In this document: positions 1 to 64,000 of the stretch, one piece after another | How the letters are laid out: every line of letters begins with the position of its first letter | How positions within the stretch are numbered: the first letter of the stretch is position 1 | Assembly: GCF_003319115.1 (NCBI RefSeq) | Contig: NZ_QOHF01000010.1 | Span: 62,001-126,000, forward strand | Length of the DNA stretch: 64,000 bases | Origin: Geodermatophilus sp. TF02-6 | GTDB lineage: Bacteria > Actinomycetota > Actinomycetes > Mycobacteriales > Geodermatophilaceae | Direction: 5' to 3' | Notes under the pieces: generated by a model | What the model saw: the letters and a program-made list of their open reading frames with translations, nothing else | Told to the model about the DNA's origin: nothing | Database searches by the model: none | Translations under genes and position numbers: made by a program

Positions 1-786
1 GAGGCGCTGTGCGAGACCGAGGCGCCGGCGTCGTTCTCGATCTTCGCCTGGGCCAAGCTCGGCTCCAACGAGTGCGACGACGTGCACTCGATCACCGTGC
101 CGTACCTGCTCTCCTACCTCGCGCACAGCGACTTCTCCTCGGCGGTGCCGGGGGTCGACCAGCTGCATGAGGAGTACGCCGCTGTCTACGGCGCGACCTA
201 CCCCGACGACCCGTCCCGCTTCGGCGACCTGGCGGGTCAGGAGATCGACTACACCCCGCTGCTGGCGGTCACCTACTGGAGCTTCCGGCTGATGATCGGC
301 ATGGGCGCGGTGTCGGCCGGGGTCGCCGCCTACGCCCTGTGGGCGACGCGCAGGGGCCGCGTGCCGACCTCGCGGATCGGCGTGTACGGCTCGCTGCTCG
401 CCGTCGGCGCCCCGTTCGTCGCCAACGCGACCGGCTGGGTCTTCACCGAGATGGGCCGCCAGCCTTTCGTGGTGTACCCGAACCCCGACGTCCCGGTCGG
501 CGAGCAGGTGTGGTTCTTCACCGCTCAGGCCGTCTCCCCCGGCATCAGCGCCGCCGAGGTCTGGACGTCGCTGTCGCTGCTGACCCTCGTCTACGGCGCG
601 CTGGCCGTGGTCGAGCTGTGGCTGATCGCCCGCTTCGTCCGCCGCGGCGTCACCACCGGCGACGGCGCACCCACGCCCGGGCACACCCCCGAGGGGACGG
701 CGGACGCCGACCTGCCCGCCGGCCGCGACGGCAGCCCCACTGGCGCCCGCCGCGACACCGACGACGTCCTCTCCTTCGCCTACTGA
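1..786 (+). CDS. cydA: Cytochrome bd ubiquinol oxidase subunit I, C-terminal part (cut by window edge)
   Basis: Frame 1 is open from the first base, so the gene begins upstream; 261 residues of the C-terminal half are present. CydA is the haem-bearing quinol-oxidising subunit of the high-affinity terminal oxidase in the plasma membrane. Diagnostic is the conserved helix motif GWVFTEMGRQPF (about bases 436-471), followed by a loop and a last membrane helix (SLSLLTLVYGALAVVELWLI) and a hydrophilic, acidic tail. It is followed after 22 bases by cydB and then a fused cydDC, the usual actinobacterial cyd operon order. The missing 5' part holds the quinol loop and most haem ligands, so these cannot be checked here. 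Confidence 0.95.
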   Translation, partial: EALCETEAPASFSIFAWAKLGSNECDDVHSITVPYLLSYLAHSDFSSAVPGVDQLHEEYAAVYGATYPDDPSRFGDLAGQEIDYTPLLAVTYWSFRLMIGMGAVSAGVAAYALWATRRGRVPTSRIGVYGSLLAVGAPFVANATGWVFTEMGRQPFVVYPNPDVPVGEQVWFFTAQAVSPGISAAEVWTSLSLLTLVYGALAVVELWLIARFVRRGVTTGDGAPTPGHTPEGTADADLPAGRDGSPTGARRDTDDVLSFAY

Positions 787-808
787 CGCCTACTGAGGAG
801 TGCCACCC

Positions 809-1840
809 GTGGACCTGCCGACCCTCTGGTTCGCCGCCGTCGCGGTGCTGTGGACCGGCTTCCTGCTGCTCGAGGGCTTCGACTTCGGCGTCGCCGCGCT
901 GCTGCCGGTGCTCGGCCGGCGCGGTGCCGCCGAGGGCCGGGCCGACCGGCACCTCGTGCTGCACACCATCGGCCCGCTGTGGGACGGCAACGAGGTGTGG
1001 CTGATCACCGCCGTGGGCGCGGTGTTCGCCGCCTTCCCCGGCTGGTACGCCACCTGGCTGTCCACGCTGTACCTGCCGTTCGTGCTGGTGCTGTTCGGGC
1101 TGATCGTCCGGGCGGTCGCCTTCGAGTGGCGGCACTCGCACTCCACCGAGGCCTGGGACACCACCTGGACGCGGGTGATCACCGCCGGCTCGCTGGTCGC
1201 CGCGGCCGGTATCGGCGCCGCGCTCGGCGCCACCACGCTCGGCCTGCCGATCGACGGCGACGGCAACCGGGTGGGCGGGGCGTTCTCCGGACTGGGCTGG
1301 TCGGCGCTGCTGGGCGCGGTCGCGGTGGTGGCCTTCTCCCTCGTGCACGGCGCGGTGTTCCTGGCGCTGAAGACCGACGGGCCGGTGCGGGTCGCCGCCC
1401 GCCGGTTCGCCCAGCGGTGGGCGCCGGTGGCCGCGCTGCCGCTGCTGGCCTGGGCCGGTCTGGTGCACCTGCGCTCGGGGACGCCGGTCACCGCGGTGCT
1501 GTGGCTGGTCGCGGCGCTGGCCGTGCTGGTCGCCTGGGCGCGGATCCGGGTCGGCCGGGAGGGCCAGGCCTTCACCGCGTGGGGCGCGATGCTGGTCGCC
1601 GCGGCCGCGACGGTGTTCGGGGCGGCCTACCCGGTCGTCGTCCCCTCGACGGTCGACCCGGCGTTCGACGTCACCGTGACCGACGCCTCCGTCAGCGACT
1701 ACACGCTCACCGTGATGACCTGGGCGGCCGGGGTCGGGCTGCCCGTGGTGCTGGCCTACCAGGCGTGGACCTACTGGGTGTTCCGCAGGCGGCTGACCGC
1801 CGAGCCGGCGCACGAGTCCCCGTCCGGAGCGCCCGCATGA
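809..1840 (+). CDS. cydB: Cytochrome bd ubiquinol oxidase subunit II
   Basis: 343 residues, the normal length for CydB, an all-helical membrane subunit that pairs with CydA. The N-terminus ([23 protein letters not shown]) has the family's GFDFG signature, and [12 protein letters not shown] is the second conserved block. I chose the GTG at 809 because GAGGAG lies 8 bases upstream; an in-frame GTG at 800 overlaps that ribosome site. The stop codon overlaps the ATG of cydDC (ATGA), so the two are translationally coupled. Confidence 0.96.
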
Positions 1841-4800
1841 GGGGCCGAAGTGGCCACAAAGGCCCATCCCCGAGGGGCCGAAGTGGCCACGAAGGCCGCT
1901 CCCGGGGGCCGTTGGGGCCGCTGGCGGGGGTGCCCGGGCTGACCGGGGCGCTGGTCCGCGCCGCCCTGGCCGCGCTGGGGCAGACCGCGGGCCTGGTGCT
2001 GCTGGCCGCGGGCCTGGCGCACGCGGTCGCCCGCGCCGCCGGCCAGGCCGAGGGCCCGGTCACGACCCCGCTGGCCGCAGCCGCCGCCGGGGTCGCGCTG
2101 CGGGCGGGCGCCGGGTGGCTCGGCGAGCTGGCCGCCGCCCGCGACGCCCGCCGCGCCGAGGAGCGGCTGCGCGCCGCCCTGGTCGTCCGGCTCGCCACCT
2201 CCCCGGCCGCGGTCGCCGCGGCCGGCGGTCCCGGCCCGGCGGCGGTGCTGGCCACCACCCGGCTGGCCGACCTCGGCCCCGCGCTGACCACCTACCTGCC
2301 GGCGCTGGCGCAGACGCTGGTCGTGCCGCCGGTGCTGCTGCTCGTGCTGGCCCGCACCGACCTGCTCTCGGCCGCGCTGGTCGCGGTCACCCTGCCGCTG
2401 GTGCCGGTGTTCATGGTGCTGGTCGGCCTGACCACCCGGGACGGCACCACCGCCGCCGCCCGGGCCCTGGACCGTCTCGCCGCGCACGTCGCCGAGCTGG
2501 TCCGCGGGCTGCCGGTGCTCGTCGGGCTGGGCCGCGCGGCCGAGCAGGCCGCCGCGCTCGGCGAGCTCGGGGAGGCCTCGCGGCGCCGGACGCTGTCCAC
2601 CCTGCGGCTGGCCTTCCTCTCCGCGCTGGTGCTGGAGTTGATCGCCACCCTGTCGGTGGCCCTGGTCGCGGTGACCGTCGGGCTGCGGCTGGTGCACGGC
2701 GACCTGGCGCTGGCCGTCGGGCTGACCGCGCTGCTGCTGGCGCCCGAGGCGTTCGCGCCGCTGCGTGCGCTGGGTGCGGCCCACCACGCCGGCGAGGACG
2801 CCGCCCTGGCCGCCGCCGAGGCCCGCACGGTGCTGGCCGCGCCCGCCCCCCGGCCGCCCGTACCGGGAACGGACGACGACCCGCGCGGCGCCGACGTCGC
2901 CGTCCGCGGGCTGACCGTGACGTACCCCGGCCGCACGCTGCCCGCGCTGGCGCCGGTCGACCTCGCCGTCCGGCCCGGGGAGCTGGTCGCCGTCCGCGGC
3001 GCCAGCGGCTCGGGCAAGTCGACGCTGCTCGCCGTCCTGGCCGGGCTGGCCGACCCCGCCGCGGCGGTCGGCGGCACCGTCACCGGCGTCCCGGCCGCCG
3101 GGGTCGCGTACGTGCCGCAGTCCCCGCGCACCACCGGCGCGACCGTCGCCGACGAGCTGCGCCGGCACGCGGGGTCCGAGCCCGGGGTGGGCCAGCTCGT
3201 CGACGACGCCGTCGTCGGCGAGGCGTTCGTCGTCGAGGCGCTGGCGCGGGTGGGCGCCTCGACCCTGGCCGGGCGGGACTGCACCACCCTCTCCCCCGGC
3301 GAGCTGCAGCGGGTCGCGCTGGCGCGGGCGCTGGTGCGCATCCGCCGCGGCGCCCGGCTGCTGCTGCTCGACGAGCCCATCGCGCACCTGGACGACGCCG
3401 CCGCCGCGCGGGTCGCCGCCGTGCTGGCCGGCCTGCGAGGCACGGTGACGGTCGTGCTGGTCACCCACGACCCGGCGCTGGCCGCGCTGGCCGACCGCAC
3501 CGTCGACCTCCCCTCCCCGCCGGCTCCTCCCGCAGCGCGTCCTGCGTCGTGGCCGTCGGCGCCCCTCCCCGCTTCGGCCACATCGGCGGTCTGGTCGCCA
3601 CCGGCGCCCCTCGGCGACCACATCGCCGATGTCGCCGGCTCGTCGCGGACCGACGGCGGGCTGCGCTGGCCGCGGCGGGCCCTGGTGCGGGCGGTCGCTG
3701 CCGGCACCGCGTCGGCCGGCGCAGGGGTGGCGCTCACCGCGCTCTCCGGCTGGCTGATCGTGCGGGCGGCCGGGATGCCGCCGGTGCTGACCCTGCTGGT
3801 GGCGATCGTCGGCGTGCGCGCCGCCGGCCTCGGCCGGGCCGGGCTGCGCTGGGCAGAGCGGATGACCGCGCACGACGCCGCGCTGCGGATGGCCGCCGAC
3901 CTGCGCGTGCGGGTGTGGCGGGCGCTGGCCGCGCAGGGGATCGCGGCCGACCGGACGCCGGGCGCCGCGCTGGCCCGGGTGGTCGGCGACGTCGGCCTGG
4001 TGCAGGACCTCTCGGTGCGGGTGGTCCCGCCCGCGCTGGTCGCCGGCACGGTGACCCTCGGGACGGTCGGCGCCCTCGCCCTGCTCGCCCCCTCGGCGGC
4101 CGGCGCGGCCGGGCTGGTGCTGCTCGCCGCCGTCGCGCTGGTCGTCGCCGCGCACCGGCGGCTGGACGCCGGCGCCGCCCGGGCCGAGGCGGCGCTGCGG
4201 GTGGCCGCGCTGCGCGACACCGCCGTCGTGCTGGAGGGCGCGGCGGACCTGCGGGCGCACGGCCTGGCCGGGCGGACCGCGGACGACCTCGCCGGGTCGG
4301 CCGCCCGCCGCTCCTCGGCCGCGCGGACCGGCACCCGGACGGCCGCCCTCGGCACCGGCCTGGTCGTCCTCGGCACCGGGCTGGCCGCGATCGCCGCCGC
4401 CGCGGTCGGAGCCGCGCAGGGGCTGCCGGGGACGACCGTGGCGGTGCTCGCCCTGGCGCCGCTCGCGCTGGCCGAGCCGCTGGCCGGGCTGGTCGGCGCG
4501 CTGCAGCGGCGCGGCGCGCTCGCCGACGCCCGCGGCCGCCTCGACGCCGTCCTCACCGCGCCGGTACCGGCCGATCCGGCCGAGCCGCTGCCGGTGCCCG
4601 TCCCGGTGCGCCGGCTGGCGACCGAGGACCTCACCGCCGGTTGGCCCGGCGGGCCGGACGTGCTGCGCGGGCTGACCGCGCGGGCCGAGGCCGGCGGCGG
4701 CTGGCTGGTGGTCCGCGGCCCGTCGGGCGCGGGCAAGTCCACGTTCCTGGCGGTGCTCCTGGCGGCGCTGCGGCCGCGCGCGGGCCGCTACACGCTGGCC

Positions 4801-5289
4801 GGCGTGCCCGCCGAGCGGCTCACCGGCGACGACGTCCGGTCGCGGACGGCCTGGCTGCCGCAGGAGGCGCACGTGTTCGCCTCCACCATCCGCGCCAACC
4901 TCGCCGTGGCCGCGCCGCGCGGGGCGCTGGCCGGTCCGGACGGCGAGGCCCGGATGCGCGCGGCGCTGACCGCCGCCGGGCTGGGCGGGCTGCTCGCCGC
5001 GCTCCCCGAGGGGCTGGACACCCCGGTCGGTGCCGGCGGCACCGCGCTGTCCGGCGGCGAGCGGCGCCGGCTGGCCACGGCCCGGGCGCTGCTGGCCGAC
5101 CGGGACGTCGTGCTGCTCGACGAGCCGACCGCGCACCTGGACCCGCCGACCGCCGCGGCGCTGGTGCGCGACCTGCGCGCGGCCCTGGCCGGCCGGGTGG
5201 TGGTCTGCGTCACCCACGACGACGGGGTCGAGCGGCCCGGCGACACTGTCGTCCGGCTGCGCGAGCCGGTGGTCGCACTCGCCGGTTGA
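1837..5289 (+). CDS. cydDC: Fused thiol ABC exporter CydD-CydC, needed for bd oxidase assembly
   Basis: 1,150 residues holding two complete membrane-plus-ATPase halves in one chain. In E. coli CydD and CydC are separate and export glutathione/cysteine; fusions are common in actinobacteria. First half: Walker [12 protein letters not shown] near residue 387, signature LSPGELQR near 485, Walker B LLLLDEP near 508. Second half: [11 protein letters not shown] near 961, LSGGERRR near 1071, VVLLDEP near 1091. The ATG at 1837 overlaps the cydB stop; a GTG at 1930 would remove 31 residues that are largely an 11-residue duplication (RGRSGHxG). The Pro/Ala-rich linker between the halves (about residues 555-608) is partly encoded by a palindromic DNA repeat, listed separately. 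Confidence 0.93.
1839..1890 (+). repeat. 33-bp period duplication at the start of cydDC
   Basis: A 19-base unit beginning GAGGGGCCGAAGTGGCC occurs at 1839-1857 and again at 1872-1890, a period of 33 bases, so it keeps frame and gives two RGRSGHxG blocks at the extreme N-terminus of CydDC. The unit contains the palindrome GTGGCCAC. Whether it is translated depends on the start used (1837 or 1930). Confidence 0.85.
3576..3636 (+). repeat. Paired imperfect palindromes inside the CydD-CydC linker
   Basis: Two adjacent hairpin-like segments, 3576-3599 and 3613-3636, share the words CCACATCG, CGGTCTGGTCGCC and CGCCGATGT with the element at 25098-25159. They lie exactly where the CydD half ends and the CydC half begins and contribute part of the low-complexity linker. 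I read this as a copy of a dispersed palindromic repeat that has been absorbed into coding sequence. Confidence 0.7.
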
Positions 5290-5330
5290 GCGGCGGGTGG
5301 GGACGGCGGAGTCGGGGTAGCGGCGTCACC

Positions 5331-6212
5331 GTGCGCGTCGCCCTGGTGATCACCGGTGAGGACTGGTACGAGCCCACCGGTTACGCCGCCGAGTGGACCC
5401 GGGCCCTGGAGGACCAGGGGGCGCGGGTCGACCGGCTGGCCGGCATCCCCGCCGACCGGCCGGTCGCCGCGGGTTCGGCCGGCCGCTACGACCTCGCCGT
5501 GGCGCACGTGCTGGCCGAGGAGGTGGCCGCGTTCGCCCCCACCTTCCGGCTCGCGGCCCTGCTCGAGGCCTGCGGCGTGCCCCTGCTCAACCCGGTCACC
5601 TCGCTGGTGGCCTCCTCGGACAAGCTGGTCACGCACGCGGTGTGGGCGGCCGCCGGGATTCCCCAACCGGCCACCTGGGACCTGGCCGGACTGCGCCGGT
5701 GGCCGCTGCCCGGGCGCCCGATGGTGCTCAAGCCCGCGCTCGGCGACGGCTCCCGCGACATCCGGCTCGTGCCCGACCTCCTTGAGGCCCGCGCGGCGGA
5801 GGGGGCCTGGCGGTCGGCCGAGGCCGCCGACGGCAAGCCGCGCGGCGCCGCGCTGCTGCAGGAGTGGATCCCCGAACCGGTGTGCGTGCGGCTGTTCGCC
5901 ACGCCGACCGCGACCTCGTCCGCCCACGAGAAGGCCCGCGCGGCGGGGGCCGTGGTGACGCACGGTTCCTACACACGCTCCTACCGGCCGCCGCCGGCGA
6001 TGGCCGAGCTGGCGCAGCGGATGGTGGCCGCTCTCGGCGGCGGGCTGATGGGCGTCGACGTCCTCGTCGCCCCCGACGGCCGGCTGCTGGCGCTGGAGGC
6101 CAACGCGCCGTTCGGCTGGGACGTCACCGACCCCGCGCAGGGCGACTGGTTCGCCCGGGTGGCCCTGGCGGCTGCAGCCGGGCCCGCGGGCGCCGTGGCG
6201 GCGGCCGGCTGA
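5331..6212 (+). CDS. ATP-grasp domain protein (RimK-like carboxylate-amine ligase fold)
   Basis: 293 residues, GTG start chosen where the family-like sequence VRVALVITGEDWYEPTGYAA begins, 41 bases after cydDC. Features of the ATP-grasp fold are an N-terminal Rossmann-like lobe, a conserved lid start (VLKPALGDGSRDI), an ATP-gripping strand (LLQEWIPEP) and a metal-binding end with LMGVDVLVAPDGRLLALEANAPFGW, where the Glu and Asn would bind Mg2+. Such proteins join a carboxylate to an amine or thiol using ATP. The substrate is not evident; position after cydDC suggests co-transcription but not a shared pathway. Its last 89 bases overlap the convergent gene at 6124-6537. Confidence 0.8.
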   Translation: MRVALVITGEDWYEPTGYAAEWTRALEDQGARVDRLAGIPADRPVAAGSAGRYDLAVAHVLAEEVAAFAPTFRLAALLEACGVPLLNPVTSLVASSDKLVTHAVWAAAGIPQPATWDLAGLRRWPLPGRPMVLKPALGDGSRDIRLVPDLLEARAAEGAWRSAEAADGKPRGAALLQEWIPEPVCVRLFATPTATSSAHEKARAAGAVVTHGSYTRSYRPPPAMAELAQRMVAALGGGLMGVDVLVAPDGRLLALEANAPFGWDVTDPAQGDWFARVALAAAAGPAGAVAAAG

Positions 6213-6537
6213 CCGCAGCGGCGCCCGGCCCGGCGGTCTCGCCGGGCCGGGCGCGCACGACCTCGACCCCGGGGAACGCCGGCAGGCCCGCGTCGACGAC
6301 CAGTGGCACCGCCACCGGCGTCCCGATGACGCCCCGCTCCACCACGCGTCGGCGCGCGGCGGGGTCGAGCTCGGCGAGCATGCGGGCACGGACCTCGGGG
6401 CGGACCCGGATCTCGCGGGGCGCGGCCGAGCCCGGGCGCCAGGCCAGCGCCAGGACGTCCCCCACGGGGTCCGGCCGGGCCCAGTGCCCGTGCCGGGTGG
6501 CGGCGACCGGTTCCCGGCCGGCGGTGGCCTCGTCCAT
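6124..6537 (-). CDS. Hypothetical protein, 137 aa
   Basis: ATG at 6537 with a clean ribosome site (GGAGG, 5 bases upstream). The first 90 residues look coding (HWARPDPVGDVLALAWRPGS, then EIRVRPEVRARMLAELDP and GTPVAVPLVVDAGLPAFPGV), with a regular hydrophobic pattern. The C-terminal 40 residues are Pro/Arg-rich and lie antisense to the end of the ATP-grasp gene, so the natural stop may have been lost. I recognise no family. Confidence 0.55.
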   Translation of the reverse strand: MDEATAGREPVAATRHGHWARPDPVGDVLALAWRPGSAAPREIRVRPEVRARMLAELDPAARRRVVERGVIGTPVAVPLVVDAGLPAFPGVEVVRARPGETAGPGAAAVSRPPPRRPRARLQPPGPPGRTSRPARGR

Positions 6538-6843
6538 GGCGCCCTCCTGTGCGCTCCCGCCTCCTGGTCCGACGACCGGGCGCCCCGGGGAGCGCCTCGA
6601 CCGTCGGGGACGACGGTCCTCCCCGGCAGTGACACTCCTCCCGGGAGCCCGCACTCCACCGCGACCGCGCCCGGACGGAGGGCCACCGCCACGCCGCGCC
6701 TCCCCCGGCCGGGTCCCCGCCCGGCACGGACTGGCCGACACTGGACGCCCGCCGACGTCGCCGGGCGTCGTGTTCTGGGTCATCCGCCCGGCGACGCCGA
6801 CGCGGCGGCCCGTCCCGGGCCCCACCCCCAGCCTGCGAGCCGG
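6538..6843. other. Intergenic stretch between eutC and the 6124-6537 gene
   Basis: About 300 bases without a convincing gene; open frames here are Pro/Arg-rich shadows. It must hold the promoter of the minus-strand gene starting at 6537, but I see no clear hexamers. Confidence 0.5.
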
Positions 6844-6891
6844 CCCCTCGCAGGAGCCCGCCGCGAGCGTGTGAGCGGTGGGGGCGAGGGG
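6844..6891 (-). terminator. Structured 3' element after eutC (copy 1 of a repeat family)
   Basis: Read on the minus strand this lies about 20 bases after the eutC stop. Outer arms 6844-6851 (CCCCTCGC) and 6884-6891 (GCGAGGGG) pair perfectly and enclose a 32-base core matching those at 22703-22735 and 55996-56028, in which GCCGCGAGCGTGTGAG is shared with little change. Probably a transcription terminator or RNA 3'-end element. Confidence 0.65.
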
Positions 6892-6910
6892 TCCTTTCAG
6901 GGGTCCTCCT

Positions 6911-7687
6911 TCAGCTCCCGGGCAGGGCCGGACCCTCGTCCTTGAGCACCACCCCGGAGGCGCCCAGCGACCGGGCGGCGCCGAGCAGCGCGGCCACGGT
7001 GTCGGCCGCCTGCGCGTAGCCCAGCCCGTGCGGCGGGCGGACGTTGGAGACGCAGTTGCGCTCGGAGTCGACCCGTCCCGGACGCGGGTCCCAGGTGAGG
7101 TACACGCCGAGCGAGTCCGCCGAGGACAGGCCGGGCCGCTCGCCGACGAGGACGACGACCGCCCGGGCGCCGAGCGCCGCCGCGACCGCGTCGCCGAGCG
7201 CCACCCGCGCCTGGTGCGCGAGGACCAGCGGGGCGACCGCCCAGCCGGGCAGCCGCTGCAGCAGCGCCGTCGTCAGGCCGGCGGCGTGCTCGTGCACCGC
7301 CCGCGGGGACAACCCGTCGGCGATCACCACCGCCAGGTCGGCGCCGACCCGGGGCAGCGCGGTGCCCGGGGCGAGCTGCCGGCCCAGGTCGGGCCGCTGC
7401 AGGTAGGTGGCTCGGTCCGGCGCGGCCGAGTGCACCTCGACCAGCTCGGCACCCGGCAGCTGCGCCGCCCCGAGCGCGGAGTCCAGCGCGGCGCGGACGA
7501 CGCCCGGGTCCAGCGGCTGGTGCACGGCGTCGCGGGCCGCGGCGTGCGCGGCGCGGAACTCCAGCTCCCGGGCGGTGGGCAGCGCGTCACCGGCGCGGCC
7601 GAGGGCGACCCGGGCGCGGGTGGCGCCGCGCAGCACCGCCCACGGGTCGGGGTCGGCGGGCAGCGGTCGGTCCAGCGCCGAGCTCAT
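6911..7687 (-). CDS. eutC: Ethanolamine ammonia-lyase small subunit
   Basis: 258 residues. EutC with EutB forms the adenosylcobalamin-dependent enzyme that turns ethanolamine into acetaldehyde and ammonia. Recognised from PDPWAVLRGATRARVALGRAG at the N-terminus and the B12-contacting blocks ADLAVVIADGLSPRAVHEHA, VVVLVGERPGLSSADSLGVY and ERNCVSNVRPPHGLGYAQAA. ATG 7687 overlaps the eutB stop by four bases. Only eutB and eutC are present: no shell proteins, EutA reactivase or permease are in the window, so this is the short, compartment-free version, probably for nitrogen scavenging. Confidence 0.95.
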   Translation of the reverse strand: MSSALDRPLPADPDPWAVLRGATRARVALGRAGDALPTARELEFRAAHAAARDAVHQPLDPGVVRAALDSALGAAQLPGAELVEVHSAAPDRATYLQRPDLGRQLAPGTALPRVGADLAVVIADGLSPRAVHEHAAGLTTALLQRLPGWAVAPLVLAHQARVALGDAVAAALGARAVVVLVGERPGLSSADSLGVYLTWDPRPGRVDSERNCVSNVRPPHGLGYAQAADTVAALLGAARSLGASGVVLKDEGPALPGS

Positions 7688-9096
7688 GCCGACGCCGCCG
7701 CGAGCAGGGCCCGTGCGGCCGGGGCGTCGGCGGAGAGCTCCCGCACCCGGCCGGCGTCGTCGAGCAGGTCCATCCGGGCCAGCCAGGCCTCGAACTCCGG
7801 CGCCGGCCGCAGCCCGAGCACCGAGCGGGCGGTGAGGACGTCGGAGAACGACAGCGACTGGTAGTGCAGCATCACGTCGTCCGCCCCCGGGACGGCGATG
7901 AGGAACGTGGCACCGGCCGCGCCGAGCAGGAGCATCAGCGAGTCCGTGTCGTCGCCGTCGACCTCGGCGTGGTTGGTGTAGCAGACGTCCACGCCCATGG
8001 GCAGGCCGAGCAGCTTGCCGCAGAAGTGGTCCTCCAGGCCGGCGCGGATCACCTGCTTGCCGTCGTAGAGGTACTCCGGGCCGATGAACCCGACGACGGT
8101 GTTGACCAGCAGCGGCGCGAAGTGCCGGGCCACGGCGTACGCGCGGGCCTCCAGGGTCTGCTGGTCGACCGGCCGCCCCCCGACCCCGCGGTGCGCGTCG
8201 GCCGAGAGCGCCGAGCCCTGCCCGGTCTCGAAGTAGGTCACGTTCGACCCCACCGTGCCGCGGCCGAGTTCCAGCGCCCCGGCCCGGGCCTCGGCGAGCA
8301 GGTCGAGGGTGACGCCGAAGCCGCGGTTGGCCTCCTGGGTGCCGGCCACCGACTGGAACACCAGGTCCACCGGCGCGCCGGCCTCCAGCGCCCGCAGCGT
8401 GGTGGTGACGTGGGCCAGCACGCAGGACTGGGTCGGGATCGCGTACCGGTCGATGATCTCGTCGACCAGCTCCAGCAGCGCGATGGTGCGGGCCGGGGAG
8501 TCGGTGGCCGGGTTGACGCCGATGACGGCGTCCCCGCAGCCGGACAGCAGCCCGTCGACGATGGCCGCGGTGACGCCCAGCGGGTCGTCGGTCGGGTGGT
8601 TGGGCTGCAGCCGGGACGCCAGCCGGCCGGCCAGGCCGAGGGTGCTGCGCAGGCCGGTGACCACCCGGGTGCGGCGGCCGACGGCGACCAGGTCGGCGTT
8701 GCGCATCAGCTTCGCCGTGGCCGCGACCATCTCCGGGGTCAGCCCGCGGGCCAGGCCGCTGATCGCCGCCTCGTCCCCCGCGGCGGCCCAGGCCAGCAGC
8801 CGGTCGCGGAACTCCCCCACGGTCAGCGAGGCGATGGGGGAGAAGGCCGCTCTCTCGTGGGTGTCGAGGACCAGCCGGGTGACGTCGTCCTCGTCGTAGC
8901 CGACCACCTGCTCGTCGAGGAAGGTGGCCAGCGGCAGGTCGGCGAGCACCGTCTGCGCGGCGACCCGCTCGGCGGCCGACTCCGCGGCGCACCCGGCCAG
9001 CACGTCCCCGGAGCGGGCGGGGGTCGCCTTGGCCATGAGCTCGACCAGCGTCGGGAACTCGTGGGTGTGCCCGCCGACGGTGCGCCGGCGCCTCAT
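7684..9096 (-). CDS. eutB: Ethanolamine ammonia-lyase large subunit
   Basis: 470 residues, normal EutB size. The TIM-barrel catalytic chain is recognised from CGDAVIGVNPATDS, PTQSCVLAHVTTTLRALEAG, VFQSVAGTQEANRGFGVTLD, FETGQGSALSADAHRGVGG and GVDVCYTNHAEVDGDDTDSL. Start ATG 9096 gives MRRRRTVGGHTHEF with GGAGG seven bases upstream; longer readings add only low-complexity Arg/Gly sequence. eutC follows with a four-base overlap. Confidence 0.95.
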   Translation of the reverse strand: MRRRRTVGGHTHEFPTLVELMAKATPARSGDVLAGCAAESAAERVAAQTVLADLPLATFLDEQVVGYDEDDVTRLVLDTHERAAFSPIASLTVGEFRDRLLAWAAAGDEAAISGLARGLTPEMVAATAKLMRNADLVAVGRRTRVVTGLRSTLGLAGRLASRLQPNHPTDDPLGVTAAIVDGLLSGCGDAVIGVNPATDSPARTIALLELVDEIIDRYAIPTQSCVLAHVTTTLRALEAGAPVDLVFQSVAGTQEANRGFGVTLDLLAEARAGALELGRGTVGSNVTYFETGQGSALSADAHRGVGGRPVDQQTLEARAYAVARHFAPLLVNTVVGFIGPEYLYDGKQVIRAGLEDHFCGKLLGLPMGVDVCYTNHAEVDGDDTDSLMLLLGAAGATFLIAVPGADDVMLHYQSLSFSDVLTARSVLGLRPAPEFEAWLARMDLLDDAGRVRELSADAPAARALLAAASA

Positions 9097-9384
9097 CCCC
9101 CGTCCTCCCCCATCCTCCGTCCTCCTCCGCCTCGGCCGGCAGGGTGGGCCCAGGGTCGTCGCGTCCCCCGGCCGGGTCAACCCGCTGCGCCGGATCGGGA
9201 CGCGCCGTCCACGCTGCCCGCGGATCCGGGCGGGCCCCTGGACACCCGCCGCCGCGCCGCGCACCTCCGGACGGCGCGGTGCGGAGGTCGGGCAGCCGTG
9301 GCAGCAGCGCCACGCAGCTGGGCGAGGTCGCGGCCGCGGTCGTCGCCGCGTCCGAGGCCGACCTGCCCGACGGCTGGTGAACGC
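9097..9384. other. eutB upstream region
   Basis: 288 bases between eutB and the next minus-strand gene; should contain the eutB promoter. On the plus strand a short coding-like tail (QLGEVAAAVVAASEADLPDG then a stop at 9378-9380) may be a gene relic, but I cannot name a family. Confidence 0.35.
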
Positions 9385-10272
9385 TCAGATCCCGCGCCAG
9401 CGACCGTCCCTGCCGTTGCGTTCCGGCCGGGAGGCGAACACGTTGCCCTCGGTCGGCGGCACGTCGTCGTCGGCCAGGGCGAGGGCGCGGAACAGCGGCC
9501 CGACCAGCGCGTCGTAGACCGCCGGCAGCAGCCGGAAGCCGGCGATCACCACGGGGTTGGCGAAGCCGGACTGCACCAGTCGGCGGGGCCGGTCCAGCCG
9601 GGCCACCACCGCCCGCGCCACCCGCTCGGCCGAGTACACCGGCGGAGGTGGCCGCCCCGTGCTGCCGGCCCAGGTCGCGCCCTGGTAGTAGATCGGGGTG
9701 CTGACCCCGCCCGGGGCGACCGCGGAGACGTGCACACCGGGGGTGTCCCGGACCTCCTGCTGCAGCGTGCGCACCAGCCCGAGCTGCCCCCACTTGGCCG
9801 CCACGTAGCTGCCCATGAGCGGGGCGGTGACCGAGGCCAGCAGCGAGCTGATCACGACCAGGTGCCCGGCGTCCTGCCGGCGGAAGACCGGCAGGACGGT
9901 GCGGGCCACGTTGGCGGTGCCGTGCAGGGCGGTGTCGACGACGGCCTCGAAGACCTCACGCGGCACGTCCTCGACGCGGCCGTAGGCCATCGTCTGGGCC
10001 GCGTGCGCGACGGCGTCGAGCCGGCCGAACCGCTCGACGGCGCTGTCCACCACCCGCTGCACGGCCGCGGCGTCGGTGACGTCGGCCGGGCAGACGAGCA
10101 CCTCGGCGGCGCCCCGCTGCCGGGCCTCCGCGGCGGTCTCCTCCAGGGCCGCCCGGCCGCGGGCGAGCAGGACCAGCCGGGCGCCGCGGGCGGCGAAGGC
10201 GTGCACGGTGGCCCGGCCGATGCCGCTCGAGGCTCCGGTGACGAGCACGACCAACGGGCGGGACGGCGGCAT
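9385..10272 (-). CDS. SDR family NAD(P)-dependent oxidoreductase
   Basis: 295 residues of a classical short-chain dehydrogenase with a C-terminal extension. Visible: cofactor motif TGASSGIG (residues 12-19), the ADVT strand, active-site ISS (141-143) and the catalytic YVAAK (156-160). The extension after residue 220 (GFANPVVIAGFRLLPAVYDALVG) is hydrophobic, suggesting membrane association. ATG 10272 is preceded by GAGGAG at four bases. Substrate unknown. Confidence 0.88.
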   Translation of the reverse strand: MPPSRPLVVLVTGASSGIGRATVHAFAARGARLVLLARGRAALEETAAEARQRGAAEVLVCPADVTDAAAVQRVVDSAVERFGRLDAVAHAAQTMAYGRVEDVPREVFEAVVDTALHGTANVARTVLPVFRRQDAGHLVVISSLLASVTAPLMGSYVAAKWGQLGLVRTLQQEVRDTPGVHVSAVAPGGVSTPIYYQGATWAGSTGRPPPPVYSAERVARAVVARLDRPRRLVQSGFANPVVIAGFRLLPAVYDALVGPLFRALALADDDVPPTEGNVFASRPERNGRDGRWRGI

Positions 10273-10357
10273 GCGGCTCCTCGGGCGGGTGGAGGGTACG
10301 CACGCGCTGGCACGTCCCGGCTCGACGTGCCGGCCCCCTACCCCCGAGGGGGCCGGC

Positions 10358-10759
10358 TCATGCGGGTCCGCCGGTCAGGGCGTCGTACAGCCAGCCGGGT
10401 CCGGCGACGGTCGTCCCGGCGGGCAGCCGCGCCCGCAGCCCGCGGTCCGCCGTCACCACCACGACGTCCCTGCCCTCCTCGGTCAGCCGGACGGCGCAGG
10501 AGACCAGCGCGTCGTCCCCGCTGCCGGGCGCGCGCACCAGCGTGACGCCGTCCGCCGCCCGGGCCGCCCGGGCGGCGCCCTCGACGACCGCGACGACCTC
10601 GCCGCACAGCAGCCGGCCGCCACCCGGTGCGGGCAGCACCCGCCCGGCCAGCTGGGCCAGCCGCCGCAGCAACCGGGACGTCGCCCCGGCGCGGTCGCGC
10701 CACCACCCGTCGGGTCGGGCGCCGAGCACGTTGGCGGCGTCCACCAGCACCACGGCCAT
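10358..10759 (-). CDS. NYN/PIN-like domain protein (YacP-like)
   Basis: 133 residues. VVLVDAANVLGARPDGWWRD at the N-terminus carries the first acidic residue of a NYN/PIN nuclease fold, and DGVTLVRAPGSGDDALVSCA plus DVVVVTADRGLRARLPAG give the later Asp cluster. Proteins of this type are presumed metal-dependent RNases; actinobacterial copies are often labelled NTP pyrophosphohydrolase in error. ATG 10759 has GGAGGA five bases upstream. It is divergent from the DUF2277 gene 79 bases away. Confidence 0.75.
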   Translation of the reverse strand: MAVVLVDAANVLGARPDGWWRDRAGATSRLLRRLAQLAGRVLPAPGGGRLLCGEVVAVVEGAARAARAADGVTLVRAPGSGDDALVSCAVRLTEEGRDVVVVTADRGLRARLPAGTTVAGPGWLYDALTGGPA

Positions 10760-10838
10760 CGCCGTCCTCCTCCCGCTCGTGGGCGGCGGGTGCCGCGCGG
10801 CCGCCGTCCCGTCCCCACCGGCTCCTAGGGTGCCGGGC

Positions 10839-11108
10839 ATGTGCCGGAACATCCGCCCCCTGGCCAACTTCGAGCCGCCGGTGACCGACGAGGAGGTCCG
10901 GGCCGCCGCGCTGCAGTACGTGCGCAAGATCAGCGGCAGTCCGCGGCCGTCGCGGGCCAACGCCGAGGCGTTCGACCGCGCCGTCGCCGAGGTCGCCGAG
11001 GCCTCCGCGCGGCTGCTGGCGGCGCTGGTGACGACCGCGCCGCCCCGGGACCGCGAGGTGGAGGCGGCCCGGGCCCGGCAGCGGGCGGCAGCCCGCTACG
11101 GAGGGTGA
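10839..11108 (+). CDS. DUF2277 family protein
   Basis: 89 residues beginning MCRNIRPLANFEPPVTDEEV and continuing RAAALQYVRKISGSPRPS, the almost invariant opening of the DUF2277 family found in actinobacteria. Function unknown; cytoplasmic, helical. The ribosome site is weak, and the ATG lies 79 bases from the divergent NYN gene, so it may be leaderless. Confidence 0.9.
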   Translation: MCRNIRPLANFEPPVTDEEVRAAALQYVRKISGSPRPSRANAEAFDRAVAEVAEASARLLAALVTTAPPRDREVEAARARQRAAARYGG

Positions 11109-11194
11109 CCGCTCGACCGGCTGGGACGCAACCGAATGGGAAGGCGACGAGCGGGGTAGGTGAGCAGAAACCCCTCTCATCCAGGAGCGAAGCC

Positions 11195-11734
11195 ATGGCT
11201 CGCAACACCCTGTCCCGTAGCCTGCACGACCTCGGTCTGTCTGCCTGGTTCGGCGGCACGCTGGCCAACGCGGTCGCGCTGAACCCCGCCGCCGGTGAGG
11301 CGAGCAGGTCCAAGGACACCGGCCGCATCGCCAACGCCGGCTGGGACCGGTGGACGCCGGTCAACGCCGCCGCCATCGGCGCACACCTGGTGGGCAGCGT
11401 GGGGCAACTGATCGGCAACCGCCGCCGCGTCGCCGGGCAGCGTGGGGTCGCGGGCATGAGCGTCCTCAAGACGGCCCTGACCGCGGCCGCGCTCGGCGTC
11501 ACCGCCTACAGCCGGGTGCTGGGACAGGTGGTGTCCGGCGAGGGATCCACCCCGTCGCGGTCGGGCACGAAGCCCACCAAGCGCACGAAGGCCGAGGTCG
11601 CCGCCGCCCAGGAGCAGCTCCACCGCCTGCAGTGGGTGATCCCGGCGCTGACTGGTGCGCTCGTCGCGGTCAGCTCCTACGCCGGTGAGCAGCAGCGGCC
11701 GAGCGAGGTCGCCCGTGGCCTCGCGCAGCGCTGA
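11195..11734 (+). CDS. Conserved hypothetical membrane-associated protein
   Basis: 179 residues, ATG with AGGAG seven bases upstream. Begins MARNTLSRSLHDLGLSAWFG, has a hydrophobic segment GVAGMSVLKTALTAAALGVTA, a charged stretch (KPTKRTKAEVAAAQEQLHRL) and a final hydrophobic segment WVIPALTGALVAVSSYAGEQ. This arrangement of two helices around a coiled-coil-like middle is common in small actinobacterial proteins of unknown role. Confidence 0.75.
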   Translation: MARNTLSRSLHDLGLSAWFGGTLANAVALNPAAGEASRSKDTGRIANAGWDRWTPVNAAAIGAHLVGSVGQLIGNRRRVAGQRGVAGMSVLKTALTAAALGVTAYSRVLGQVVSGEGSTPSRSGTKPTKRTKAEVAAAQEQLHRLQWVIPALTGALVAVSSYAGEQQRPSEVARGLAQR

Positions 11735-12233
11735 ACGCACACCCCGCACCAGCCCGGGACGACCGTTGACCCGCACCATCCGGTTCGACGGAAACACCGC
11801 GCACGCCGGTGGGGGCGCCACCCGGTGCCCCGACTGCACCGACGGGCTCGGCAAGCCGCGGCCGGTGCGGCCCGGCTCCTGGCGGGACCGCATCCGCCAG
11901 CGGCCGGGCCTGGCCTCCCTCTACCGGATCGCGGTGTTCATGGGCGGGCTGCTGTTCGTCCTGCTCGGCTTCGCGCTCAGCGTGCTGCCCGGGCCGCTCA
12001 CCATCCCGCCGGTCCTGGTCGGCCTGTGGGTGTGGTCGACGGAGTTCGACTGGGCGCGGCGGTTCTTCGCGACGTTCCGCCGCAAGGCCCGCGACACGTG
12101 GCGGCACGCCAAGCACCACCCGGTGAGCTCCGCGGCGGTCACGCTGGGCGGCCTGGCGGCGGCGGGCGCGGTCTTCTGGGCCGTGGGCCACTACCACCTG
12201 ATCGACCGGGCCACCGGCGCGCTGGGGTTCTGA
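11715..12233 (+). CDS. PGPGW-type putative transmembrane protein
   Basis: About 172 residues if the GTG at 11715 is used (overlapping the previous gene by 20 bases); a TTG at 11766 is the alternative. The family hallmark is the membrane hairpin LLFVLLGFALSVLPGPLTIP followed by LVGLWVWSTEFDWARRFFAT, resembling the actinobacterial PGPGW proteins though the motif reads PGPLT here. A last helix (AAVTLGGLAAAGAVFWAVG) follows. An N-terminal CPDC pair may bind metal. Role unknown. Confidence 0.7.
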   Translation: MASRSAERTPRTSPGRPLTRTIRFDGNTAHAGGGATRCPDCTDGLGKPRPVRPGSWRDRIRQRPGLASLYRIAVFMGGLLFVLLGFALSVLPGPLTIPPVLVGLWVWSTEFDWARRFFATFRRKARDTWRHAKHHPVSSAAVTLGGLAAAGAVFWAVGHYHLIDRATGALGF

Positions 12234-12328
12234 CCTGCTCGAGGCCCCGGGCCTCCCTCCGGTCTCCGCCGGGTGGATCCCGGGGTCGTCGCCGCCTGCG
12301 CTGGCGGATCGGCGCGCGTCTCCCGGTG

Positions 12329-12481
12329 ATGACCCCGGGGATCGACGTCCTCTTCGCCGCCACCCAGGGGTGGATCACCGCCGCGGTCGTCGCCTTCCTC
12401 GGCCCCGGGTGGATCGCCGGTCCCCTGTGGGCGCGGGCGCGCAGCCGGACCGACGAGCCGCCGTCCGCCGACCGGAGCTGA
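12329..12481 (+). CDS. Small putative membrane protein, 50 aa
   Basis: Reads MTPGIDVLFAATQGWITAAV followed by VAFLGPGWIAGPLWARARSR and a short acidic tail. One membrane helix; codon third positions are nearly all G/C. No obvious ribosome site. It ends one base before the convergent vsr stop. Confidence 0.4.
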   Translation: MTPGIDVLFAATQGWITAAVVAFLGPGWIAGPLWARARSRTDEPPSADRS

Positions 12482-12482
12482 G

Positions 12483-12947
12483 TCACCCGCCGGCCGGCCG
12501 GCGCCCCAGGGCGGAGCAGATGGCCTCCACCACGGTGTCGGGGTCCTCGTGCTCCCACAACCGCAGCACCCGCCAGCCGGCTGCCCGCAGCACCGCGTCG
12601 GCCCTGCGATCGCGAGCCACGTTCCCCGCCAGCTTGGCGACCCACCACGCCCGGTTCACGTGCGGCACGTGCCCGCAGGAGGGGCAGCCGTGCCAGAAGC
12701 AGCCGTCGAGGAAGACGACGAGGCGCCGTCCCTTCCACACCAGGTCCCCCCGCGCGCGGGTCTGCGCGCACGGCCGGACGTCGACGCGGTAGCGGACCCC
12801 GCGCGCGTGCAGCCGCCGTCGCACGGCGAGCTCGTAGGCGGTGTCGCGCCAGGGCTGGCGCCGGAAGCGGCGGGCGACCGCATCGGAGGACGGCGGTGGC
12901 GCCGGCCCGGGACCGGCCGCCGCCTGCTCCCGCCCGTCCTCCGCCAC
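12483..12947 (-). CDS. vsr: Very-short-patch-repair (Vsr) endonuclease
   Basis: 154 residues. Vsr nicks T:G mismatches arising from 5-methylcytosine deamination. Visible motifs: RQPWRDTAYELAVRRRLHAR, RYRVDVRPCAQTRARGDLVW with the catalytic Asp, VVFLDGCFWHGCPSCGHVPH with the zinc/active-site His and Cys cluster, and AGWRVLRLWEHEDPDT. Start GTG 12947 has AGGAGG five bases upstream. No cytosine methyltransferase lies in the window. The frame is open without a stop back into the frameshifted HNH gene, producing a 713-codon fused frame that I regard as accidental. Confidence 0.88.
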   Translation of the reverse strand: MAEDGREQAAAGPGPAPPPSSDAVARRFRRQPWRDTAYELAVRRRLHARGVRYRVDVRPCAQTRARGDLVWKGRRLVVFLDGCFWHGCPSCGHVPHVNRAWWVAKLAGNVARDRRADAVLRAAGWRVLRLWEHEDPDTVVEAICSALGRRPAGG

Positions 12948-13034
12948 CCCGCCTCCTCTCCCGCGCTCTCCCGCGCCGCGGACGCCACGACGGACCGATG
13001 AACACGGCTCGATGCGACGGTTCTCCACGGTGAC

Positions 13035-13082
13035 GGTCCTCGACGGCGACGGTGCTCGACGGCGACGGTGCTCGACGGCGAC
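13035..13082 (+). repeat. 16-bp tandem repeat, 3 copies
   Basis: Unit GGTGCTCGACGGCGAC at 13035-13050 (one mismatch), 13051-13066 and 13067-13082. It lies between vsr and the broken HNH gene. Confidence 0.9.
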
Positions 13083-13200
13083 GACCTGGGCCGACAGCCC
13101 TGGCTGGCCAGCGACCACCACAGACAGGACGAGTGGCCCTGGTGGGTCGAACCGGTGTGCGGACGGCCATGCGCGCCGAGCCGCTGTAGGGCTGACCGCC

Positions 13201-13292
13201 GGGACAGCGGTGACCACGCCCGCCGGGACGGCGGTGACCACGCCCGCCGGGACGGCGGTGACCACGCCCGCCGGGACGGCGGTGACCACGCC
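13201..13292 (+). repeat. 24-bp tandem repeat, 3.8 copies
   Basis: Unit beginning GGGACGGCGGTGACCACG repeats at 13201, 13225, 13249 and 13273 (first copy with one change, last copy 20 bases). On the minus strand it would encode VVTAVPAG repeated in the accidental HNH-Vsr frame. No spacers, so not a CRISPR array. Confidence 0.92.
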
Positions 13293-13386
13293 TGGAACGC
13301 GGCACGGCCACTGTCGTTCCCGCGGGTCGTCGAGCCAGGCCTCCCCACACGTCCGAGGAGCGCCCATGACCGAGCGCGCGCCGACC

Positions 13387-14624
13387 TCAGGCTGCGGCGA
13401 GGTGCTCGGGTCCGGTGCGGATCTCGGTGCCGTCCGGCCGCCAGGTGCGCCATCGGCCGTCGGGTTGTCGCTCCACCCGAAACCCGTGGTGGACACAACG
13501 TGCGAGTGCTGCTCGCACAGCAGCGCGGCGTTGTCCAGGGTGGTCTCCCCACCCAGGGCCCACGCCAGCAGGTGGTGCACGTCGCACCACCAGGTCGGCG
13601 CCCCGCAGCCGGCGAACACGCACCCGCCGTCGCGGACCTCGGCAGCGCGGCGCAGGTGCGGCGGGAACAGCCGCATGCTGCGGCCGTGGTCCAGCGGCCG
13701 CCCGTCGGGGCCCATGACGATGCGGGTGACCTGCCCGTCGCAGGCCAGCCAGCGGGCGCGGGCGGCGGAGATGTGCGCACCGAACCCCATCTCGCCGGCG
13801 CCGGAGCCGACGTTCGGGTCGGCCAGGTCCGCGATGCCGATCGTGACGATCACCTGCGGCTTGTGCCCGCGCAGGATGGGCAGGGTGCCGGCGGTCAGGG
13901 CCAGGTCGCCCAGCTGCACCAGCGCGTCGCCCTGCTGCTGGGACCGGTTGCGCTCATCCCCGGCGCACCGGCCGGCCTGCACCAGCGACTCCAGCGCCGT
14001 CTGCAGCCTCTCCCCGCCCACCGCATCGAGCTCGAAGCGGCCGGTGATGCCGCCGTCGGCGTGCCGGGCGATCACCAGTCGTCGGCCCGCGGTGGGATCG
14101 GGCTCCGGGCCGTCGGCATCCAGCCGCTCCAGGAAGTGGTGCACCGCCTTGGCGATGTCGGCATGCGGGCGCTCGGTGGCCACCTGGGTCAGCACCGCGT
14201 CCACGGCGGCCAGGTCGACGTCCTGCTCGGCGGCCTGGGCGAGGAGCTCGGGTGCGGCCACCCGCGCCACCAGCCCGGCCTGCTCGCCGGTCACCGCGCC
14301 GGCGGCGAAGGCCGCGGCCAGGGCCGGCAGGTGCTCGATCGCCCGCCCGGTGCGGACCACCGGTCCGGCCTCGGCCGGGGACAGGTGGGCGTGCCCGCGC
14401 AGCCAGGAGGCCATCGTCTTGAGCCCGTCGAACTCCGCGGCTGCGCCGGCGCTCTCGCACTGGTGCACGGTGCGGGCGATCTCGGCGGCGAGCCGGTTCT
14501 GCGCGACCAGCAGCGGCCGCAGCCGATCCAGCAGCGCCGGCCCGAACAGCGGGGACAGGTCCTCCGCGCCGAGGGCGTCCAGGTCGCCGGCGAGCGCCTG
14601 CAGCAGCCCTGGCAACTCGTCCAC
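13387..14624 (-). pseudogene. DUF222/HNH endonuclease with a frameshift near its C-terminus
   Basis: GTG 14624 (GGGAGG four bases upstream) opens a DUF222-HNH protein of the 13E12-repeat type. DUF222 covers most of the chain; the HNH core is DGGCVFAGCGAPTWWCDVHH then LAWALGGETTLDNAALLCEQ. Right after CEQHSH the reading frame is wrong: the expected ending (CVHHGFRVERQPDGRWRTW, stop at 13387) lies in another frame, so one base has been lost (or two gained) at about 13495-13505. The catalytic HNH residues precede the break, so activity may survive. Without correction translation runs on toward vsr. A sequencing error is possible. Confidence 0.82.
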
Positions 14625-14643
14625 GACACCTCCCCGACTCGTC

Positions 14644-14664
14644 CGAACACGTGTTCGAATTCTA
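14644..14664 (-). promoter_or_regulatory. LexA-type SOS box with overlapping -10
   Basis: Perfect 14-base palindrome CGAACACGTGTTCG at 14644-14657, fitting the actinobacterial SOS consensus (CGAAC, four bases, GTTCG). On the minus strand a -10-like TAGAAT (14659-14664) abuts it, and the HNH start is 20 bases beyond. LexA bound here would block the HNH promoter; 13E12-family HNH genes of mycobacteria are known LexA targets. Confidence 0.8.
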
Positions 14665-15021
14665 CCGGCACCTCGCGGACTCTGCACCTCGAATCCCCAG
14701 CTCAACAGCCGGTCCACGGATGCGGTCGGACCCTTGACAGGCAGCGTTCACCACCGCCTCCGGCTGCTCGTCACCGGTGGCTCTCACGCGAAGAGTGGAC
14801 GCCATGGGTACGGCCGCACACCGACCGACCGCCACCGTGTGTGCCGTCTCCGCGGACCCGTTCCTCGGGGAGGTCGATCGTCGCCAGCCGGCTCGAGTGG
14901 ACGCGAGGCCGGCCGAGCCTGGCCCCGCGATCCACCCCGGAAGACGGGCGAGGTACACCGAGGACGGAGTCCGCCACGGGCAGGAGCCGGCCGGACTCGC
15001 TCGATGGGTTACAACACCTCC
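14665..15021. other. Divergent spacer between HNH gene and GNAT gene
   Basis: Roughly 360 bases. A TTGACA at 14733-14738 on the plus strand could be a -35 but no -10 follows at the right distance. Nothing else convincing. Confidence 0.4.
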
Positions 15022-15471
15022 ATGGCCGTCCCCACTCCGCTGCGCATGCGCACGGCCCGGTTCGCCGAGCTGACCCCCTTCGAGGTCTACGGACTGTGCC
15101 GGCTGCGGGTCGACGTGTTCGTCGTCGAGCAGGAGTGCCCGTACCCCGAGCTGGACGGCCGGGATGCCGAGCCGAGCACGGTGCACCTGTGGTTCGAGGA
15201 CGACGGGGGCGTCGCGGCCACCATCCGGGTGCTCGACGACGGCACCAGCCGCGTGATCGGCCGGGTGGCCACCGCCGCCACCCACCGCGGCCGGGGGCTG
15301 GCCGCCCGGCTCATCGCGGCGGGGATCGCGCTGTGCGGCGACGTCCCGGTCACGCTCGGCGCGCAGGCCCACCTGGAGGGCTGGTACGAGCGGTTCGGCT
15401 TCCGGCGCAGCGGCCCGGGGTACGTCGAGGACGGCATCCCGCACGTCCCGATGCGCCGCGACCCGGCCTGA
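15022..15471 (+). CDS. GNAT family N-acetyltransferase, ElaA-like
   Basis: 149 residues. ElaA signature RFAELTPFEVYGLCRLRVDV followed by FVVEQECPYPELDGRD; the acetyl-CoA loop is RVATAATHRGRGLAARLI (Q/R-x-x-G-x-G/A) and the C-terminal GAQAHLEGWYERFGFRRSG block completes the fold. Transfers an acetyl group from acetyl-CoA to an unknown amine. I use the ATG at 15022; an in-frame ATG at 15004 adds six residues. Neither has a good ribosome site. Confidence 0.88.
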   Translation: MAVPTPLRMRTARFAELTPFEVYGLCRLRVDVFVVEQECPYPELDGRDAEPSTVHLWFEDDGGVAATIRVLDDGTSRVIGRVATAATHRGRGLAARLIAAGIALCGDVPVTLGAQAHLEGWYERFGFRRSGPGYVEDGIPHVPMRRDPA

Positions 15472-15480
15472 CTCCGGACC

Positions 15481-15520
15481 GGTCCAGCACGACGAGCGCC
15501 GGTCCAGCACGACGAGCGCC
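15481..15520 (+). repeat. 20-bp perfect tandem duplication
   Basis: GGTCCAGCACGACGAGCGCC occurs twice head to tail, 15481-15500 and 15501-15520, ten bases after the GNAT stop. Confidence 0.92.
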
Positions 15521-15611
15521 GACCGTGCAGGCCCGCCTCGCCCGGGTCGCACGGCACGAACAGAAGAGCGGGCACCGCCCGGTGCACACCGGAGTCGAGG
15601 AAGATGCACGC

Positions 15612-15917
15612 GTGGACCCGGTGCAGCTGCTGGAGACGGCGGCGGCCCGGCTGACGTCACTCGCCGCCCGCACCACCCCCGGCGACTGGCGGGTGAGCGG
15701 GCTGCTGGCGACCCGCCCGGAGGTGGTGGCGCACCTCCCGGACGGCGGCACCGAGCACGTGGCCGAGGCCCGGGCGGGTACTGGCACCTGGATCGCCGCG
15801 CTCTCCCCGGCGCTGGCCGCTCCCCTGGCCGGCTGGCTGCGGGCCGCGGCGCGGACCCAGCCGGTGGACCCGGCGGCGGTGGACCTCGCGCGGGCACTGC
15901 TCGCCCGGCTGCCGTGA
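15612..15917 (+). CDS. Hypothetical protein, 101 aa
   Basis: GTG at 15612 with GAGGAAG upstream. Helical, Ala/Leu-rich (VDPVQLLETAAARLTSLAAR, then HVAEARAGTGTWIAALSPAL), with coding-like codon use throughout. No recognised family. Confidence 0.6.
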   Translation: MDPVQLLETAAARLTSLAARTTPGDWRVSGLLATRPEVVAHLPDGGTEHVAEARAGTGTWIAALSPALAAPLAGWLRAAARTQPVDPAAVDLARALLARLP

Positions 15918-16108
15918 GGACCGTGCGGCCCGGCGCCCCCGTGACGCCGGGCGGGACACGACACCGCCCACTCTATGAGGCGGCCGGGTTCAGTTTCGGA
16001 CCGGGGGATCGGGCACCACGTCGAGGGGCCCGACCGCGGTCGACGGCGCAGCCCGGCCGTGGTGGGCTCCCAGCCGGGACCGGGAGCCCGCGAGGAGGTG
16101 CCGGTGGG

Positions 16109-16477
16109 ATGAGCAACGCGCGCCGGGTCCACGCCCACGACGCCGTGGTGGCCCTGCCGGAGGACGACGACGAGCGGGCACCGGGCGGGGCGGTGACCCT
16201 GGCGCTGTGCGGCAGCTGGACGCACGAGCCGCCGTGCCCGCTGGCGTCGCACGCCACCACCGCCGCGCGGGCGGACGGCGAGCTGCGGCTGCGGGTGCTG
16301 TTCGCCTGCGATCCGGACGACGAACCCCGGGTGCGCCGGCTCGTGCAGGAGGCGCTGGCCCGCGGGGAGTGCGAGGGACCCGACGGCGTCCGCACCACCT
16401 GGCGGCTGCTGCGCGCCGGCGCCTCCGCCGTCCGACCGGACGAACGCGGGCACGCCGCCCGGCTGGCCGGCGGGTGA
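16109..16477 (+). CDS. Hypothetical protein, 122 aa
   Basis: ATG 16109 with CGAGGAGG about ten bases upstream. Contains ALCGSWTHEPPCPLASHATT, a C..C..H arrangement that could bind metal, then LRLRVLFACDPDDEPRVRRL. Not recognised. It converges on the broken VOC gene eight bases away. Confidence 0.6.
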   Translation: MSNARRVHAHDAVVALPEDDDERAPGGAVTLALCGSWTHEPPCPLASHATTAARADGELRLRVLFACDPDDEPRVRRLVQEALARGECEGPDGVRTTWRLLRAGASAVRPDERGHAARLAGG

Positions 16478-16484
16478 GCGCCGG

Positions 16485-16873
16485 TCAGGCCGGTTGCAGG
16501 AACTCCAGCCGGTTGCCGAAGGGGTCGTGGGCGTAGACCCGGCGGAACCCGGGGAGGTCGCCGTCCCAGGTGACGTCCTGGCCGCCGGCCGGCAACCGCC
16601 GGACCACCTCGTCCAGGTCCCGTACGAGGATCCCGGGGTGGCCCTTGCGGGCCGCCCGGAAGTCCTCCTCGACCCCCAGGTGCAGCTCGAGCCCCCCGGA
16701 GCGGAACCACGCGCCACCGCGCGCGGCCAGCACCGGGGGCTTGTCGACCTCCGCCATGCCGAGGACACCTCCGAAGAAGGCCCGCGCGGCCTCCTCCCCG
16801 CGCGGCCTCCTCCCCGCGCGGCCTCCTCCCCGCGCGGCATGGCCACCTGCACGTGGTGCAGCCCCTCGAACAC
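16485..16873 (-). pseudogene. VOC/glyoxalase-family protein broken by tandem-repeat expansion
   Basis: GTG 16873 (GGAGG four bases upstream) starts VFEGLHHVQVAMPRGEEAAR, a normal VOC opening. The rest (AFFGGVLGMAEVDKPPVL ... RRVYAHDPFGNRLEFLQPA, stop 16485) is in another frame. Between them a 16-bp unit is present three times instead of the single copy the protein needs; the extra 32 bases shift the frame by two. With one copy the gene encodes an intact 118-residue VOC protein, and four copies would also restore frame. VOC proteins bind metal and act as isomerases, dioxygenases or resistance proteins; the role here is unknown. Confidence 0.85.
16790..16837 (+). repeat. 16-bp tandem repeat (3 copies) disrupting the VOC gene
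   Basis: Unit CCTCCTCCCCGCGCGG at 16790-16805, 16806-16821 and 16822-16837, identical, preceded by the last nine bases of a further unit. Copy number decides the reading frame of the VOC gene, so this may work as a slippage switch. Confidence 0.93.
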
Positions 16874-16890
16874 CGTTCCTCCCCGTCCCC

Positions 16891-17580
16891 TCACACCCAG
16901 CGGGGCACCGCCGGGACGTCCCCGTCGGCGGCCAGCCCGTCGCCGCGGCTGCGGCCGGTGAGCCAGGCGGTCACTGCCGGCAGCGGCCCGGAGACCGCGA
17001 CCGCACCGCTGCCCCACTCCCGGTCGCCGGCGAAGACCACCACGTCGGGCACCTCGTCGCGGCGTTCCCAGGCGCGGAAGACCTCGTCGACCACCGCCGC
17101 CTGCACCTCCTCGGGGACGTCGCCGAAGCCGACCCCGGCGTCGAGGTCGACGGCGTGGACGTACACCTCCAGGCAGCGCATCCACGGCACCACGGACGCC
17201 GGCACGGAGCGCCCCTGCATCGTGCGCAGCTCGACCGACCACGCCGCGTCGGGCAGACCCCGCACGGCGTCGGCCAGCCGGGCGGTGGCGGCGATCAGCT
17301 CGACGCGCAGCCGCGGCGGGTCGAGGGCGGCCGTCTCGGCGATGCCGGCCTCGCGGGCCTCCGGGGAGGGGTACATCGGCGTCTCGACGCCGGTCCGTGC
17401 CCAGGTGAGCAGGTTGACCAGGCCGTCGGCGTTGCGGGTGACGTGGGCGACGACGTGCCGGCGGTCCCAGCCGGGCAGCAGCGAGGGGCCGTCGAACTCC
17501 TCGTCGGTCATCCGGCCCAGGGCGGTGCCGAACAGCCGCTCGCCGTCCTCCCACCAGGCGAGGGTCTCGGGATCGGTCAT
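16891..17580 (-). CDS. Maleylpyruvate isomerase family mycothiol-dependent enzyme
   Basis: 229 residues. N-terminal DinB-like four-helix domain with RMTDEEFDGPSLLPGWDRRH followed by VVAHVTRNADGLVNLLTWA, where the His residues form the metal/thiol site of the MDMPI-N family. The C-terminal part (VVVFAGDREWGSGAVAVSGP) is the SCP2-like half. These enzymes use mycothiol, consistent with an actinobacterium. ATG 17580 has GGAGGAG six bases upstream. Located 17 bases downstream of the VOC start, so the two were probably co-transcribed. Confidence 0.88.
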   Translation of the reverse strand: MTDPETLAWWEDGERLFGTALGRMTDEEFDGPSLLPGWDRRHVVAHVTRNADGLVNLLTWARTGVETPMYPSPEAREAGIAETAALDPPRLRVELIAATARLADAVRGLPDAAWSVELRTMQGRSVPASVVPWMRCLEVYVHAVDLDAGVGFGDVPEEVQAAVVDEVFRAWERRDEVPDVVVFAGDREWGSGAVAVSGPLPAVTAWLTGRSRGDGLAADGDVPAVPRWV

Positions 17581-17642
17581 GGCATCTCCTCCGCAGGGGG
17601 TCGTCGGACGTGCCGGCGTCGGGCGTGACGTCGAGGTGCGCG

Positions 17643-18055
17643 TCAGGACAGGACGGGTGGTGCGTACCCGTGGTCGGCGGCGTACGCGCCCAACACGCAG
17701 TCCAGGGAGCCTCCGACGCGGAGGAACTGCTCGTCGAGCAGCCGAGCGAAGTCGCCGACCGCGGCGCCGAGCAGCTGCCCGGCGAAGCGGAGGTCGGCCC
17801 GGGACGAGGTCTGCGCCACCCGCGCCAGCCGGGCCGCCGTCCCGATGGTCGCGGCGAGCGAGGCGACCTGCTCTCCATCGCGGAGTAGGTCTCCGCGTAC
17901 TGGGTCAGGTCCACCCGGGCTCGCACGAGCTCCCCGGCGAGGTCCTCGGGCAGCCCCGCCGCCATGGGGACGTCGTCGCGCGCCAGCACCCGGACCGCGT
18001 CGGCCCGCTCCAGCAGGGACAGCCGGATGGCCAGCGCCCGCCGCCGGGTGCCGGT
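17643..18055 (-). pseudogene. Unrecognised gene with a one-base frameshift
   Basis: The N-terminal part (LAIRLSLLERADAVRVLARD, then VDLTQYAETYSAME) and the C-terminal part (EQVASLAATIGTAARLARVA ... VGGSLDCVLGAYAADHGYAP, stop 17643-17645) are both clearly coding but in different frames. Adding one G after ATGGAG at about 17873-17878 restores a continuous reading YSAMEEQVASL. No acceptable start codon exists before the divergent thioesterase gene, so the 5' end may also be lost. Family not recognised. Confidence 0.65.
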
Positions 18056-18094
18056 CCCCCGCGTGGACTCCGGCTCCCCGGGTAGAGCGCTGCC

Positions 18095-18478
18095 GTGACC
18101 GACGAGAGAGGGCCCGGCGGCTTCGCCGAGCGGCTGGGCGCGCGGGTGAGCGACGCCGACGACGGCAGCGCGCGGATGCGGTTCGAGGTGCGCGACGAGC
18201 ACCTGAACCCGGCCGGCACGCTGCACGGCGGCGTGGTGGCGACGCTGGTCGACACGGCCATGGGCCAGGCGGTGCGCACCACCACCGAGGACGGCCAGGT
18301 GCCGGCCACCAGCCAGCTCACGGTGACCTACCTGCGGCCCGGGCGGCCCGGGCAGCTGACGGTCACCGCGCAGGTGCGCACGCGGGGCGAGCACCTGACC
18401 GTGTGCGAGGCGGACGTCGAGCAGGACGGCGAGGCGGTCGCGCACGCGGTGGCCACCTTCGCGCTGCTGCAGCGCTGA
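18095..18478 (+). CDS. PaaI family hotdog-fold thioesterase
   Basis: 127 residues, one hotdog domain. HLNPAGTLHGGVVATLVDTA is the signature helix with the conserved G-x-x-HGG and the catalytic Asp; SQLTVTYLRPGRPGQLTVTA is the core sheet. Hydrolyses acyl-CoA thioesters, often aromatic or phenylacetyl-type. GTG start where homology begins. The acyl-CoA synthetase follows on the same strand. Confidence 0.9.
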   Translation: MTDERGPGGFAERLGARVSDADDGSARMRFEVRDEHLNPAGTLHGGVVATLVDTAMGQAVRTTTEDGQVPATSQLTVTYLRPGRPGQLTVTAQVRTRGEHLTVCEADVEQDGEAVAHAVATFALLQR

Positions 18479-18495
18479 CCCGCGCCGCCGGCACC

Positions 18496-18570
18496 CCGCC
18501 TCCCGACACCGCGCCTCCCGACACCGCGCCTCCCGACACCGCGCCTCCCGACACCGCGCCTCCCGACACC
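18496..18570 (+). repeat. 15-bp tandem repeat, 5 copies
   Basis: Unit GCGCCTCCCGACACC repeated five times (copies end at 18510, 18525, 18540, 18555, 18570; first copy with slight change), filling most of the gap between the thioesterase and the acyl-CoA synthetase. Confidence 0.93.
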
Positions 18571-18671
18571 GCGGCCCGCGCGTCGCGGCCGCCCGCATGG
18601 ACACCACCCGGCAGGAGCGGCACACTCCGGGGCCCTGGTACACGCGGACGACGACGTCAGCGGAGGTGGCG

Positions 18672-20222
18672 GTGGCCCAGTACGTCGACACGACCGGCTC
18701 CGTCGAGCAGCCCCGGCCCTCCCCCGGCCGCGGCCCGTTCGACGCCAGCGGCCTCGAGACCGGACCCGACGGCGTCCGCCGGTACACCGGGCTGGCGCAG
18801 AATCTGCTGCACCTGCTCCGCTCCGCGGTCGATGCGCACCCCGACGCGGAGGCGCTGGTGGAGCTCGGCGGCGAGCGGGTCACCTACCGGCAGCTGTGGG
18901 ACCGCGGCGCCCGGGTCGCCGGCGGGCTGCGCGCGGCCGGCGTCCACCCCGGTGACCGGGTGGCCAACCGGCTGCCCAACGGCAACGACTGGGTCCACGC
19001 GTTCTGGGGCACGCTGCTGGCCGGTGCCGTCGTCGTCCCGGTCAACACCCGCTTCGCCGAGCCCGAGGTGCGCTACGTCGTGGAGGACTCCGGCGCCGCG
19101 TACGTCGTCGAGCCCGGCGCCCCGCTGCCGGACGGCGACCCGGTGGAGGTCACCGACCAGGGGCACACCGACCTGGCCGCGATCTTCTACACGAGCGGGA
19201 CGACCGGCTTCCCCAAGGGGGCGATGACCACCCACGAGAACTTCCTGTCCAACGTCGAGACCTGCCTGCGCTGCCTGACCCTGCCCCGCGACGAGCAGCT
19301 GTCGACGCTGATCTCCGTGCCGCTGTTCCACGTCACCGGCTGCAACTCGCAGCTGCTGGTGGTCACCGCGCTCGCCGGGACGTCGGTGGTCATGCCGGTG
19401 TTCGAGGTGCAGGCGTTCCTGCAGGCGATCGAGGAGGAGCGCATCGACGTGCTGACCACGGTGCCGGCGATCTACTGGCTGGCGCTGCAGCAGCCGAACT
19501 TCGCCGACGTCGACACCTCGTCGGTGCGGGCGCTCAGCTACGGCGGCGCGCCGATCGCCCCGGACCTGGTGCACCGCATCCAGCAGGCGTTCCCGAGCGC
19601 ACGGGTGGGCAACGGCTTCGGGTTGACCGAGACCTCATCGGTGTCGACCTACCTGCCACACGAGTACGCCGCCGAGCACGCCGACTCCGTGGGCTTCCCC
19701 GCCCCGGTGGTCGACGTCGACCTGGCCGACGCCGACCCGCACACCGGCGTCGGTGAGCTGCTGATCCGGGGACCGAACGTCGTCGCCGGGTACTGGAACA
19801 AGCCCGAGCAGACGCGGCAGACCTTCGTCGACGGCTGGCTGCACTCGGGCGACCTCGCCCGCATCGACGACGGCCTCGTCCACATCGTCGACCGCAAGAA
19901 GGACATGATCAACCGCGGCGGCGAGAACGTGTACTGCGTCGAGGTGGAGAACGCGCTGGCCGCGCACCCGGCGGTCGGCGAGGTGGCCGTCCTCGGCGTG
20001 CCGGACCCGATGATGGGCGAGAAGGTCGGCGCGGTCGTCGTCCCCCAGCCGGGGCAGCAGCTCGACGCCGGGGAGCTGCTGGCCTTCGCCCGCGAGCGGC
20101 TGGCCGACTTCAAGGTGCCGCAGTACGTCGCGGTCCGCGGCGAGCCGCTGCCCCGCAACCCCGGCGGCAAGGTGCTCAAGCCGCCGCTGCGCGAGCAGAC
20201 CGACTGGCAACCCGTCCGCTGA
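18672..20222 (+). CDS. Acyl-CoA synthetase (AMP-forming, class I adenylate-forming enzyme)
   Basis: 516 residues. Activates a carboxylic acid to acyl-AMP and then acyl-CoA. Motifs: P-loop YTSGTTGFPKG (near residue 172), GFGLTETS (near 314), GYWNKPEQT, adenylate-binding SGDLARIDDG (near 393), hinge DRKKDMINRGGENVYCVEVE (near 405), and the catalytic lysine in NPGGKVLK (near 497). I chose GTG 18672 because GGAGG sits six bases upstream; upstream ATG 18597 would add 25 residues. Substrate not deducible. The phosphotriesterase-like gene follows after 25 bases, likely one operon. Confidence 0.93.
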   Translation: MAQYVDTTGSVEQPRPSPGRGPFDASGLETGPDGVRRYTGLAQNLLHLLRSAVDAHPDAEALVELGGERVTYRQLWDRGARVAGGLRAAGVHPGDRVANRLPNGNDWVHAFWGTLLAGAVVVPVNTRFAEPEVRYVVEDSGAAYVVEPGAPLPDGDPVEVTDQGHTDLAAIFYTSGTTGFPKGAMTTHENFLSNVETCLRCLTLPRDEQLSTLISVPLFHVTGCNSQLLVVTALAGTSVVMPVFEVQAFLQAIEEERIDVLTTVPAIYWLALQQPNFADVDTSSVRALSYGGAPIAPDLVHRIQQAFPSARVGNGFGLTETSSVSTYLPHEYAAEHADSVGFPAPVVDVDLADADPHTGVGELLIRGPNVVAGYWNKPEQTRQTFVDGWLHSGDLARIDDGLVHIVDRKKDMINRGGENVYCVEVENALAAHPAVGEVAVLGVPDPMMGEKVGAVVVPQPGQQLDAGELLAFARERLADFKVPQYVAVRGEPLPRNPGGKVLKPPLREQTDWQPVR

Positions 20223-20247
20223 CACCCCGCCCCCGGAGGAGAACCGC

Positions 20248-21228
20248 GTGCCCACCGTCGAGACCGTCCGCGGCCCCGTCGACACCGCCGAGCTCGGCGC
20301 GACGCTCATGCACGAGCACGTCTTCGTGCTCTCCACCGAGCACGTGCAGAACTACGGCGCCGGCGACTGGTGGGACGAGGAGGAGCGGGTCCGCGACGCG
20401 GTGGAGAAGCTGGACGAGCTCAAGGCGCTCGGCATCGACACGATCGTCGACCCGACCGTGTGGGGGCTGGGCCGCTACATCCCGCGGGTGCAGCGGGTGG
20501 CCGAGCAGACCGACCTGAACATCATCGTGGCCACCGGGCTCTACACCTACGACGAGATCCCGCACCAGTACGAGTACCGCGGCCCCGGCCTGCTGCTCGA
20601 CCTGCCGAGCGACCCGATGGTCGACGACTTCACCCGGGACCTCCGCGACGGCATCGGCGACACCGGGGTCAAGGCGGCGTTCCTCAAGTGCGTGGTGGAG
20701 GCCAAGGGGCTGACGCCCGGGGTGGAGCGCACCCTGCGGGCCTGCGCGGCCACCTCCCGCGCGACCGGTGCGCCGATCACCGTGCACACCTCCTCGGCGA
20801 TCGGCGCGGGCCGGCTGGCGGTGCAGGTGTTCCGCGACGAGGGCGTCGACCTCACCAAGGTGGTCATCGGCCACGCCGGCGACAGCAACGACCTCGACTA
20901 CCTGACCGAGCTGGCCGACGCCGGCTGCATCCTCGGCATGGACCGGTTCGGCCTGGACCTGTTCAACCCCACCGCGTCGCGGGTCGACACGATCGTGGCG
21001 CTGGCCGAGCGGGGCTACGCCGACCGCATGGTGCTCGCCCACGACGCCAGCTGCTACATCGACTACTTCCCCGGCGCCGCGGCGCAGGCGGCCAAGGAGC
21101 AGGTCTCGCCGAACTGGAACTTCACGCACATCAGCAGGGACGTGCTGCCGATGTTGCGCGACCGGGGCGTGACCGACGAGCAGATCCGGCAGATGCTGGT
21201 CGACACGCCACGCCGCTACTTCGAGTAG
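20248..21228 (+). CDS. Phosphotriesterase-family metal-dependent hydrolase
   Basis: 326 residues, a TIM-barrel amidohydrolase. Binuclear metal ligands are visible: LMHEHVF (His22, His24), a Lys near 146 in AAFLKCVVEA that would be carbamylated, ITVHTSS (His near 178), VIGHAGD (His near 208) and LAHDAS (Asp near 265). Family members are lactonases/esterases, some acting on N-acyl-homoserine lactones. The ending MLVDTPRRYFE is typical. GTG start with GGAGGAG six bases upstream. Coupled to an acyl-CoA synthetase, so a lactone or ester feeding a CoA pathway is a reasonable guess. Confidence 0.9.
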   Translation: MPTVETVRGPVDTAELGATLMHEHVFVLSTEHVQNYGAGDWWDEEERVRDAVEKLDELKALGIDTIVDPTVWGLGRYIPRVQRVAEQTDLNIIVATGLYTYDEIPHQYEYRGPGLLLDLPSDPMVDDFTRDLRDGIGDTGVKAAFLKCVVEAKGLTPGVERTLRACAATSRATGAPITVHTSSAIGAGRLAVQVFRDEGVDLTKVVIGHAGDSNDLDYLTELADAGCILGMDRFGLDLFNPTASRVDTIVALAERGYADRMVLAHDASCYIDYFPGAAAQAAKEQVSPNWNFTHISRDVLPMLRDRGVTDEQIRQMLVDTPRRYFE

Positions 21229-21249
21229 GTCCCGAACGCCGGTGGCTAG

Positions 21250-21396
21250 GTCGACGTCGCCTCCGCCGACGACCGGCCCGAGGTGGCCGACGACTACGGC
21301 GCCAACTTCGAGCGGCTGCGGGAGGTCGAGCGGCGCTACGACCCCGGCAACCCCTTCCCCCTCGACCAGGACATCCGCCCGTGGCGCGGACGAGCG
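21250..21396 (+). pseudogene. C-terminal stump of a FAD-linked (berberine-bridge type) oxidase
   Basis: Immediately after an in-frame TAG (21247) the frame reads YGANFERLREVERRYDPGNP then FPLDQDIRP, the BBE domain ending of FAD-linked oxidases. Only about 49 codons are left; the flavin domain is gone. The frame is still open into the DUF427 gene, so it could be mistaken for its N-terminus. Confidence 0.8.
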
Positions 21397-21405
21397 GGAG
21401 GCGGA

Positions 21406-21720
21406 ATGACGGGGCCGCCGGACGGTGTTGCCGGTCACATGGCCACTGCACGCTGGAACGGCACCGTCGTCGCCGAGTCCGACGACATCGTCACCGTCGA
21501 GGGCAACGCCTACTTCCCCCGGGAGGCGGTGCGCGACGACGTCCTGCGACCGTCGGAGACGCACACCGTGTGCCCGTGGAAGGGGACCGCGTCCTACTAC
21601 ACGCTCCAGGTGGACGGGCAGACCAACCCCGACGCGGCCTGGTACTACCCGGAGCCCAAGGACGCCGCGAGGGAGATCGCCGGCCGCGTGGCGTTCTGGC
21701 GGGGCGTCGAGGTCGGCTGA
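21406..21720 (+). CDS. DUF427 domain protein
   Basis: 104 residues from ATG 21406 (GGGAGG five bases upstream); ATG 21439 gives the bare domain. Conserved blocks ATARWNGTVVAESDDIVTVE, NAYFPREAVRDDVL, HTVCPWKGTASYYTLQVDG and AAWYYPEPKDAAREIAGRVA are diagnostic of DUF427, a small beta-rich domain with a conserved Cys and Trp; biochemical role unknown. Confidence 0.92.
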   Translation: MTGPPDGVAGHMATARWNGTVVAESDDIVTVEGNAYFPREAVRDDVLRPSETHTVCPWKGTASYYTLQVDGQTNPDAAWYYPEPKDAAREIAGRVAFWRGVEVG

Positions 21721-21724
21721 CGAC

Positions 21725-21765
21725 GAGGGGCCGCAGACCGGACACCGTCCGGCCTGCGGCCCCTC
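21725..21765. terminator. Bidirectional hairpin terminator
   Basis: Outer 12-base arms GAGGGGCCGCAG (21725-21736) and CTGCGGCCCCTC (21754-21765) with an inner CCGGAC/GTCCGG stem. Sits between the convergent DUF427 gene and the gene ending at 21777. Confidence 0.85.
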
Positions 21766-21776
21766 GCCCGCGACCT

Positions 21777-22010
21777 CTAGCTGCTCATACGAGAACCCAG
21801 GAGCGCCTTGCCCCGCTCGGCGCCCTTGCGGCTGTCGCTCTGCGCCTTGCGGAACAGGTCGGCGACCTCGTTGTCACCGTCCCGCTCGGCGTCCTGGATG
21901 TAGGTCTCCAGGCGCAGGGCGTTGTTCAGGCACTGCTCCGTGTACCAGATGAGGTTGTAGTCCTTGTCCTTGGTGCCGGTGACGTCGCCGGTTTCACTGG
22001 TCATGCTCAC
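21777..22010 (-). CDS. Small helical protein, 77 aa
   Basis: Starts GTG 22010 (AGAAGG six bases upstream) or ATG 22004. Sequence DKDYNLIWYTEQCLNNALRL then ETYIQDAERDGDNEVADLFR is a helical hairpin reminiscent of ferritin-like or stress proteins. Shares its neighbourhood with a ferritin-like protein at 22751-23722. No firm family. Confidence 0.75.
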   Translation of the reverse strand: MSMTSETGDVTGTKDKDYNLIWYTEQCLNNALRLETYIQDAERDGDNEVADLFRKAQSDSRKGAERGKALLGSRMSS

Positions 22011-22163
22011 GACCCGCCTTCTCGCGGCTGCTGGGATCTCCTGGACGCCGGTGCCCCCGTCGACCTCGCTGCTGCCGCGGCGACACCGACTGGGGGCCAG
22101 TCCAGCGGATCGGCCGTCCGGAGGGAACCGGTGCGCGCACGGCGACCGGTGTTCCCCGGCGCG

Positions 22164-22586
22164 TCAGCTCGGACGGGCCCCGGCGAGTCCCCGCGCGGCC
22201 GCGGCCGCGTCGGGGTCGAGGGCTCGCGCGCGCTCCTGCCGCTCGATGAGTCGGTGGTAGGCCGCCCACGCCTCCTCGGGGGTGACGTCGAGGGCGGCGG
22301 CGACCTGCTGCCAGGTGGCGCCGCCGCGCAGGGCGGCGCGGAAGCCGGTCAGCTGGCTGTCGCGCGCCTTGCGGGCGACGACCTCGCCGAGGGCGAGCAG
22401 CTCCAGGGACTCGGGGACGTCCAGCGACGTCGTCGCGTCCTTGACGGAGCTCCAGTCGTCGGCGTCCGCGTCGCGGACGGTGTTCAGGGTCGTGGTCCCG
22501 CTGTCGCGCCGGCTCAGGAAGTCCAGCCGGGTGACGGCCGTCGTCAGGGAGAGCTCCTGTCCGAGGACCTCGGGTGTGATGCTCAT
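22164..22586 (-). CDS. Hypothetical protein with helix-turn-helix-like C-terminus
   Basis: 140 residues from ATG 22586 (GGAAG five bases upstream). N-terminus MSITPEVLGQELSLTTAVTR, central VPESLELLALGEVVARKARD, and a segment GGATWQQVAAALDVTPEEAW that looks like a helix-turn-helix. Possible DNA-binding protein; not recognised as a named family. Confidence 0.7.
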   Translation of the reverse strand: MSITPEVLGQELSLTTAVTRLDFLSRRDSGTTTLNTVRDADADDWSSVKDATTSLDVPESLELLALGEVVARKARDSQLTGFRAALRGGATWQQVAAALDVTPEEAWAAYHRLIERQERARALDPDAAAAARGLAGARPS

Positions 22587-22652
22587 GCGTTCTTCCATCC
22601 CCGGCCCCGGCAGCCGGTCAAACCCGGTGCGACCCACGTCTCGGACAGCGGC

Positions 22653-22689
22653 GAGGGCCCGCACCCCGGGAAGTGGGGTGCGGGCCCTC
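22653..22689. terminator. Strong hairpin terminator
   Basis: Perfect 15-base arms at 22653-22667 (GAGGGCCCGCACCCC) and 22675-22689 with a seven-base loop, downstream of the ferritin-like gene on the minus strand. No T-run, as usual in GC-rich actinobacteria. Confidence 0.85.
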
Positions 22690-22694
22690 CGCGG

Positions 22695-22743
22695 CCCCGT
22701 CCAGAGGCTCGCCGCGAGCCTGCGAGTGGTGAGAGGGACGGGG
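22695..22743 (-). terminator. Structured 3' element (copy 2 of a repeat family)
   Basis: Follows the stop of the 22751-23722 gene by a few bases on the minus strand. Arms CCCCGTCC (22695-22702) and GGACGGGG (22736-22743) enclose a 33-base core with an inner hairpin GGCTCG-CCG-CGAGCC. The core matches 6852-6883 and 55996-56028, while the arms differ but still pair. Confidence 0.7.
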
Positions 22744-22750
22744 TCCTTCC

Positions 22751-23722
22751 TCAGTTGTCGACGCCCACGGCCTCCTTGGCCAGCGCGGCCAGCTGGGTCT
22801 GGGTGGCGCTCACCACGCTGGAGCGGTTCTTGTGGGTCTCCTCGTAGCGGATGATGACCCGGACGTCGCGTGCGCTCTTCAGCTCCTTGACCGCCTTGAC
22901 GGCGTCCTGGGTCGACAGCGAGTCGTAGCCCTTGATCGGCAGCTCGTCGGCGGAGACGTCGCCGAGCTCCTCGCGGGCGGCCCGGGCGGCGTTGGCCGCC
23001 TCCTTGTTGCCCTCGCGGCGGGCGATCCGCTCGGCCCGGCGCAGCGCGGCGCCGCGGCCGACGGTCAGCGTCTCGCGGACGGCGTCGGTGAGCGAGGTCG
23101 CCTTGTCGGCCACCTCGCCGAGCCGCTCGCCGGCCTCCTCGCGCCGCTGGCGCGCGGAGTCGACGGCCTCGTTGACCCGGTTGGCGAAGAAGCGGGTCGG
23201 GGCGTTGGCGGCGCGGGCCGCGGTGCCGGCGACACGCTGGAACGGGGTCGGCCGCAGCGCGGCGGGGCCGCCCATGGCCTCCTCGGCCAGCACGACGGTC
23301 AGCCACTCGACGGTCGCCTCGTGCGCGGTGATCAGCCGCTCGGCGAGCTGCTTGACCCGCGGCAGCTCGGCCTGGTCGGCGAGCACCTTGAGGTAGGTGG
23401 CGCGGTCGAGCAGCTGGTGCTCCAGGGACAGGTCCTGCAGCAGGGCCTCCTCGAACGGCTCGGCCTGCTCGAAGGTGGCCTTGAGGACGGCGCCGAGCCG
23501 GCCGACGGCGGGGGTCACCACGTCCGGCACGCCACCGAGGGCGCGCAGCTGCTCGACGATGGCCTGGGTGCGGCTGGCGGCGTTGTCCGCGTTCTGGGTG
23601 AGCTCCCGGCGGACGGCGTCGGTGCGCGCCTGGGCGACCCGGGTGCGGGCGACCTGCTCCTCGGTCTGGGTGAGCAGAACGAGGGCGCGCAGCTGGTTGA
23701 TGATCTTGGCGTTGTCGGCCAT
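22751..23722 (-). CDS. Ferritin-like helical protein
   Basis: 323 residues, almost entirely helical. N-terminal half: LRALVLLTQTEEQVARTRVA, VPDVVTPAVGRLGAVLKATF, LQDLSLEHQLLDRATYLKVL and ERLITAHEATVEWLTVVLAE form a four-helix ferritin-like bundle with Glu/His positions. The second half is a long charged helix (RVNEAVDSARQRREEAGERL) and a tail with ELPIKGYDSLSTQDAVKAVK and VRVIIRYEETHKNRSSVVSA. Role unknown; perhaps a stress-related structural protein. ATG 23722 with GGAG about 12 bases upstream. Confidence 0.75.
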   Translation of the reverse strand: MADNAKIINQLRALVLLTQTEEQVARTRVAQARTDAVRRELTQNADNAASRTQAIVEQLRALGGVPDVVTPAVGRLGAVLKATFEQAEPFEEALLQDLSLEHQLLDRATYLKVLADQAELPRVKQLAERLITAHEATVEWLTVVLAEEAMGGPAALRPTPFQRVAGTAARAANAPTRFFANRVNEAVDSARQRREEAGERLGEVADKATSLTDAVRETLTVGRGAALRRAERIARREGNKEAANAARAAREELGDVSADELPIKGYDSLSTQDAVKAVKELKSARDVRVIIRYEETHKNRSSVVSATQTQLAALAKEAVGVDN

Positions 23723-23879
23723 GGGGGGAAGGACTCCAGAGATCGTTGATGACCTGACGCCTCCAGAATGCCCCTTCTAGGCCGTCTGCTAACTACTGCA
23801 AGCGGATTGCTTGCCGTGAGATGCGTCACGCCGGGTCGGCTCGTCGCCGTGTCGACGTGTCGAGGCGCCCTCCCCGTGC

Positions 23880-24347
23880 TCAGCCGGACAGCACGGCGAC
23901 GAGCCGGTCGAGCAGCGGCACCTGGCCCGCGACCAGCTTCTGCCGGGCCTCCTCGACGGTCACCCACGCGGCGCGGTCGATCTCGGGGAACTCCCGCACG
24001 CGGCCCGACCGCGGCGGCCACTCGAGGGCGAAGGTGTTGCTGACCGCGCGGGCCGCGTCGAAGTCGCCCTCGACGGCCCAGACGGTCAGCCGCTTGCCGC
24101 CGGACTGCCGCACCTCGCCGAGCGGGACGGCGTCGCCGGCGGGCGCGGGCGCGCCGAGCTCCTCCTCGAACTCACGCAGCGCGACCGCGTACGGGTCCTC
24201 GCCGTCGGTGTACTCGCCCTTGGGGATCGACCAGGCGCCGGCGTCCTTGCGCGCCCAGAACGGCCCGCCCATGTGCCCGATCAGTACCTGCAGGCCGCGC
24301 CCGGCGTGGCGCCGGTGCAGCAGCAGCCCCGCGCTCGTCCTCGCCAC
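23880..24347 (-). CDS. NUDIX hydrolase
   Basis: 155 residues. Nudix box is GEYTDGEDPYAVALREFEEELG, matching G-x5-E-x7-R-E-x2-E-E-x-G. The N-terminal strand RTSAGLLLHRRHAGRGLQVL and GAWSIPKGEY precede it. Hydrolyses nucleoside-diphosphate-linked compounds; related actinobacterial proteins are annotated diadenosine polyphosphate hydrolase-like. GTG 24347 with GGGAGG six bases upstream. Confidence 0.92.
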   Translation of the reverse strand: MARTSAGLLLHRRHAGRGLQVLIGHMGGPFWARKDAGAWSIPKGEYTDGEDPYAVALREFEEELGAPAPAGDAVPLGEVRQSGGKRLTVWAVEGDFDAARAVSNTFALEWPPRSGRVREFPEIDRAAWVTVEEARQKLVAGQVPLLDRLVAVLSG

Positions 24348-24466
24348 GGCCCACCTCCCCCGCCATCCTCCGCCCGCAGCGGCCGACCCGGCGGGATGGA
24401 GGCGGCGCCGCCCGGCGCAGGGGGAGGGCAGCCGGGCGGCGCCGCGTCTGGAGGTGGGCCAGCGCT

Positions 24467-25090
24467 CTACAGACGTGCGAGGGCGTCGGGCAGGTCCACC
24501 ACGTCGGCGTACTTCGCGTCGAGGTCGGCGAGGTTGGCCTCGTGCAGCGCCGGGCTGCGGTCGGCGCAGGCCTGGCGCACCACCTGCGGGCGGAAGCCGG
24601 AGTTGAGGGCGTCCATGGCGCTGGCCCGCACGCAGCCCGACGTCGAGACGCCGGCGACCACCACGGTGTCCACGCCGGCCGCGCGCAGGGTGGAGGCCAG
24701 CGAGGTGCCGAAGAACGCCGACGCGTACTGCTTCACCACCACCGGCTCGCCCGCCTCGGGCTCGATCGTGAGGTCGCCCCAGCCGCCCGGCGCGTCCTCG
24801 ACGAAGCAGGCCAGCGCCGGCACCTTGCGCACGAACAACCCCGCGTCGCCCAGCCCCGGGGTGTAGCGGACGACGGTCCACACCACCAGGTGCCCGTGCG
24901 CCCGTGCGGCGTCCACCAGCGCGCGGGTCGCCGTCACCGCGGGGTCGGGGTCGGGCAGCCCGAACGGCCCGTCCCGGTCGGTGTAGGCGCGCACCAGGTC
25001 GACGACCACGACCGCGGGCGTGCTCCCCCAGCCGACCCGGCCGGAGAACGCCGACCCGTGCGGCCCGGGCGCGGGCTCGGGGACGCTCAC
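24467..25090 (-). CDS. Isochorismatase-family cysteine hydrolase, N-carbamoylsarcosine amidase-like
   Basis: 207 residues from the GTG at 25090; a GTG at 25144 lies inside a palindromic repeat. Catalytic triad: Asp in AVVVVDLVRAYTD, Lys in GLFVRKVPALACF, Cys in VVAGVSTSGCVRASAMDALN. The ending PALHEANLADLDAKYADVVD closely resembles N-carbamoylsarcosine amidohydrolases, which release ammonia and CO2 from N-carbamoyl amino acids. It lies directly downstream of hyuB on the same strand, where it would act on the N-carbamoyl product of a hydantoinase. Confidence 0.85.
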   Translation of the reverse strand: MSVPEPAPGPHGSAFSGRVGWGSTPAVVVVDLVRAYTDRDGPFGLPDPDPAVTATRALVDAARAHGHLVVWTVVRYTPGLGDAGLFVRKVPALACFVEDAPGGWGDLTIEPEAGEPVVVKQYASAFFGTSLASTLRAAGVDTVVVAGVSTSGCVRASAMDALNSGFRPQVVRQACADRSPALHEANLADLDAKYADVVDLPDALARL

Positions 25091-25097
25091 CTCCGGA

Positions 25098-25159
25098 CGA
25101 CCAGATCGGCGGTCTGGTCGCCATGCGGCCCGGGAGACGGCCACATCGCCGATGTGGCC
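25098..25159 (+). repeat. Double palindrome between hyuB and the cysteine hydrolase
   Basis: First palindrome 25098-25120 (arms CGACCAGATCG / CGGTCTGGTCG, one mismatch); second 25139-25159 (arms GGCCACATCG / CGATGTGGCC, perfect, one central base). The same words recur at 3576-3636. Probably a REP-like dispersed element; here it separates two genes of the catabolic operon. Confidence 0.8.
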
Positions 25160-25181
25160 GAGGAGGGGAGGGCCATCTCGA

Positions 25182-27059
25182 TCACCCCGCCGTCCACACC
25201 GGGCGCCGCGGCGCGGGCAGGCCGGTCTCCTCCTCGCAGCGGGCCAGCAGCTCCTCGACCGGCGGCCCCATGTCGAAGACCGGCAGCTCGGCCGGGCGGT
25301 CGGCGCGCAGCTGGTCGCGCAGGGTCTCGGTGGCCGCCCAGTCGACGGCGCAGTCCTCGGCGAGGACGACCCCGTAGCGGCGGGTGCCGTCGACGGTCAC
25401 CAGCCCGCGGCGGACCTCCTGGGCCACCAGCTCCGGGTCGCGCTCCAGCGGGTCGCCCCACCCACCACCGCCCCAGGTGACGAAGTGCAGGACGTCGCCG
25501 GGCGCCACCGGCACCCCGTGGCACTTGGCGGGCAGCACCTGGCGGGTGCCGTCGGCCCGGTCGATCCACTTGCGGCCCCGCGCCCCGGGGTGCCCGCCGT
25601 TGACTCCCCAGGGGTGGGTCAACCAGCGGTCGTCGTGGATGGCGATCTCGCCCGGCTCCTCGAACACGTAGGCGACGTCGACGCCGTTGCCGCCGCGGTG
25701 CAGGCCGGCACCGCCGGTGTCGGCGACGGTCTCCCACCGCTCGATGCGCAGCGGGTAGTAGGACTCGAGGTACTCGCAGGGGATGTTGACGAAGCTCGGC
25801 CACAGCGAGTGCCCGTCCGGCCCGTCGCCCAGCGGCCGGCCGGGGATGCCGCCGAAGCCGATCGAGTAGAGCTGGAACCACTCCCCCTTCCGCTCGCCGG
25901 ACGAGTAGTGGCCGGAGTACATGAAGTGCGGGGAGGAGGAGAACCCGGCGGCGTTGAGCAGCGCCGGGTTGGTCTGCCCGAGCAGCCCGCCGAACAGGTC
26001 GAACACCCGCCCGATGCCGTGGTTGCGGCCGTTGAGCGCGGCCGGGTGCGCCGGCTTCCAGTACGACCCCTCGGGGATCGTGACGTCGACCAGCGGGTAG
26101 AAGCCGTCGTTCCACAGGATCTGCGGGTCGGCGACGGTGATCATGTAGATCCCGAAGAACATCCGGGTCAGGTTCTCGTTGATGTAGTAGTTGATCGGCC
26201 CGGCCGCCTGCGGCGAGGACCCGGTGAAGTCCAGGTGCACCTTCTCGCCGGTGCGGGTCAACGACAGCTTCAGCTCGTACGGGCCGTTGCCGACGCCGTC
26301 GTCGCAGATGTAGTCGGTGAACGTGAGGGTGCGCCCCTCCTCGAACACCGTCTGCAGCAGCACCTTCATGGCGTCGTGGTTGCGCTGCAGCAGCGCGTCG
26401 AGCGCCGAGAGGTAGGTCGCCGTCCCGAACCGCTGGCACATCTCCACCACCCGCCGCGACGCCGTCCGGCAGGCGGCGACCAGACCGCCCAGGTCGGCCC
26501 GGTTCCAGTCCGGCTTGCGGACCTGGTTGAGGATGATCCGCAGCGCGTCCTCGTTGAGCACGCCCGCCCGGTACAGCTTGAACGGCGGGATGACCACGCC
26601 CTCCTCGTAGATGGTCCGGGCGTCGGTGGGCATGGACGACGGCGTCTTGCCGCCCACGTCGGACATGTGCCCGAACATCGACGCCCAGCCCACGACCCGG
26701 CCCTCGGAGAAGATCGGCAGGACCACCAGCCAGTCGTTGGCGTGGCTGATCGCCGCCCCGCAGGCGTAGGGGTCGCTGGTCAGCAGGACGTCGCCCTCCT
26801 CCACGGTGTCGTCGAAGCCGTCGAGGAAGTCGGGGATGGACAGGCCGAACTGGCCGACGACCATCTTCCCGGACGGGTCGCCGATCAGCGGGAACTCGTC
26901 GTGCTGCTCGCGGATGCCCGGCGAGAGCGCGGTGCGGAACAGCACCTCGTCCATCTCGTAGCGGGCGTTGCGCAGCCCGTTCTCGATGAGGTCGAGGGTG
27001 ACCGGGTCGACGTCGGTCCGCTCGACGTCGCCGGTCGCGGTCTCGACGATCCGTGCCAT
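25182..27059 (-). CDS. hyuB: Hydantoinase B / 5-oxoprolinase beta-type subunit
   Basis: 625 residues. HyuB with HyuA forms ATP-dependent hydrolases of cyclic amides (N-methylhydantoinase, 5-oxoprolinase) or the related acetone carboxylases. Conserved blocks: DPVTLDLIENGLRNARYEMD, FRTALSPGIREQHDEFPLI, GDVLLTSDPYACGAAISHAN, GGKTPSSMPTDARTIYEEGV, GSSPQAAGPINYYINENLTR, GGAGLHRGGNGVDVAYVF, and the Gly-rich end WGGGGWGDPLERDP. ATG 27059 follows the hyuA stop by five bases. Confidence 0.92.
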   Translation of the reverse strand: MARIVETATGDVERTDVDPVTLDLIENGLRNARYEMDEVLFRTALSPGIREQHDEFPLIGDPSGKMVVGQFGLSIPDFLDGFDDTVEEGDVLLTSDPYACGAAISHANDWLVVLPIFSEGRVVGWASMFGHMSDVGGKTPSSMPTDARTIYEEGVVIPPFKLYRAGVLNEDALRIILNQVRKPDWNRADLGGLVAACRTASRRVVEMCQRFGTATYLSALDALLQRNHDAMKVLLQTVFEEGRTLTFTDYICDDGVGNGPYELKLSLTRTGEKVHLDFTGSSPQAAGPINYYINENLTRMFFGIYMITVADPQILWNDGFYPLVDVTIPEGSYWKPAHPAALNGRNHGIGRVFDLFGGLLGQTNPALLNAAGFSSSPHFMYSGHYSSGERKGEWFQLYSIGFGGIPGRPLGDGPDGHSLWPSFVNIPCEYLESYYPLRIERWETVADTGGAGLHRGGNGVDVAYVFEEPGEIAIHDDRWLTHPWGVNGGHPGARGRKWIDRADGTRQVLPAKCHGVPVAPGDVLHFVTWGGGGWGDPLERDPELVAQEVRRGLVTVDGTRRYGVVLAEDCAVDWAATETLRDQLRADRPAELPVFDMGPPVEELLARCEEETGLPAPRRPVWTAG

Positions 27060-27064
27060 GGGGG

Positions 27065-29179
27065 TCAGCCCTCCACCGGGTTGATGAGCAGGGGGTTGAT
27101 GAGCAGGGGGTTGATGAGCAGCGAGCCCGACGGGTGCACCGTGGCGGCGTGGCCGGGCAGGACGAGGGTCGTGGAGTCCATCTCGGTGACGATCGCCGGA
27201 CCGGTCACCACGTCCCCGGCGCGCAGCCGCTCGCGGTCGTAGACCCCGGCGGTCACCTGCTCGCCGCCGACGTGGATCGGGTGCTCGGTGACCAGGGCGG
27301 CGGCAGGGTCGCCGTCCCCGGGGTCGAGGTGCACGGACGCGACGTCCGGGCGCGGGCCGGTGACCGTGGCGCGGGCGTTGACCAGCTCGTGGTCGACGTC
27401 GAGGAGGAAGGAGAACAGCCGGTCGTGCTCGGCGTCGAAGGCCCGCCCGAGCTCGGCGAGCGCGTCTGGTCTGTCCCCACCCGCCCCGCCGTTCCCGTCG
27501 AGCCACGCGGGGTCGACGTCCACCGGGATCTCGAAGCCCTGCCCGTGGTAGCGGACGTCGACCTGGAAACCGACCGTCTGCTGCTCGCGCGCCAGCCCCT
27601 GCGCCGTCAGGCGGGCCCCGGCGTCGTCGGCGAGCTCGCGCAGGATCCGGGCCAGCTCGGTGCCGGTCAGCTGCCCGAAGCGGCGCAGCACGGTGCGGGC
27701 GGACTCGTCGCGCCGGCTGGTGGTCGCGTCGCCGAGCGCGCACAGCAGGCCGGGCCCGGGCGGGATGATCACCGGCCACGCGCCGGTCAGCCTCCCGAGG
27801 GCGTTGGCGTGCAGCGGGCCGGCGCCGCCGAAGGCGACGAGGGCGAAGTCGCGCGGGTCGAAGCCCTGCTGCACCGAGACCAGCCGCAGGCCCCCGAGCA
27901 TGTTCTCGTTGACGATGTCGACGATCCCGGCGGCCGCGGCCTCCGGGGAGCCCAGCCCCATCGCCTCGGCCACCTTGGCGACCGCGGCCCGGGAGGCGTC
28001 GGCGTCCAGGGTGATCTCGCCGCCGGCCAGCGAGGAGGGCAGGTAGCCGAGGACGACGTTCGCGTCGGTGACCGTGGGGTCGACGCCGCCCTTGCCGTAG
28101 GCGGCCGGGCCCGGGTCGGCGCCGGCCGACTGCGGGCCGACCCGCAGTGCCCGGGTCAGCTCCGGCACGTGCGCGATCGACCCGCCGCCGGCGCCGACGG
28201 TGCGGACGTCGACGCTGGAGGCCCGCACCGACAGGTCCCCCACCTCGGTCTCCCGGCCGATCCTGGGGGACAGGTCGCGGACCAGCGCGACGTCGGTCGA
28301 GGTGCCGCCCATGTCGAAGGTGATCAGGTCGCGGTGGCCGCACTGCTCGGCCACCCACACCGCGCCGGTCACCCCGCCGGCCGGGCCGGACAGCAACATG
28401 GTCACCGGTGCCTCGACCGCGGCGGCGGCCGACTGCAGCCCGCCGTCGCTGCGCAGGATGGACAGCTCCCCGGCGACCCCGCCGGAGGCCAGCCCCTCCG
28501 ACAGGTGCCGCACGTACCGGGCCACCTGCGGCTGCACGTAGCCGTTGGCGACGGTGGTCAGCGTCCGCTCGTACTCGCGCAGCTCCGGGAGCACGTCCGA
28601 CGACAGGGAGACGGGGACGTCGGGGAGCAGTTCACCGGCCAGCTCGCGGATGCGCCGCTCGTGGGTGGGGTCGGCAAAGGAGTTCACGAGGCTGACCGCC
28701 AGCGCCTGGACGTCCCGGCCGGCCAGCCTGGCCAGCTGCCGGCGCACGTCGTCCTCGTCCAGCGGGCGGATCACGGCACCGTCGCTGGCGATCCGCTCGT
28801 CGACCTCGACGGTGTCCTCCAGGTCGGCCAGCGGTTCGGGCTTGGGCCAGATGATCCAGCCGGCCAGCCCGCCGGGGACGAAGGAGCGGGCGATCTGCAG
28901 CACCTGGCGGAACCCGCGGGTGGTGACCAGCCCGACGGTGGCGCCCTTGCCCTCGAGGATGGCGTTGGTGGCCACCGTGGTGCCGTGCAGCACCTGCGCG
29001 ACCTCGCCCATCCCGATGCCGGCGTCGGCGCAGACCCGCTCGATGCCGTGCAGGACGCCCACGGCCTGGTCGGCCGGCGTCGAGGCGGTCTTGGCCCGCC
29101 AGGTGGCGCCGCTGTCCTCGTCGACGAGCAGGACGTCGGTGAAGGTGCCGCCGACGTCGACGCCGAGCCGGTAGCTCAT
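27065..29179 (-). CDS. hyuA: Hydantoinase A / 5-oxoprolinase alpha-type subunit (ATP-binding)
   Basis: 704 residues. Actin-like ATPase fold: YRLGVDVGGTFTDVLLVD at the N-terminus, VLHGTTVATNAILEGKGATV, NGYVQPQVARYVRHL, LLSGPAGGVTGAVW and DLITFDMGGTSTDVALVRDL (second phosphate loop), RTVGAGGGSIAHVP. The subunit uses ATP to phosphorylate the cyclic amide before ring opening. ATG 29179 (GAGGAG five bases upstream) overlaps the GntR stop by four bases. The C-terminus ends with LLINP three times, encoded by a 15-bp tandem repeat. Confidence 0.93.
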   Translation of the reverse strand: MSYRLGVDVGGTFTDVLLVDEDSGATWRAKTASTPADQAVGVLHGIERVCADAGIGMGEVAQVLHGTTVATNAILEGKGATVGLVTTRGFRQVLQIARSFVPGGLAGWIIWPKPEPLADLEDTVEVDERIASDGAVIRPLDEDDVRRQLARLAGRDVQALAVSLVNSFADPTHERRIRELAGELLPDVPVSLSSDVLPELREYERTLTTVANGYVQPQVARYVRHLSEGLASGGVAGELSILRSDGGLQSAAAAVEAPVTMLLSGPAGGVTGAVWVAEQCGHRDLITFDMGGTSTDVALVRDLSPRIGRETEVGDLSVRASSVDVRTVGAGGGSIAHVPELTRALRVGPQSAGADPGPAAYGKGGVDPTVTDANVVLGYLPSSLAGGEITLDADASRAAVAKVAEAMGLGSPEAAAAGIVDIVNENMLGGLRLVSVQQGFDPRDFALVAFGGAGPLHANALGRLTGAWPVIIPPGPGLLCALGDATTSRRDESARTVLRRFGQLTGTELARILRELADDAGARLTAQGLAREQQTVGFQVDVRYHGQGFEIPVDVDPAWLDGNGGAGGDRPDALAELGRAFDAEHDRLFSFLLDVDHELVNARATVTGPRPDVASVHLDPGDGDPAAALVTEHPIHVGGEQVTAGVYDRERLRAGDVVTGPAIVTEMDSTTLVLPGHAATVHPSGSLLINPLLINPLLINPVEG
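27078..27121 (+). repeat. 15-bp tandem repeat at the hyuA 3' end, 2.9 copies
   Basis: Unit GGGTTGATGAGCAGG at 27078, 27093 and 27108. In the minus-strand gene it adds in-frame LLINP repeats just before the stop. Confidence 0.93.
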
Positions 29180-29805
29180 GGGGTCTCCTCTTCTCGGGCT
29201 GCCTGCTGTCGGGCCGCCCGGACCATGACCGCCCGGGCGTTGGCGATGTGCGAGGTCATGACGGCCCGGGCCCACTCGGGGTCGCCGGCGCGCATCGCCG
29301 CGACGATCTCGCCGTGGTGGGCCAGACTGCGGCGCAGCGACGCCTCGTCGTAGGTGAGGAAGTTGCGCCGCACGATCGGCGGGTGGATGGCCGCGGCCAG
29401 GGCGGCGGCCAGGGTCGGGTGCGCCGCCAGGGTGACCAGCCGGTCGTGGAAGGCGCGGTTGAGCGGGACGAGCGCGTCGAGGTCCTGGTGCTCCCCCGGG
29501 CTGCCGACCTCGTGCATGCGCCGGGCCAGGGCGTCGAGCTCGTCGAGGTCGGCCGCGGTGGCGTGGGGGACGGCGTGGGCGGTCAGCTGCGGCTCGAGGC
29601 TGGCGCGCAGGTCGAACACGCCCTCGAGCTCGGCGACGGTCCAGGTGGCCACCCGGGCGCCGCGGTTGGGCACCACCTGGACCAGGCCCTCGGCGGCCAG
29701 CCGGGAGAGCGCCTCGCGCACCGGCGTCCGGCTCACCCCGAGGCGGTCGGCCAGCTCCACCTCGCCCAGGCGCGCGCCGGGGCGCAGGTCGCCACCCATG
29801 ATCAT
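29176..29805 (-). CDS. GntR family regulator, FadR/FCD type
   Basis: 209 residues from ATG 29805. Winged-helix DNA-binding part: ELADRLGVSRTPVREALSRL followed by LVQVVPNRGARVATW; FCD effector domain with LEGVFDLRASLEPQLTAHAV and metal-binding His residues in FHDRLVTLAAHPT, AHHGEIVAAM and MTSHIANARAVM. The normal N-terminal helix (FLTSAERALSTLRE) lies in frame upstream, reachable only from a CTG at 29856 with GAGGAGG eight bases before it, so CTG may be the true start. Heads the operon with hyuA, hyuB and the cysteine hydrolase; divergent from the 29963 gene. Confidence 0.88.
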   Translation of the reverse strand: MIMGGDLRPGARLGEVELADRLGVSRTPVREALSRLAAEGLVQVVPNRGARVATWTVAELEGVFDLRASLEPQLTAHAVPHATAADLDELDALARRMHEVGSPGEHQDLDALVPLNRAFHDRLVTLAAHPTLAAALAAAIHPPIVRRNFLTYDEASLRRSLAHHGEIVAAMRAGDPEWARAVMTSHIANARAVMVRAARQQAAREEETP

Positions 29806-29875
29806 CTCGCGCAGGGTGGACAGCGCCCGCTCGGCCGAGGTCAGGAACCGTGTCAGCTGTCACACCTCCTCGAGA

Positions 29876-29949
29876 TTGTGTGCAAACCTAGGGGCACGGC
29901 GGCGCCGGGGACAATGCCTCCGCCGTGAGGACGGCGTCACTGCATACAA
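29876..29949. promoter_or_regulatory. Candidate FadR-type operator pair in the divergent promoter region
   Basis: TTGTGTGCA at 29876-29884 and its near inverted copy TGCATACAA at 29941-29949 (eight of nine positions) flank the space between the GntR gene and the PEP-mutase-family gene. GntR/FCD proteins usually bind T-x-G-T-x-x-x-A-C-x-A-like sites and control divergent neighbours, so these are likely autoregulator sites. Inference from position and symmetry. Confidence 0.5.
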
Positions 29950-29962
29950 CCGAGGAGGCGGC

Positions 29963-30850
29963 GTGGGAGACCTGCTGGGAGACGGCCGCACCCCCCGCAC
30001 CCGGCTGCGCGAACTGCTGGCCGCGCCCCGGCCGCTGGTCGCGCCCGGCGCGTACGACGCCCTGTCGGCCCGGCTGGTGGAGCGGGCCGGCTTCGACGCC
30101 GTCTACATGACCGGCTTCGGGACGACGGCCTCGCTCATCGGCCGCCCCGACGTCGGGCTGCTCGGCGGCGCGGAGATGGCCGACAACGCCCGCCGGATCG
30201 CCGCGGCCGTCGACGTCCCGGTGATCGCCGACGCCGACACCGGTTACGGCAACGCGGTCAACGTCGTCCGCACCGTGCAGCTGTACGAGCAGGCCGGGGT
30301 GGCGGGCATCCAGCTCGAGGACCAGGTGATGCCCAAGAGGTGCGGGCACATGAGCGGCAAGGCGCTGATCGGGGCCGACGAGATGGTCGGCAAGGTGCGG
30401 GCCGCCGTCGCCGCCCGCCGCGACCCCGACCTGGTGCTCGTCGCCCGCACCGACGCCGTGGCCGTGACCGGGGTCGACGACGCCCTCGCGCGGGCCCGGG
30501 CCTACGCCGAGGCCGGCGCCGACCTGCTCTTCGTCGAGGCGCCGACGTCGGAGGCCGATGTCGAGCGGGTGGCGGAGGAACTCTCCGGCGTCGCGCCGCT
30601 GGTGTTCAACTGGGCCGAGGGCGGGCGCACTCCCCCGTTGCCGCTGGAGCGGATGGCCGAGCTCGGCTTCGCCCTGGTGATCTACCCGATCGGCACCCTG
30701 CTGGCGGCGACAGCGGGGATGCGCGCGCTGCTGGCCACGCTGCGGCGCGACGGGGTCCCTTCGCTCGACGGGCTGCCCACGTTCGGCGAGTTCACCGACC
30801 TGATCGGCCTGCCCGAGGTGCAGGAGCTGGAGCGGCGCTTCTCGGGGTGA
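29963..30850 (+). CDS. Isocitrate lyase / PEP mutase family enzyme (2-methylisocitrate lyase-like)
   Basis: 295 residues. LVAPGAYDALSARLVERAGF and VYMTGFGTTASLIGRPDVGL open the barrel; VIADADTGYGNAVNVVRTV gives the metal-binding Asp pair; GIQLEDQVMPKRCGHMSGKA is the family's K-R/K-C-G-H loop with the catalytic Cys; VLVARTDAVAV follows. Members cleave or decarboxylate C3-C7 oxo-acids. GTG 29963 has GGAGG four bases upstream. Divergent from, and probably controlled by, the GntR/FCD regulator. Confidence 0.9.
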   Translation: MGDLLGDGRTPRTRLRELLAAPRPLVAPGAYDALSARLVERAGFDAVYMTGFGTTASLIGRPDVGLLGGAEMADNARRIAAAVDVPVIADADTGYGNAVNVVRTVQLYEQAGVAGIQLEDQVMPKRCGHMSGKALIGADEMVGKVRAAVAARRDPDLVLVARTDAVAVTGVDDALARARAYAEAGADLLFVEAPTSEADVERVAEELSGVAPLVFNWAEGGRTPPLPLERMAELGFALVIYPIGTLLAATAGMRALLATLRRDGVPSLDGLPTFGEFTDLIGLPEVQELERRFSG

Positions 30851-30883
30851 CCGGCCGGCCTGCCCGAGCGCCGCTCCCCCGGC

Positions 30884-31747
30884 TCAGGTGGGTGGGGCCT
30901 GCGGCCGGCTAGCGCCGTGCGCGGCGGGAGTCCCGGCCTCGTGCAGCACGCTGACGGCGAACCGGAAGTGGTCGCTGCGGACCACGGAGCGCAGGAACCC
31001 CAGCGGCGCGTCGTCCGGGCCGCGCAGCACGGTGCTGACCAGCGCCATGGTCGCGCCGCCGCGGACGCCGAGCGTGGCGCACTCGAACTCGTTCGCCGTC
31101 GTCGTCTCGATGCTCAGGTCGGAGCGCTGCAACGGCAGGCCGCAGCGGGTGGCCAGCTGGTGCAACAGCTCCGGGCCGCCGATCTCCAACGGCAGTGCGG
31201 CCGGGGCCTCCGCGGCGGCCGCCAGCTGCGGGGAGGCGCCGGTGGGCACGTAGGCCTGGGTCAGCGACACCGGTGAGTCCACGGCCGCGACCGCGGTGAT
31301 CTCGAACAGCCGCGCGTCCGGCGGCACCCCGAGCAGCGTGCCCAGGTTGCCGCCGGCCACGACCACCCGGACGTCGACGACCCGCGCGAGCACCGGGCGC
31401 CGCGACAGGTCCCCGGACCGCCACTCCTGCGCCGCGGCGACGGCGTCGTACAGCAGCTTCGGCGGGGCGACGACGGTGCCGCGGCCCTTCTGGCGCACCA
31501 CCTGTCCGTCGGCCTCGAGCACGTCGAGCGCCTTGCGGATCACCGTGCGGCTGACCCCGAACGCCGCCTCGAGCTCCGCCTCCGAGGGCAGGATCGCGCC
31601 GGGCTGCCAGTGGCCGGCGTCGATGTCCTCCTTGAGCAGCTCCTGCAGCTGGTAGTACAGCGGGACCGGGCTGTGCCGGTCCAGCTGGCCGGCGCGCGCG
31701 AAGAACCGGCGCACCTGCTCCGGCCGCGGGTCGGGCACGCTCGGCAC
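30884..31747 (-). CDS. GntR family regulator with UTRA effector domain
   Basis: 287 residues. HSPVPLYYQLQELLKEDIDA then PSEAELEAAFGVSRTVIRKA is the winged helix, RQKGRGTVVAPP the wing, and the C-terminal LFEITAVAAVDSPVSLTQAY ... FLRSVVRSDHFRFAVSV the UTRA ligand-binding domain. Last gene of an operon after the MBL-fold gene (10 bases apart) and NCS1 permease, so it probably senses the transported compound. The GTG start lacks a strong ribosome site; coupling is likely. Confidence 0.88.
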   Translation of the reverse strand: MPSVPDPRPEQVRRFFARAGQLDRHSPVPLYYQLQELLKEDIDAGHWQPGAILPSEAELEAAFGVSRTVIRKALDVLEADGQVVRQKGRGTVVAPPKLLYDAVAAAQEWRSGDLSRRPVLARVVDVRVVVAGGNLGTLLGVPPDARLFEITAVAAVDSPVSLTQAYVPTGASPQLAAAAEAPAALPLEIGGPELLHQLATRCGLPLQRSDLSIETTTANEFECATLGVRGGATMALVSTVLRGPDDAPLGFLRSVVRSDHFRFAVSVLHEAGTPAAHGASRPQAPPT

Positions 31748-31757
31748 GATCCCCCGC

Positions 31758-32699
31758 TCAGACCGGCGTGCCGCCGGCCTCCCCGGCCACGAAGACCGAG
31801 AAGTGCTCGAAGCACGCCTCCTTCACCGGGTAGCCGAGGCAGTCGGCGTTGTCCCGGAACGGCGCGGTGCCCTCCACCAGCCGCTCGAACCCGTCGGCGA
31901 TCTCGCGCAGCAGCGCCGGCGGGTTGTCGACCCGCATGAAGTGGCAGACGAACACCCGCGCCACGGCGTCCCCGAGGTCGGCCAGCCGGCGCGTCGAGCG
32001 GGCGAACGCGGCCACGTCGGAGTCCTCCAGCTGCGCGTAGATCGGCCCCGTGTTGACGGTGTCCCCGCCGAACAGCAGGCCGGTGCGCTCCTCGAGCAGG
32101 CAGATGCTGTCCGGCGAGTGACCGGGGGTGTGCACCACCCGCAGCACCCGGCCGCCGAGGTCGATCTCGTCACCGTCGTCGAGCAGCGTCGTCGCCCGGG
32201 TCGGCACGATCTCGTAGGACGCCGGGTCGAACCCCTCGGGCAGCGGCCGGACCAGCGTGTCGGCGGTGACCAGGTGGAAGTAGCTGTCGTCGAGCTCCTT
32301 GTAGGTGCGCCAGGACTCGATCAGCCGCCGGGTGTAGGCCATGTAGCCCTCGGCCAGCCCCTCCGGGGCCGGCTGCGCGAGCAGTTCGGCCCCGGAGCGG
32401 TGGATGGCGATGTCGTCGAACAGCCGGTTCCCGCCGGAGTGGTCGAAGTGGTGGTGGGAGTTGACGACCGACAGCGGCTTGCCGGCCAGCCGCTCGGCGA
32501 CCGACCTGATGTCGGCCACGCCGAGCCCGGTGTCGAGCAGCACCGCCCGGTCGTCGCCGACGACCAGGAAGTTGTTGACGTGGCCCGGCTCGGCGATGAG
32601 GACGACGCCGTCGGCCAGCGGCCGGACGTCGAACCACGACTTCCGGGGGTGGACGTCCCCCCAGTCCTCGTCCCCGCCGACCTCGATCAGCGCGGTCAT
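31758..32699 (-). CDS. MBL-fold metallo-hydrolase
   Basis: 313 residues. Metal motif VVNSHHHFDHSGGNRLFD (HxHxDH), second His in VVHTPGHSPDSICLLE, Asp in LLFGGDTVNTGP and the final His in VFVCHFMRVDNPPAL. Glyoxalase-II-like hydrolase acting on thioesters, lactones or similar. ATG 32699 overlaps the NCS1 permease stop by four bases. Confidence 0.9.
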   Translation of the reverse strand: MTALIEVGGDEDWGDVHPRKSWFDVRPLADGVVLIAEPGHVNNFLVVGDDRAVLLDTGLGVADIRSVAERLAGKPLSVVNSHHHFDHSGGNRLFDDIAIHRSGAELLAQPAPEGLAEGYMAYTRRLIESWRTYKELDDSYFHLVTADTLVRPLPEGFDPASYEIVPTRATTLLDDGDEIDLGGRVLRVVHTPGHSPDSICLLEERTGLLFGGDTVNTGPIYAQLEDSDVAAFARSTRRLADLGDAVARVFVCHFMRVDNPPALLREIADGFERLVEGTAPFRDNADCLGYPVKEACFEHFSVFVAGEAGGTPV

Positions 32700-34240
32700 G
32701 CCGGCGTGGTCTCGTCGGTGACGGCGCCGGCCCGCGGCGCGGTGACGGCAGTGGCGTCACCGGCGAGCACCTCGCCGTCCTCCGCCTGGACCAGCGCGGG
32801 GTCCGCGGCCGACTCCGGTGCGGGCCCGACGCGCCTGCGCATGGTGACGTAGTAGCCGATCAGTCCGACGGCGAAGCCCACGTAGACGGAGACGTCCCCG
32901 CCGCCGACCAGCCCGGTGAGCGGCCCCTGGTAGAGCGCGCTGTTGGCGAACAGCGCGGCCAGCACGATGCCGGCGACGAACCAGGACAGCGCGACCGGGT
33001 TCACCCCGCGGTGGTACCAGTACGCGCCACCGCCGCGACGGAACAGCGCGGCCACGTCGTAGCGCCCGCGTCGCAGCAGCAGGTCGGCGAGGTAGATGCC
33101 GCACCAGGGAGCGATCCACAGCACCATCAGCGACAGGAAGCTGATGAAGGAGTTGGTGAAGTCGAAGACGAACAGCGCGTAGACCGACAGGGCCGTGCCG
33201 ATCGTCGCGTCCACGAGCACCGCCTGCCAGCGCTTGGCCTTCAGCCCCATGGCCAGCAGGCTCATGCCGGACGAGTAGGTGTTGAGGAAGTTGTTGGTGA
33301 TCGTGCCACCGACGATCACGGCGAGGTAGGTCACGAAGAACCAGGTCGGCAGGATGGCCTGCAGCCCGGCGACCGGGTCGGTCATGTCGGTCGCGGTGGC
33401 GGCGGCGACGCCGAAGACGGTGATGACCACGGCCGGGATCGCGCCGCCGAGCGCCGTCCACAGCGTGATCCTGGAGCCGGCGGTGCGACGGGGCAGGTAC
33501 CGGGAGTAGTCGGCCCCGGTGTTGACCCAGGAGAACGGGGCCGCGGCCATCACGACGAGGGCGAGCAGGAAGGCGCCGCCGTAGGTCGGCGCGGCGAGCG
33601 CCGGGCGGGCGTCCAGGTCCGTCTGCGGCAGGACCAGGACCCCGAGGACGACGGTGCCGATGCCGAGGGCCCAGGAGAAGAACTTGTTCAGCACGGTGAT
33701 CGTCGCGTGGCCGAGGACGGCGACGCCGAAGGTCAGCACGATGATCACCACGAGAGCCAGCGCCTTCCAGCCGGCGCCGTCCCCCGCTCCGAGCTCCTGG
33801 AAGATCGCCACCAGCGACAGCGCGCCGATGACGATGTTGACCGCCTCCCAGCCGACCGCGGTCAGCCAGCTGAACAGCGCCGCGGGGGCGTTCCCGAGCA
33901 CCCCGAAGGCGCTGCGCGAGACGACCAGGGTCGCCGTGCCGGCACGGGCGCCGGGGATCGAGGCGAGCCCGACGAGCACGTAGAAGAGGTTGCCGACGAG
34001 CACGACGGCCACCGCGGGCCAGAAGCTCAGTCCGAAGCCGACGATGATGGCGCCGTCGATGACGTACGTGAAGATCACGTTGGCGCCGAACCAGATCCAG
34101 AAGAGGTCGAAGGGCCGGCTGCGGCGGGCTGCCTCCGGGATGTGGTCGATGCCGTGCGTCTCGAGCTCGAACGCGCGGTTGCCGGTCCCCTCGCCGTCCG
34201 CTCCTCCCGCCACCGTGGCGCCGTGTGCCGTGCCGTCCAT
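32696..34240 (-). CDS. NCS1 family permease (hydantoin/nucleobase/allantoin type)
   Basis: 514 residues, about 12 membrane helices in a LeuT-type fold. NCS1 hallmarks: FDLFWIWFGANVIFTYVIDG in the first helix, GARAGTATLVVSRSAFGVLG and SWLTAVGWEAVNIVIGALSL (helix 3), SWVNTGADYSRYLP (helix 6), and NNFLNTYSSGMSLLA. The family carries cytosine, uracil, allantoin, thiamine precursors and hydantoins with H+ or Na+. ATG 34240 chosen over a longer frame with poor sequence. Operon with an MBL hydrolase and UTRA regulator; proximity to hyuAB favours a hydantoin-type substrate. Confidence 0.92.
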   Translation of the reverse strand: MDGTAHGATVAGGADGEGTGNRAFELETHGIDHIPEAARRSRPFDLFWIWFGANVIFTYVIDGAIIVGFGLSFWPAVAVVLVGNLFYVLVGLASIPGARAGTATLVVSRSAFGVLGNAPAALFSWLTAVGWEAVNIVIGALSLVAIFQELGAGDGAGWKALALVVIIVLTFGVAVLGHATITVLNKFFSWALGIGTVVLGVLVLPQTDLDARPALAAPTYGGAFLLALVVMAAAPFSWVNTGADYSRYLPRRTAGSRITLWTALGGAIPAVVITVFGVAAATATDMTDPVAGLQAILPTWFFVTYLAVIVGGTITNNFLNTYSSGMSLLAMGLKAKRWQAVLVDATIGTALSVYALFVFDFTNSFISFLSLMVLWIAPWCGIYLADLLLRRGRYDVAALFRRGGGAYWYHRGVNPVALSWFVAGIVLAALFANSALYQGPLTGLVGGGDVSVYVGFAVGLIGYYVTMRRRVGPAPESAADPALVQAEDGEVLAGDATAVTAPRAGAVTDETTPA

Positions 34241-34428
34241 GCGCCTCGCCCTTCGCCGGGTCGACCTGGGATCCCAGGAGGCTAGGTCGACGGATTGGTT
34301 GTGGCAAGGATCACGTCCGCGGTGGTCGCGTCGCCGCGGCTGCTTGCCGATCCGGGCGGTCGGGCACACCCTCGGTGCGGCGGGGGACGCCGGGCTGCGT
34401 CCCGGGCCGCCCGAGGGCAGGAGGACCG

Positions 34429-35589
34429 ATGGCGGGCTTGATCGCGAGGGTCACGTCGACCGGCACCCGGGCCCCGCTGGCACGGTTGCTCACCGCCCCC
34501 CTCGGGCTGGACGTGTGGGAGGTCGGGCCCGACCACCTGGTGCTGCAGGCCGACGAGGCCCAGGCCGCCCGGCTGGAGGCGATGGGGTACGGCGTCGAGC
34601 AGCTGCAGATGACCGAGCCGTACCTGAGGACCTTCGCCACCGACGCCGCGGTGGCCGGCTACCACACGGTGATGAGCCTGGAGCAGGACCTGCGGCGCCT
34701 GGCCGAGCAGCACCCGGAGATCGCCGAGCTGCACGGGATCGGCCGCAGCGTCGAGGACCGGCCGATCTGGGCCCTGCGCATCGGCGAGCGCCGCGGCAGC
34801 GACCGCAAGGCGGCCGTCCTCGGCTGCCACCACGCCCGGGAGTGGATCTCCGTCGAGGTCCCGTACCGGCTGGCCGAGCACCTGCTCGAGAGCTCCGCGT
34901 CGGACCCGGTGCAGAGCTGGCTGCAGCAGGGCGAGGTGTGGGTGGCCCCGATGGTCAACCCGGACGGGCACGAGTACACGCGCACCACCGACCGGCTGTG
35001 GCGCAAGAACCGGCGCCGCAACCGGGACGGCAGCACCGGCGTCGACCCGAACCGCAACTACGGCTACATGTGGGGCACGCTGGACGTGAACACCTCCAGC
35101 CACGTCCCGTCGGACGCGACCTACGTCGGCCCGCGGGCCTTCTCCGAGCCGGAGGTGCGCGCGGTGCGGGACCTGGTCGCCCGCGAGCTGGTCGGCGGCG
35201 TCCTGACCTACCACAGCTACTCGCAGCTGGTGCTCTACCCGTGGGGCTACACGTCCGACCCGGTCGAGGACGACGCCGACCTGCGCGAGATGCGCGACCT
35301 GGCGGAGCAGATGCAGCGGCTGATCGGGGAGGTGCACGGGGCGACCTACACCGCCGAGCAGGCGTCGCAGCTGTACCCGACGGCCGGGGACACCACCGAC
35401 TGGTCCTACGGCGAGTACGACGCGCCGTCGATCACGGTGGAGCTGCGACCGGCCTCCGCGCAGCAGGGCGGGTTCGTCCTGCCGGCCGACCAGATCGAGC
35501 CCTGCTGGGAGGAGAACCGACCCGCCGCCATGGAGTTCCTCCGGCGCGTCCTCGAGCGGCCGCAGGACGGCGCGCGTGGCCGCGGGTGA
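34429..35589 (+). CDS. M14 family zinc carboxypeptidase
   Basis: 386 residues. Residues 1-75 resemble a carboxypeptidase pro-segment (APLGLDVWEVGPDHLVLQAD). Catalytic domain: zinc motif HAREW (His135, Glu138) in GCHHAREWISVEV, MVNPDGHEYTRTTDRLWRKN, substrate-binding GVDPNRNYGYMWG, the third zinc His in LTYHSYSQLVLYPWGY, and the general-base Glu in PSITVELRPAS. No signal peptide is visible, so it is cytoplasmic or exported by another route. ATG 34429 has AGGAGG four bases upstream. Confidence 0.92.
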   Translation: MAGLIARVTSTGTRAPLARLLTAPLGLDVWEVGPDHLVLQADEAQAARLEAMGYGVEQLQMTEPYLRTFATDAAVAGYHTVMSLEQDLRRLAEQHPEIAELHGIGRSVEDRPIWALRIGERRGSDRKAAVLGCHHAREWISVEVPYRLAEHLLESSASDPVQSWLQQGEVWVAPMVNPDGHEYTRTTDRLWRKNRRRNRDGSTGVDPNRNYGYMWGTLDVNTSSHVPSDATYVGPRAFSEPEVRAVRDLVARELVGGVLTYHSYSQLVLYPWGYTSDPVEDDADLREMRDLAEQMQRLIGEVHGATYTAEQASQLYPTAGDTTDWSYGEYDAPSITVELRPASAQQGGFVLPADQIEPCWEENRPAAMEFLRRVLERPQDGARGRG

Positions 35590-35839
35590 GGAACAGGTGG
35601 TCGCCCGCGTGACGCCGGCGGCCGGCGGCAGCGTCGCGGGGCTGCTCGGCATGCCGCTCGGGCTCGACGTCTGGGAGCGCTCCGCGGACTCCCTCGTGGT
35701 GGCCGCGCCCGAGAGCCGGCTCGCCGAGCTGGAGCGGCGGCGGCTGGCGCACGTCGAGCGCTGGGGCCCGGCGAGGCGGTACCTGGCGCAGCTGCGGGAC
35801 CGGGACGCACCAGGCGGGGACGACGACCGGCCCCGGTGA
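35576..35839 (+). CDS. Free-standing paralogue of the carboxypeptidase N-terminal segment
   Basis: 87 residues, GTG 35576 overlapping the carboxypeptidase end by 14 bases. LLGMPLGLDVWERSADSLVV aligns with LLTAPLGLDVWEVGPDHLVL of the upstream protein, and AAPESRLAELERRRLAHVER with ADEAQAARLEAMGYGVEQL, so this is a duplicated pro-segment without a catalytic domain. In known M14 enzymes the pro-segment is an inhibitor and folding aid; a separate copy may act in trans. The function is inference. Confidence 0.75.
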   Translation: MAAGEEQVVARVTPAAGGSVAGLLGMPLGLDVWERSADSLVVAAPESRLAELERRRLAHVERWGPARRYLAQLRDRDAPGGDDDRPR

Positions 35840-36151
35840 CACCCCCTCCCCTGGGGTGACCGCTCGAGGGGCGACCGCTCGAGCCGCTGTCCGCGGATGA
35901 CGCTGTCCGCGGATGACGTCGCGGGCCGGTGACCTCGCGGGCCAGCATCCGTGTGCACGAGTTCCTGGTCCGGGCGGAGCTCCGGCCACGTCGCTCCTGG
36001 CCGCGGTCGGCTCGTCCGGACACCGGCCGGCCGCTGGGACCGTCGGTCTGTGCCCCCGACAGCAGGGGCACCTCGTTCCGCCGCAGCGGTACGAGGTGCC
36101 CCCATCGCGGTGCCCTGTCAGAGGCACCGTCCTGTCAGGTGCACGGTTCCA
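35840..36151. other. Intergenic region with short duplications between convergent genes
   Basis: Contains GACCGCTCGAG twice (35858-35868, 35873-35883), a perfect 16-bp tandem duplication GCTGTCCGCGGATGAC (35886-35901, 35902-35917), and the terminator at 36065-36102. No gene seen. Confidence 0.8.
36065..36102. terminator. Hairpin terminator between convergent genes
   Basis: 12-base arms GGGGCACCTCGT (36065-36076) and ACGAGGTGCCCC (36091-36102) around a 14-base loop; downstream of both the carboxypeptidase pair and the collagen-like gene. Confidence 0.82.
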
Positions 36152-37240
36152 TCAGGCGATGGACCGCACGTTGGACAGGTCGGCGGCCGGCTGGTTGTTC
36201 GCCGCGGCGTCGGTGTCGACGATGGCACGCAGGAACAGGCCGCCCTGCAGCTTCACCAGCCGGGACGCCAGCGTGGTGACGTAGCGGACGCCCACCCGCG
36301 GGTCGAGCAGGGTGCGCGGCGAGACGTCCAACGCCGCCTGCTTGACCTTCGCGGCGAGCTCGGCGGCGCTGGGCTGGTAGAGCCAGGCCGGGCCGGACGG
36401 GCCCTGCGGACCCTGTACACCGGGCAGTCCGACCGGGCCGGCGGGACCGGCCGGGCCCTGCACACCCTGCGGCCCCTGGAGGCCGCGGACGCCGGGCTCG
36501 CCCCGCTCACCGAGCTCGCCCTGCTCGCCCTGGAGGCCGCGCGGGCCCTTCTCACCGGCCTCGCCGGTCTCGCCGATCACACCGCGCGGACCCTGGGCGC
36601 CGGGCAGGCCCTGCGCGCCCTGGGGCCCCTGCTCGCCGACCGGACCCTGCTCGCCGACCGGACCCTGCGGACCCCGCTCGCCGGCCAGCCCGGGCAGGCC
36701 CTGCGGCCCCTGCTCGCCGGGCCGACCGGTGGAGCCGGGGAGCCCGCGCTCGCCCTGCGGACCGGTCTCGCCCTCGGGGCCCTGCTCGCCCCGCGGACCC
36801 TGCTCGCCCCGCGGACCCTGCTCGCCCCGAAGACCGACCGCGCCCCTGGGGCCGCGCTCGCCCACGGGGCCCACCGGGCCGACCGGGCCCTTGTCGCCGC
36901 GCTCGCCCACCGGGCCGACCGGGCCGACCGCGCCCCTGGGGCCGCGCTCGCCCACCGGGCCGACCGGACCGACCGGGCCGGTCGGGCCCTTGTCGCCACG
37001 CTCGCCCACGGGGCCCACCGGGCCGACCGGCCCGACCGGGCCCTTGTCGCCGCGCTCGCCCGCGGGACCGACCGGGCCGACCGGGCCCTTGGGTCCGCGG
37101 TCGCCCCGCTCGCCTGCGGGGCCGACCGGGCCGGTCGGGCCCTTGGGTCCGCGGTCGCCCCGCTCGACGGTCACCGCGACCGTCGCGGTGGTCTCGGTGT
37201 CGTTCGTGGTCTCGGTGTTCGTGGTGTTCGACTGCGCCAT
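36152..37240 (-). CDS. Collagen-like triple-helix repeat protein
   Basis: 362 residues. Residues 1-27 are a Thr/Asn-rich leader ([20 protein letters not shown]), 28-284 are about 85 uninterrupted Gly-X-Y triplets rich in [18 protein letters not shown] and GLPG, and 285-362 are a non-collagen domain ([40 protein letters not shown]). Gly-X-Y chains trimerise as a triple helix; the C-terminal domain could be the trimer seed. No signal peptide or anchor is evident, unusual for a bacterial collagen. Codon repetition makes the DNA strongly repetitive, so the triplet number may vary between strains. Confidence 0.9.
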
Positions 37241-37774
37241 CGTCGGAACTGGCCTCTCGTCGTGGCGGGCGGCAGCACGGGGGCGGCCTCCCGCGATCAG
37301 CGTCCGTCTCCGGCCCTCCGAGGACCGGGACCCATGCCGGCACAGCCGGCGTCGGACGTGCCGGCTCACGGGCCGGACCCCCTCTACGGTGCCCTCTCGC
37401 TAGCCGTAGCAAGCGGCCGGCCAGCAGTGAGCCCGCTCACAGGGACGTCCGGCGGGGCCCGTGATCCGACCGGGACCGCCTGGGTCGGAGGGGAGCGCCG
37501 ACGCCAACCCGTTCCCTGGTCCGCCGTCGTGACCAGCCGCTACGGAACGGGATCCCCTCGGACACCTGCGGCTGGGAGCGGACCGGACGGCCACCCGGCG
37601 CCCACGGACGCCGCCCGGTCCCGGTCGACCGCTCTCGGGTGGTCGGCGGGCGTGTCGTCACTGCGTGCCTGTCGTTCGTGCGCTCGAGACCGTGGCGCCC
37701 AACCGGTCGCGCCAGCCGGGTGAGCCCTCCCGGTGCACCTCGAGTGGCCGGCGGGTGCGGCGCCGGCGGCGGAC
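37241..37774. other. Intergenic region upstream of the collagen-like gene
   Basis: About 530 bases between the collagen-like gene and the crotonase, both on the minus strand. It must hold the collagen gene's promoter. Frames across it are shadows; I see no clear operator, hairpin or small gene. Confidence 0.45.
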
Positions 37775-38569
37775 CTAGCGCCCACGCCACCGCGGCGGGC
37801 GCTTCTCCAGCCGGGCGGCGATGCCCTCCCGGCGGTCCTCGGACAGGTAGGGGTTGGGGCCGACGTCCAGGCGCAGGGCCTGCCACAGCGGCAGCTCGAG
37901 CGCCTTGACCGCGGTCTCCTTCATCCGGCGGACCGAGATGGGCGCGTTGGCGGCGATCGCCTCGGCCAGTCGCAGCGCGGTGGGCAGGACGTCGTCCGCC
38001 GGGACGAGGCGGTTGACCAGGCCCCAGCGTTCGGCGACCTCGCTGGTCACGTACTCGCCGGTGTAGAGCAGCTCCAGCGCGATGCCCATGGGGATGCGCT
38101 TGGGCAGGACGACGGAGCCGAAGTTGGCACCCATGCCGATCGTGGCCTCGGGCAGGCCCATGGGGACGCCGGGGGCGGCCACCCGCAGGTCGCAGGCGAG
38201 CGCCAGCTCGAACCCGCCGGCGACCGCGGCGCCGGCGATCGCGGCGACGACCGGTACCGGCGTCTGGGTGAGCACCTCGAAGACGGTGCGTCCGGGCCGG
38301 TCCATCGGCGGGCGGAACCGCTCGCCGCGGCGGTCGGCCTCGCGGATCTCGTGCAGGTCGAAGCCGGCGCAGAAGGCCGGGCCGGTGCCGGCGAGCACGA
38401 CCGCACGGACGTCGTCGTCCTCGGCGCAGCGCAGCAGCTCCTCGACCAGGTCGGCCTGCAGCGCGGAGGAGAGCGCGTTGCGCCGCTCGGGTCGGTCGAG
38501 GGTGAGCACGCGCACGTGCCCGCGGTCCTCGACCACCAGTCCCGACTCCCGCCGCTGCGCTGTGCTCAC
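37775..38569 (-). CDS. Enoyl-CoA hydratase/isomerase (crotonase) family protein
   Basis: 264 residues. LTLDRPERRNALSSALQADL, oxyanion-hole block VVLAGTGPAFCAGFDLHEI, and VVAAIAGAAVAGGFELALAC with DLRVAAPGVPMGLPEATIGM; acidic residues at the hydratase Glu positions are plausible. Acts on acyl-CoA intermediates of beta-oxidation or a related path. GTG start; divergent from the redoxin gene 79 bases away. Confidence 0.9.
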   Translation of the reverse strand: MSTAQRRESGLVVEDRGHVRVLTLDRPERRNALSSALQADLVEELLRCAEDDDVRAVVLAGTGPAFCAGFDLHEIREADRRGERFRPPMDRPGRTVFEVLTQTPVPVVAAIAGAAVAGGFELALACDLRVAAPGVPMGLPEATIGMGANFGSVVLPKRIPMGIALELLYTGEYVTSEVAERWGLVNRLVPADDVLPTALRLAEAIAANAPISVRRMKETAVKALELPLWQALRLDVGPNPYLSEDRREGIAARLEKRPPRWRGR

Positions 38570-38648
38570 GGGAGCAACCTGCGACGCCGCGGGCGGCGGG
38601 GCAACCGCACAGGGACCGGCCGGGCCGGGAGCGGGCTACCGTGCCGCC

Positions 38649-39770
38649 GTGATCCTCGACTCGCTCGACGTCGCGCCGGAGCGGTTCGCCGCCGGCACCG
38701 GCTGGCAGATCAAGCCGGAGGGCGCCTGTCGCGCCGAGGTCTGCGTGCCGCTGGGTACACCGGGCGGCTTCGACCTGGTCGCCACCGCTGAGCGGCTGCG
38801 GATGGCGCTGGTCCGCGACGAGGCGGCCGGGCTGTGGGCGCTCGGCCCGGCGACGCTCGGTGACCGGGCGCTGACCAGCGCCGAGGCGCCGGAGCTGGTC
38901 CTCGACGACATCGACGGCACCGAGTTCCGGCTCTCCTCGCTGCGCGGCCAGAAGGTGCTGCTGGTCGCCTGGGCGCCCTACTAGGGCTGCGCCTTCGACC
39001 TGCCCGGGTGGCAGGAGCTGCGCGCCGAGCTGCACCCCCGCGGGCTGGAGGTGGTCACCGTGTCGCTGGAGCTGTCCGGCCCGGAGGTCTCGCGGCCCCA
39101 CGTCGAGGCGGCCCGCCCCGAGCACCCGTCGCTGCTGGACCCGACCCACCGCGTGGACGCCCTCTTCGGCGTGGTCAACGTCCCGAGCGTCGTGTGGATC
39201 GACGAGGACGGCGTCGTCGTGCGCCCGCCCGAGCCGGGGTGGCCCCGCTCCCGCGAGGGGCTGCCCCCCGGGATGGCCGAGACGATCCCCGCGGTCGGGC
39301 CGGCCCCGAACGCACCCCCGCCGCCGGAGGGGGCGCTGGAGCAGGGCGCCGTCCTGAACACCGGGCAGCACCGGGGCACCTACGCCGACGCCGTCCGCGA
39401 CTGGGTGGCCCGCGGCGCCGAGAGCACGTACGCGCTGAGCCCGGCCGAGGTCGTGGCCCGGTCGCGACCCCGGTCGACGGCGGCGTCGGAGGCCGCGGCG
39501 CACGTCGAGCTGGCCGACCACCTGTGGCGGACCGGCCGGCGCGACCTGGCGATCGCGCACTTCCGCGCGAGCCACCGGCTGCAGCCGGACAACTGGACCT
39601 ACAAGCGGCAGGCGTGGTCGCTGGTCAGCAACGAGCGGGTCGGTGGCCCGATCGGTCGGTTCGTGCAGGGCCCGGTGGCGGGCGAGGAGGCCGACTGGCC
39701 GTTCGACTCGGACTTCCGCTCCGACCTCGCCCAGCTCGGCGAGGGCGAGTACTACCCGAAGACCCTCTGA
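38649..39770 (+). pseudogene. Thioredoxin-like (AhpC/TSA-type) protein interrupted by an amber codon
   Basis: GTG 38649 opens a frame that continues past a TAG (38982-38984) to 39770 without any shift. Upstream of the TAG: FRLSSLRGQKVLLVAWAPY, the redoxin strand before the active site; downstream: GCAFDLPGWQELRAELHPRG, VTVSLELSGPEVSRPHVEAA and VNVPSVVWIDEDGVVVRPPE, the rest of the fold, plus a C-terminal helical domain. The stop falls exactly at the active-site turn, where relatives have Trp or Cys, so TGG to TAG is the likely change. Full length would be 373 residues. Either a recent nonsense mutation, readthrough, or a sequence error. Confidence 0.85.
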
Positions 39771-39890
39771 GCGGGTCGGCGGACCGGCCCGGGGTGCTCC
39801 GGAGCCAGACCGGCAGCAGCCGTCCCACCCGTCCCAGACGCCTCGGCAGCCTGATCGGACCGGTCCGACCGGGCCGGTACACAGGAGCGC

Positions 39891-42800
39891 ATGAGCGCTC
39901 CGGACCTGCGGCCGACCGACGCCAGCGCCCGGCCGGCCGTGGCGATCCAGGCGACGACGACGCCGGTGCTCAGCTACGCGCTGGCGCACAACCGGGTGCC
40001 GCTGGTCTCCCGGCTGGCGTTCACCAACCACGGCGGACCGGTCCGGGGCGCCACGGTGCGCCTCGGCGTCCGCGACACGGAGGGCCCGATCGGCAGCCCG
40101 GTCGAGCTGACGGTCGACCTCGACGCCGGGCAGACGACGGTGCGCAGCGACGTCGGCCTGGTCGTGGACCCGGCGGCGGTGCTGCAGATCGAGGAGCAGC
40201 GGCCCGGCTCGATCGAGATCGACCTGCTGGTCGACGGCGAGGACGTCGGCGGCACCGCCGTCCCGGTGCAGGTGCTGGCCGCCAACCAGTGGCTGGCCGC
40301 GCCGGTCCCGCTCGCGCTGGAGGTGCTCGCCGCGCACGTGCTGCCCCACCACCCGTCGATCGGGGCGCTGGTCGACGAGGTCAGCACCCTGCTCGGAGAG
40401 CGGACCGGCAGCGCGGCGGTGCAGGGCCACCGGTCCGGCCCGGAGCGGGTCGACGAGATCGTCGCCGCGGTGTGCGAGGCGGTGCGCCGTCGCCGGATCC
40501 GCGCCACCGAGCCGCAGGCCGGCTGGGCCGACGTCGGGCAGCGGGTGCGCACCCCCGGCGACGTCCTCGACGGGCGGGTCGGCACCTGCCTGGACACCGC
40601 GGTCACCCTGGCCGCGGCGCTGGAGCGGGCCGGCGTCCGGCCGCTGCTGTGGCTGACCGAGGGAGCCGGCGGGACGGGGGCGACAGGACACGCCTTCTGC
40701 GGCTACTGGCGCGAGGAGCGCGGCGCGGAGAGCGCCGCCACCACCGACGTCGCGCCGCTGGTCGACCTGGTCGACCGGGGCTCGATCCGGCTGGTCGAGA
40801 CCACGCTGCTCACCACCCGGGGCTCGACCGGGGCCGACCTGCACGGGGCCGCCCGCACCGCCTGGCTGGCCGGCGACCTCGACCGGGTCCTCGGCGTCAC
40901 CGACGTCCACCGCGCGCGGCGCGACGGCATCGTGCCGCTGCCGGCCCGCACCCGCGGGCGGGACGGCGCGGTGCAGGTGGTCGAGTACGACCCGGCGGTG
41001 CACAGCGTCGCCGCCGGCCCGGTGCAGCGGACGCCGACCCCGGCACCCGAGGATCCCGGGACCCCGGCCCGCGTGCAGCGGTGGAAGGCCGACCTGCTCG
41101 ACCTCTCCCTGCGCAACCGGCTGATCGACTTCACCGAGCGCGCCGGCCTGCCGCTGGCCGTCCCGCCTCCGCACCTGGCCGCGCTCGAGGACCTGCTGCG
41201 CACCGGCACCGCCGTCTCCCTCCTGCCCAGCGACCGCATCGCCGCCGTCCACCGCGAGCGGGGCGTGCGGTCGGCCGCCGAGCTGCCCGCCGAGGCCCTC
41301 CTCGACCGCGGGACGGTGCACGCCGACGTCACCGAGGGCGGCTACCTGCCCCGGCTGCGCACGCTGGCGCACCGGGCCAGGACCGTGCTCGAGGAGACCG
41401 GCGCCAACGCCCTGCACCTGGCGCTGGGCAGCCTGTTCTGGGAGCTCGACGGCCGGCCGCTGCGCTCGCCGCTGGTGCTGCTGCCGGTCGTCCTCACCCC
41501 CAGCAGCCGCACCGGCGTCTACCGGCTCACCCTCGACGACACCGTCACCGGCACGCCCAACCACTGCCTGCTGGAGAAGCTGCGCCAGGTGCACGGCCTC
41601 ACCGTGCCCGGGCTCACCGGGCCCGCCGAGGACGGCCCCGGCACCGACGTCGACCGCGTGCTGCGGCTGGTGCGGGAGGCCCTGGCCGACGCCGGCCTCC
41701 CCCACCGCGTCGAGCCCACCGCCGACCTCGCCGTCCTGCCGTTCGCCGGGTACCGGCTCTGGGAGGACCTCGACGAGCACTGGGCCGACTTCACCGCCAA
41801 CCCGCTGGTGCACCACCTCGTGCACGCACCGACCGAGCCGTTCGCCGACCCCGTACCCGACACCGCGGCCGCCACCGACCTCGACGAGCTCGCCGCACGG
41901 TGCCCGCTACCGGCCGACGCCTACCAGCTGCGCGCGGTCGCCGAGGCCGCGGCGGGACGCACCTTCGTGCTCGAGGGGCCGCCGGGCACCGGCAAGTCGC
42001 AGACCATCACCAACCTGCTCGCCCGGGCGGTCGCCGACGGCAAGCGGGTGCTGTTCGTCGCGCAGAAGCGGGCGGCCCTGGACGTCGTCGCCCGGCGGCT
42101 GGAGGCCGTCGACATGGGCCCGTTCGTGCTCGACCTGCACGGCGAGGGCCGCAGGGCCGCCGCCGTCCGCGCCCGGATCGGGACGGCGCTGGAGCACGCG
42201 GTCGCCGTCGACGGGCACGGTCTGGCGGCGGACGGCGAGGACCTGCGCCGGGCCCGCCGCACCCTGACCCGCTACGCCGACCGGCTGCACGCACGCAACG
42301 CCGCCGGGCTGTCCTACCACTCGGCGCGGACGGCGGTGCTCGCGGTGCGCGACGACGTCCCGCCGCTGCCGCTGCCGCCGGCGTTCGTGGCCGCCGCCTC
42401 CCCGGAGACGGTGACCGCGGTGCGCCGCGCGCTGGCGCTGCTGCCCGACATCGCCGACCTGGTGCGCCCCTCCCCGCGGCACGCGTGGGCGTTCGTCGAC
42501 ACGGCCGAGGTCGACCTGCCGGCCGCGCGGCAGGCCGCGGCCGCCGTCGACCGGGCCGTCCGCGACCTGCCCGCGCAGCCGCACCTGGCCGGCGTGCTGC
42601 GCGAGGTCCGCACCCCGGCCGACCTCGACGCTCTCGCCCACCTGCTCACCGGCCCGGCTCCGACCCTCGACGTGCTCGACGAGGTGCCGACCGCGCGGTG
42701 GGCCGCGGCGACGACGGCGGTGCTCGGGGAGGTCGCCGCGTTCACCGCCGCGGTCCACCCCGGGCTGGAGCGGGCCACCGCCGCAGCGCTGGAGCTGCCG

Positions 42801-45800
42801 CTGGCCGAGCTGTACGTCGCCGCGCAGACCGCGCAGGCCGCCCGCTGGTGGGCCCGCCGGCGGGGGCTGCGCGCCGTTCGGGACCGGCTGCGGCCGGTGC
42901 TGCGGGCCGGGGTCACGGTGCGGCTGGGCGACGTCCCCGAGCTGGTCGCGCAGCTGTGGCGGGTGCAGACCGCGGGGCAGGGCATCGTCGCCCGCGCCTC
43001 GGTGGTCCCCGGCCTGGCGGTGCCGGCCGGCTGGAACCCGGTGGCCGATCCCGAGCTGCTCGTCGGCCAGGTCGAGTGGCTGGAGCGGGCCGGCGCCGTC
43101 GCCGACAGCGCCAGCCGGTTCGCCGTCGCGCTGCGCCGCTGGGTCGTCTCCGGCTCCGGCCCGGACGCCTCGGCCGGCGCGGTGGTCGCCCGGCTGCGCG
43201 ACGCGCTCGCCGGGCTGCTGCGGGTGTGCCGCAGCAGCCCGGCCCGGCTGGCCCAGTGGTGCGGGGACGACGGGCTGGTGCTGCGCTGGCAGATGACCCG
43301 CCCGGAGCGCGGGGTGGAGCACACCGGGCTGATGTCACTGCGCCGCTGGGCGGGCTTCGTCGACACCCTCGAGCCGCTGCGCGCGGCCGGCCTGCACGAG
43401 GCCCGGGCGCTGCTGCTCGGCGGCGAGCTGCCCGCCGACGACGCCGTCCGCGCGTTCGAGTCCGGGATGGCGCTGGCCTCGCTGGCCGAGCGCCGAGGCG
43501 CCTCGGATCTGGAGTCGTTCGACGCCGCGGCGCACGAGCAGGCGATCGCCCGGTTCACCGCGGCCGCGAAGGCGGTGCGCGAGCACCTGCGCACGGCGCT
43601 GCCCGCCGCGGTGCTGGCCGCGCGGCCGGTCGACGCTGCCGGCGGCGACCGGGTCGCTGCGCTGCAGCGGGAGCTGGTCGAGTCCCGGCGCGGACCGGGC
43701 GTGCGCGGGCTGCTGGCCCGCCACGGCGACCTGGTCACCGCGGTGACGCCGTGCGTGCTGGCCAGCCCCGAGTCGGTGGCCCGCTTCCTCCCCGCCGAGG
43801 TCGGCCTGTTCGACCTGGTCGTCTTCGACGAGGCCTCGCAGATCCGGGTGGCCGACGCGGTGGGCGCCCTGGGCCGGGCGCGCGCCGCCGTGGTCGTCGG
43901 CGACAGCCGGCAGATGCCGCCGACGTCGCCCACCGAGCCGTCGTCCGGCGCGGCCGAGGACGACGCGGCCGGGCTGGGCACCGCGGTCGAGGACGAGGAG
44001 TCGATCCTCTCCGCGTGCGTGCGGGCGCAGGTGCCCCGGCAGGAGCTGTCGTGGCACTACCGCAGCCAGGACGAGTCGCTCATCGCGTTCAGCAACGCCA
44101 CCTACTACGGCAACCGGCTCTCCTCGTTCCCGGCCCCGACCGCCGGCCGCCCGACGGCGGGCGTCGACGGCCGCGGCATCTCGCTGGTGCGGGTCGAGGG
44201 CACCTTCCACCGGACCGGCGCCGGGCGGCTGTTGCGCACCAACCCGATGGAGGCCAAGGCGGTCGTCGCGGAGGTCCGTCGCCGCTTCGACGCGGTGCCC
44301 GTGGACGCCGCGCCGTCCGCACTGCCGTCGATCGGCGTGGTCACCTTCACCGCGCAGCAGCGGGCCTGCATCGAGGGCCTGCTGCACGACGCCGGCGACG
44401 AGCGGCTGGTCGAGGCGCTGGACCGCACCGACGGCGCGGGGCTGTTCGTCAAGACCGTGGCCGACGTGCAGGGCGACGAGCGCGACGTGGTCCTGCTCTC
44501 CACCGGGTTCAGCGCGGACGACCGCGGTCGCCTGCCACTGCACTTCGGGCCGCTCAACCGGGTGGGCGGGGAGCGTCGGCTCAACGTCGCGGTCACCCGC
44601 GCCCGCCGGCAGGTCGTCGTCTTCTCCTCGTTCGACCCCTCTCAGCTGCGCGCCGAGCAGACCTCCTCGGTGGGCGTGAAGCACCTGCGCGCCTACCTCG
44701 ACCTGGCCGCGCTCGGCAGCGACGCGCTGCCCGGGGACGCCCGACCGGCCGCCGTCCCCGACCCGCACCGGGAGGAGGTCGCGGCGGCGCTGCGCGAGCG
44801 CGGGCTGGTGGTGCGCACCGACGTCGGCCTGTCGCGGTTCCGCCTCGACCTGTCGCTGGCCCGCCCCGACGCTCCGGACACCCCGGTGGTCGCGGTGCTG
44901 CTCGACGGGCCGGCGTGGGCCGCCCGCCGCACGGTCGGCGACCGCGACGGGCTGCCGGTCGAGGTGCTCTCCGGGGGTCTGCGCTGGCCGGCGGTCGAGC
45001 GGGTGTGGCTGCCCGCCTGGCTGTGCGACCGGGAGGCGGTGCTCGACCGGCTGGTCGCCGCCGTCGACGCGGCGCCGGCTCCGGTGCCGGTCCTCGCGGC
45101 GGCGGTCGAGGAGCCGGTGCTCGCCGCGCCGCCGGTCCCCGCCCCCGCCGAGCCGCCGGCCGCCGAGGTCCGGGTCGCCGTTCCGCTGCGGGCCGCGGCG
45201 CCTGCCGTGGTCGAGGCCCCGGTCGCGCCGGCGCCTGAGCCTGCGCGGCGGCCGTCGAGGAGGCGGGCGCCCGCACCCGCGCTGGACGGCGAGCGGCCGT
45301 TCGTGCCGTGGACGCCGAAGCCCGCCGGCGACCGCACGGTGCTCGACTCGCTCGCCGACCCGCGGGCCGCCCGGGCGGTCCGGCGGGTGGTGGCCGCCGG
45401 GCTCCGGGCGGAGGGGCCGGTGCACGCGGACCGGCTGGTCCGGCTGGCCGCCGGCGCCTTCGGCCTGTCCCGGGTCGGCGGGGCCCGCCGCGACGCGCTG
45501 CTGGGGCTGCTGCCCCCGGCCACCGTCGACGGCGCGTTCGTCTGGCCGGCGTCGCTGGACCGCGCGACCTGGACCGGCTTCCGCCGGCAGGCGGCGAGCG
45601 CCGAGCGGCCGCTGGAGCACGTCGCGCCCGAGGAGGTCGGCAACGCGATGGCGGCGGTGTGCCGGGCCGGTGGCGCGCTGGCCGCGGACGAGCTGTTCCT
45701 GCGGACGGCGGAGGTGTTCGGCCACCGCCGCCGGACGCCGTCCCTCACGCCGCTGCTGGAGGCCGCGCTCACCCGCGCGCTCGAGGCCGGCCGGCTCGTG

Positions 45801-45833
45801 CCCCGGGCCGACGGCTCGCTCACCCTCCCGTGA
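39891..45833 (+). CDS. Giant DUF4011-type SF1 helicase with Vsr-like nuclease region and DUF3320-like C-terminus
   Basis: 1,980 residues. Order: beta-rich N-terminus; a transglutaminase-like segment near 225-270 (GTCLDTAVTLAAALERAGVR, then GHAFCGYW); DUF4011 signature near 398 (RWKADLLDLSLRNRLIDF); helicase core with Walker A LEGPPGTGKSQTITNLLA (near 695), Walker B DLVVFDEASQIRVADAVGAL (near 1307), GDSRQMPPTS, SWHYRSQDESLIAFSNATYY (near 1385), ADVQGDERDVVLLSTGF (near 1525) and motif VI LNVAVTRARRQVVVFSSF (near 1562); a Vsr/DUF559-like region near 1626-1716; Pro/Ala linker; a DUF3320-like end from about 1803. Large proteins of this architecture are linked to phage defence (Hhe-like). ATG preceded by AGGAGCGC. 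Confidence 0.88.
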   Translation: MSAPDLRPTDASARPAVAIQATTTPVLSYALAHNRVPLVSRLAFTNHGGPVRGATVRLGVRDTEGPIGSPVELTVDLDAGQTTVRSDVGLVVDPAAVLQIEEQRPGSIEIDLLVDGEDVGGTAVPVQVLAANQWLAAPVPLALEVLAAHVLPHHPSIGALVDEVSTLLGERTGSAAVQGHRSGPERVDEIVAAVCEAVRRRRIRATEPQAGWADVGQRVRTPGDVLDGRVGTCLDTAVTLAAALERAGVRPLLWLTEGAGGTGATGHAFCGYWREERGAESAATTDVAPLVDLVDRGSIRLVETTLLTTRGSTGADLHGAARTAWLAGDLDRVLGVTDVHRARRDGIVPLPARTRGRDGAVQVVEYDPAVHSVAAGPVQRTPTPAPEDPGTPARVQRWKADLLDLSLRNRLIDFTERAGLPLAVPPPHLAALEDLLRTGTAVSLLPSDRIAAVHRERGVRSAAELPAEALLDRGTVHADVTEGGYLPRLRTLAHRARTVLEETGANALHLALGSLFWELDGRPLRSPLVLLPVVLTPSSRTGVYRLTLDDTVTGTPNHCLLEKLRQVHGLTVPGLTGPAEDGPGTDVDRVLRLVREALADAGLPHRVEPTADLAVLPFAGYRLWEDLDEHWADFTANPLVHHLVHAPTEPFADPVPDTAAATDLDELAARCPLPADAYQLRAVAEAAAGRTFVLEGPPGTGKSQTITNLLARAVADGKRVLFVAQKRAALDVVARRLEAVDMGPFVLDLHGEGRRAAAVRARIGTALEHAVAVDGHGLAADGEDLRRARRTLTRYADRLHARNAAGLSYHSARTAVLAVRDDVPPLPLPPAFVAAASPETVTAVRRALALLPDIADLVRPSPRHAWAFVDTAEVDLPAARQAAAAVDRAVRDLPAQPHLAGVLREVRTPADLDALAHLLTGPAPTLDVLDEVPTARWAAATTAVLGEVAAFTAAVHPGLERATAAALELPLAELYVAAQTAQAARWWARRRGLRAVRDRLRPVLRAGVTVRLGDVPELVAQLWRVQTAGQGIVARASVVPGLAVPAGWNPVADPELLVGQVEWLERAGAVADSASRFAVALRRWVVSGSGPDASAGAVVARLRDALAGLLRVCRSSPARLAQWCGDDGLVLRWQMTRPERGVEHTGLMSLRRWAGFVDTLEPLRAAGLHEARALLLGGELPADDAVRAFESGMALASLAERRGASDLESFDAAAHEQAIARFTAAAKAVREHLRTALPAAVLAARPVDAAGGDRVAALQRELVESRRGPGVRGLLARHGDLVTAVTPCVLASPESVARFLPAEVGLFDLVVFDEASQIRVADAVGALGRARAAVVVGDSRQMPPTSPTEPSSGAAEDDAAGLGTAVEDEESILSACVRAQVPRQELSWHYRSQDESLIAFSNATYYGNRLSSFPAPTAGRPTAGVDGRGISLVRVEGTFHRTGAGRLLRTNPMEAKAVVAEVRRRFDAVPVDAAPSALPSIGVVTFTAQQRACIEGLLHDAGDERLVEALDRTDGAGLFVKTVADVQGDERDVVLLSTGFSADDRGRLPLHFGPLNRVGGERRLNVAVTRARRQVVVFSSFDPSQLRAEQTSSVGVKHLRAYLDLAALGSDALPGDARPAAVPDPHREEVAAALRERGLVVRTDVGLSRFRLDLSLARPDAPDTPVVAVLLDGPAWAARRTVGDRDGLPVEVLSGGLRWPAVERVWLPAWLCDREAVLDRLVAAVDAAPAPVPVLAAAVEEPVLAAPPVPAPAEPPAAEVRVAVPLRAAAPAVVEAPVAPAPEPARRPSRRRAPAPALDGERPFVPWTPKPAGDRTVLDSLADPRAARAVRRVVAAGLRAEGPVHADRLVRLAAGAFGLSRVGGARRDALLGLLPPATVDGAFVWPASLDRATWTGFRRQAASAERPLEHVAPEEVGNAMAAVCRAGGALAADELFLRTAEVFGHRRRTPSLTPLLEAALTRALEAGRLVPRADGSLTLP

Positions 45834-45866
45834 GCGCCGCACCCCGGGCCGTGGACGAGGGACCGG

Positions 45867-46262
45867 TCAGTCCGGCGTCAGGAAGGTGCAGGTGGGTCCG
45901 TTCGCCCGGGCCAGGCGCCGGTCCAGCGTCACCACGGGGACGTCCAGCTCCTCGGCCAGGGCGACGTAGGCGGCGTCGTAGGCGGTCACGGTCGGGTGCA
46001 GCTCCCAGACCCGCTCCGCGAACGGCTCGAAGCCGAACACCGCCACCCGCAGCTGCGCGAGGTCGTGGTGGGCCAGCGCCGCCACGTCACGGGTGAGGTG
46101 CCCGGCCATGACGTTGCGTCGCAGCGAGTTGGAGACCTCGACGAAGAGGTGGGCCGGAGCGGCCAGGGGCTGTCCTTCCATCGCTTCCCGGGCCCAGTCG
46201 CCCTCCGGTCCGTCGTTGACGAGGGCCGCGACGACGGCGGAGGAGTCCACGACGAGCGTCAC
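45867..46262 (-). CDS. PIN-domain toxin, VapC type
   Basis: 131 residues. PIN-fold acidic residues: VVDSSAVVAALVNDGPEGDW, FVEVSNSLRRNVMAG (Glu), TAYDAAYVALAEELDVPVVT (Asp) and LDRRLARANGP. A Mg2+-dependent RNase held inactive by its antitoxin. GTG 46262 overlaps the antitoxin stop by four bases, the usual coupling. Confidence 0.92.
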   Translation of the reverse strand: MTLVVDSSAVVAALVNDGPEGDWAREAMEGQPLAAPAHLFVEVSNSLRRNVMAGHLTRDVAALAHHDLAQLRVAVFGFEPFAERVWELHPTVTAYDAAYVALAEELDVPVVTLDRRLARANGPTCTFLTPD

Positions 46263-46495
46263 GCTCGATCGGCGTCCTTCGCCTCCAGGATGGCCTCGAC
46301 CGGCACCCGCGTACCCGTGGCCCGGACGCGGTGCCGGACACGCTCCCAGAACTCGTCGGGGCTGGGTCGTTCGGCCAGGGCGTTCAGTTCGGCCAGGACG
46401 TACTCCTGCAACGACTGCCCGGCCCGCGCAGCCCGCGCCGCGAGCACGTCCCGGGTCTCGTCGGGGACGTTCCGGATGGTCATGGAGACCGGCAT
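46259..46495 (-). CDS. Antitoxin, VapB/FitA-like
   Basis: 78 residues. Ribbon-helix-helix N-terminus VSMTIRNVPDETRDVLAARA followed by ARAGQSLQEYVLAELNALAE, and a toxin-wrapping tail FWERVRHRVRATGTRVPVEA. Neutralises the PIN toxin encoded just downstream and should repress the operon. ATG 46495 or 46483; ribosome site weak. Confidence 0.9.
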   Translation of the reverse strand: MPVSMTIRNVPDETRDVLAARAARAGQSLQEYVLAELNALAERPSPDEFWERVRHRVRATGTRVPVEAILEAKDADRA

Positions 46496-46711
46496 GGCAT
46501 CAAGGTAGCAGCTCCGCCTGCACCATGCATGCATCGGGGGTCGTCCGCCGACGTCTCAGGGTCGGGATGGGGGACGTCCCGGATGTCGTGGGTCCTCGGA
46601 CTGGCGCACCATGGCGGGCTGGATGCACCGCACAGGCGGCCGGCTGCCATCTGCCTCACAGGCGGAGGACCTACCGTCGCCCCCACCGCCGTCGACGGGA
46701 GGCCGCACCGC

Positions 46712-47815
46712 GTGGACGAGGCGCTGCACCCCACCGGAGCCGTCGCCGACCTGGCCGCGACGCGCCAGATCGACCTGCTCGACCCCGGCGACCCGGACCG
46801 GATCGGCCCCTACGACCTGCTCTGCCGGCTGCCGCGCGGCGGCCAGGGCGCGGACGTCTTCGTCGGCTCGGCCGGCCCGGACGCCCCCCTGGTCGTCATC
46901 AAGCGGCTGCCCGAGGCCGCGCCGGAGCTGGCCCGGCGCCGGCTGGCCCGCGAGGTCGAGAACGCCGCCCGGGTGAAGAGCCCCCGCGTGGCGCGGATCG
47001 TCGACCAGGACCTGGACGCCGACGCGCCCCACTACGTGCAGGAGTACGTGGCCGGGACGCCGCTGGACGAGTTCCTCGCCCGCCGGTCGGGCGGGCTCAA
47101 CACCGAGGAGCTGCGCCGGGTGGCGATCGGGCTGCTGCGGGCGCTGCGCGACGTGCACGCCGCCGGCGTCGTCCACCGCGACGTCAAGCCGGGCAACATC
47201 GTCATCTCCGGCAGCGACGTCTGCCTGGTCGACTTCGGCATCAGCCGCTACGTCGGGCCCGAGCCGGCACCGGGCACCGCCACCACCGGGCTGACCGTGG
47301 TCGGCACCAAGCTGTTCGCCAGCCCCGAGCAGCTGGCCGGCGCCGCGCTCACCGAGGCCAGCGACGTCTACAGCTGGGGCATGGTCATCGCCTACGCCGC
47401 CGGCGCCGTCCACCCGGTGGACCCCGACGACACCATGTCCGACGCCGACTACTACCTGGCGCTGCGGGCCGGCCGGCTCGATCTCAGGCACGTGCCGCCC
47501 GACCTGCGGAGCAGCGTCACCCAGGCGCTGCGGTTCGCCCCGGACCGGCGTCCCCCGGTGGCCCGGCTGCTCCGCCAGGTCGAGGCCGGGACCCGCTGGC
47601 TCGGCGAGACCTCGCAGGTCCCCGACCCGCGGACGACGGTGCGCGACCTGCTCTCGCCGGAGGCGCTGGCCGAGGCGGCGCGCTACCAGCTGGGCCGGTG
47701 GGAGCGGGCGGTCGCCGACACCCGGTCGGGCTACGCGGCGGCGCTCGCGGCGATGGTGCTGCTGGGCATCGTCGCCGGGCTGCTGCTGGCCGTCGTCTAC
47801 CGCATCGTCGTCTGA
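46712..47815 (+). CDS. Membrane-anchored Ser/Thr protein kinase of the GTPase operon
   Basis: 367 residues. RIGPYDLLCRLPRGGQGADV (Gly loop, degenerate), VVIKRLPEA (Lys), GVVHRDVKPGNIVISG (near 155), LVDFGISRY (near 173), FASPEQLAGAALTEASDVYS (APE-like). After the kinase domain a juxtamembrane helix leads to one C-terminal membrane segment (YAAALAAMVLLGIVAGLLLA). No PASTA or other sensor outside. GTG 46712 with GGGAGG nine bases upstream. First gene of the operon with a 45-residue membrane peptide, the GTPase and its partner. Confidence 0.9.
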   Translation: MDEALHPTGAVADLAATRQIDLLDPGDPDRIGPYDLLCRLPRGGQGADVFVGSAGPDAPLVVIKRLPEAAPELARRRLAREVENAARVKSPRVARIVDQDLDADAPHYVQEYVAGTPLDEFLARRSGGLNTEELRRVAIGLLRALRDVHAAGVVHRDVKPGNIVISGSDVCLVDFGISRYVGPEPAPGTATTGLTVVGTKLFASPEQLAGAALTEASDVYSWGMVIAYAAGAVHPVDPDDTMSDADYYLALRAGRLDLRHVPPDLRSSVTQALRFAPDRRPPVARLLRQVEAGTRWLGETSQVPDPRTTVRDLLSPEALAEAARYQLGRWERAVADTRSGYAAALAAMVLLGIVAGLLLAVVYRIVV

Positions 47816-47870
47816 ACCGTGATCGTGGTCTGAACAGCCGGCTGAACCGTCGGCGCCCCGAGGAGGAACC

Positions 47871-48008
47871 GTGTCCGGGTTGTACGAGCGGGCCCTGGCC
47901 CAGCAGCGCCTCGACGCGCGTCGCCAGCGCTACCGGGAGCGGCGGCGGGTGCTGCTCGCGGTCCTCTGCGCGACCGCCGTGGTCTTCTTCGCCGTCTTCG
48001 CCCGCTGA
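47871..48008 (+). CDS. 45-residue membrane peptide
   Basis: GTG with AGGAGGAACC directly upstream, the best ribosome site in this operon, so it is very likely translated. Reads VSGLYERALAQQRLDARRQR then YRERRRVLLAVLCATAVVFF and AVFAR: an Arg-rich amphipathic helix followed by one membrane helix. Ends four bases before the GTPase start. May tether the GTPase or kinase to the membrane; that is inference. Confidence 0.8.
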   Translation: MSGLYERALAQQRLDARRQRYRERRRVLLAVLCATAVVFFAVFAR

Positions 48009-48012
48009 GCCC

Positions 48013-49176
48013 GTGCGCGTCTGCCCCCGCTGCCTGGAGCCCCTGGACGCGCCGGTGTGGCGCGACGCCACCGGCGCGCCGCGGCGCCCGCCGGCCGAGC
48101 GGCGCAGCCGCTGGCAGCGCTGGCTCGACCCGCTGCGGGGCGAGCCGCTGCCCCCGCCCACGCTCAAGGACGCCGCCGGTGCCGCCGCGGCGAACGTCGG
48201 CCCCACCTGCCCGCGCGGGCACCGGCTGCCGCCGTCGTTCCTCGACCGGCCGACGATCGTCGTCGGCCTGGTGGGGCTGACCGGCGCGTCGAAGAGCACC
48301 TACCTCACCGTGCTCGTCGACCAGCTGCACGAGGGGGCGCTGGCCCCGCTCGGCGTCTCGGTGGAGATGGACGAGGACAGCGCGGCCCGCTTCGAGGACG
48401 CCCGCTACCGGCTGCTGGTCGCGCGCCAGCAGCTGCCGCTGACCCCGCCGCTGCTGGGCGAGGGCAGCTCGCCGGAGCCGTTCTCGCTGGTGCTGCGCGG
48501 CCCGGGCCGCGGCGGGGCCGAGCGCTCGGTCAACCTGGTCTTCTTCGACGCCTCCGGCGAGCAGCTCTACCGCAGCGAGGACATGGGCCGCTACGGGCGC
48601 TTCCTGTACGCCGCGACCGCGTTCCTGGTGATGCTGGCCCCCGGGGTGTTCCCGGGGCTGCGGCACCTCGCCGACCCGGGCGAGGAGTCCCTGGGCCTGG
48701 CCCGGCACACCCAGATGGTGGTGAACCTGGCCAACCTGGTGCGCAGCGCCCGGCACCTGCACCCCGACAGCGCCCTGGAGGGGGTGTCGACCGCCGTCGT
48801 CCTCACCAAGGCGGACAAGCTGCGTGCGGTGGCGGACTTCCCGGCCGACACCCTGGGCGACCCCGACCTCGCCGCCGTGCCGCTGGCGCACCGGTTCGAG
48901 GACGTGCACCGCACCAGCTCCCGGCTGGTGGACTTCCTGGAGGCCGAGGGCGGGTCGAACCTGCTCACCACGGCGCTGCACCGGCTGCCGCGGCCCACCG
49001 TGCACGCGGTCTCGGCCACCGGCGCGGACGCCCGGGACGGCGGCTACCCGCGGATCGCCCCGGCCGGCTGCCTCGACCCGCTGCTGGTGCTGCTGGCCCG
49101 CGCCGGGTTCCTCCCCGACGACGGGCTGGACGTCGACGAGCACGGCGCCGGGCTGTCCCGCGAGTGGTCGGGATGA
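48013..49176 (+). CDS. Zinc-ribbon P-loop GTPase (DO-GTPase2-like)
   Basis: 387 residues. Residues 1-75 hold two metal-knuckle pairs: VCPRCLEP and later TCPRGHRLPPSF. G domain: P-loop GLVGLTGASKSTYLTVLVD (near 95, with S-K-S in place of G-K-S/T), G3-like LVFFDASGEQLYRSEDMGRY, and G4 VVLTKADKLRAVADF in place of NKxD; the C-terminal VHAVSATGADARDGGYPRIA would be G5. Unlike translation GTPases and resembling the GTPases of actinobacterial NTP-dependent conflict systems. GTG four bases after the membrane peptide; stop overlaps the next ATG (ATGA). Confidence 0.82.
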   Translation: MRVCPRCLEPLDAPVWRDATGAPRRPPAERRSRWQRWLDPLRGEPLPPPTLKDAAGAAAANVGPTCPRGHRLPPSFLDRPTIVVGLVGLTGASKSTYLTVLVDQLHEGALAPLGVSVEMDEDSAARFEDARYRLLVARQQLPLTPPLLGEGSSPEPFSLVLRGPGRGGAERSVNLVFFDASGEQLYRSEDMGRYGRFLYAATAFLVMLAPGVFPGLRHLADPGEESLGLARHTQMVVNLANLVRSARHLHPDSALEGVSTAVVLTKADKLRAVADFPADTLGDPDLAAVPLAHRFEDVHRTSSRLVDFLEAEGGSNLLTTALHRLPRPTVHAVSATGADARDGGYPRIAPAGCLDPLLVLLARAGFLPDDGLDVDEHGAGLSREWSG

Positions 49177-50846
49177 GCGGCCGGGCCTGCCCGCAGGCGC
49201 TCTACACCTCGGCCGCCCGCACCCTGGAGGGCCCGGGGTTCGGCGTCCTCGCCCGGTCCGCGGACTGGCCGGCCGAGGTCGGGCGCAGCCGCGCGGCGCT
49301 CGGCGCGCTGGTCGGCTTCCGGCCGGAGGACGGCGAGGCCTACGGGTTTCTGCACCGCGGCGACGGGCGGGTGCTCTACCGCAAGGTCGCCGCCCGCGCC
49401 GACGGCTTCGGCCGGCCCGGCAACTACCTCGTGCACCTGCTGTGGGACGGCAGCGGCCGGCTCGGGGTCCGCGAGCTGCTGCAGCTGCGCCGCACCGGCC
49501 GGCTGCTCGCAGCGCTGCCCGAGGACTGCTTCCCCACCGCCGATCTCACGCCGCTGCGGGTGCCGCTCGCCGACCGCACCGTGCCCGCGCTGACCGCCGA
49601 GGACGTCGACGCCCTCACCCCGCTGCTGGCCGGGGTGCTGGCCGCGCTCGCCGCCGACCGCGGGACCTGCCCGCTGCCACGCCGGACGCCCTCGGGCCGG
49701 GAGGTGGCCGACGTCGTCTTCGCCGTGCTGCCCCGGGCGCTGACCGCCGCCGTCTCGCTGCACGCCGGCCCCCGGGCGGACGACGGCGACACCGCGCCGG
49801 TCACCGTCGAGCTGGCCGCCGCAGAGCCGGGCACCGCACCCCCGCGGGCCCCGGCCGACACCGAGCGCGCCCGCACGCTGCTCGAGGCCGTCTGCAAGGC
49901 CGAGCTGCCGCCGGACGACGTGGCCGACCTGCGCCGGCTGGACGCCTGGCTGTTCGCGGACGCCTGGGCCGAGCGGGACGCCGCCGCGCTGACCGCCGAC
50001 CAGCTGGCCTGCGTGCTGGAGTCCCCCGCCGCGCCCGGCTGGCTGGCCCGCGGGCGCAACACCGCCGCCGCGCTGGACGCGGCCGAGGGCAGCCCGCTGG
50101 TCGAGGCGTCGCTGCGGGCGGCGGTCGAGCGGGAGCCCGCGGCCGCCGAGCTGGTCCGCACCGAGGTGGTGGCGGCGCTGCTCGACGAGGTGTTCGACGG
50201 CGCGGCCGGCCCGGCCGGGCTCGCCGTCGGGCTGGCCGGCGTGACCCAGGGCGACCTGTGCCGGGCCGTCGCCGACCAGGTGTCCCGCGGCCGGCGGGTG
50301 GCCCGGCTGGACCGCGCGACCGGCCTGCTGGTCGAGCAGGCGCTGAGCCTGGGCGTCGACCTGCCGCTGCTGCGGCTGACCGGCGACCACTGGCAGCTGG
50401 CGCTGCTGGCCACCCGGCGCCGGGTGGTCGGCGACGCGCTGGCCGACCAGTGGCGGCGGGCCGGCGCCGAGCAGTGGGACGACGAGCGGCGGGCGCTGCT
50501 GGGCAACCTGCTCGTCGCCGACGCCGGCTGGCTGGCCCGGCTGGACGGCGCCGTCCCGACGTCGTGCCTGCCGCCGGTGCTGCGGTGGGCGGCGCTGCGG
50601 TTGGACGCCGCCGGGGTGGAGCAGCTCGCCGTCGCGGTGGCGACCGGGGTGGGCGCCGGGCTGGGCTGGGCGCTGCGCGAGGTGCTCTTCGGCGCGCAGC
50701 TGCCCGCGGCCGACGCCGGCGGCGTCCTGGGCCGGCAGCTGGAGCTGCTGCTGGTCGACGACGGCTGGCCGCGGGAGCTGGCCGAGTCGCTCGCCCGCGG
50801 CTCCGAGGGCGGGGACGGCCCGCGCCGCCGCCGGTGGCGCGGGTGA
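49173..50846 (+). CDS. GTPase-associated protein, GAP1-like
   Basis: 557 residues. N-terminal block CPQALYTSAARTLEGPGFGV, AYGFLHRGDGRVLYRKVAAR and GRPGNYLVHLLWDGSGRL matches the GAP1 N-terminal domain I remember as the constant partner of DO-GTPases. The remainder is helical, Ala/Leu-rich repeats (WLARGRNTAAALDAAEGSPL, LCRAVADQVSRGRRVARLDR) likely forming a solenoid. No catalytic motif is visible. Four-base overlap with the GTPase gene implies equimolar complex formation. Confidence 0.75.
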   Translation: MSGRACPQALYTSAARTLEGPGFGVLARSADWPAEVGRSRAALGALVGFRPEDGEAYGFLHRGDGRVLYRKVAARADGFGRPGNYLVHLLWDGSGRLGVRELLQLRRTGRLLAALPEDCFPTADLTPLRVPLADRTVPALTAEDVDALTPLLAGVLAALAADRGTCPLPRRTPSGREVADVVFAVLPRALTAAVSLHAGPRADDGDTAPVTVELAAAEPGTAPPRAPADTERARTLLEAVCKAELPPDDVADLRRLDAWLFADAWAERDAAALTADQLACVLESPAAPGWLARGRNTAAALDAAEGSPLVEASLRAAVEREPAAAELVRTEVVAALLDEVFDGAAGPAGLAVGLAGVTQGDLCRAVADQVSRGRRVARLDRATGLLVEQALSLGVDLPLLRLTGDHWQLALLATRRRVVGDALADQWRRAGAEQWDDERRALLGNLLVADAGWLARLDGAVPTSCLPPVLRWAALRLDAAGVEQLAVAVATGVGAGLGWALREVLFGAQLPAADAGGVLGRQLELLLVDDGWPRELAESLARGSEGGDGPRRRRWRG

Positions 50847-51012
50847 CCCCTGGGGCGGCTGGGACCGGACGACGCTGACCGACGGGGCGCCGGGCGGTCG
50901 CGCTGTCGAGTCGATCACGTACTGTCGGTGACGGCTGCCCGGGAGGAGGGGATCCGGCATGGACGCGACGGACGGGGTCCGCCGGCACCGGCCTGCCCGG
51001 GGCTGAGCGCGC

Positions 51013-52542
51013 GTGCAGCCCGACGACGTCGTCGCCGACCGCTACCGGCTCCGGTCCCTGCTCGCGACCGGGGGCATGGGCCAGGTCTGGCGGGCGGAGG
51101 ACCTGGTGCTGGGCCGTCCCGTCGCGGTCAAGGTGCTGCGCCGCGAGTACACCGGCGACCCGGTGTTCCTGGCCCGCTTCCGCAGCGAGGCCCGGCTGTC
51201 GGCGGGGATCATCCACCCCCACGTCGCCGTCCTGCACGACTACGGGGAGGTCGAGCCCGCCGCGGCCGGCGGCGACCGGCTGGTGTACCTGGTGATGGAG
51301 CTGGTCGAGGGCGAGCCGCTGTCCGACCTGCTGGGCCGCGAGCGCCGGCTCACCGCCGAGCAGACGCTGCACCTGCTCGGCCAGGCCGCCGCCGCGCTGG
51401 CCGCGGCGCACGCGGCCGGGGTGGTGCACCGGGACGTCAAACCGGGCAACCTGCTGGTCACCCCGGACGGCACGCTCAAGATCACCGACTTCGGCATCGC
51501 GTGGTCGGCGGCGAACGCGTCGGTCACCCCGACCGGTCACGTCGTCGGGACGGCGCAGTACCTCGCCCCCGAGCAGGTCCGGGGGGACAGGGCGACCGCG
51601 GCCAGCGACGTCTACTCCTGGGGCACGGTGGCCTACGAGTGCCTGGCCGGTCGCCGCGCCTTCGACGGCGCCGACCCGGTCGCGGTGGCCGTGCAGCGGC
51701 TCCGGCAGGCGCCCGACCCGCTGCCGGCCGACGTCCCGGAGCCGGTCCGGCGGCTGGTCGGCCGGGCCCTCGCCGAGGACCCGGCCGAGCGGATCCCCGA
51801 CGGGGCGGCGCTGCTGGCCGCGGTAGACGACGTCGCCGCCGGGCGCGGGTCCGCGCGGAGCGAGACCCGCGTGCTGCCCGTCGTCCCCGCGCCCACCGGC
51901 ACCCTGCCCACCCACACGCCGCCCACCCACACGCCGCCCACCGTCACCCTGCCCACCCCGCTCCCGGTGGCCGACGACGGCGGGGAGGACGACGTCCCCC
52001 CGCGCCGCCTGCTGCTCGTGCCGCTGACCGCGGCGCTGCTGCTGGTGGTCGCGGTCGCCGGCGGGCTGCTGCTCCTCGGCACCCGCGGCGCTCCCGCGCC
52101 CGCCGCGAGCCCGTCGGCGGCGTCCCCCACCCCGACGTCCCCCGCGCCGTCCCCCACGCCGCCGCCGTCCCCGCCGGTCCTCCGCGTCCGCCTGGCCGCC
52201 GCCGACTACGTCGGCCGGCCGGTGGCCGAGGTGCAGGCCCGGCTGGTGGGGCTGGACCTGCTGGTCACCCTGCGCGGCGTCGAGACCTCCGACGTCCCCG
52301 CCGGTCAGGTGCTCGCGCTGGACACGGTCGGCGAGGTGCCGGTGGGGACGACGGTGACCGTCACCCACGCCGTCGCCCCACCCCCGCCCCCGACCACGCC
52401 ACCCGCGCCGTCCCCGACCGCCACCCCGACCCCGACGGCGCAGCCGGCCACGACCGGCGGGAACGACGCCGGCGACGGGGAGCCCGACCGCAAGCGGGGC
52501 CGCGGGTGGGGCCGCCACCGCGGCGACGGCGGGGACGGCTGA
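51013..52542 (+). CDS. PknB-like Ser/Thr protein kinase with one PASTA domain
   Basis: 509 residues. Kinase: LLATGGMGQVWRAEDLVLGR, VAVKVLRREY (Lys), GVVHRDVKPGNLLVTPDG (near 139), KITDFGIAW (near 159), GTAQYLAPEQVRG. A Thr/Pro juxtamembrane stretch with THTPP repeats, one membrane helix (near 332-356), a Pro/Ser/Ala linker, a single PASTA domain (YVGRPVAEVQARLVGLDLLV, near 394-453) and a basic tail. PASTA kinases sense peptidoglycan fragments and control cell wall growth. Starts 166 bases after the GAP1-like gene, so it may have its own promoter. Confidence 0.92.
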   Translation: MQPDDVVADRYRLRSLLATGGMGQVWRAEDLVLGRPVAVKVLRREYTGDPVFLARFRSEARLSAGIIHPHVAVLHDYGEVEPAAAGGDRLVYLVMELVEGEPLSDLLGRERRLTAEQTLHLLGQAAAALAAAHAAGVVHRDVKPGNLLVTPDGTLKITDFGIAWSAANASVTPTGHVVGTAQYLAPEQVRGDRATAASDVYSWGTVAYECLAGRRAFDGADPVAVAVQRLRQAPDPLPADVPEPVRRLVGRALAEDPAERIPDGAALLAAVDDVAAGRGSARSETRVLPVVPAPTGTLPTHTPPTHTPPTVTLPTPLPVADDGGEDDVPPRRLLLVPLTAALLLVVAVAGGLLLLGTRGAPAPAASPSAASPTPTSPAPSPTPPPSPPVLRVRLAAADYVGRPVAEVQARLVGLDLLVTLRGVETSDVPAGQVLALDTVGEVPVGTTVTVTHAVAPPPPPTTPPAPSPTATPTPTAQPATTGGNDAGDGEPDRKRGRGWGRHRGDGGDG

Positions 52543-52618
52543 ACGGTGGTCGGGCCGCGGCTGCTGGACGGGCGGAGCCGGTCATCCCGCCGGCCGCTCG
52601 GCCGGCACGCCGGCTCCC

Positions 52619-52924
52619 TCAGGACTGCCAGCGCTTGCGCACGTCCGCGGCGAACTCGCTGTACTCGCGGACGGGGAGGACCTCCTCGAGCGTGAGGTGG
52701 TGGCTCATCGGCAAGTCGCCCATGACGATCCGGTCGAGCTGGTCGTGCGACTCGACGTCGACGATGCCGATGACCCGGCGCTGCCCGGATACCTTGTAGA
52801 GGCTCTTGATGACGCCGGCGTCGATCGCCGCGAGCGCCGCCTCGGTCTCCTTCTCCCAATCCTCCCAGAACTCGTCGCGGCCCAGGCGGGTGTGCTCGAC
52901 GCGGAAGCTGACGTGGAACAGCAC
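52619..52924 (-). CDS. Muconolactone isomerase-like small protein
   Basis: 101 residues: LFHVSFRVEHTRLGRDEFWE, a helix, YKVSGQRRVIGIVDVESHDQ, then GDLPMSHHLTLEEVLPVREY. The alternating strand pattern and final MSHHLTLEEVLPV fit the ferredoxin-like muconolactone delta-isomerase/YCII superfamily. Start GTG 52924 has GAGGAG seven bases upstream. No beta-ketoadipate genes are nearby. Confidence 0.78.
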   Translation of the reverse strand: MLFHVSFRVEHTRLGRDEFWEDWEKETEAALAAIDAGVIKSLYKVSGQRRVIGIVDVESHDQLDRIVMGDLPMSHHLTLEEVLPVREYSEFAADVRKRWQS

Positions 52925-53144
52925 GGGGTGGCTCCTCGCTGACGGGCGACGCCCGATCGCAGCGCCGCGGCCGGTGGATGGGCGCCACAGCGTCCTCGCG
53001 ATGGGTGGCGGCGACAAGACGCCGGCGGACGGTCCGGCGCCGGACCGGCGCGGGCCGGGTAATGGAGATGCGGCGCGGGGTGGTGTTCGCGTTCACTGCA
53101 CCGGCCGCGCGGCACCCTGTCCCCCCGCGAGAAGTGAAAGGACC

Positions 53145-54308
53145 ATGGAGAAGATCAACGATCGGCTGCTCAACTGGGCGTCGATCCTCGAGCCGACCAC
53201 CCGCCTGCAGGCCGAGCGCACCGCGTCGATGCCGTTCATCCACCCGCACGTCGCGCTCATGCCCGACGCGCACCTGGGCCTGGGCGCGACAGTCGGCTCG
53301 GTGATCCCCACCGACCGCGCGATCATCCCGGCCGCGGTGGGGGTGGACATCGGCTGCGGCATGATGGCCGTGCGCACCCAGTTCACCGGCGACGACCTGC
53401 GCGGGCGCGACCTGGCGGTCCTGCACGCGCAGATCTCGCGGGCCGTCCCGCTGTCGGCCGGCCGCTACAACAAGAAGCTGCGCGACACGGCCGCGGCACG
53501 GGTCGCCGAGCTGCGCGACCTGCCCGGGGCGGCGCAGGCCGACGCCGTCACGCCCAACTGGCCGCTGCAGCTGGGCTCCCTCGGGTCGGGCAACCACTTC
53601 ATCGAGGTGTCGCTCGACGAGGCCGACCAGGTGTGGCTGTTCCTGCACTCGGGCTCGCGCGGGGTCGGCAACAAGCTGGCGACCAAGCACATCCGGGTGG
53701 CGCAGGAGCGGACGAGGGCCCGGGGCGTCGACCTGCCCGACCGCGACCTCGCCTACCTGGAGGAGGGCGAGCCCGCGTTCGACGCCTACATCGAGGCGCT
53801 GCGCTGGGCGCAGCGGTTCGCCGCGCTCAACCGCGAGGAGATGATGGACCGCGTCGCCGACCAGGTGTCGCGCTTCCTCGCCGAGGAGGTCCGGCGCGTG
53901 CAGGTGGTCCAGTGCCACCACAACTACACCGAGCGCGAGGAGCACTACGGCGCCGAGGTGTGGCTGTCCCGGAAAGGCGCGATCTCCGCGCAGGCGGGCC
54001 AGTGGGGGCTGATCCCGGGCTCGATGGGCACGGCGTCCTACGTCGTCGTCGGCAAGGGCGACGTCGAGTCGCTGACCTCCGCACCGCACGGCGCCGGGCG
54101 CAACCACTCCCGCGGCGCCGCGCGGCGGCTGTTCACCCGGGCCGACCTCGACCGGCGCATGGCGGGCATCGCCTGGGGCCGCTCGGACGCGTTCCTCGAC
54201 GAGCACCCCGACGCCTACAAGCCGGTGGACGTCGTGATGGCCGACGCCGCCGACCTGGTGGAGGTGCGGCACACGCTGCGCCAGGTGGTCAACGTCAAGG
54301 GCGACTGA
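53145..54308 (+). CDS. rtcB: RNA-splicing ligase RtcB
   Basis: 387 residues. RtcB joins 2',3'-cyclic or 3'-phosphate and 5'-OH RNA ends using GTP and Mn2+. Motifs: VALMPDAHLGLGATVGSVIP, VGVDIGCGMMAVRT (metal Asp/Cys), QLGSLGSGNHFIEV, LFLHSGSRGVGNKLA (metal His), QVVQCHHNYTEREEH, GLIPGSMGTASYVV, and the guanylylated-His region SAPHGAGRNHSRGAARRLF. No archease or RtcA is in the window. ATG with AAGGA three bases upstream. Suggests repair of RNA cut by stress RNases such as the nearby PIN toxin. Confidence 0.95.
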   Translation: MEKINDRLLNWASILEPTTRLQAERTASMPFIHPHVALMPDAHLGLGATVGSVIPTDRAIIPAAVGVDIGCGMMAVRTQFTGDDLRGRDLAVLHAQISRAVPLSAGRYNKKLRDTAAARVAELRDLPGAAQADAVTPNWPLQLGSLGSGNHFIEVSLDEADQVWLFLHSGSRGVGNKLATKHIRVAQERTRARGVDLPDRDLAYLEEGEPAFDAYIEALRWAQRFAALNREEMMDRVADQVSRFLAEEVRRVQVVQCHHNYTEREEHYGAEVWLSRKGAISAQAGQWGLIPGSMGTASYVVVGKGDVESLTSAPHGAGRNHSRGAARRLFTRADLDRRMAGIAWGRSDAFLDEHPDAYKPVDVVMADAADLVEVRHTLRQVVNVKGD

Positions 54309-54351
54309 CGCAGCCGGCCGATGTCCTCGCCGCGGTGCTCGTGCTCTGCCG

Positions 54352-54393
54352 ATGCTCGTGCTCTGCCCATCACGGTGGGCAGAGCACGAGCAT
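54352..54393. terminator. Perfect 18-bp inverted repeat after rtcB
   Basis: Arms 54352-54369 and 54376-54393 are exact reverse complements around a six-base loop (TCACGG). A partial direct copy of the arm (GTGCTCGTGCTCTGCC) precedes at 54336. Likely terminator for rtcB, though the preceding duplication suggests a repeat element. Confidence 0.85.
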
Positions 54394-54418
54394 GCCGAGG
54401 ACGCCTGTCCCCCGCCGG

Positions 54419-54697
54419 TCAGGCCGGGCGGCCCGGCTCCGGCTGCACCGTGCCGAGGGCGTCGGTGTGGATGCTGCGGTAGCGGCGGTCGTGGAACAGC
54501 TCCGCGGTCAGGACCCGGCGGCCGGAGCTGACCACCGGGAACGCGGCCGCGGCGAGCAGAGCACCGACGCACGGCCCGAGCAGGTGGATCCACAGCGGGG
54601 GAACTGCCCGCTGTGCCAGGTCGGCCCGAAGGTGCGCGGGGTTCATGCTGGCCCCGGTGGGCGGCCCGCCCACGGGCACCAGCGCGGCGAGGGCGAC
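54419..54697 (-). pseudogene. Aquaporin/MIP C-terminal fragment
   Basis: Reads VALAALVPVGGPPTGASMNP then AHLRADLAQRAVPPLWIHLL and GPCVGALLAAAAF: the second NPA half-helix (here NPA in SMNPAH) and last helix of a glycerol/water channel. About 90 codons remain of the usual 230-270; the N-terminal half is absent. Confidence 0.75.
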
Positions 54698-54726
54698 CAC
54701 GGCCGGGGTCCAGCGGGCGGTGCGCG

Positions 54727-54866
54727 CCGAACAGCTCCAGGTAGCTCCAGACCACCGGGCACCCGAGGGACCAGCCGAGCACGGTCGCGTCGCGCAGGTC
54801 GAGGGCCTCCAGGACGTCGAACAGGTCGCGGGCCAGCCGCGCCACCCGGTAGCCGTGCCCGGGCTG
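54727..54866 (-). pseudogene. Alpha/beta hydrolase internal fragment
   Basis: GHGYRVARLARDLFDVLEAL followed by DLRDATVLGWSLGCPVVWSY and LELFGA: the helix before and the nucleophile elbow GWSLG of an alpha/beta hydrolase, flanked by unrelated sequence on both sides. Only about 46 codons; directly abuts the aquaporin fragment. Confidence 0.7.
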
Positions 54867-55034
54867 GCCGGAGGACGGTACGGCGGTCCAGCGCCCGGCG
54901 GGCCGCCGCACCGTGGCCGGCGGCCCGCCGGGACGCAGGCCCCCTCCAGGGCACCCGGTCCTCGCCTGGCGTGCCCTGAGCTGGCGGGGGACTCGGGGTG
55001 AGGGTCCTCCTACGAGGGGGGAGGAGGGGGTCCT

Positions 55035-55931
55035 TCACGGGGTGGGCGAGCCGCCGTTGGCGTTGAGGGTCTCGCCGATGACGTAGCTGGACTCGGGGCT
55101 GGCGAGGAACACGTAGGCCGGGGCCATCTCCGCCGGCTGGCCCGGACGGCCCAGCGGCGCCGACCCGCCGAACTGGGTCAGCTTCTGCTCCGGCTGCCCG
55201 CCGGCGACCTGCAGCGGCGTCCACACCGGGCCGGGCGCCACGACGTTGACCCGGATGCCCTTCTCGGCCACCTGCTGGGCCAGCGCCTTGCTGAACCCGT
55301 TGATCGCCCACTTGGTGGAGGCGTAGTCCAGCAGGATCGGCGAGGGCTGGTAGGACTCCTTCGACGCGGTGTTGATGATCGTCGAGCCCGGCGGCATGTG
55401 CGCGATCGCGGCCTTGCACAGCCAGAACATCGCGAACACGTTCGTGGTGTAGGTGTCGACGAACTGCTCGGTGGACAGGTCGGCGATGTCCTCGACGAAC
55501 TGCTGCCGGCCGGCGATGTTGGCCAGGATGTCCACCCCGCCCAGCTCGTCGACGGCGGTCTGCACCAGCTGCTGGCAGAAGGCTTCGTCCTTCAGGTCGC
55601 CCGGAACGGTCACGGCCTTGCGGCCGGCCTTCTCGACGAGCGTGACGACCTCCTGCGCGTCGGCCTCCTCCTCGGGCAGGTAGTTCAGGACGACGTCGGC
55701 GCCCTCGCGGGCGAACGCGATGGCTGTGGCCCGGCCGATGCCCGAGTCGGCGCCGGTGACGATCGCCTTGCGCCCGGTCAGCCGCCCGGTGCCCCGGTAG
55801 GTCTCCTCCCCGGCGTCGGGCTTGATGGGCATGTCCTGCTCGAGGCCCGGGCCCTCCTGGGTCTGGGCCATCTCCTCGGTCGGGCCGGGGTACTGCGTGG
55901 TGGGGTCCTGCATCGTGTACTGGTCGGGCAC
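55035..55931 (-). CDS. SDR oxidoreductase, YhdF/general-stress type
   Basis: 298 residues. Extended N-terminus (YTMQDPTTQYPGPTEEMAQT) typical of this stress-linked subgroup, then GRKAIVTGADSGIGRATAIA, NYLPEEEADAQEVV, ILANIAGRQQFVEDIADLS, catalytic Ser in INTASKESYQP and YASTKWAINGF (Tyr/Lys), ending ESSYVIGETLNANGG. NAD(P)H-dependent; substrate unknown. GTG start with GGAGGA six bases upstream. A relic of a second copy lies just upstream at 56114-56337. Confidence 0.92.
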   Translation of the reverse strand: MPDQYTMQDPTTQYPGPTEEMAQTQEGPGLEQDMPIKPDAGEETYRGTGRLTGRKAIVTGADSGIGRATAIAFAREGADVVLNYLPEEEADAQEVVTLVEKAGRKAVTVPGDLKDEAFCQQLVQTAVDELGGVDILANIAGRQQFVEDIADLSTEQFVDTYTTNVFAMFWLCKAAIAHMPPGSTIINTASKESYQPSPILLDYASTKWAINGFSKALAQQVAEKGIRVNVVAPGPVWTPLQVAGGQPEQKLTQFGGSAPLGRPGQPAEMAPAYVFLASPESSYVIGETLNANGGSPTP

Positions 55932-55989
55932 TGGTTCTCCTCCTTGTTGTTGGGTGGGGCGGCCCTCCTGCAGGGCCCCGCCGCCGGCT

Positions 55990-56034
55990 CCGTCCCGAGG
56001 CTCACCTCGAGTGTGCGAGGGGTGAGGAGGACGG
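55990..56034 (-). terminator. Structured 3' element (copy 3 of a repeat family)
   Basis: Short arms CCGTCC (55990-55995) and GGACGG (56029-56034) enclose a 33-base core with inner hairpin CGAGG-CTCA-CCTCG. Core aligns with 22703-22735 and 6852-6883. Lies between the SDR relic and the intact SDR gene. Confidence 0.6.
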
Positions 56035-56113
56035 GTCCTCTCATCGTGGGGGGCAGGAGGGTCCTCCTACTCGCCGAGCCCGGCGATGAGCCGGGGGGCG
56101 TAGCCGGCCGCGG

Positions 56114-56337
56114 TCAGCGGACGGCGGACAGCCGTTCGTGGGTGCGCCGGGTCGAGGCGTTGCTGACCAGGACGTCGATGCGGCCGAACGCCTCGACGGC
56201 CTCGGCGACGATCGCCCGGCAGTTCGCGGGGTCGGACACGTCGCCGGGCAGCGGTAGCTCTGCTCGTCGTGGTCGGGCCTGGGGTCCATGCGCGTCTCGG
56301 AGCCGGGCGGGGTCTGCTGCTGGTCGGGCCGGCTCAT
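56114..56337 (-). pseudogene. SDR gene relic with internal deletion
   Basis: ATG 56337 (GGAGAG upstream) begins SRPDQQQTPPGSETRMDPRP DHDEQSYR, the N-terminal extension of a YhdF-type SDR. It then jumps to LPGDVSDPANCRAIVAEAVE and AFGRIDVLVSNAS in another frame, skipping the whole NAD-binding TGxxxGxG region. The tail RRTHERLSAVR ends at 56114. A deletion of roughly 40-50 codons is implied. Confidence 0.72.
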
Positions 56338-56684
56338 GGGGTCTCTCCATCGGTGCGGGAGGCGTGCGCCACCCCGTCAGCGGCACCGCGGTGGTGTGTC
56401 GGGAGGGCGCCGATCGGGAGTGGACGGCGGTTCCCGCCCACCCGGGGACCGGGCTGCCGAGCGGGCGCTGGGACGTCGGAGGCAGGGCCGACGGCCACGT
56501 CCTGCCCACGCGGGCACGTGCTGAACCCATCCTCCGGTGCTTTTCCGCTTGGCCCGGGCGTGTCGGCCGATCGGCTGTTAACGTCGCAAACAGGTCGAAG
56601 ACCCGGCCTGACGTGGATGTCCGTGGGACGCCGTCAACCGGTTGGGTCCGTCCACCGGCCGCGGCGCCCCGGGAGGGGGACGTC
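56338..56684. other. Intergenic region between SDR relic and STAS gene
   Basis: About 350 bases. Near 56575-56592 an AT-richer patch (CTGTTAACGTCGCAAACAG) stands out and could be promoter sequence for the STAS gene. No gene seen. Confidence 0.4.
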
Positions 56685-57068
56685 ATGTGCCCATCTGCTG
56701 TCCCGGCGGTGGCCGAGGAGTACTCGCGCCCGCTCCTCGTGTCGATCGACCTGTCCGCCGGTCGGATCCGACTGTCCGGTGAACTCGACCGGGCCTGCGC
56801 CCACCACCTGGGCGACGCCCTCGCCGCGCTCGCCGGGAGCCCCCACCGGAGCTGGACCATCGACCTCACGCGGGTGACCTTCTGCGACGCCGAGGGCCTG
56901 CGGGCCCTCACCCGGGCACGGGACCTGGCCGGCAGCCGCGGGTGCACCGTCCGGCTGGTCGGCCCCGGCGCCACACTCGCCCACCTGCTGATCCTGGTGG
57001 ACCTGCACCACCTCGTCGCGGACCCCGGGAGCGGCCCGACCCTCGCGCCGGTGCCCAGACGCGGGTGA
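56685..57068 (+). CDS. STAS-domain anti-anti-sigma factor-like protein
   Basis: 127 residues. LLVSIDLSAGRIRLSGELDR and WTIDLTRVTFCDAEGLRALT are the two STAS strands around the site where RsbV/SpoIIAA-type proteins carry the phosphorylatable Ser; here the position reads C-D-A-E-G, so the usual D-S-S/T-G serine is replaced by Ala. It may therefore be a non-phosphorylatable or constitutive form. ATG 56685 with GGGAGGGG nearby upstream. No partner RsbW kinase in the window. Confidence 0.85.
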   Translation: MCPSAVPAVAEEYSRPLLVSIDLSAGRIRLSGELDRACAHHLGDALAALAGSPHRSWTIDLTRVTFCDAEGLRALTRARDLAGSRGCTVRLVGPGATLAHLLILVDLHHLVADPGSGPTLAPVPRRG

Positions 57069-57107
57069 CCCCACCCTGTGCCCGCAGGTCAGCGGTGGAC
57101 GACGAGC

Positions 57108-58223
57108 TCAGTGCGGGTGGCGCAAGCCGGCGGGACGCGGGGGGACGAACGTGAGCGCGGTGAGGGCGAGGACGGCCCCGATGGTGGTGTCGAGGGCGCG
57201 GTAGACCGCCGAGTCGGCCGGCGCCGCCTGGACCACCTGCAGGAAGAGGACGACGTAGCCGGCGATGAACAGGCAGTAGAGCCCGTAGTGGACCGGCTCG
57301 ACGGTGAAGGCGGCCCAGACCACGACGGTCACCGCGACGAGCAGGAGCACACCCGAGGGCCGGACGATCGCGGCGAACAGGCCGATGGTGAGGACGCCGA
57401 GCACGGTGCCGAGCCAGCGCTCGAGGCCGCGGCTGGCGGTGGTGACCCAGTCGGCCTTGAGGACGTTGAGCACGGTCAGAGTGACCCAGTAGCCGCGCAG
57501 GCCGGACAGCTGCAGGGCGACGAGCTGGGCGACGACGAGGCACGACGACAGCCGCAGGGCGTGCCACCGCGTCCGCGCGTCGGGGTGCACGAGCGCCCGG
57601 GTGGTGTCGCGGACCAGGCGTGCAGCCGGTCGGCGCCGGTGGTCCAGGGGCGCGGCGACGCGGGAGCGCAGTGGGGGCAGCAGGCGCAGGGCCCGGTGGG
57701 CGACGTCGACGCGCAGCACCAGGCCGAGCAGGATCTCCGCGGCGCCGCCGGCGACGACGACCAGGCAGAGCAGGACGGTCCGGACCGGCGGCAGCGGGAA
57801 GTGGCCGAGGGTGACGAACCCGACCATCGCCTGCACCCCGACGACGCCGGCGGCGGCCCCGCCCGCGGTGAGCAGCCCGGCCAGGGCACCCAGGCCGGCC
57901 AGGGTGACCAGGGCCAGCACGGGTGTGGGTGCGGTGACCGACCCGAGGAAGGCCGCGCCGGCGAGCACCACCACCGAGGTGGCCATCACCGCCCGGGGTC
58001 GGTCGAGGCCGCTGGTCAGCCCGACCGAGCCGGCGTTGACCGCACCGGAGGCGGCGGCGACGCCCACGCGCGGATCGGCGAGCGTGGTGGCCACGGCCAG
58101 CACGACGCCCACACCGACGGCGTAGCGCAGAGCTCCCCAGGGAGCCCACTGTCGGCCGTGCACGGTGCCGGCGGCCGCCAGGACCTCGTGACCCCGCGGC
58201 CGCTCCTCGGCGCTCTCGGCCAT
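57108..58223 (-). CDS. FUSC family membrane protein
   Basis: 371 residues from ATG 58223. Two clusters of membrane helices (AVGVGVVLAVATTLADPRVG ... TVLLCLVVVAGGAAEILLGL, and LSGLRGYWVTLTVLNVLKAD ... LALTALTFVPP) separated by a cytoplasmic stretch rich in Arg. GYWVTLTVLNVLKADW matches the YccS/FUSC signature (fusaric acid resistance-like). Probable efflux component; the substrate is unknown. Confidence 0.85.
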   Translation of the reverse strand: MAESAEERPRGHEVLAAAGTVHGRQWAPWGALRYAVGVGVVLAVATTLADPRVGVAAASGAVNAGSVGLTSGLDRPRAVMATSVVVLAGAAFLGSVTAPTPVLALVTLAGLGALAGLLTAGGAAAGVVGVQAMVGFVTLGHFPLPPVRTVLLCLVVVAGGAAEILLGLVLRVDVAHRALRLLPPLRSRVAAPLDHRRRPAARLVRDTTRALVHPDARTRWHALRLSSCLVVAQLVALQLSGLRGYWVTLTVLNVLKADWVTTASRGLERWLGTVLGVLTIGLFAAIVRPSGVLLLVAVTVVVWAAFTVEPVHYGLYCLFIAGYVVLFLQVVQAAPADSAVYRALDTTIGAVLALTALTFVPPRPAGLRHPH

Positions 58224-58480
58224 CGACGCCCCTGCCCGACCGGGGTGGTCGGTCCCCGGCGGCGACGCTAGTCGGCCTCCCGCACCCCGTCGAGCCGGCA
58301 CCCGTCCCCCTGCGCCCGCACCGCGTCCACGGCCGGGCCCCGTGTCGCCGCCCCGGGGACGGGTAGGAGGCCGCGGGGGCACCGCCGTCCGCACCCGTGG
58401 ACGGCGACGGTGCCCGCTCTCGCAGGTCGCCGAGCCACGAGCGCCACCGCCGGTCGACCCCGAGCCCGAGGGAGTCGTCG

Positions 58481-59323
58481 ATGACGGACACGGACAGCGG
58501 CCGGGTGGTCGTGGTGACCGGCGCCAGCGGGGGGATCGGGCAGGCCACCGCCGTCGCCTTAGCCCGGCGCGGCGACCGGGTCGCGTTGCTGGCCCGCGGC
58601 GAGAAGGGGCTGGCCGGGGCGGCCGAGGACGTCCGGGCGGCCGGTGGGACGCCGCTGGTCGTGCCGGTCGACGTCTCCGACGCCGAGGCCGTGGAGGCCG
58701 CCGCCGACCGGGTCGAGCGCGAGCTGGGCCCGGTCGACGTCTGGTGCGACGTCGCCTTCTCCACCGTGTTCGCCCCGTTCGACCAGGTGACCACCGAGGA
58801 GTACCGCCGCGTCACCGGGGTGACCTACCTCGGCTTCGTGCACGGCACCATGGCGGCGCTGCGGCGGGTGAAGCCGCGCGACCGCGGGGTCGTCGTCCAG
58901 ACCGGTTCGGCGCTGGGCCGGCGCGGCATCCCCCTGCAGAGCGTCTACTGCGGGGCCAAGCACGCCATCAAGGGCTTCACCGAGTCGGTGCTCACCGAGC
59001 TGAGGCACGAGGGCAGCAACGTGCGCATCACCCAGGTGTACGCGCCCGGGGTGGACACCCCGCAGTTCCTGGACTGGTACCTGGCGAGGAACGGCTACTC
59101 CGGCCAGCTGACCGAGGCGGACGACCCGCCGGACGCGCCGGTGGACCTCTTCTCCCCTGCCGACGGGCCGGACGGGCGCGACTTCGGTGCCCGCGGGCGC
59201 TTCAGCGACCGCTCGTGGAGCCGGGACCCGCAGAGCTGGGTGAGCCGCTACCACGGTGCGGTCGCCGCGCTCGCCGCCGCCGGGCTCCCCGGGGTGGCCG
59301 CGGCGCTGCACCGGGGTCGCTGA
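58481..59323 (+). CDS. SDR family oxidoreductase
   Basis: 280 residues. VVVVTGASGGIGQATAVALA (cofactor loop), DVSDAEAVEAAADRVERELG, VVQTGSALGRRGIPLQSVYC with active-site Ser, and CGAKHAIKGFTESVLTEL where the catalytic Tyr/Lys pair is Y-C-G-A-K. C-terminal APGVDTPQFLDWYLARNGYS then RDPQSWVSRYHGAVAALAAA. ATG with GAGGGAG nine bases upstream. Substrate unknown. Confidence 0.9.
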   Translation: MTDTDSGRVVVVTGASGGIGQATAVALARRGDRVALLARGEKGLAGAAEDVRAAGGTPLVVPVDVSDAEAVEAAADRVERELGPVDVWCDVAFSTVFAPFDQVTTEEYRRVTGVTYLGFVHGTMAALRRVKPRDRGVVVQTGSALGRRGIPLQSVYCGAKHAIKGFTESVLTELRHEGSNVRITQVYAPGVDTPQFLDWYLARNGYSGQLTEADDPPDAPVDLFSPADGPDGRDFGARGRFSDRSWSRDPQSWVSRYHGAVAALAAAGLPGVAAALHRGR

Positions 59324-59372
59324 CCGGCGCTCCCCGTGTCCCGCCGTCGACCCGACCGGGAGGAGCCCTCCG

Positions 59373-60119
59373 GTGACCGATCGCCCGACCGCCCGCCCGC
59401 CCCGGGGTCCCGGGCGGGCGCGGGCGCGGCCGGGCGGGGCAGCGGACACCGACCCCGAGGAGGTCGCCGGAGGGCGGGGTCGAGGTGACCGCCGGGCCGA
59501 CTCGTGGGTGCAGGCCACGGTGTCGCTGCTCGCCGGCGTGCTCGCGAGCCTGCCGCTGCTGCCCCTCGTCGAGACCCGGCTGTGGCCGCTGGCGGTCTGG
59601 GACGTCACCGTCGCCGTCTACCTGACCTGGGTGTGGCGGATCAGCTGGCCCTGCGACGCCGCGCGGACCCGGCGGCTGGCCAGCCGCGAGGACCCCTCCC
59701 GCCGGTCGGTCGACCTGCTCCTCTGGGGCGCCGCCCTGGTCAGCCTGGGCGGGGTCGCCCTGGCCCTGCTGGGGTCGGTCGACGCGCACAGCGGCGCCCG
59801 GGCGACGGCGATCAGCCTGGGGACCGCGACCGCGGTGCTCTCCTGGGCGCTGGTCCACACGCTGTTCGCCCTCACCTACGCGCGGCTGTACTACACCGGG
59901 CGCCCCGGCGGGATCGACTTCAAGCAGGACACCCCGCCCGCGTACAGCGACTTCGCCTACCTCGCCTTCACCGTCGGGACCTCCTTCGCCACGTCCGACC
60001 CGACGCTCACCGACACCACGATGCGCAAGGCCGTCCTGGCGCAGTGCCTGCTGTCGTTCGTCTTCGGGACGGTGATCCTGGCCGTGGTGGTCAGCCTCAT
60101 CCCGAGCCTCGTGGGTTGA
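59373..60119 (+). CDS. DUF1345 family membrane protein
   Basis: 248 residues. Four to five membrane helices; hallmark block FALTYARLYYTGRPGGIDF followed by YSDFAYLAFTVGTSFATSD and the final helix CLLSFVFGTVILAVVVSLIP. The family has K+-channel-like pore spacing in places but no assigned function. GTG 59373 with GGGAGGAG upstream. Confidence 0.9.
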   Translation: MTDRPTARPPRGPGRARARPGGAADTDPEEVAGGRGRGDRRADSWVQATVSLLAGVLASLPLLPLVETRLWPLAVWDVTVAVYLTWVWRISWPCDAARTRRLASREDPSRRSVDLLLWGAALVSLGGVALALLGSVDAHSGARATAISLGTATAVLSWALVHTLFALTYARLYYTGRPGGIDFKQDTPPAYSDFAYLAFTVGTSFATSDPTLTDTTMRKAVLAQCLLSFVFGTVILAVVVSLIPSLVG

Positions 60120-60148
60120 CCGCCGTCGGGGACGCCGGCCGGCCGCGG

Positions 60149-61117
60149 TCAGGACGACGGCGTCAGACCGCGGACCCGGTCGATGAGCTCGCGCTCGCAG
60201 ACCTCCAGGAAGCCGTCCGGGTCCGGGCCGGCGTTCTGCAGCACGACGTGGTCGAACCCGGCGTCCACGTAGGGCTGCACCTTCTGCAGGTGCACCTCGG
60301 GGTCGGGGCCGACGGAGAACTGCTGCTTGATGTCCTCGGGCTTGACCGTCTCGCTGGCGGCGGCGAAGTTGACCGGGTTGGGCAGCTCGCTCATCACCTT
60401 CCAGCCCGACAGCGCCCACCGGCTCTTGTCCAGGGCCTCCTGGACGGCGGACTCCTCGTCGGCCGCCCACGCCATCGACACCTCGGCGTAGCGCGGGCCT
60501 TTGCCGCCGGCGTCCCGGTAGGCCTCGACCAGCTCGCCGCGCGGCTCGGTGGCGAACAGCCCGTCGCCGCACTCGGCGGCCAGCACCGAGGCGTTGTGCC
60601 CGCCGCTGGCCACCGCGATCACCGGCAGCTGGTCGGGCAGGTCGAAGACGCGGGCGTCCTCCAGCTGCAGGTACTGGCCGTCGTAGGTCTGGTAGCCGCC
60701 CTGCCACAGCAGCTTGATGATCTCCAGCGCCTCGCGGAGCATCTTGTGCCGGACGTGCACCGCCGGCCAGCCGACGCCGACGACGTGCTCGTTGAGCCGC
60801 TCGCCGGCGCCGATGCCGAGGGTGAACCGGTTGCCGGAGAGGATCTGCACCGTCGCGGCGGCCTGGGCGATCACCGCGGGGTGGTAGCGGATGATCGGGC
60901 AGGTGACGCCGGTGGCCAGGCCGATCCGCTCGGTCCTCGCGGCCATGGCGCCGAGCAGCGACCAGGTGAACGCGCCGTGCCCCTGGTCGTCCAGCCACGG
61001 GTGGAAGTGGTCGCTCATCTCGACGAAGTCGAACCCGGCCCGCTCCGCGCGGACCGTCTGCCGGATGACCTCCTCGGGACCGAAGGCCTCGGTGGCGAGC
61101 TTGTAGCCGACCTGCAT
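60149..61117 (-). CDS. F420-dependent LLM-class oxidoreductase (FGD-like)
   Basis: 322 residues. Luciferase-like TIM barrel: VGYKLATEAFGPEEVIRQTV, ERAGFDFVEMSDHFHPWLDD, TERIGLATGVTCPIIRYHPA, LGIGAGERLNEHVVGVGWPA, VIAVASGGHNASVLAAECGD. Resembles F420-dependent glucose-6-phosphate dehydrogenase-type enzymes. ATG 61117 with GAGG nine bases upstream; a GTG at 61132 would add five residues. Divergent from the truncated SMP-30 gene. Confidence 0.92.
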   Translation of the reverse strand: MQVGYKLATEAFGPEEVIRQTVRAERAGFDFVEMSDHFHPWLDDQGHGAFTWSLLGAMAARTERIGLATGVTCPIIRYHPAVIAQAAATVQILSGNRFTLGIGAGERLNEHVVGVGWPAVHVRHKMLREALEIIKLLWQGGYQTYDGQYLQLEDARVFDLPDQLPVIAVASGGHNASVLAAECGDGLFATEPRGELVEAYRDAGGKGPRYAEVSMAWAADEESAVQEALDKSRWALSGWKVMSELPNPVNFAAASETVKPEDIKQQFSVGPDPEVHLQKVQPYVDAGFDHVVLQNAGPDPDGFLEVCERELIDRVRGLTPSS

Positions 61118-61212
61118 GGTCGTCGTCCTCACTGTCGGGGCGGGGGAACGGTGCGGCCCTGCCCGGGGGGTGCACGGGGGAAACGGCGCGCCGGGTCGGC
61201 GAGGACGGCGCG

Positions 61213-61701
61213 GTGACCGTCGTCGCCGAGGGGCTGCACTTCCCCGACGGGTCGGTGATCACGCCGGACGGCGGCACGCTCGTCGTCGGGGAGACGCTGG
61301 GCAACCGGTACACCGCCTTCGACCTCGGGGACGACGGGTCGCTGGCGAACCGGCGGGTGTGGGCGTCGCTCGGTCCGGAGGTGACCGGCCGGACCACCGA
61401 GGCGGTGCTCGGCCAGCTCGTGGTGGCCCCCGACGGCTGCGCGCTGGACGCCGAGGGGCACATCTGGGCCGCGGACGCGATCGGCAGCCGGGTGGCGCGG
61501 ATCGCCGAGGGCGGCGCGATCGTCGACGAGGTCGCCGCACCCGACGGGCTGGGCGTGTTCGCCTGCATGCTCGGCGGGGACGACGGCCGGACGCTGCTGG
61601 TGTGCTGCGCGCCGGACTTCTACGAGCACACCCGTGCGCCGGTGCGCGAGGCGGTGCTGCTGGCCACCGAGGTCGACGTCCCCCACGCCGGCCGGCCGTA
61701 G
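61213..61701 (+). pseudogene. 5'-truncated SMP-30/gluconolactonase-family gene
   Basis: From GTG 61213 the frame reads VVAEGLHFPDGSVITPDGGT, LVVGETLGNRYTAFDLGDDG, VVAPDGCALDAEGHIWAADA and LGVFACMLGGDDGRTLLVCC: the C-terminal half of a six-bladed SMP-30 lactonase. Coding-like sequence (ARRVGEDGAV) runs in frame for about 12 codons upstream without a start, and the N-terminal propeller half is missing. 162 residues against the usual 280-300. Most likely a remnant. Confidence 0.75.
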
Positions 61702-61755
61702 CCGCGGGTCTGCTGGGCCGGCCGCGCCACGGCGGTCGAGGACGCGTTGCGCCGA

Positions 61756-61794
61756 CCGGCGCCCCCTGCCCGCGGAAGGAGCAGGGGGCGCCGG
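61756..61794. terminator. Hairpin terminator
   Basis: 14-base arms CCGGCGCCCCCTGC (61756-61769) and its complement (61781-61794) around an 11-base loop, between the SMP-30 remnant and the convergent small gene. Confidence 0.85.
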
Positions 61795-61809
61795 ATCGGG
61801 GTCAGGAGG

Positions 61810-61980
61810 TCAGCGGACCGGGCCGCGACCGTAGCCCCGGCCGCCGCCGCGCTTCTTGTTCTGCTCGCCGACCTTGGCGATGAACTCCCGGATCTTGGCC
61901 TGGTTCTGCGGCTTGCGGGCCTCCTGGATGACCTTCGCCGCCAGACCCGACGCCAGGACCTTCCTCAACATGCCGGCCAC
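61810..61980 (-). CDS. Small conserved basic protein, 56 aa
   Basis: GTG 61980 with GAGGAGG six bases upstream. Reads VAGMLRKVLASGLAAKVIQE, ARKPQNQAKIREFIAKVGEQ, then a Gly/Arg tail (KKRGGGRGYGRGP). Looks like a small nucleic-acid-associated protein; RGG-like tail suggests RNA or DNA contact. Not a named family. Confidence 0.75.
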   Translation of the reverse strand: MAGMLRKVLASGLAAKVIQEARKPQNQAKIREFIAKVGEQNKKRGGGRGYGRGPVR

Positions 61981-62241
61981 GGTGTTCCTCCTCGCTGCTC
62001 GCCCGTTGTTCGTCCGTGGTCGTGCCCGGTGGGCCGCTGGTCCAACCACCGGGATCCCACCGCTGTGCGTCCATGCTCCATCACTGTGTGTGGGGACACT
62101 CCGTCTCGGCACGAGATTGTCCGCAACCCGTTGACCTGCGGGTTCGCCAAGGCGGCCCTTCTGCTCCTGTCAGCATCTGCCGTGGTCAGCACGGCGAGTC
62201 GCGGTTTCCGCGCGTCGCCGTCCGGAGAGCCGGTCCGGGGT

Positions 62242-62271
62242 TTGGAGGCTGCCGCGGCACGCCCCTAGCGT
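62242..62271 (+). promoter_or_regulatory. Putative promoter upstream of the riboswitch
   Basis: TTGGAG (62242-62247) and TAGCGT (62266-62271) with an 18-base spacer, placing the start of transcription about 15-20 bases before the riboswitch. Weak match, supported mainly by position. Confidence 0.4.
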
Positions 62272-62294
62272 CGCTCGCCGTCCGGAGGGCCTGC

Positions 62295-62452
62295 CGTCAC
62301 CGACCTGGTGACACCCGCCGGGCGCCGCCGAACCGTGCGCCGGAGTGGCCGGTGCACGGGCCGGGGACCCACCGCAGCACTGGGGTGAAGCGCGACCTGG
62401 TCGCGCCGGGCGACTCCCCCGTCCGAACCCGTCAGCTAACCCGGTAGGCGGT
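62295..62452 (+). ncRNA. c-di-AMP riboswitch (ydaO-yuaA type)
   Basis: The leader of the NlpC/P60 gene carries the ydaO hallmarks: GGGCGCCGCCGAACCG, then GGGGACCCACCGCAGCACTG followed by GGGTGAAGCGCGACC, and the near-invariant 3' block GAACCCGTCAGCTAACCCGG with TAGGCGG. ydaO RNAs bind two c-di-AMP molecules and usually turn expression off; in actinobacteria they sit before NlpC/P60 and resuscitation-factor genes. The start codon is 26 bases beyond, so control could be by termination or by ribosome access. Confidence 0.9.
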
Positions 62453-62478
62453 CGTGGAGAACAGGAGACCCGTCGTCG

Positions 62479-62967
62479 ATGACGACTGCACGCACGTCCA
62501 CTGCCCGCCGCTCGTTCCGCGGGATCGCCGTCGCCGCCATCGCCGGCGCCGGCATCGCCCTCTCCCCCCTCCCGGCCTCGGCCGCCAGCACGGCCACCGC
62601 GGCCGTCGCGTCGAGCAGCGCCGCGCAGGTCGCCGTCGACACCGCGCTCGCCCAGGTGGGCGACCCGTACGTGTACGGCGCGAGCGGTCCCAACGCCTTC
62701 GACTGCTCGGGGCTGACCTCGTACGCCTACAAGGCCGCCGGCATCTCGCTGCCGCGCACCTCCAAGGCGCAGTCGACGTTCGGCACGCCGGTCGCCAAGT
62801 CCGCCCTCAAGCCCGGGGACCTGGTGTTCTTCTACAGCCCGGTCTCGCACGTGGGCATGTACATCGGCAACGGCCAGATGGTGCACGCCCCGACCAGCGG
62901 CTCGGTCGTGAAGGTCATCAAGCTCGACTCCATGCCGAGCTACGCCGGCGCCCGCCGGGTCGCCTGA
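62479..62967 (+). CDS. Secreted NlpC/P60 endopeptidase
   Basis: 162 residues. Signal peptide residues 1-36: basic start, hydrophobic GIAVAAIAGAGIALS, cleavage near ASA-AS. Single NlpC/P60 domain: GDPYVYGASGPNAFDCSGLT with catalytic Cys76, SHVGMYIGNGQMVHAPTSG with His124, and His136 as third residue. Cleaves peptidoglycan stem peptides; short secreted forms act in cell separation or resuscitation. ATG 62479 lies behind a c-di-AMP riboswitch, tying it to osmotic and wall homeostasis. Confidence 0.95.
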   Translation: MTTARTSTARRSFRGIAVAAIAGAGIALSPLPASAASTATAAVASSSAAQVAVDTALAQVGDPYVYGASGPNAFDCSGLTSYAYKAAGISLPRTSKAQSTFGTPVAKSALKPGDLVFFYSPVSHVGMYIGNGQMVHAPTSGSVVKVIKLDSMPSYAGARRVA

Positions 62968-63185
62968 CGCCGCGGACGCGGGCACCCCGACGCCCCGGTC
63001 GCCTGCCCGGCGACCGGGGCGCCGAGGCGTCGGAGCGGCGGCGCGCGGTCCGCGGACCGGGAAGGGGTTCCCGGCGGGACGCGACGGCGCGATCCTGGTC
63101 GCGTGCCGGCAGCAGCCCGGACGCCGGTGCACGACCTGGACGCCGGTACACGACGCCGACGGTCCGCCAGCAGGACGGAGGAGTC

Positions 63186-64000
63186 ATGGCCGATCCCACG
63201 AGCACCCCACCGCGCGTCTCGGTCTGCCTGGGCCTGGACTTCGACGCGATCTCGCTGTGGATCGGGTCGATGGGGTCCACCAGCCCCAGCATGATGTCCC
63301 GGGGCGAGTTCGGCGCCGCGGCCATCCCGCGGATCCTCGCCCTGCTCGAGCGCTACGGGGTGCGGGCGACCTTCTGCGTCCCCGGCCACAGCGTCTACGC
63401 CTATCCCGACCTGGTCCGCCGCATCCGCGACAGCGGCCACGAGCTGGGCCACCACGGCTGGGTGCACGAGAACCCGCAGAAGTTCGACCGGGACGGGGAG
63501 CGGCGCAACCTGGAGCGCGGTTTCGAGGCGTTCGACCGGGTCGTCGGCGTCCGCCCGCGCGGCTACCGCTCGCCCGCCTGGGACTTCAGCGAGAACACCA
63601 TCGACCTGCTGCTCGAGTTCGGCTTCGACTGGGACTCCAGCTGCATGGGCAACGACGTCCACCCGTACTACCTGCGCCAGGGCGACCAGGCGTCCCCGAC
63701 GGAGCCCTACGTCTTCGGCCGGCCGGTCGAGCTGGTCGAGGTCCCGGTGACCTGGGGGCTGGACGACTTCCCCCCGTTCGAGTTCGTGTGGGGGAGCAAC
63801 TCCGGGCTGACCAGCCCCTCCGACATCGAGGAGATCTGGCGCGGCGACTTCGACTACGCCTACCGGCACGCCGAGGGCGCGGTGTACGCGCTGACGATGC
63901 ACCCGCAGGTGATCGGCCGGGGGCACCGCATGCTCATGCTCGAGCGGCTGCTGCAGCACGTCTCCGGCCACGACGGCGTCGTCTTCGAGACCATCAGCGA
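63186..64000 (+). CDS. Polysaccharide deacetylase family protein (runs off the window)
   Basis: ATG 63186 with GGAGGAGTC directly upstream; open to the last base (271 codons), so the 3' end is missing. RVSVCLGLDFDAISLWIGS holds the first metal/catalytic Asp pair, GVRATFCVPGHSVYAYPDL and SGHELGHHGWVHENPQKF the metal His residues, RPRGYRSPAWDFSENTIDLL and FDWDSSCMGNDVHPYYL the later motifs, ALTMHPQVIGRGHRMLML the final His. This group includes sugar N-deacetylases and cyclic-imide hydrolases or PuuE-like allantoinases; with a DFDA motif and no signal peptide a cytoplasmic amidase is equally possible. Confidence 0.88.
   Translation, partial: MADPTSTPPRVSVCLGLDFDAISLWIGSMGSTSPSMMSRGEFGAAAIPRILALLERYGVRATFCVPGHSVYAYPDLVRRIRDSGHELGHHGWVHENPQKFDRDGERRNLERGFEAFDRVVGVRPRGYRSPAWDFSENTIDLLLEFGFDWDSSCMGNDVHPYYLRQGDQASPTEPYVFGRPVELVEVPVTWGLDDFPPFEFVWGSNSGLTSPSDIEEIWRGDFDYAYRHAEGAVYALTMHPQVIGRGHRMLMLERLLQHVSGHDGVVFETIS

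Follow-up and report, generated by a model that had tools for sequence, protein, structure and literature searches.

A conserved kinase-micropeptide-GTPase-GAP1 unit in Geodermatophilus and relatives, a predicted lean variant of GAP1-N2 DO-GTPase systems

In Geodermatophilus sp. TF02-6, genes for a Ser/Thr kinase, a membrane micropeptide, a DO-GTPase and a GAP1-like protein form a compact unit (the quartet). We read it, with a probability of roughly one half, as a stand-alone, membrane-tethered kinase-GTPase switch that would be a lean variant of GAP1-N2 DO-GTPase systems. New here are the constancy of the micropeptide, the replacement of a P-loop glycine in the GTPase, and a second type of peptide found at loci with two GTPases. 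The analysed stretch of 64,000 nucleotides is called the window. Its relevant features are:

46712..47815, + strand: Ser/Thr protein kinase, 367 aa (Pfam PF00069, 5.4e-28; sequence, motifs, TM position)
47871..48008, + strand: micropeptide, 45 aa, Arg-rich, single-span membrane peptide (neighbourhoods, profile search)
48013..49176, + strand: DO-GTPase2 with N-terminal zinc knuckles (PF19993, 5.2e-10; alignment; model pLDDT 79.0)
49173..50846, + strand: GAP1-like protein, 557 aa (PF20013, 3.6e-6; 19-member scan; model pLDDT 86.7)
51013..52542, + strand: context, another Ser/Thr kinase, weakly matching PASTA (Pfam, neighbourhoods)
39891..45833, + strand: context, DUF4011/AAA/MTES_1575/DUF3320 helicase-nuclease, predicted defence gene (Pfam, PADLOC PDC-S37)
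45867..46495, - strand: context, toxin-antitoxin pair (PIN, FitA-like) separating helicase and quartet, inconstant (Pfam, neighbourhoods)

Within 46712-50846, kinase and peptide are separated by 55 bases and peptide and GTPase by 4 bases, while GTPase and GAP1 overlap by 4 bases; the coordinates and the spacing given in the earlier note are correct. At this locus no promoter-like site was found, the single terminator-like structure is at chance level and no Rfam family matched. Besides the second kinase, an RtcB gene also lies downstream of the quartet (Pfam).

The GTPase was searched in 112 genomes of the family, which gave 25 matches, 24 of them full length; the remaining one (G088), a short fragment interrupted by stops, was left out. 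The order kinase-peptide-GTPase-GAP1 is kept in 24/24 full-length hits, which come from four genera (15 in Geodermatophilus; 2, 6 and 1 in the others) and have differing flanks. The earlier note had proposed a four-gene unit and named scattered genes as evidence against it; since all 24 neighbourhoods keep the order, no such scattering was seen. Twelve of the 16 quartet loci from named genomes belong to Geodermatophilus, with GTPases 77-83% identical to that of the window. As a control, ORFs of 28-75 aa with a single membrane span were sought next to other large genes of the examined loci and were present at 1 of 902 gene sides. The four-gene coupling is thus more than chance. Pairwise distances of the four genes correlate (r 0.89-0.98, 22 loci), a tracking expected anyway for neighbouring, co-inherited genes.

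Matches outside the family are mixed; a first set of 7 regions, 20 regions from 17 of 33 genomes of other families, 18 regions from 18 of 36 matching Propionibacteriales genomes plus L050 and L051, and 20 regions from 19 of 62 other genomes were sampled. Quartets were seen only in the Propionibacteriales set (6/18 regions, plus L050 and L051), whereby the searches of other families, Propionibacteriales and other genomes scored four or five candidates per genome and may have missed some. For Propionibacteriales, the order of L050 (Microlunatus), 342 genomes were searched, 36 had some GTPase match and 20 of these were inspected; 8 genomes carry the four-gene order, often with 4-base overlaps, and in one of them (L148) the GTPase gene is broken. 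Profile-profile comparison of the family with L145-L147 gave probabilities of 97.8% for the kinase, 99.7% for the GTPase and 86.9% for GAP1, and all three were higher against L050, L051 and L143. The GAP1-like protein of L145 matches no Pfam family, and its identity rests on this profile comparison. GAP1 is cut short in L036 and ends at the contig edge in L144. At L077, also outside the family, a kinase-like gene follows GAP1 in a different order, together with HSP70.

A membrane Ser/Thr kinase without an outer sensor had been described from the sequence, and the Pkinase match (5.4e-28, above the curated cut-off) bears this out, with no domain beyond the C-terminal TM. In the window, the catalytic motifs VIK, HRDVKPGN and DFG are intact, and one predicted TM runs from about residue 339 almost to the C-terminus; HRD, DFG and a C-terminal TM are found in the kinases of all 24 family members. 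The protein is hence predicted to be a tail-anchored kinase with no outer domain, and its motifs point to catalytic activity. Such activity may not be universal among quartet kinases, because L144-L147 have HLD or HGD in place of HRD and DFE or DYE in place of DFG. Propionibacteriales quartet kinases measure 313-758 aa as called; those of L050 and L051 carry long N-terminal extensions, which are perhaps the beta-strand-rich domain of Kaur et al. The quartet kinase was considered as a PD-T4-6 defence kinase (1.2e-41) and this was set aside: 35 kinase-type PADLOC profiles match and the neighbouring kinase scores far higher (9.8e-96), which looks like generic similarity among kinases.

The GTPase belongs to DO-GTPase2 (Pfam PF19993, 5.2e-10, 39.8 bits, curated cut-off 27). 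Its motifs are the P-loop GLTGASKST, the Walker B DASGE with conserved Glu, and the G4 TKAD; both the unusual P-loop and the G4 motif are readable in the sequence as previously noted. In the window, Ser93 stands where a glycine usually precedes the lysine (Lys94). This last P-loop glycine is Ser or Thr in 28 of 31 readable quartets, the Lys being kept, and a single inherited P-loop change is common to all 24 family members. The architecture does not depend on this replacement, because L050, L051 and L143 have a normal P-loop. Two zinc knuckles had been ascribed to the GTPase: the residues C4, C7, C66 and H70 are there (C66 and H70 invariant in the alignment, C4 and C7 nearly so), and the two knuckles, C4PRC7 and C66-H70, may be halves of one predicted zinc ribbon. 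Judged by its sequence, the protein has the features expected in a GAP1-N2 system, a DO-GTPase with the Walker B Glu and one or more putative N-terminal zinc ribbons.

A structure model of the GTPase (pLDDT 79.0) was compared with known structures. In Foldseek's own order, EF-Tu, atlastin and Ras chains lead and YcjX is not among the best 50 rows, whereas a second ranking placed YcjX (PDB 6nz5, 16% identity) first, level to within 1 Z with Rag/Gtr GTPases. A passage of the PSP paper cites YcjX for a DO-GTPase that psp operons encode and for which a membrane-stress role is proposed.

Downstream of the GTPase, and overlapping it by the four bases, a protein is encoded whose only Pfam match is GAP1-N2 (PF20013, 3.6e-6, 27.5 bits, curated cut-off 24), which makes it a predicted GAP1-N2 protein in the expected position. 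Beyond this domain lies a long helical region, in agreement with the large helical protein with a GAP1-like N-terminus seen initially. The profile searches proposed at that stage thus gave matches for both families, PF19993 and PF20013. GAP1-M and GAP1-C profiles did not match the window protein, a profile miss being no proof of absence; among 19 scanned GAP1 proteins each profile matched 5, equal to the number of HSP70-theme rows in the set. The model (pLDDT 86.7) has a weak fold likeness to TagF in its N-terminal half. GAP1 could hence be a distant regulator of TagF/longin type and the quartet could work like the type VI threonine-phosphorylation switch, which likewise combines a membrane kinase with a regulator. 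Sequence similarity between TagF and GAP1 was sought and none was detected, and we regard this explanation as very improbable.

The peptide described as a 45-residue Arg-rich membrane peptide is present at 47871-48008 with a single span. With E values allowed up to 1 it has no Pfam match; PADLOC likewise gave none, and its best NCBIfam E value is 0.042, to chance-level models. In the neighbourhoods, each of the 24 family quartets has it at the same position. A profile built from 14 sequences and run on the 112 family genomes matched in 24, once each and only beside the quartet GTPase; these are exactly the genomes with a full-length GTPase match. The neighbourhood survey suggested earlier therefore identifies it as a constant part that always adjoins the GTPase. 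In an automatic test, an upstream 28-75-aa single-span ORF adjoined the GTPase in 30 of 32 quartet loci. L048 and L148 are the exceptions; both have the peptide, but their GTPase was called with a late start or is broken. None of the 31 examined single-GTPase loci of other kinds has such an ORF upstream beside the GTPase.

Propionibacteriales quartets have peptides of 30-52 aa. The family peptides and those of L144-L148 gave a profile-profile probability of 73.9% and a score of 25.4, compared with maxima of 23.8 in 100 shuffles of the part before the span and 19.0 in 100 full shuffles, so that a kinship is moderately supported at the level of profiles. The match to the peptides of L050, L051 and L143 appears weak (17.5%, score 17.8; maximum of 60 shuffles 17.0), and the latter look unrelated to those of L144-L148 in the profile comparison (0.2%). 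Across 231 pairs from 22 genes, dN/dS of the peptide has a median of 0.48 and reaches at most 5.0, with third codon positions varying most. As these ratios are unspectacular, the case for selection on the peptide rests mainly on conservation and co-occurrence.

A second peptide type was found in 27 loci with two recognised DO-GTPases, 22 of which have an HSP70-like gene by motif. In 19/27, a 38-72-aa single-span ORF lies directly 3' of the membrane GTPase. In four further loci (L168, L175, L177, L178) a similar segment, recognised by eye, is fused to the GTPase C-terminus; at L125 the downstream ORF is present and failed the TM test, and at L075, L182 and L184 neither peptide nor fused segment was seen. 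Additionally, L129, L171 and L172 have a peptide beside a GTPase-sized membrane protein below the profile threshold. A membrane GTPase with C-terminal TM is described in the main text of PMC7159879, and the free peptide of two-GTPase loci may be such a TM in detached form.

A common origin of the two peptide types was considered and is not supported by motif and profile comparison. The motif [YFHW][RQL]xxR, picked by eye from the two-GTPase peptides, is found in 18/23 of these (26 collected minus L122, L170 and L179, whose starts are called late) at a shuffled mean of 1.1; in the quartet sets it occurs in 8/22 (reached by 22 of 2000 shuffles), 0/5 and 0/3. Family and two-GTPase peptides gave a profile probability of 3.8% with a score of 14.5, which exceeds 60/60 full-column shuffles (maximum 9.7), a weak null, as this shuffling breaks the membrane span. 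Since the motif is not clearly shared, the two types were kept apart.

DO-GTPase/GAP1 systems were defined by Kaur et al. 2020 (PMC7159879), whose main text presents them as a predicted NTP-dependent conflict class. The GTPase and GAP1 of the quartet match families of that paper, in accordance with the initial assignment. The third GAP1-N2 theme set out there, comprising 10% of GAP1-N2 neighbourhoods, links an active kinase with DO-GTPase and GAP1-N2 in actinobacteria; the kinase often has a zinc ribbon and a beta-strand-rich domain or TM helices, PP2C and vWA genes usually accompany it, and TM segments are frequent in other variable components. The quartet shares with this theme, as far as the main text describes it, a zinc-knuckle DO-GTPase2 followed by GAP1-N2, a TM kinase predicted to be active and the occurrence in actinobacteria. 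It differs by the constant micropeptide, the mostly replaced P-loop glycine and the undetected GAP1-M and GAP1-C. Because the kinase link to GAP1-N2 systems is already published, the quartet is, on its sequence features, a lean variant and not a new class. That part of the system might be undescribed, as first suspected, may hold for the peptide: the small-protein terms searched are absent from the main text of PMC7159879. Literature searches by family names met no experimental study of the class. The HSP70/GrpE theme resembles the quartet in DO-GTPase2, GAP1-N2 and, in most two-GTPase loci, a short single-span peptide beside the GTPase, but has two GTPases (one membrane-bound), HSP70 and another gene order.

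The companions usual in described systems are missing from the scanned flanks of the quartet. PP2C, vWA and FNIII (fn3) had no match in 26 scanned window proteins, flanks included, and none in the scanned flanks of L049, L050, L051, L053 and L145. One exception was found in one genus, a SpoIIE-type phosphatase beside the quartet of L060, which we take to belong to the PP2C superfamily. The quartet could be an ordinary member of the kinase theme, with PP2C, vWA and FNIII partners elsewhere in the genome and an incidental peptide. The L060 phosphatase, the L050/L051 kinase extensions and the theme as outlined in PMC7159879 (an active kinase, sometimes TM-fused, with DO-GTPase and GAP1-N2, TM components being common) agree with this, but the flanks without such partners and the constancy of the peptide make it unlikely.

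Upstream in the window lie the helicase-nuclease (1980 aa, PADLOC PDC-S37, 800 bits), a predicted defence helicase, and the PIN/FitA pair. Neither was accepted as part of the system. Of 26 Geodermatophilus genomes including that of the window, the quartet is present in 15 and absent from 11, and the helicase (query: its first 1000 residues) was found in 11/11 quartet-free genomes; calls of both toxin-antitoxin genes are limited to the window, L037, L038, L045 and L061, and FitA was called without a PIN partner at L041. In the downstream stretches of 10 quartet-free genomes, a gene of about 430 aa comes next after the helicase, along with shared flank genes; the eleventh genome was left out, as it stops at a contig end. 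In the helicase tree, 14 quartet-positive and 11 negative same-genus rows are separated by one change (support 100/99); one positive locus lacks the helicase because of a later contig start and is missing. Taken most simply, this tree of a single flanking gene, as opposed to a species tree, points to one gain or loss of the quartet in Geodermatophilus followed by retention. The second kinase has a PASTA match of 19.4 bits, below the cut-off of 23.2. Of 14 quartet-positive Geodermatophilus loci with sufficient sequence, 13 have a counterpart of it, compared with 0 of the 10 quartet-free stretches, a difference confounded with clade; in the other genera no counterpart was observed next to the quartet.

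The quartet is thus characteristic of one clade within Geodermatophilus, and its site is empty in relatives, which looks like stable inheritance and not like the pattern expected of a defence system with rapid turnover. This speaks against an anti-phage or conflict system acting via regulated cell arrest, the role proposed for the class in the main text of PMC7159879. The upstream helicase and toxin-antitoxin pair would fit such a role, but are unspecific to the quartet, because the helicase is in all quartet-free genomes and the pair is inconstant; furthermore, no effector domain was found, and GTPase, GAP1 and peptide have no PADLOC match. We consider this role rather unlikely, if less so than ordinary membership in the kinase theme. 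Slightly better prospects attach to a signalling module without any link to conflict, serving housekeeping or development in Geodermatophilaceae (morphogenesis, desiccation or envelope stress): the quartet is kept throughout one clade, YcjX is among the closest structures, and GGDEF or GGDEF-EAL proteins are near the quartet in two genera. However, 88/112 family genomes have no full-length match, and flanks differ per genus, suggesting transfer or rearrangement. For the predicted function, the odds of conflict defence and of envelope or developmental signalling are about equal.

In the membrane-tethered kinase-GTPase switch that we prefer, the micropeptide would keep GTPase and GAP1, as a soluble pair, next to the kinase on the inner side of the membrane. 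Replacement of the P-loop glycine next to Lys may make nucleotide binding weaker or slower; because of this, the kinase, acting on peptide, GTPase or GAP1, would set the switch instead of a free GDP/GTP cycle. The conserved N-terminal part of GAP1 would read the GTPase, and the helical part would meet either the trigger or whichever component follows. Membrane damage or an invading element is the probable trigger, in line with published proposals for DO-GTPases. More tentatively, single-span micropeptides may form a hidden class within DO-GTPase systems, plugging GTPase-GAP1 pairs into the membrane; the quartet would then be a membrane checkpoint driven by phosphorylation instead of nucleotide exchange, with a crippled P-loop and a tail-anchored kinase, that needs no phosphatase, vWA or FNIII partner.

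DO-GTPase/GAP1 systems are predicted to guard multicellular bacteria. With its four genes the quartet is a compact version, it occurs in named soil bacteria that have been cultured, and its natural presence or absence at one site makes it a tractable test case. The micropeptides, easily missed at about 30 to 72 residues, give a handle on the contact between GTPase and membrane. A Ras-like GTPase that has lost the P-loop glycine and is kept family-wide would be a useful example of one that phosphorylation may switch.

The quartet, the four-gene unit of Ser/Thr kinase, single-span micropeptide, zinc-knuckle DO-GTPase2 and GAP1-N2 protein, is flanked in the window by the following genes:

39891-45833, DUF4011/AAA/MTES_1575/DUF3320 helicase-nuclease (PADLOC PDC-S37, 800 bits)
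45867-46495, FitA/PIN toxin-antitoxin pair, separating the helicase from the quartet
51013-52542, second kinase with a weak PASTA match

A counterpart of the second kinase was present in 13 of 14 quartet-positive versus 0 of 10 quartet-free Geodermatophilus stretches, a contrast inseparable from a clade effect. Homologues of the helicase-nuclease were found in all 11 quartet-free genomes of the genus searched. The FitA/PIN pair also lies between helicase and quartet at four quartet loci of other genomes (L037, L038, L045 and L061), L041 carries FitA without PIN, and neither gene was called in the neighbourhoods of the remaining quartet loci. Separately, the window of this actinobacterium encodes a collagen-like repeat protein at 36152-37369 (Pfam Collagen, 4.4e-44).

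At loci from other genomes, the following signalling genes and kinase variants were recorded:

L053:3848-7385, GGDEF-EAL proteins adjoining the quartet in one genus
L049:6064-7626, GGDEF protein close to the quartet in a genus other than that of L053
L060:6532-7605, SpoIIE-type phosphatase, divergent neighbour of the quartet kinase in one genus
L050:7584-9860 and L051:7832-9871, kinases of the quartet at two loci from Propionibacteriaceae, each with a long N-terminal extension containing repeat-like segments
L077:11021-13294, kinase-like, zinc-knuckle, multi-TM gene (assigned by motif only) immediately 3' of GAP1 in a DO-GTPase locus bearing HSP70

A Pfam scan of the L050 extension gave no convincing match; both extensions would be cytoplasmic, provided that the TM prediction is correct.

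Single-span peptides were also found in loci with two recognised DO-GTPases, one of them membrane-bound. In 19 of 27 such loci, which for the most part belong to the HSP70 theme of GAP1-N2 systems, a free peptide of 38-72 aa is encoded directly 3' of the membrane DO-GTPase (L063, L064, L074, L112, L115, L116, L118, L122, L123, L124, L126, L128, L169, L170, L174, L176, L179, L180 and L183). In four further loci (L168, L175, L177 and L178), a segment resembling this peptide is fused to the C-terminus of the membrane DO-GTPase.
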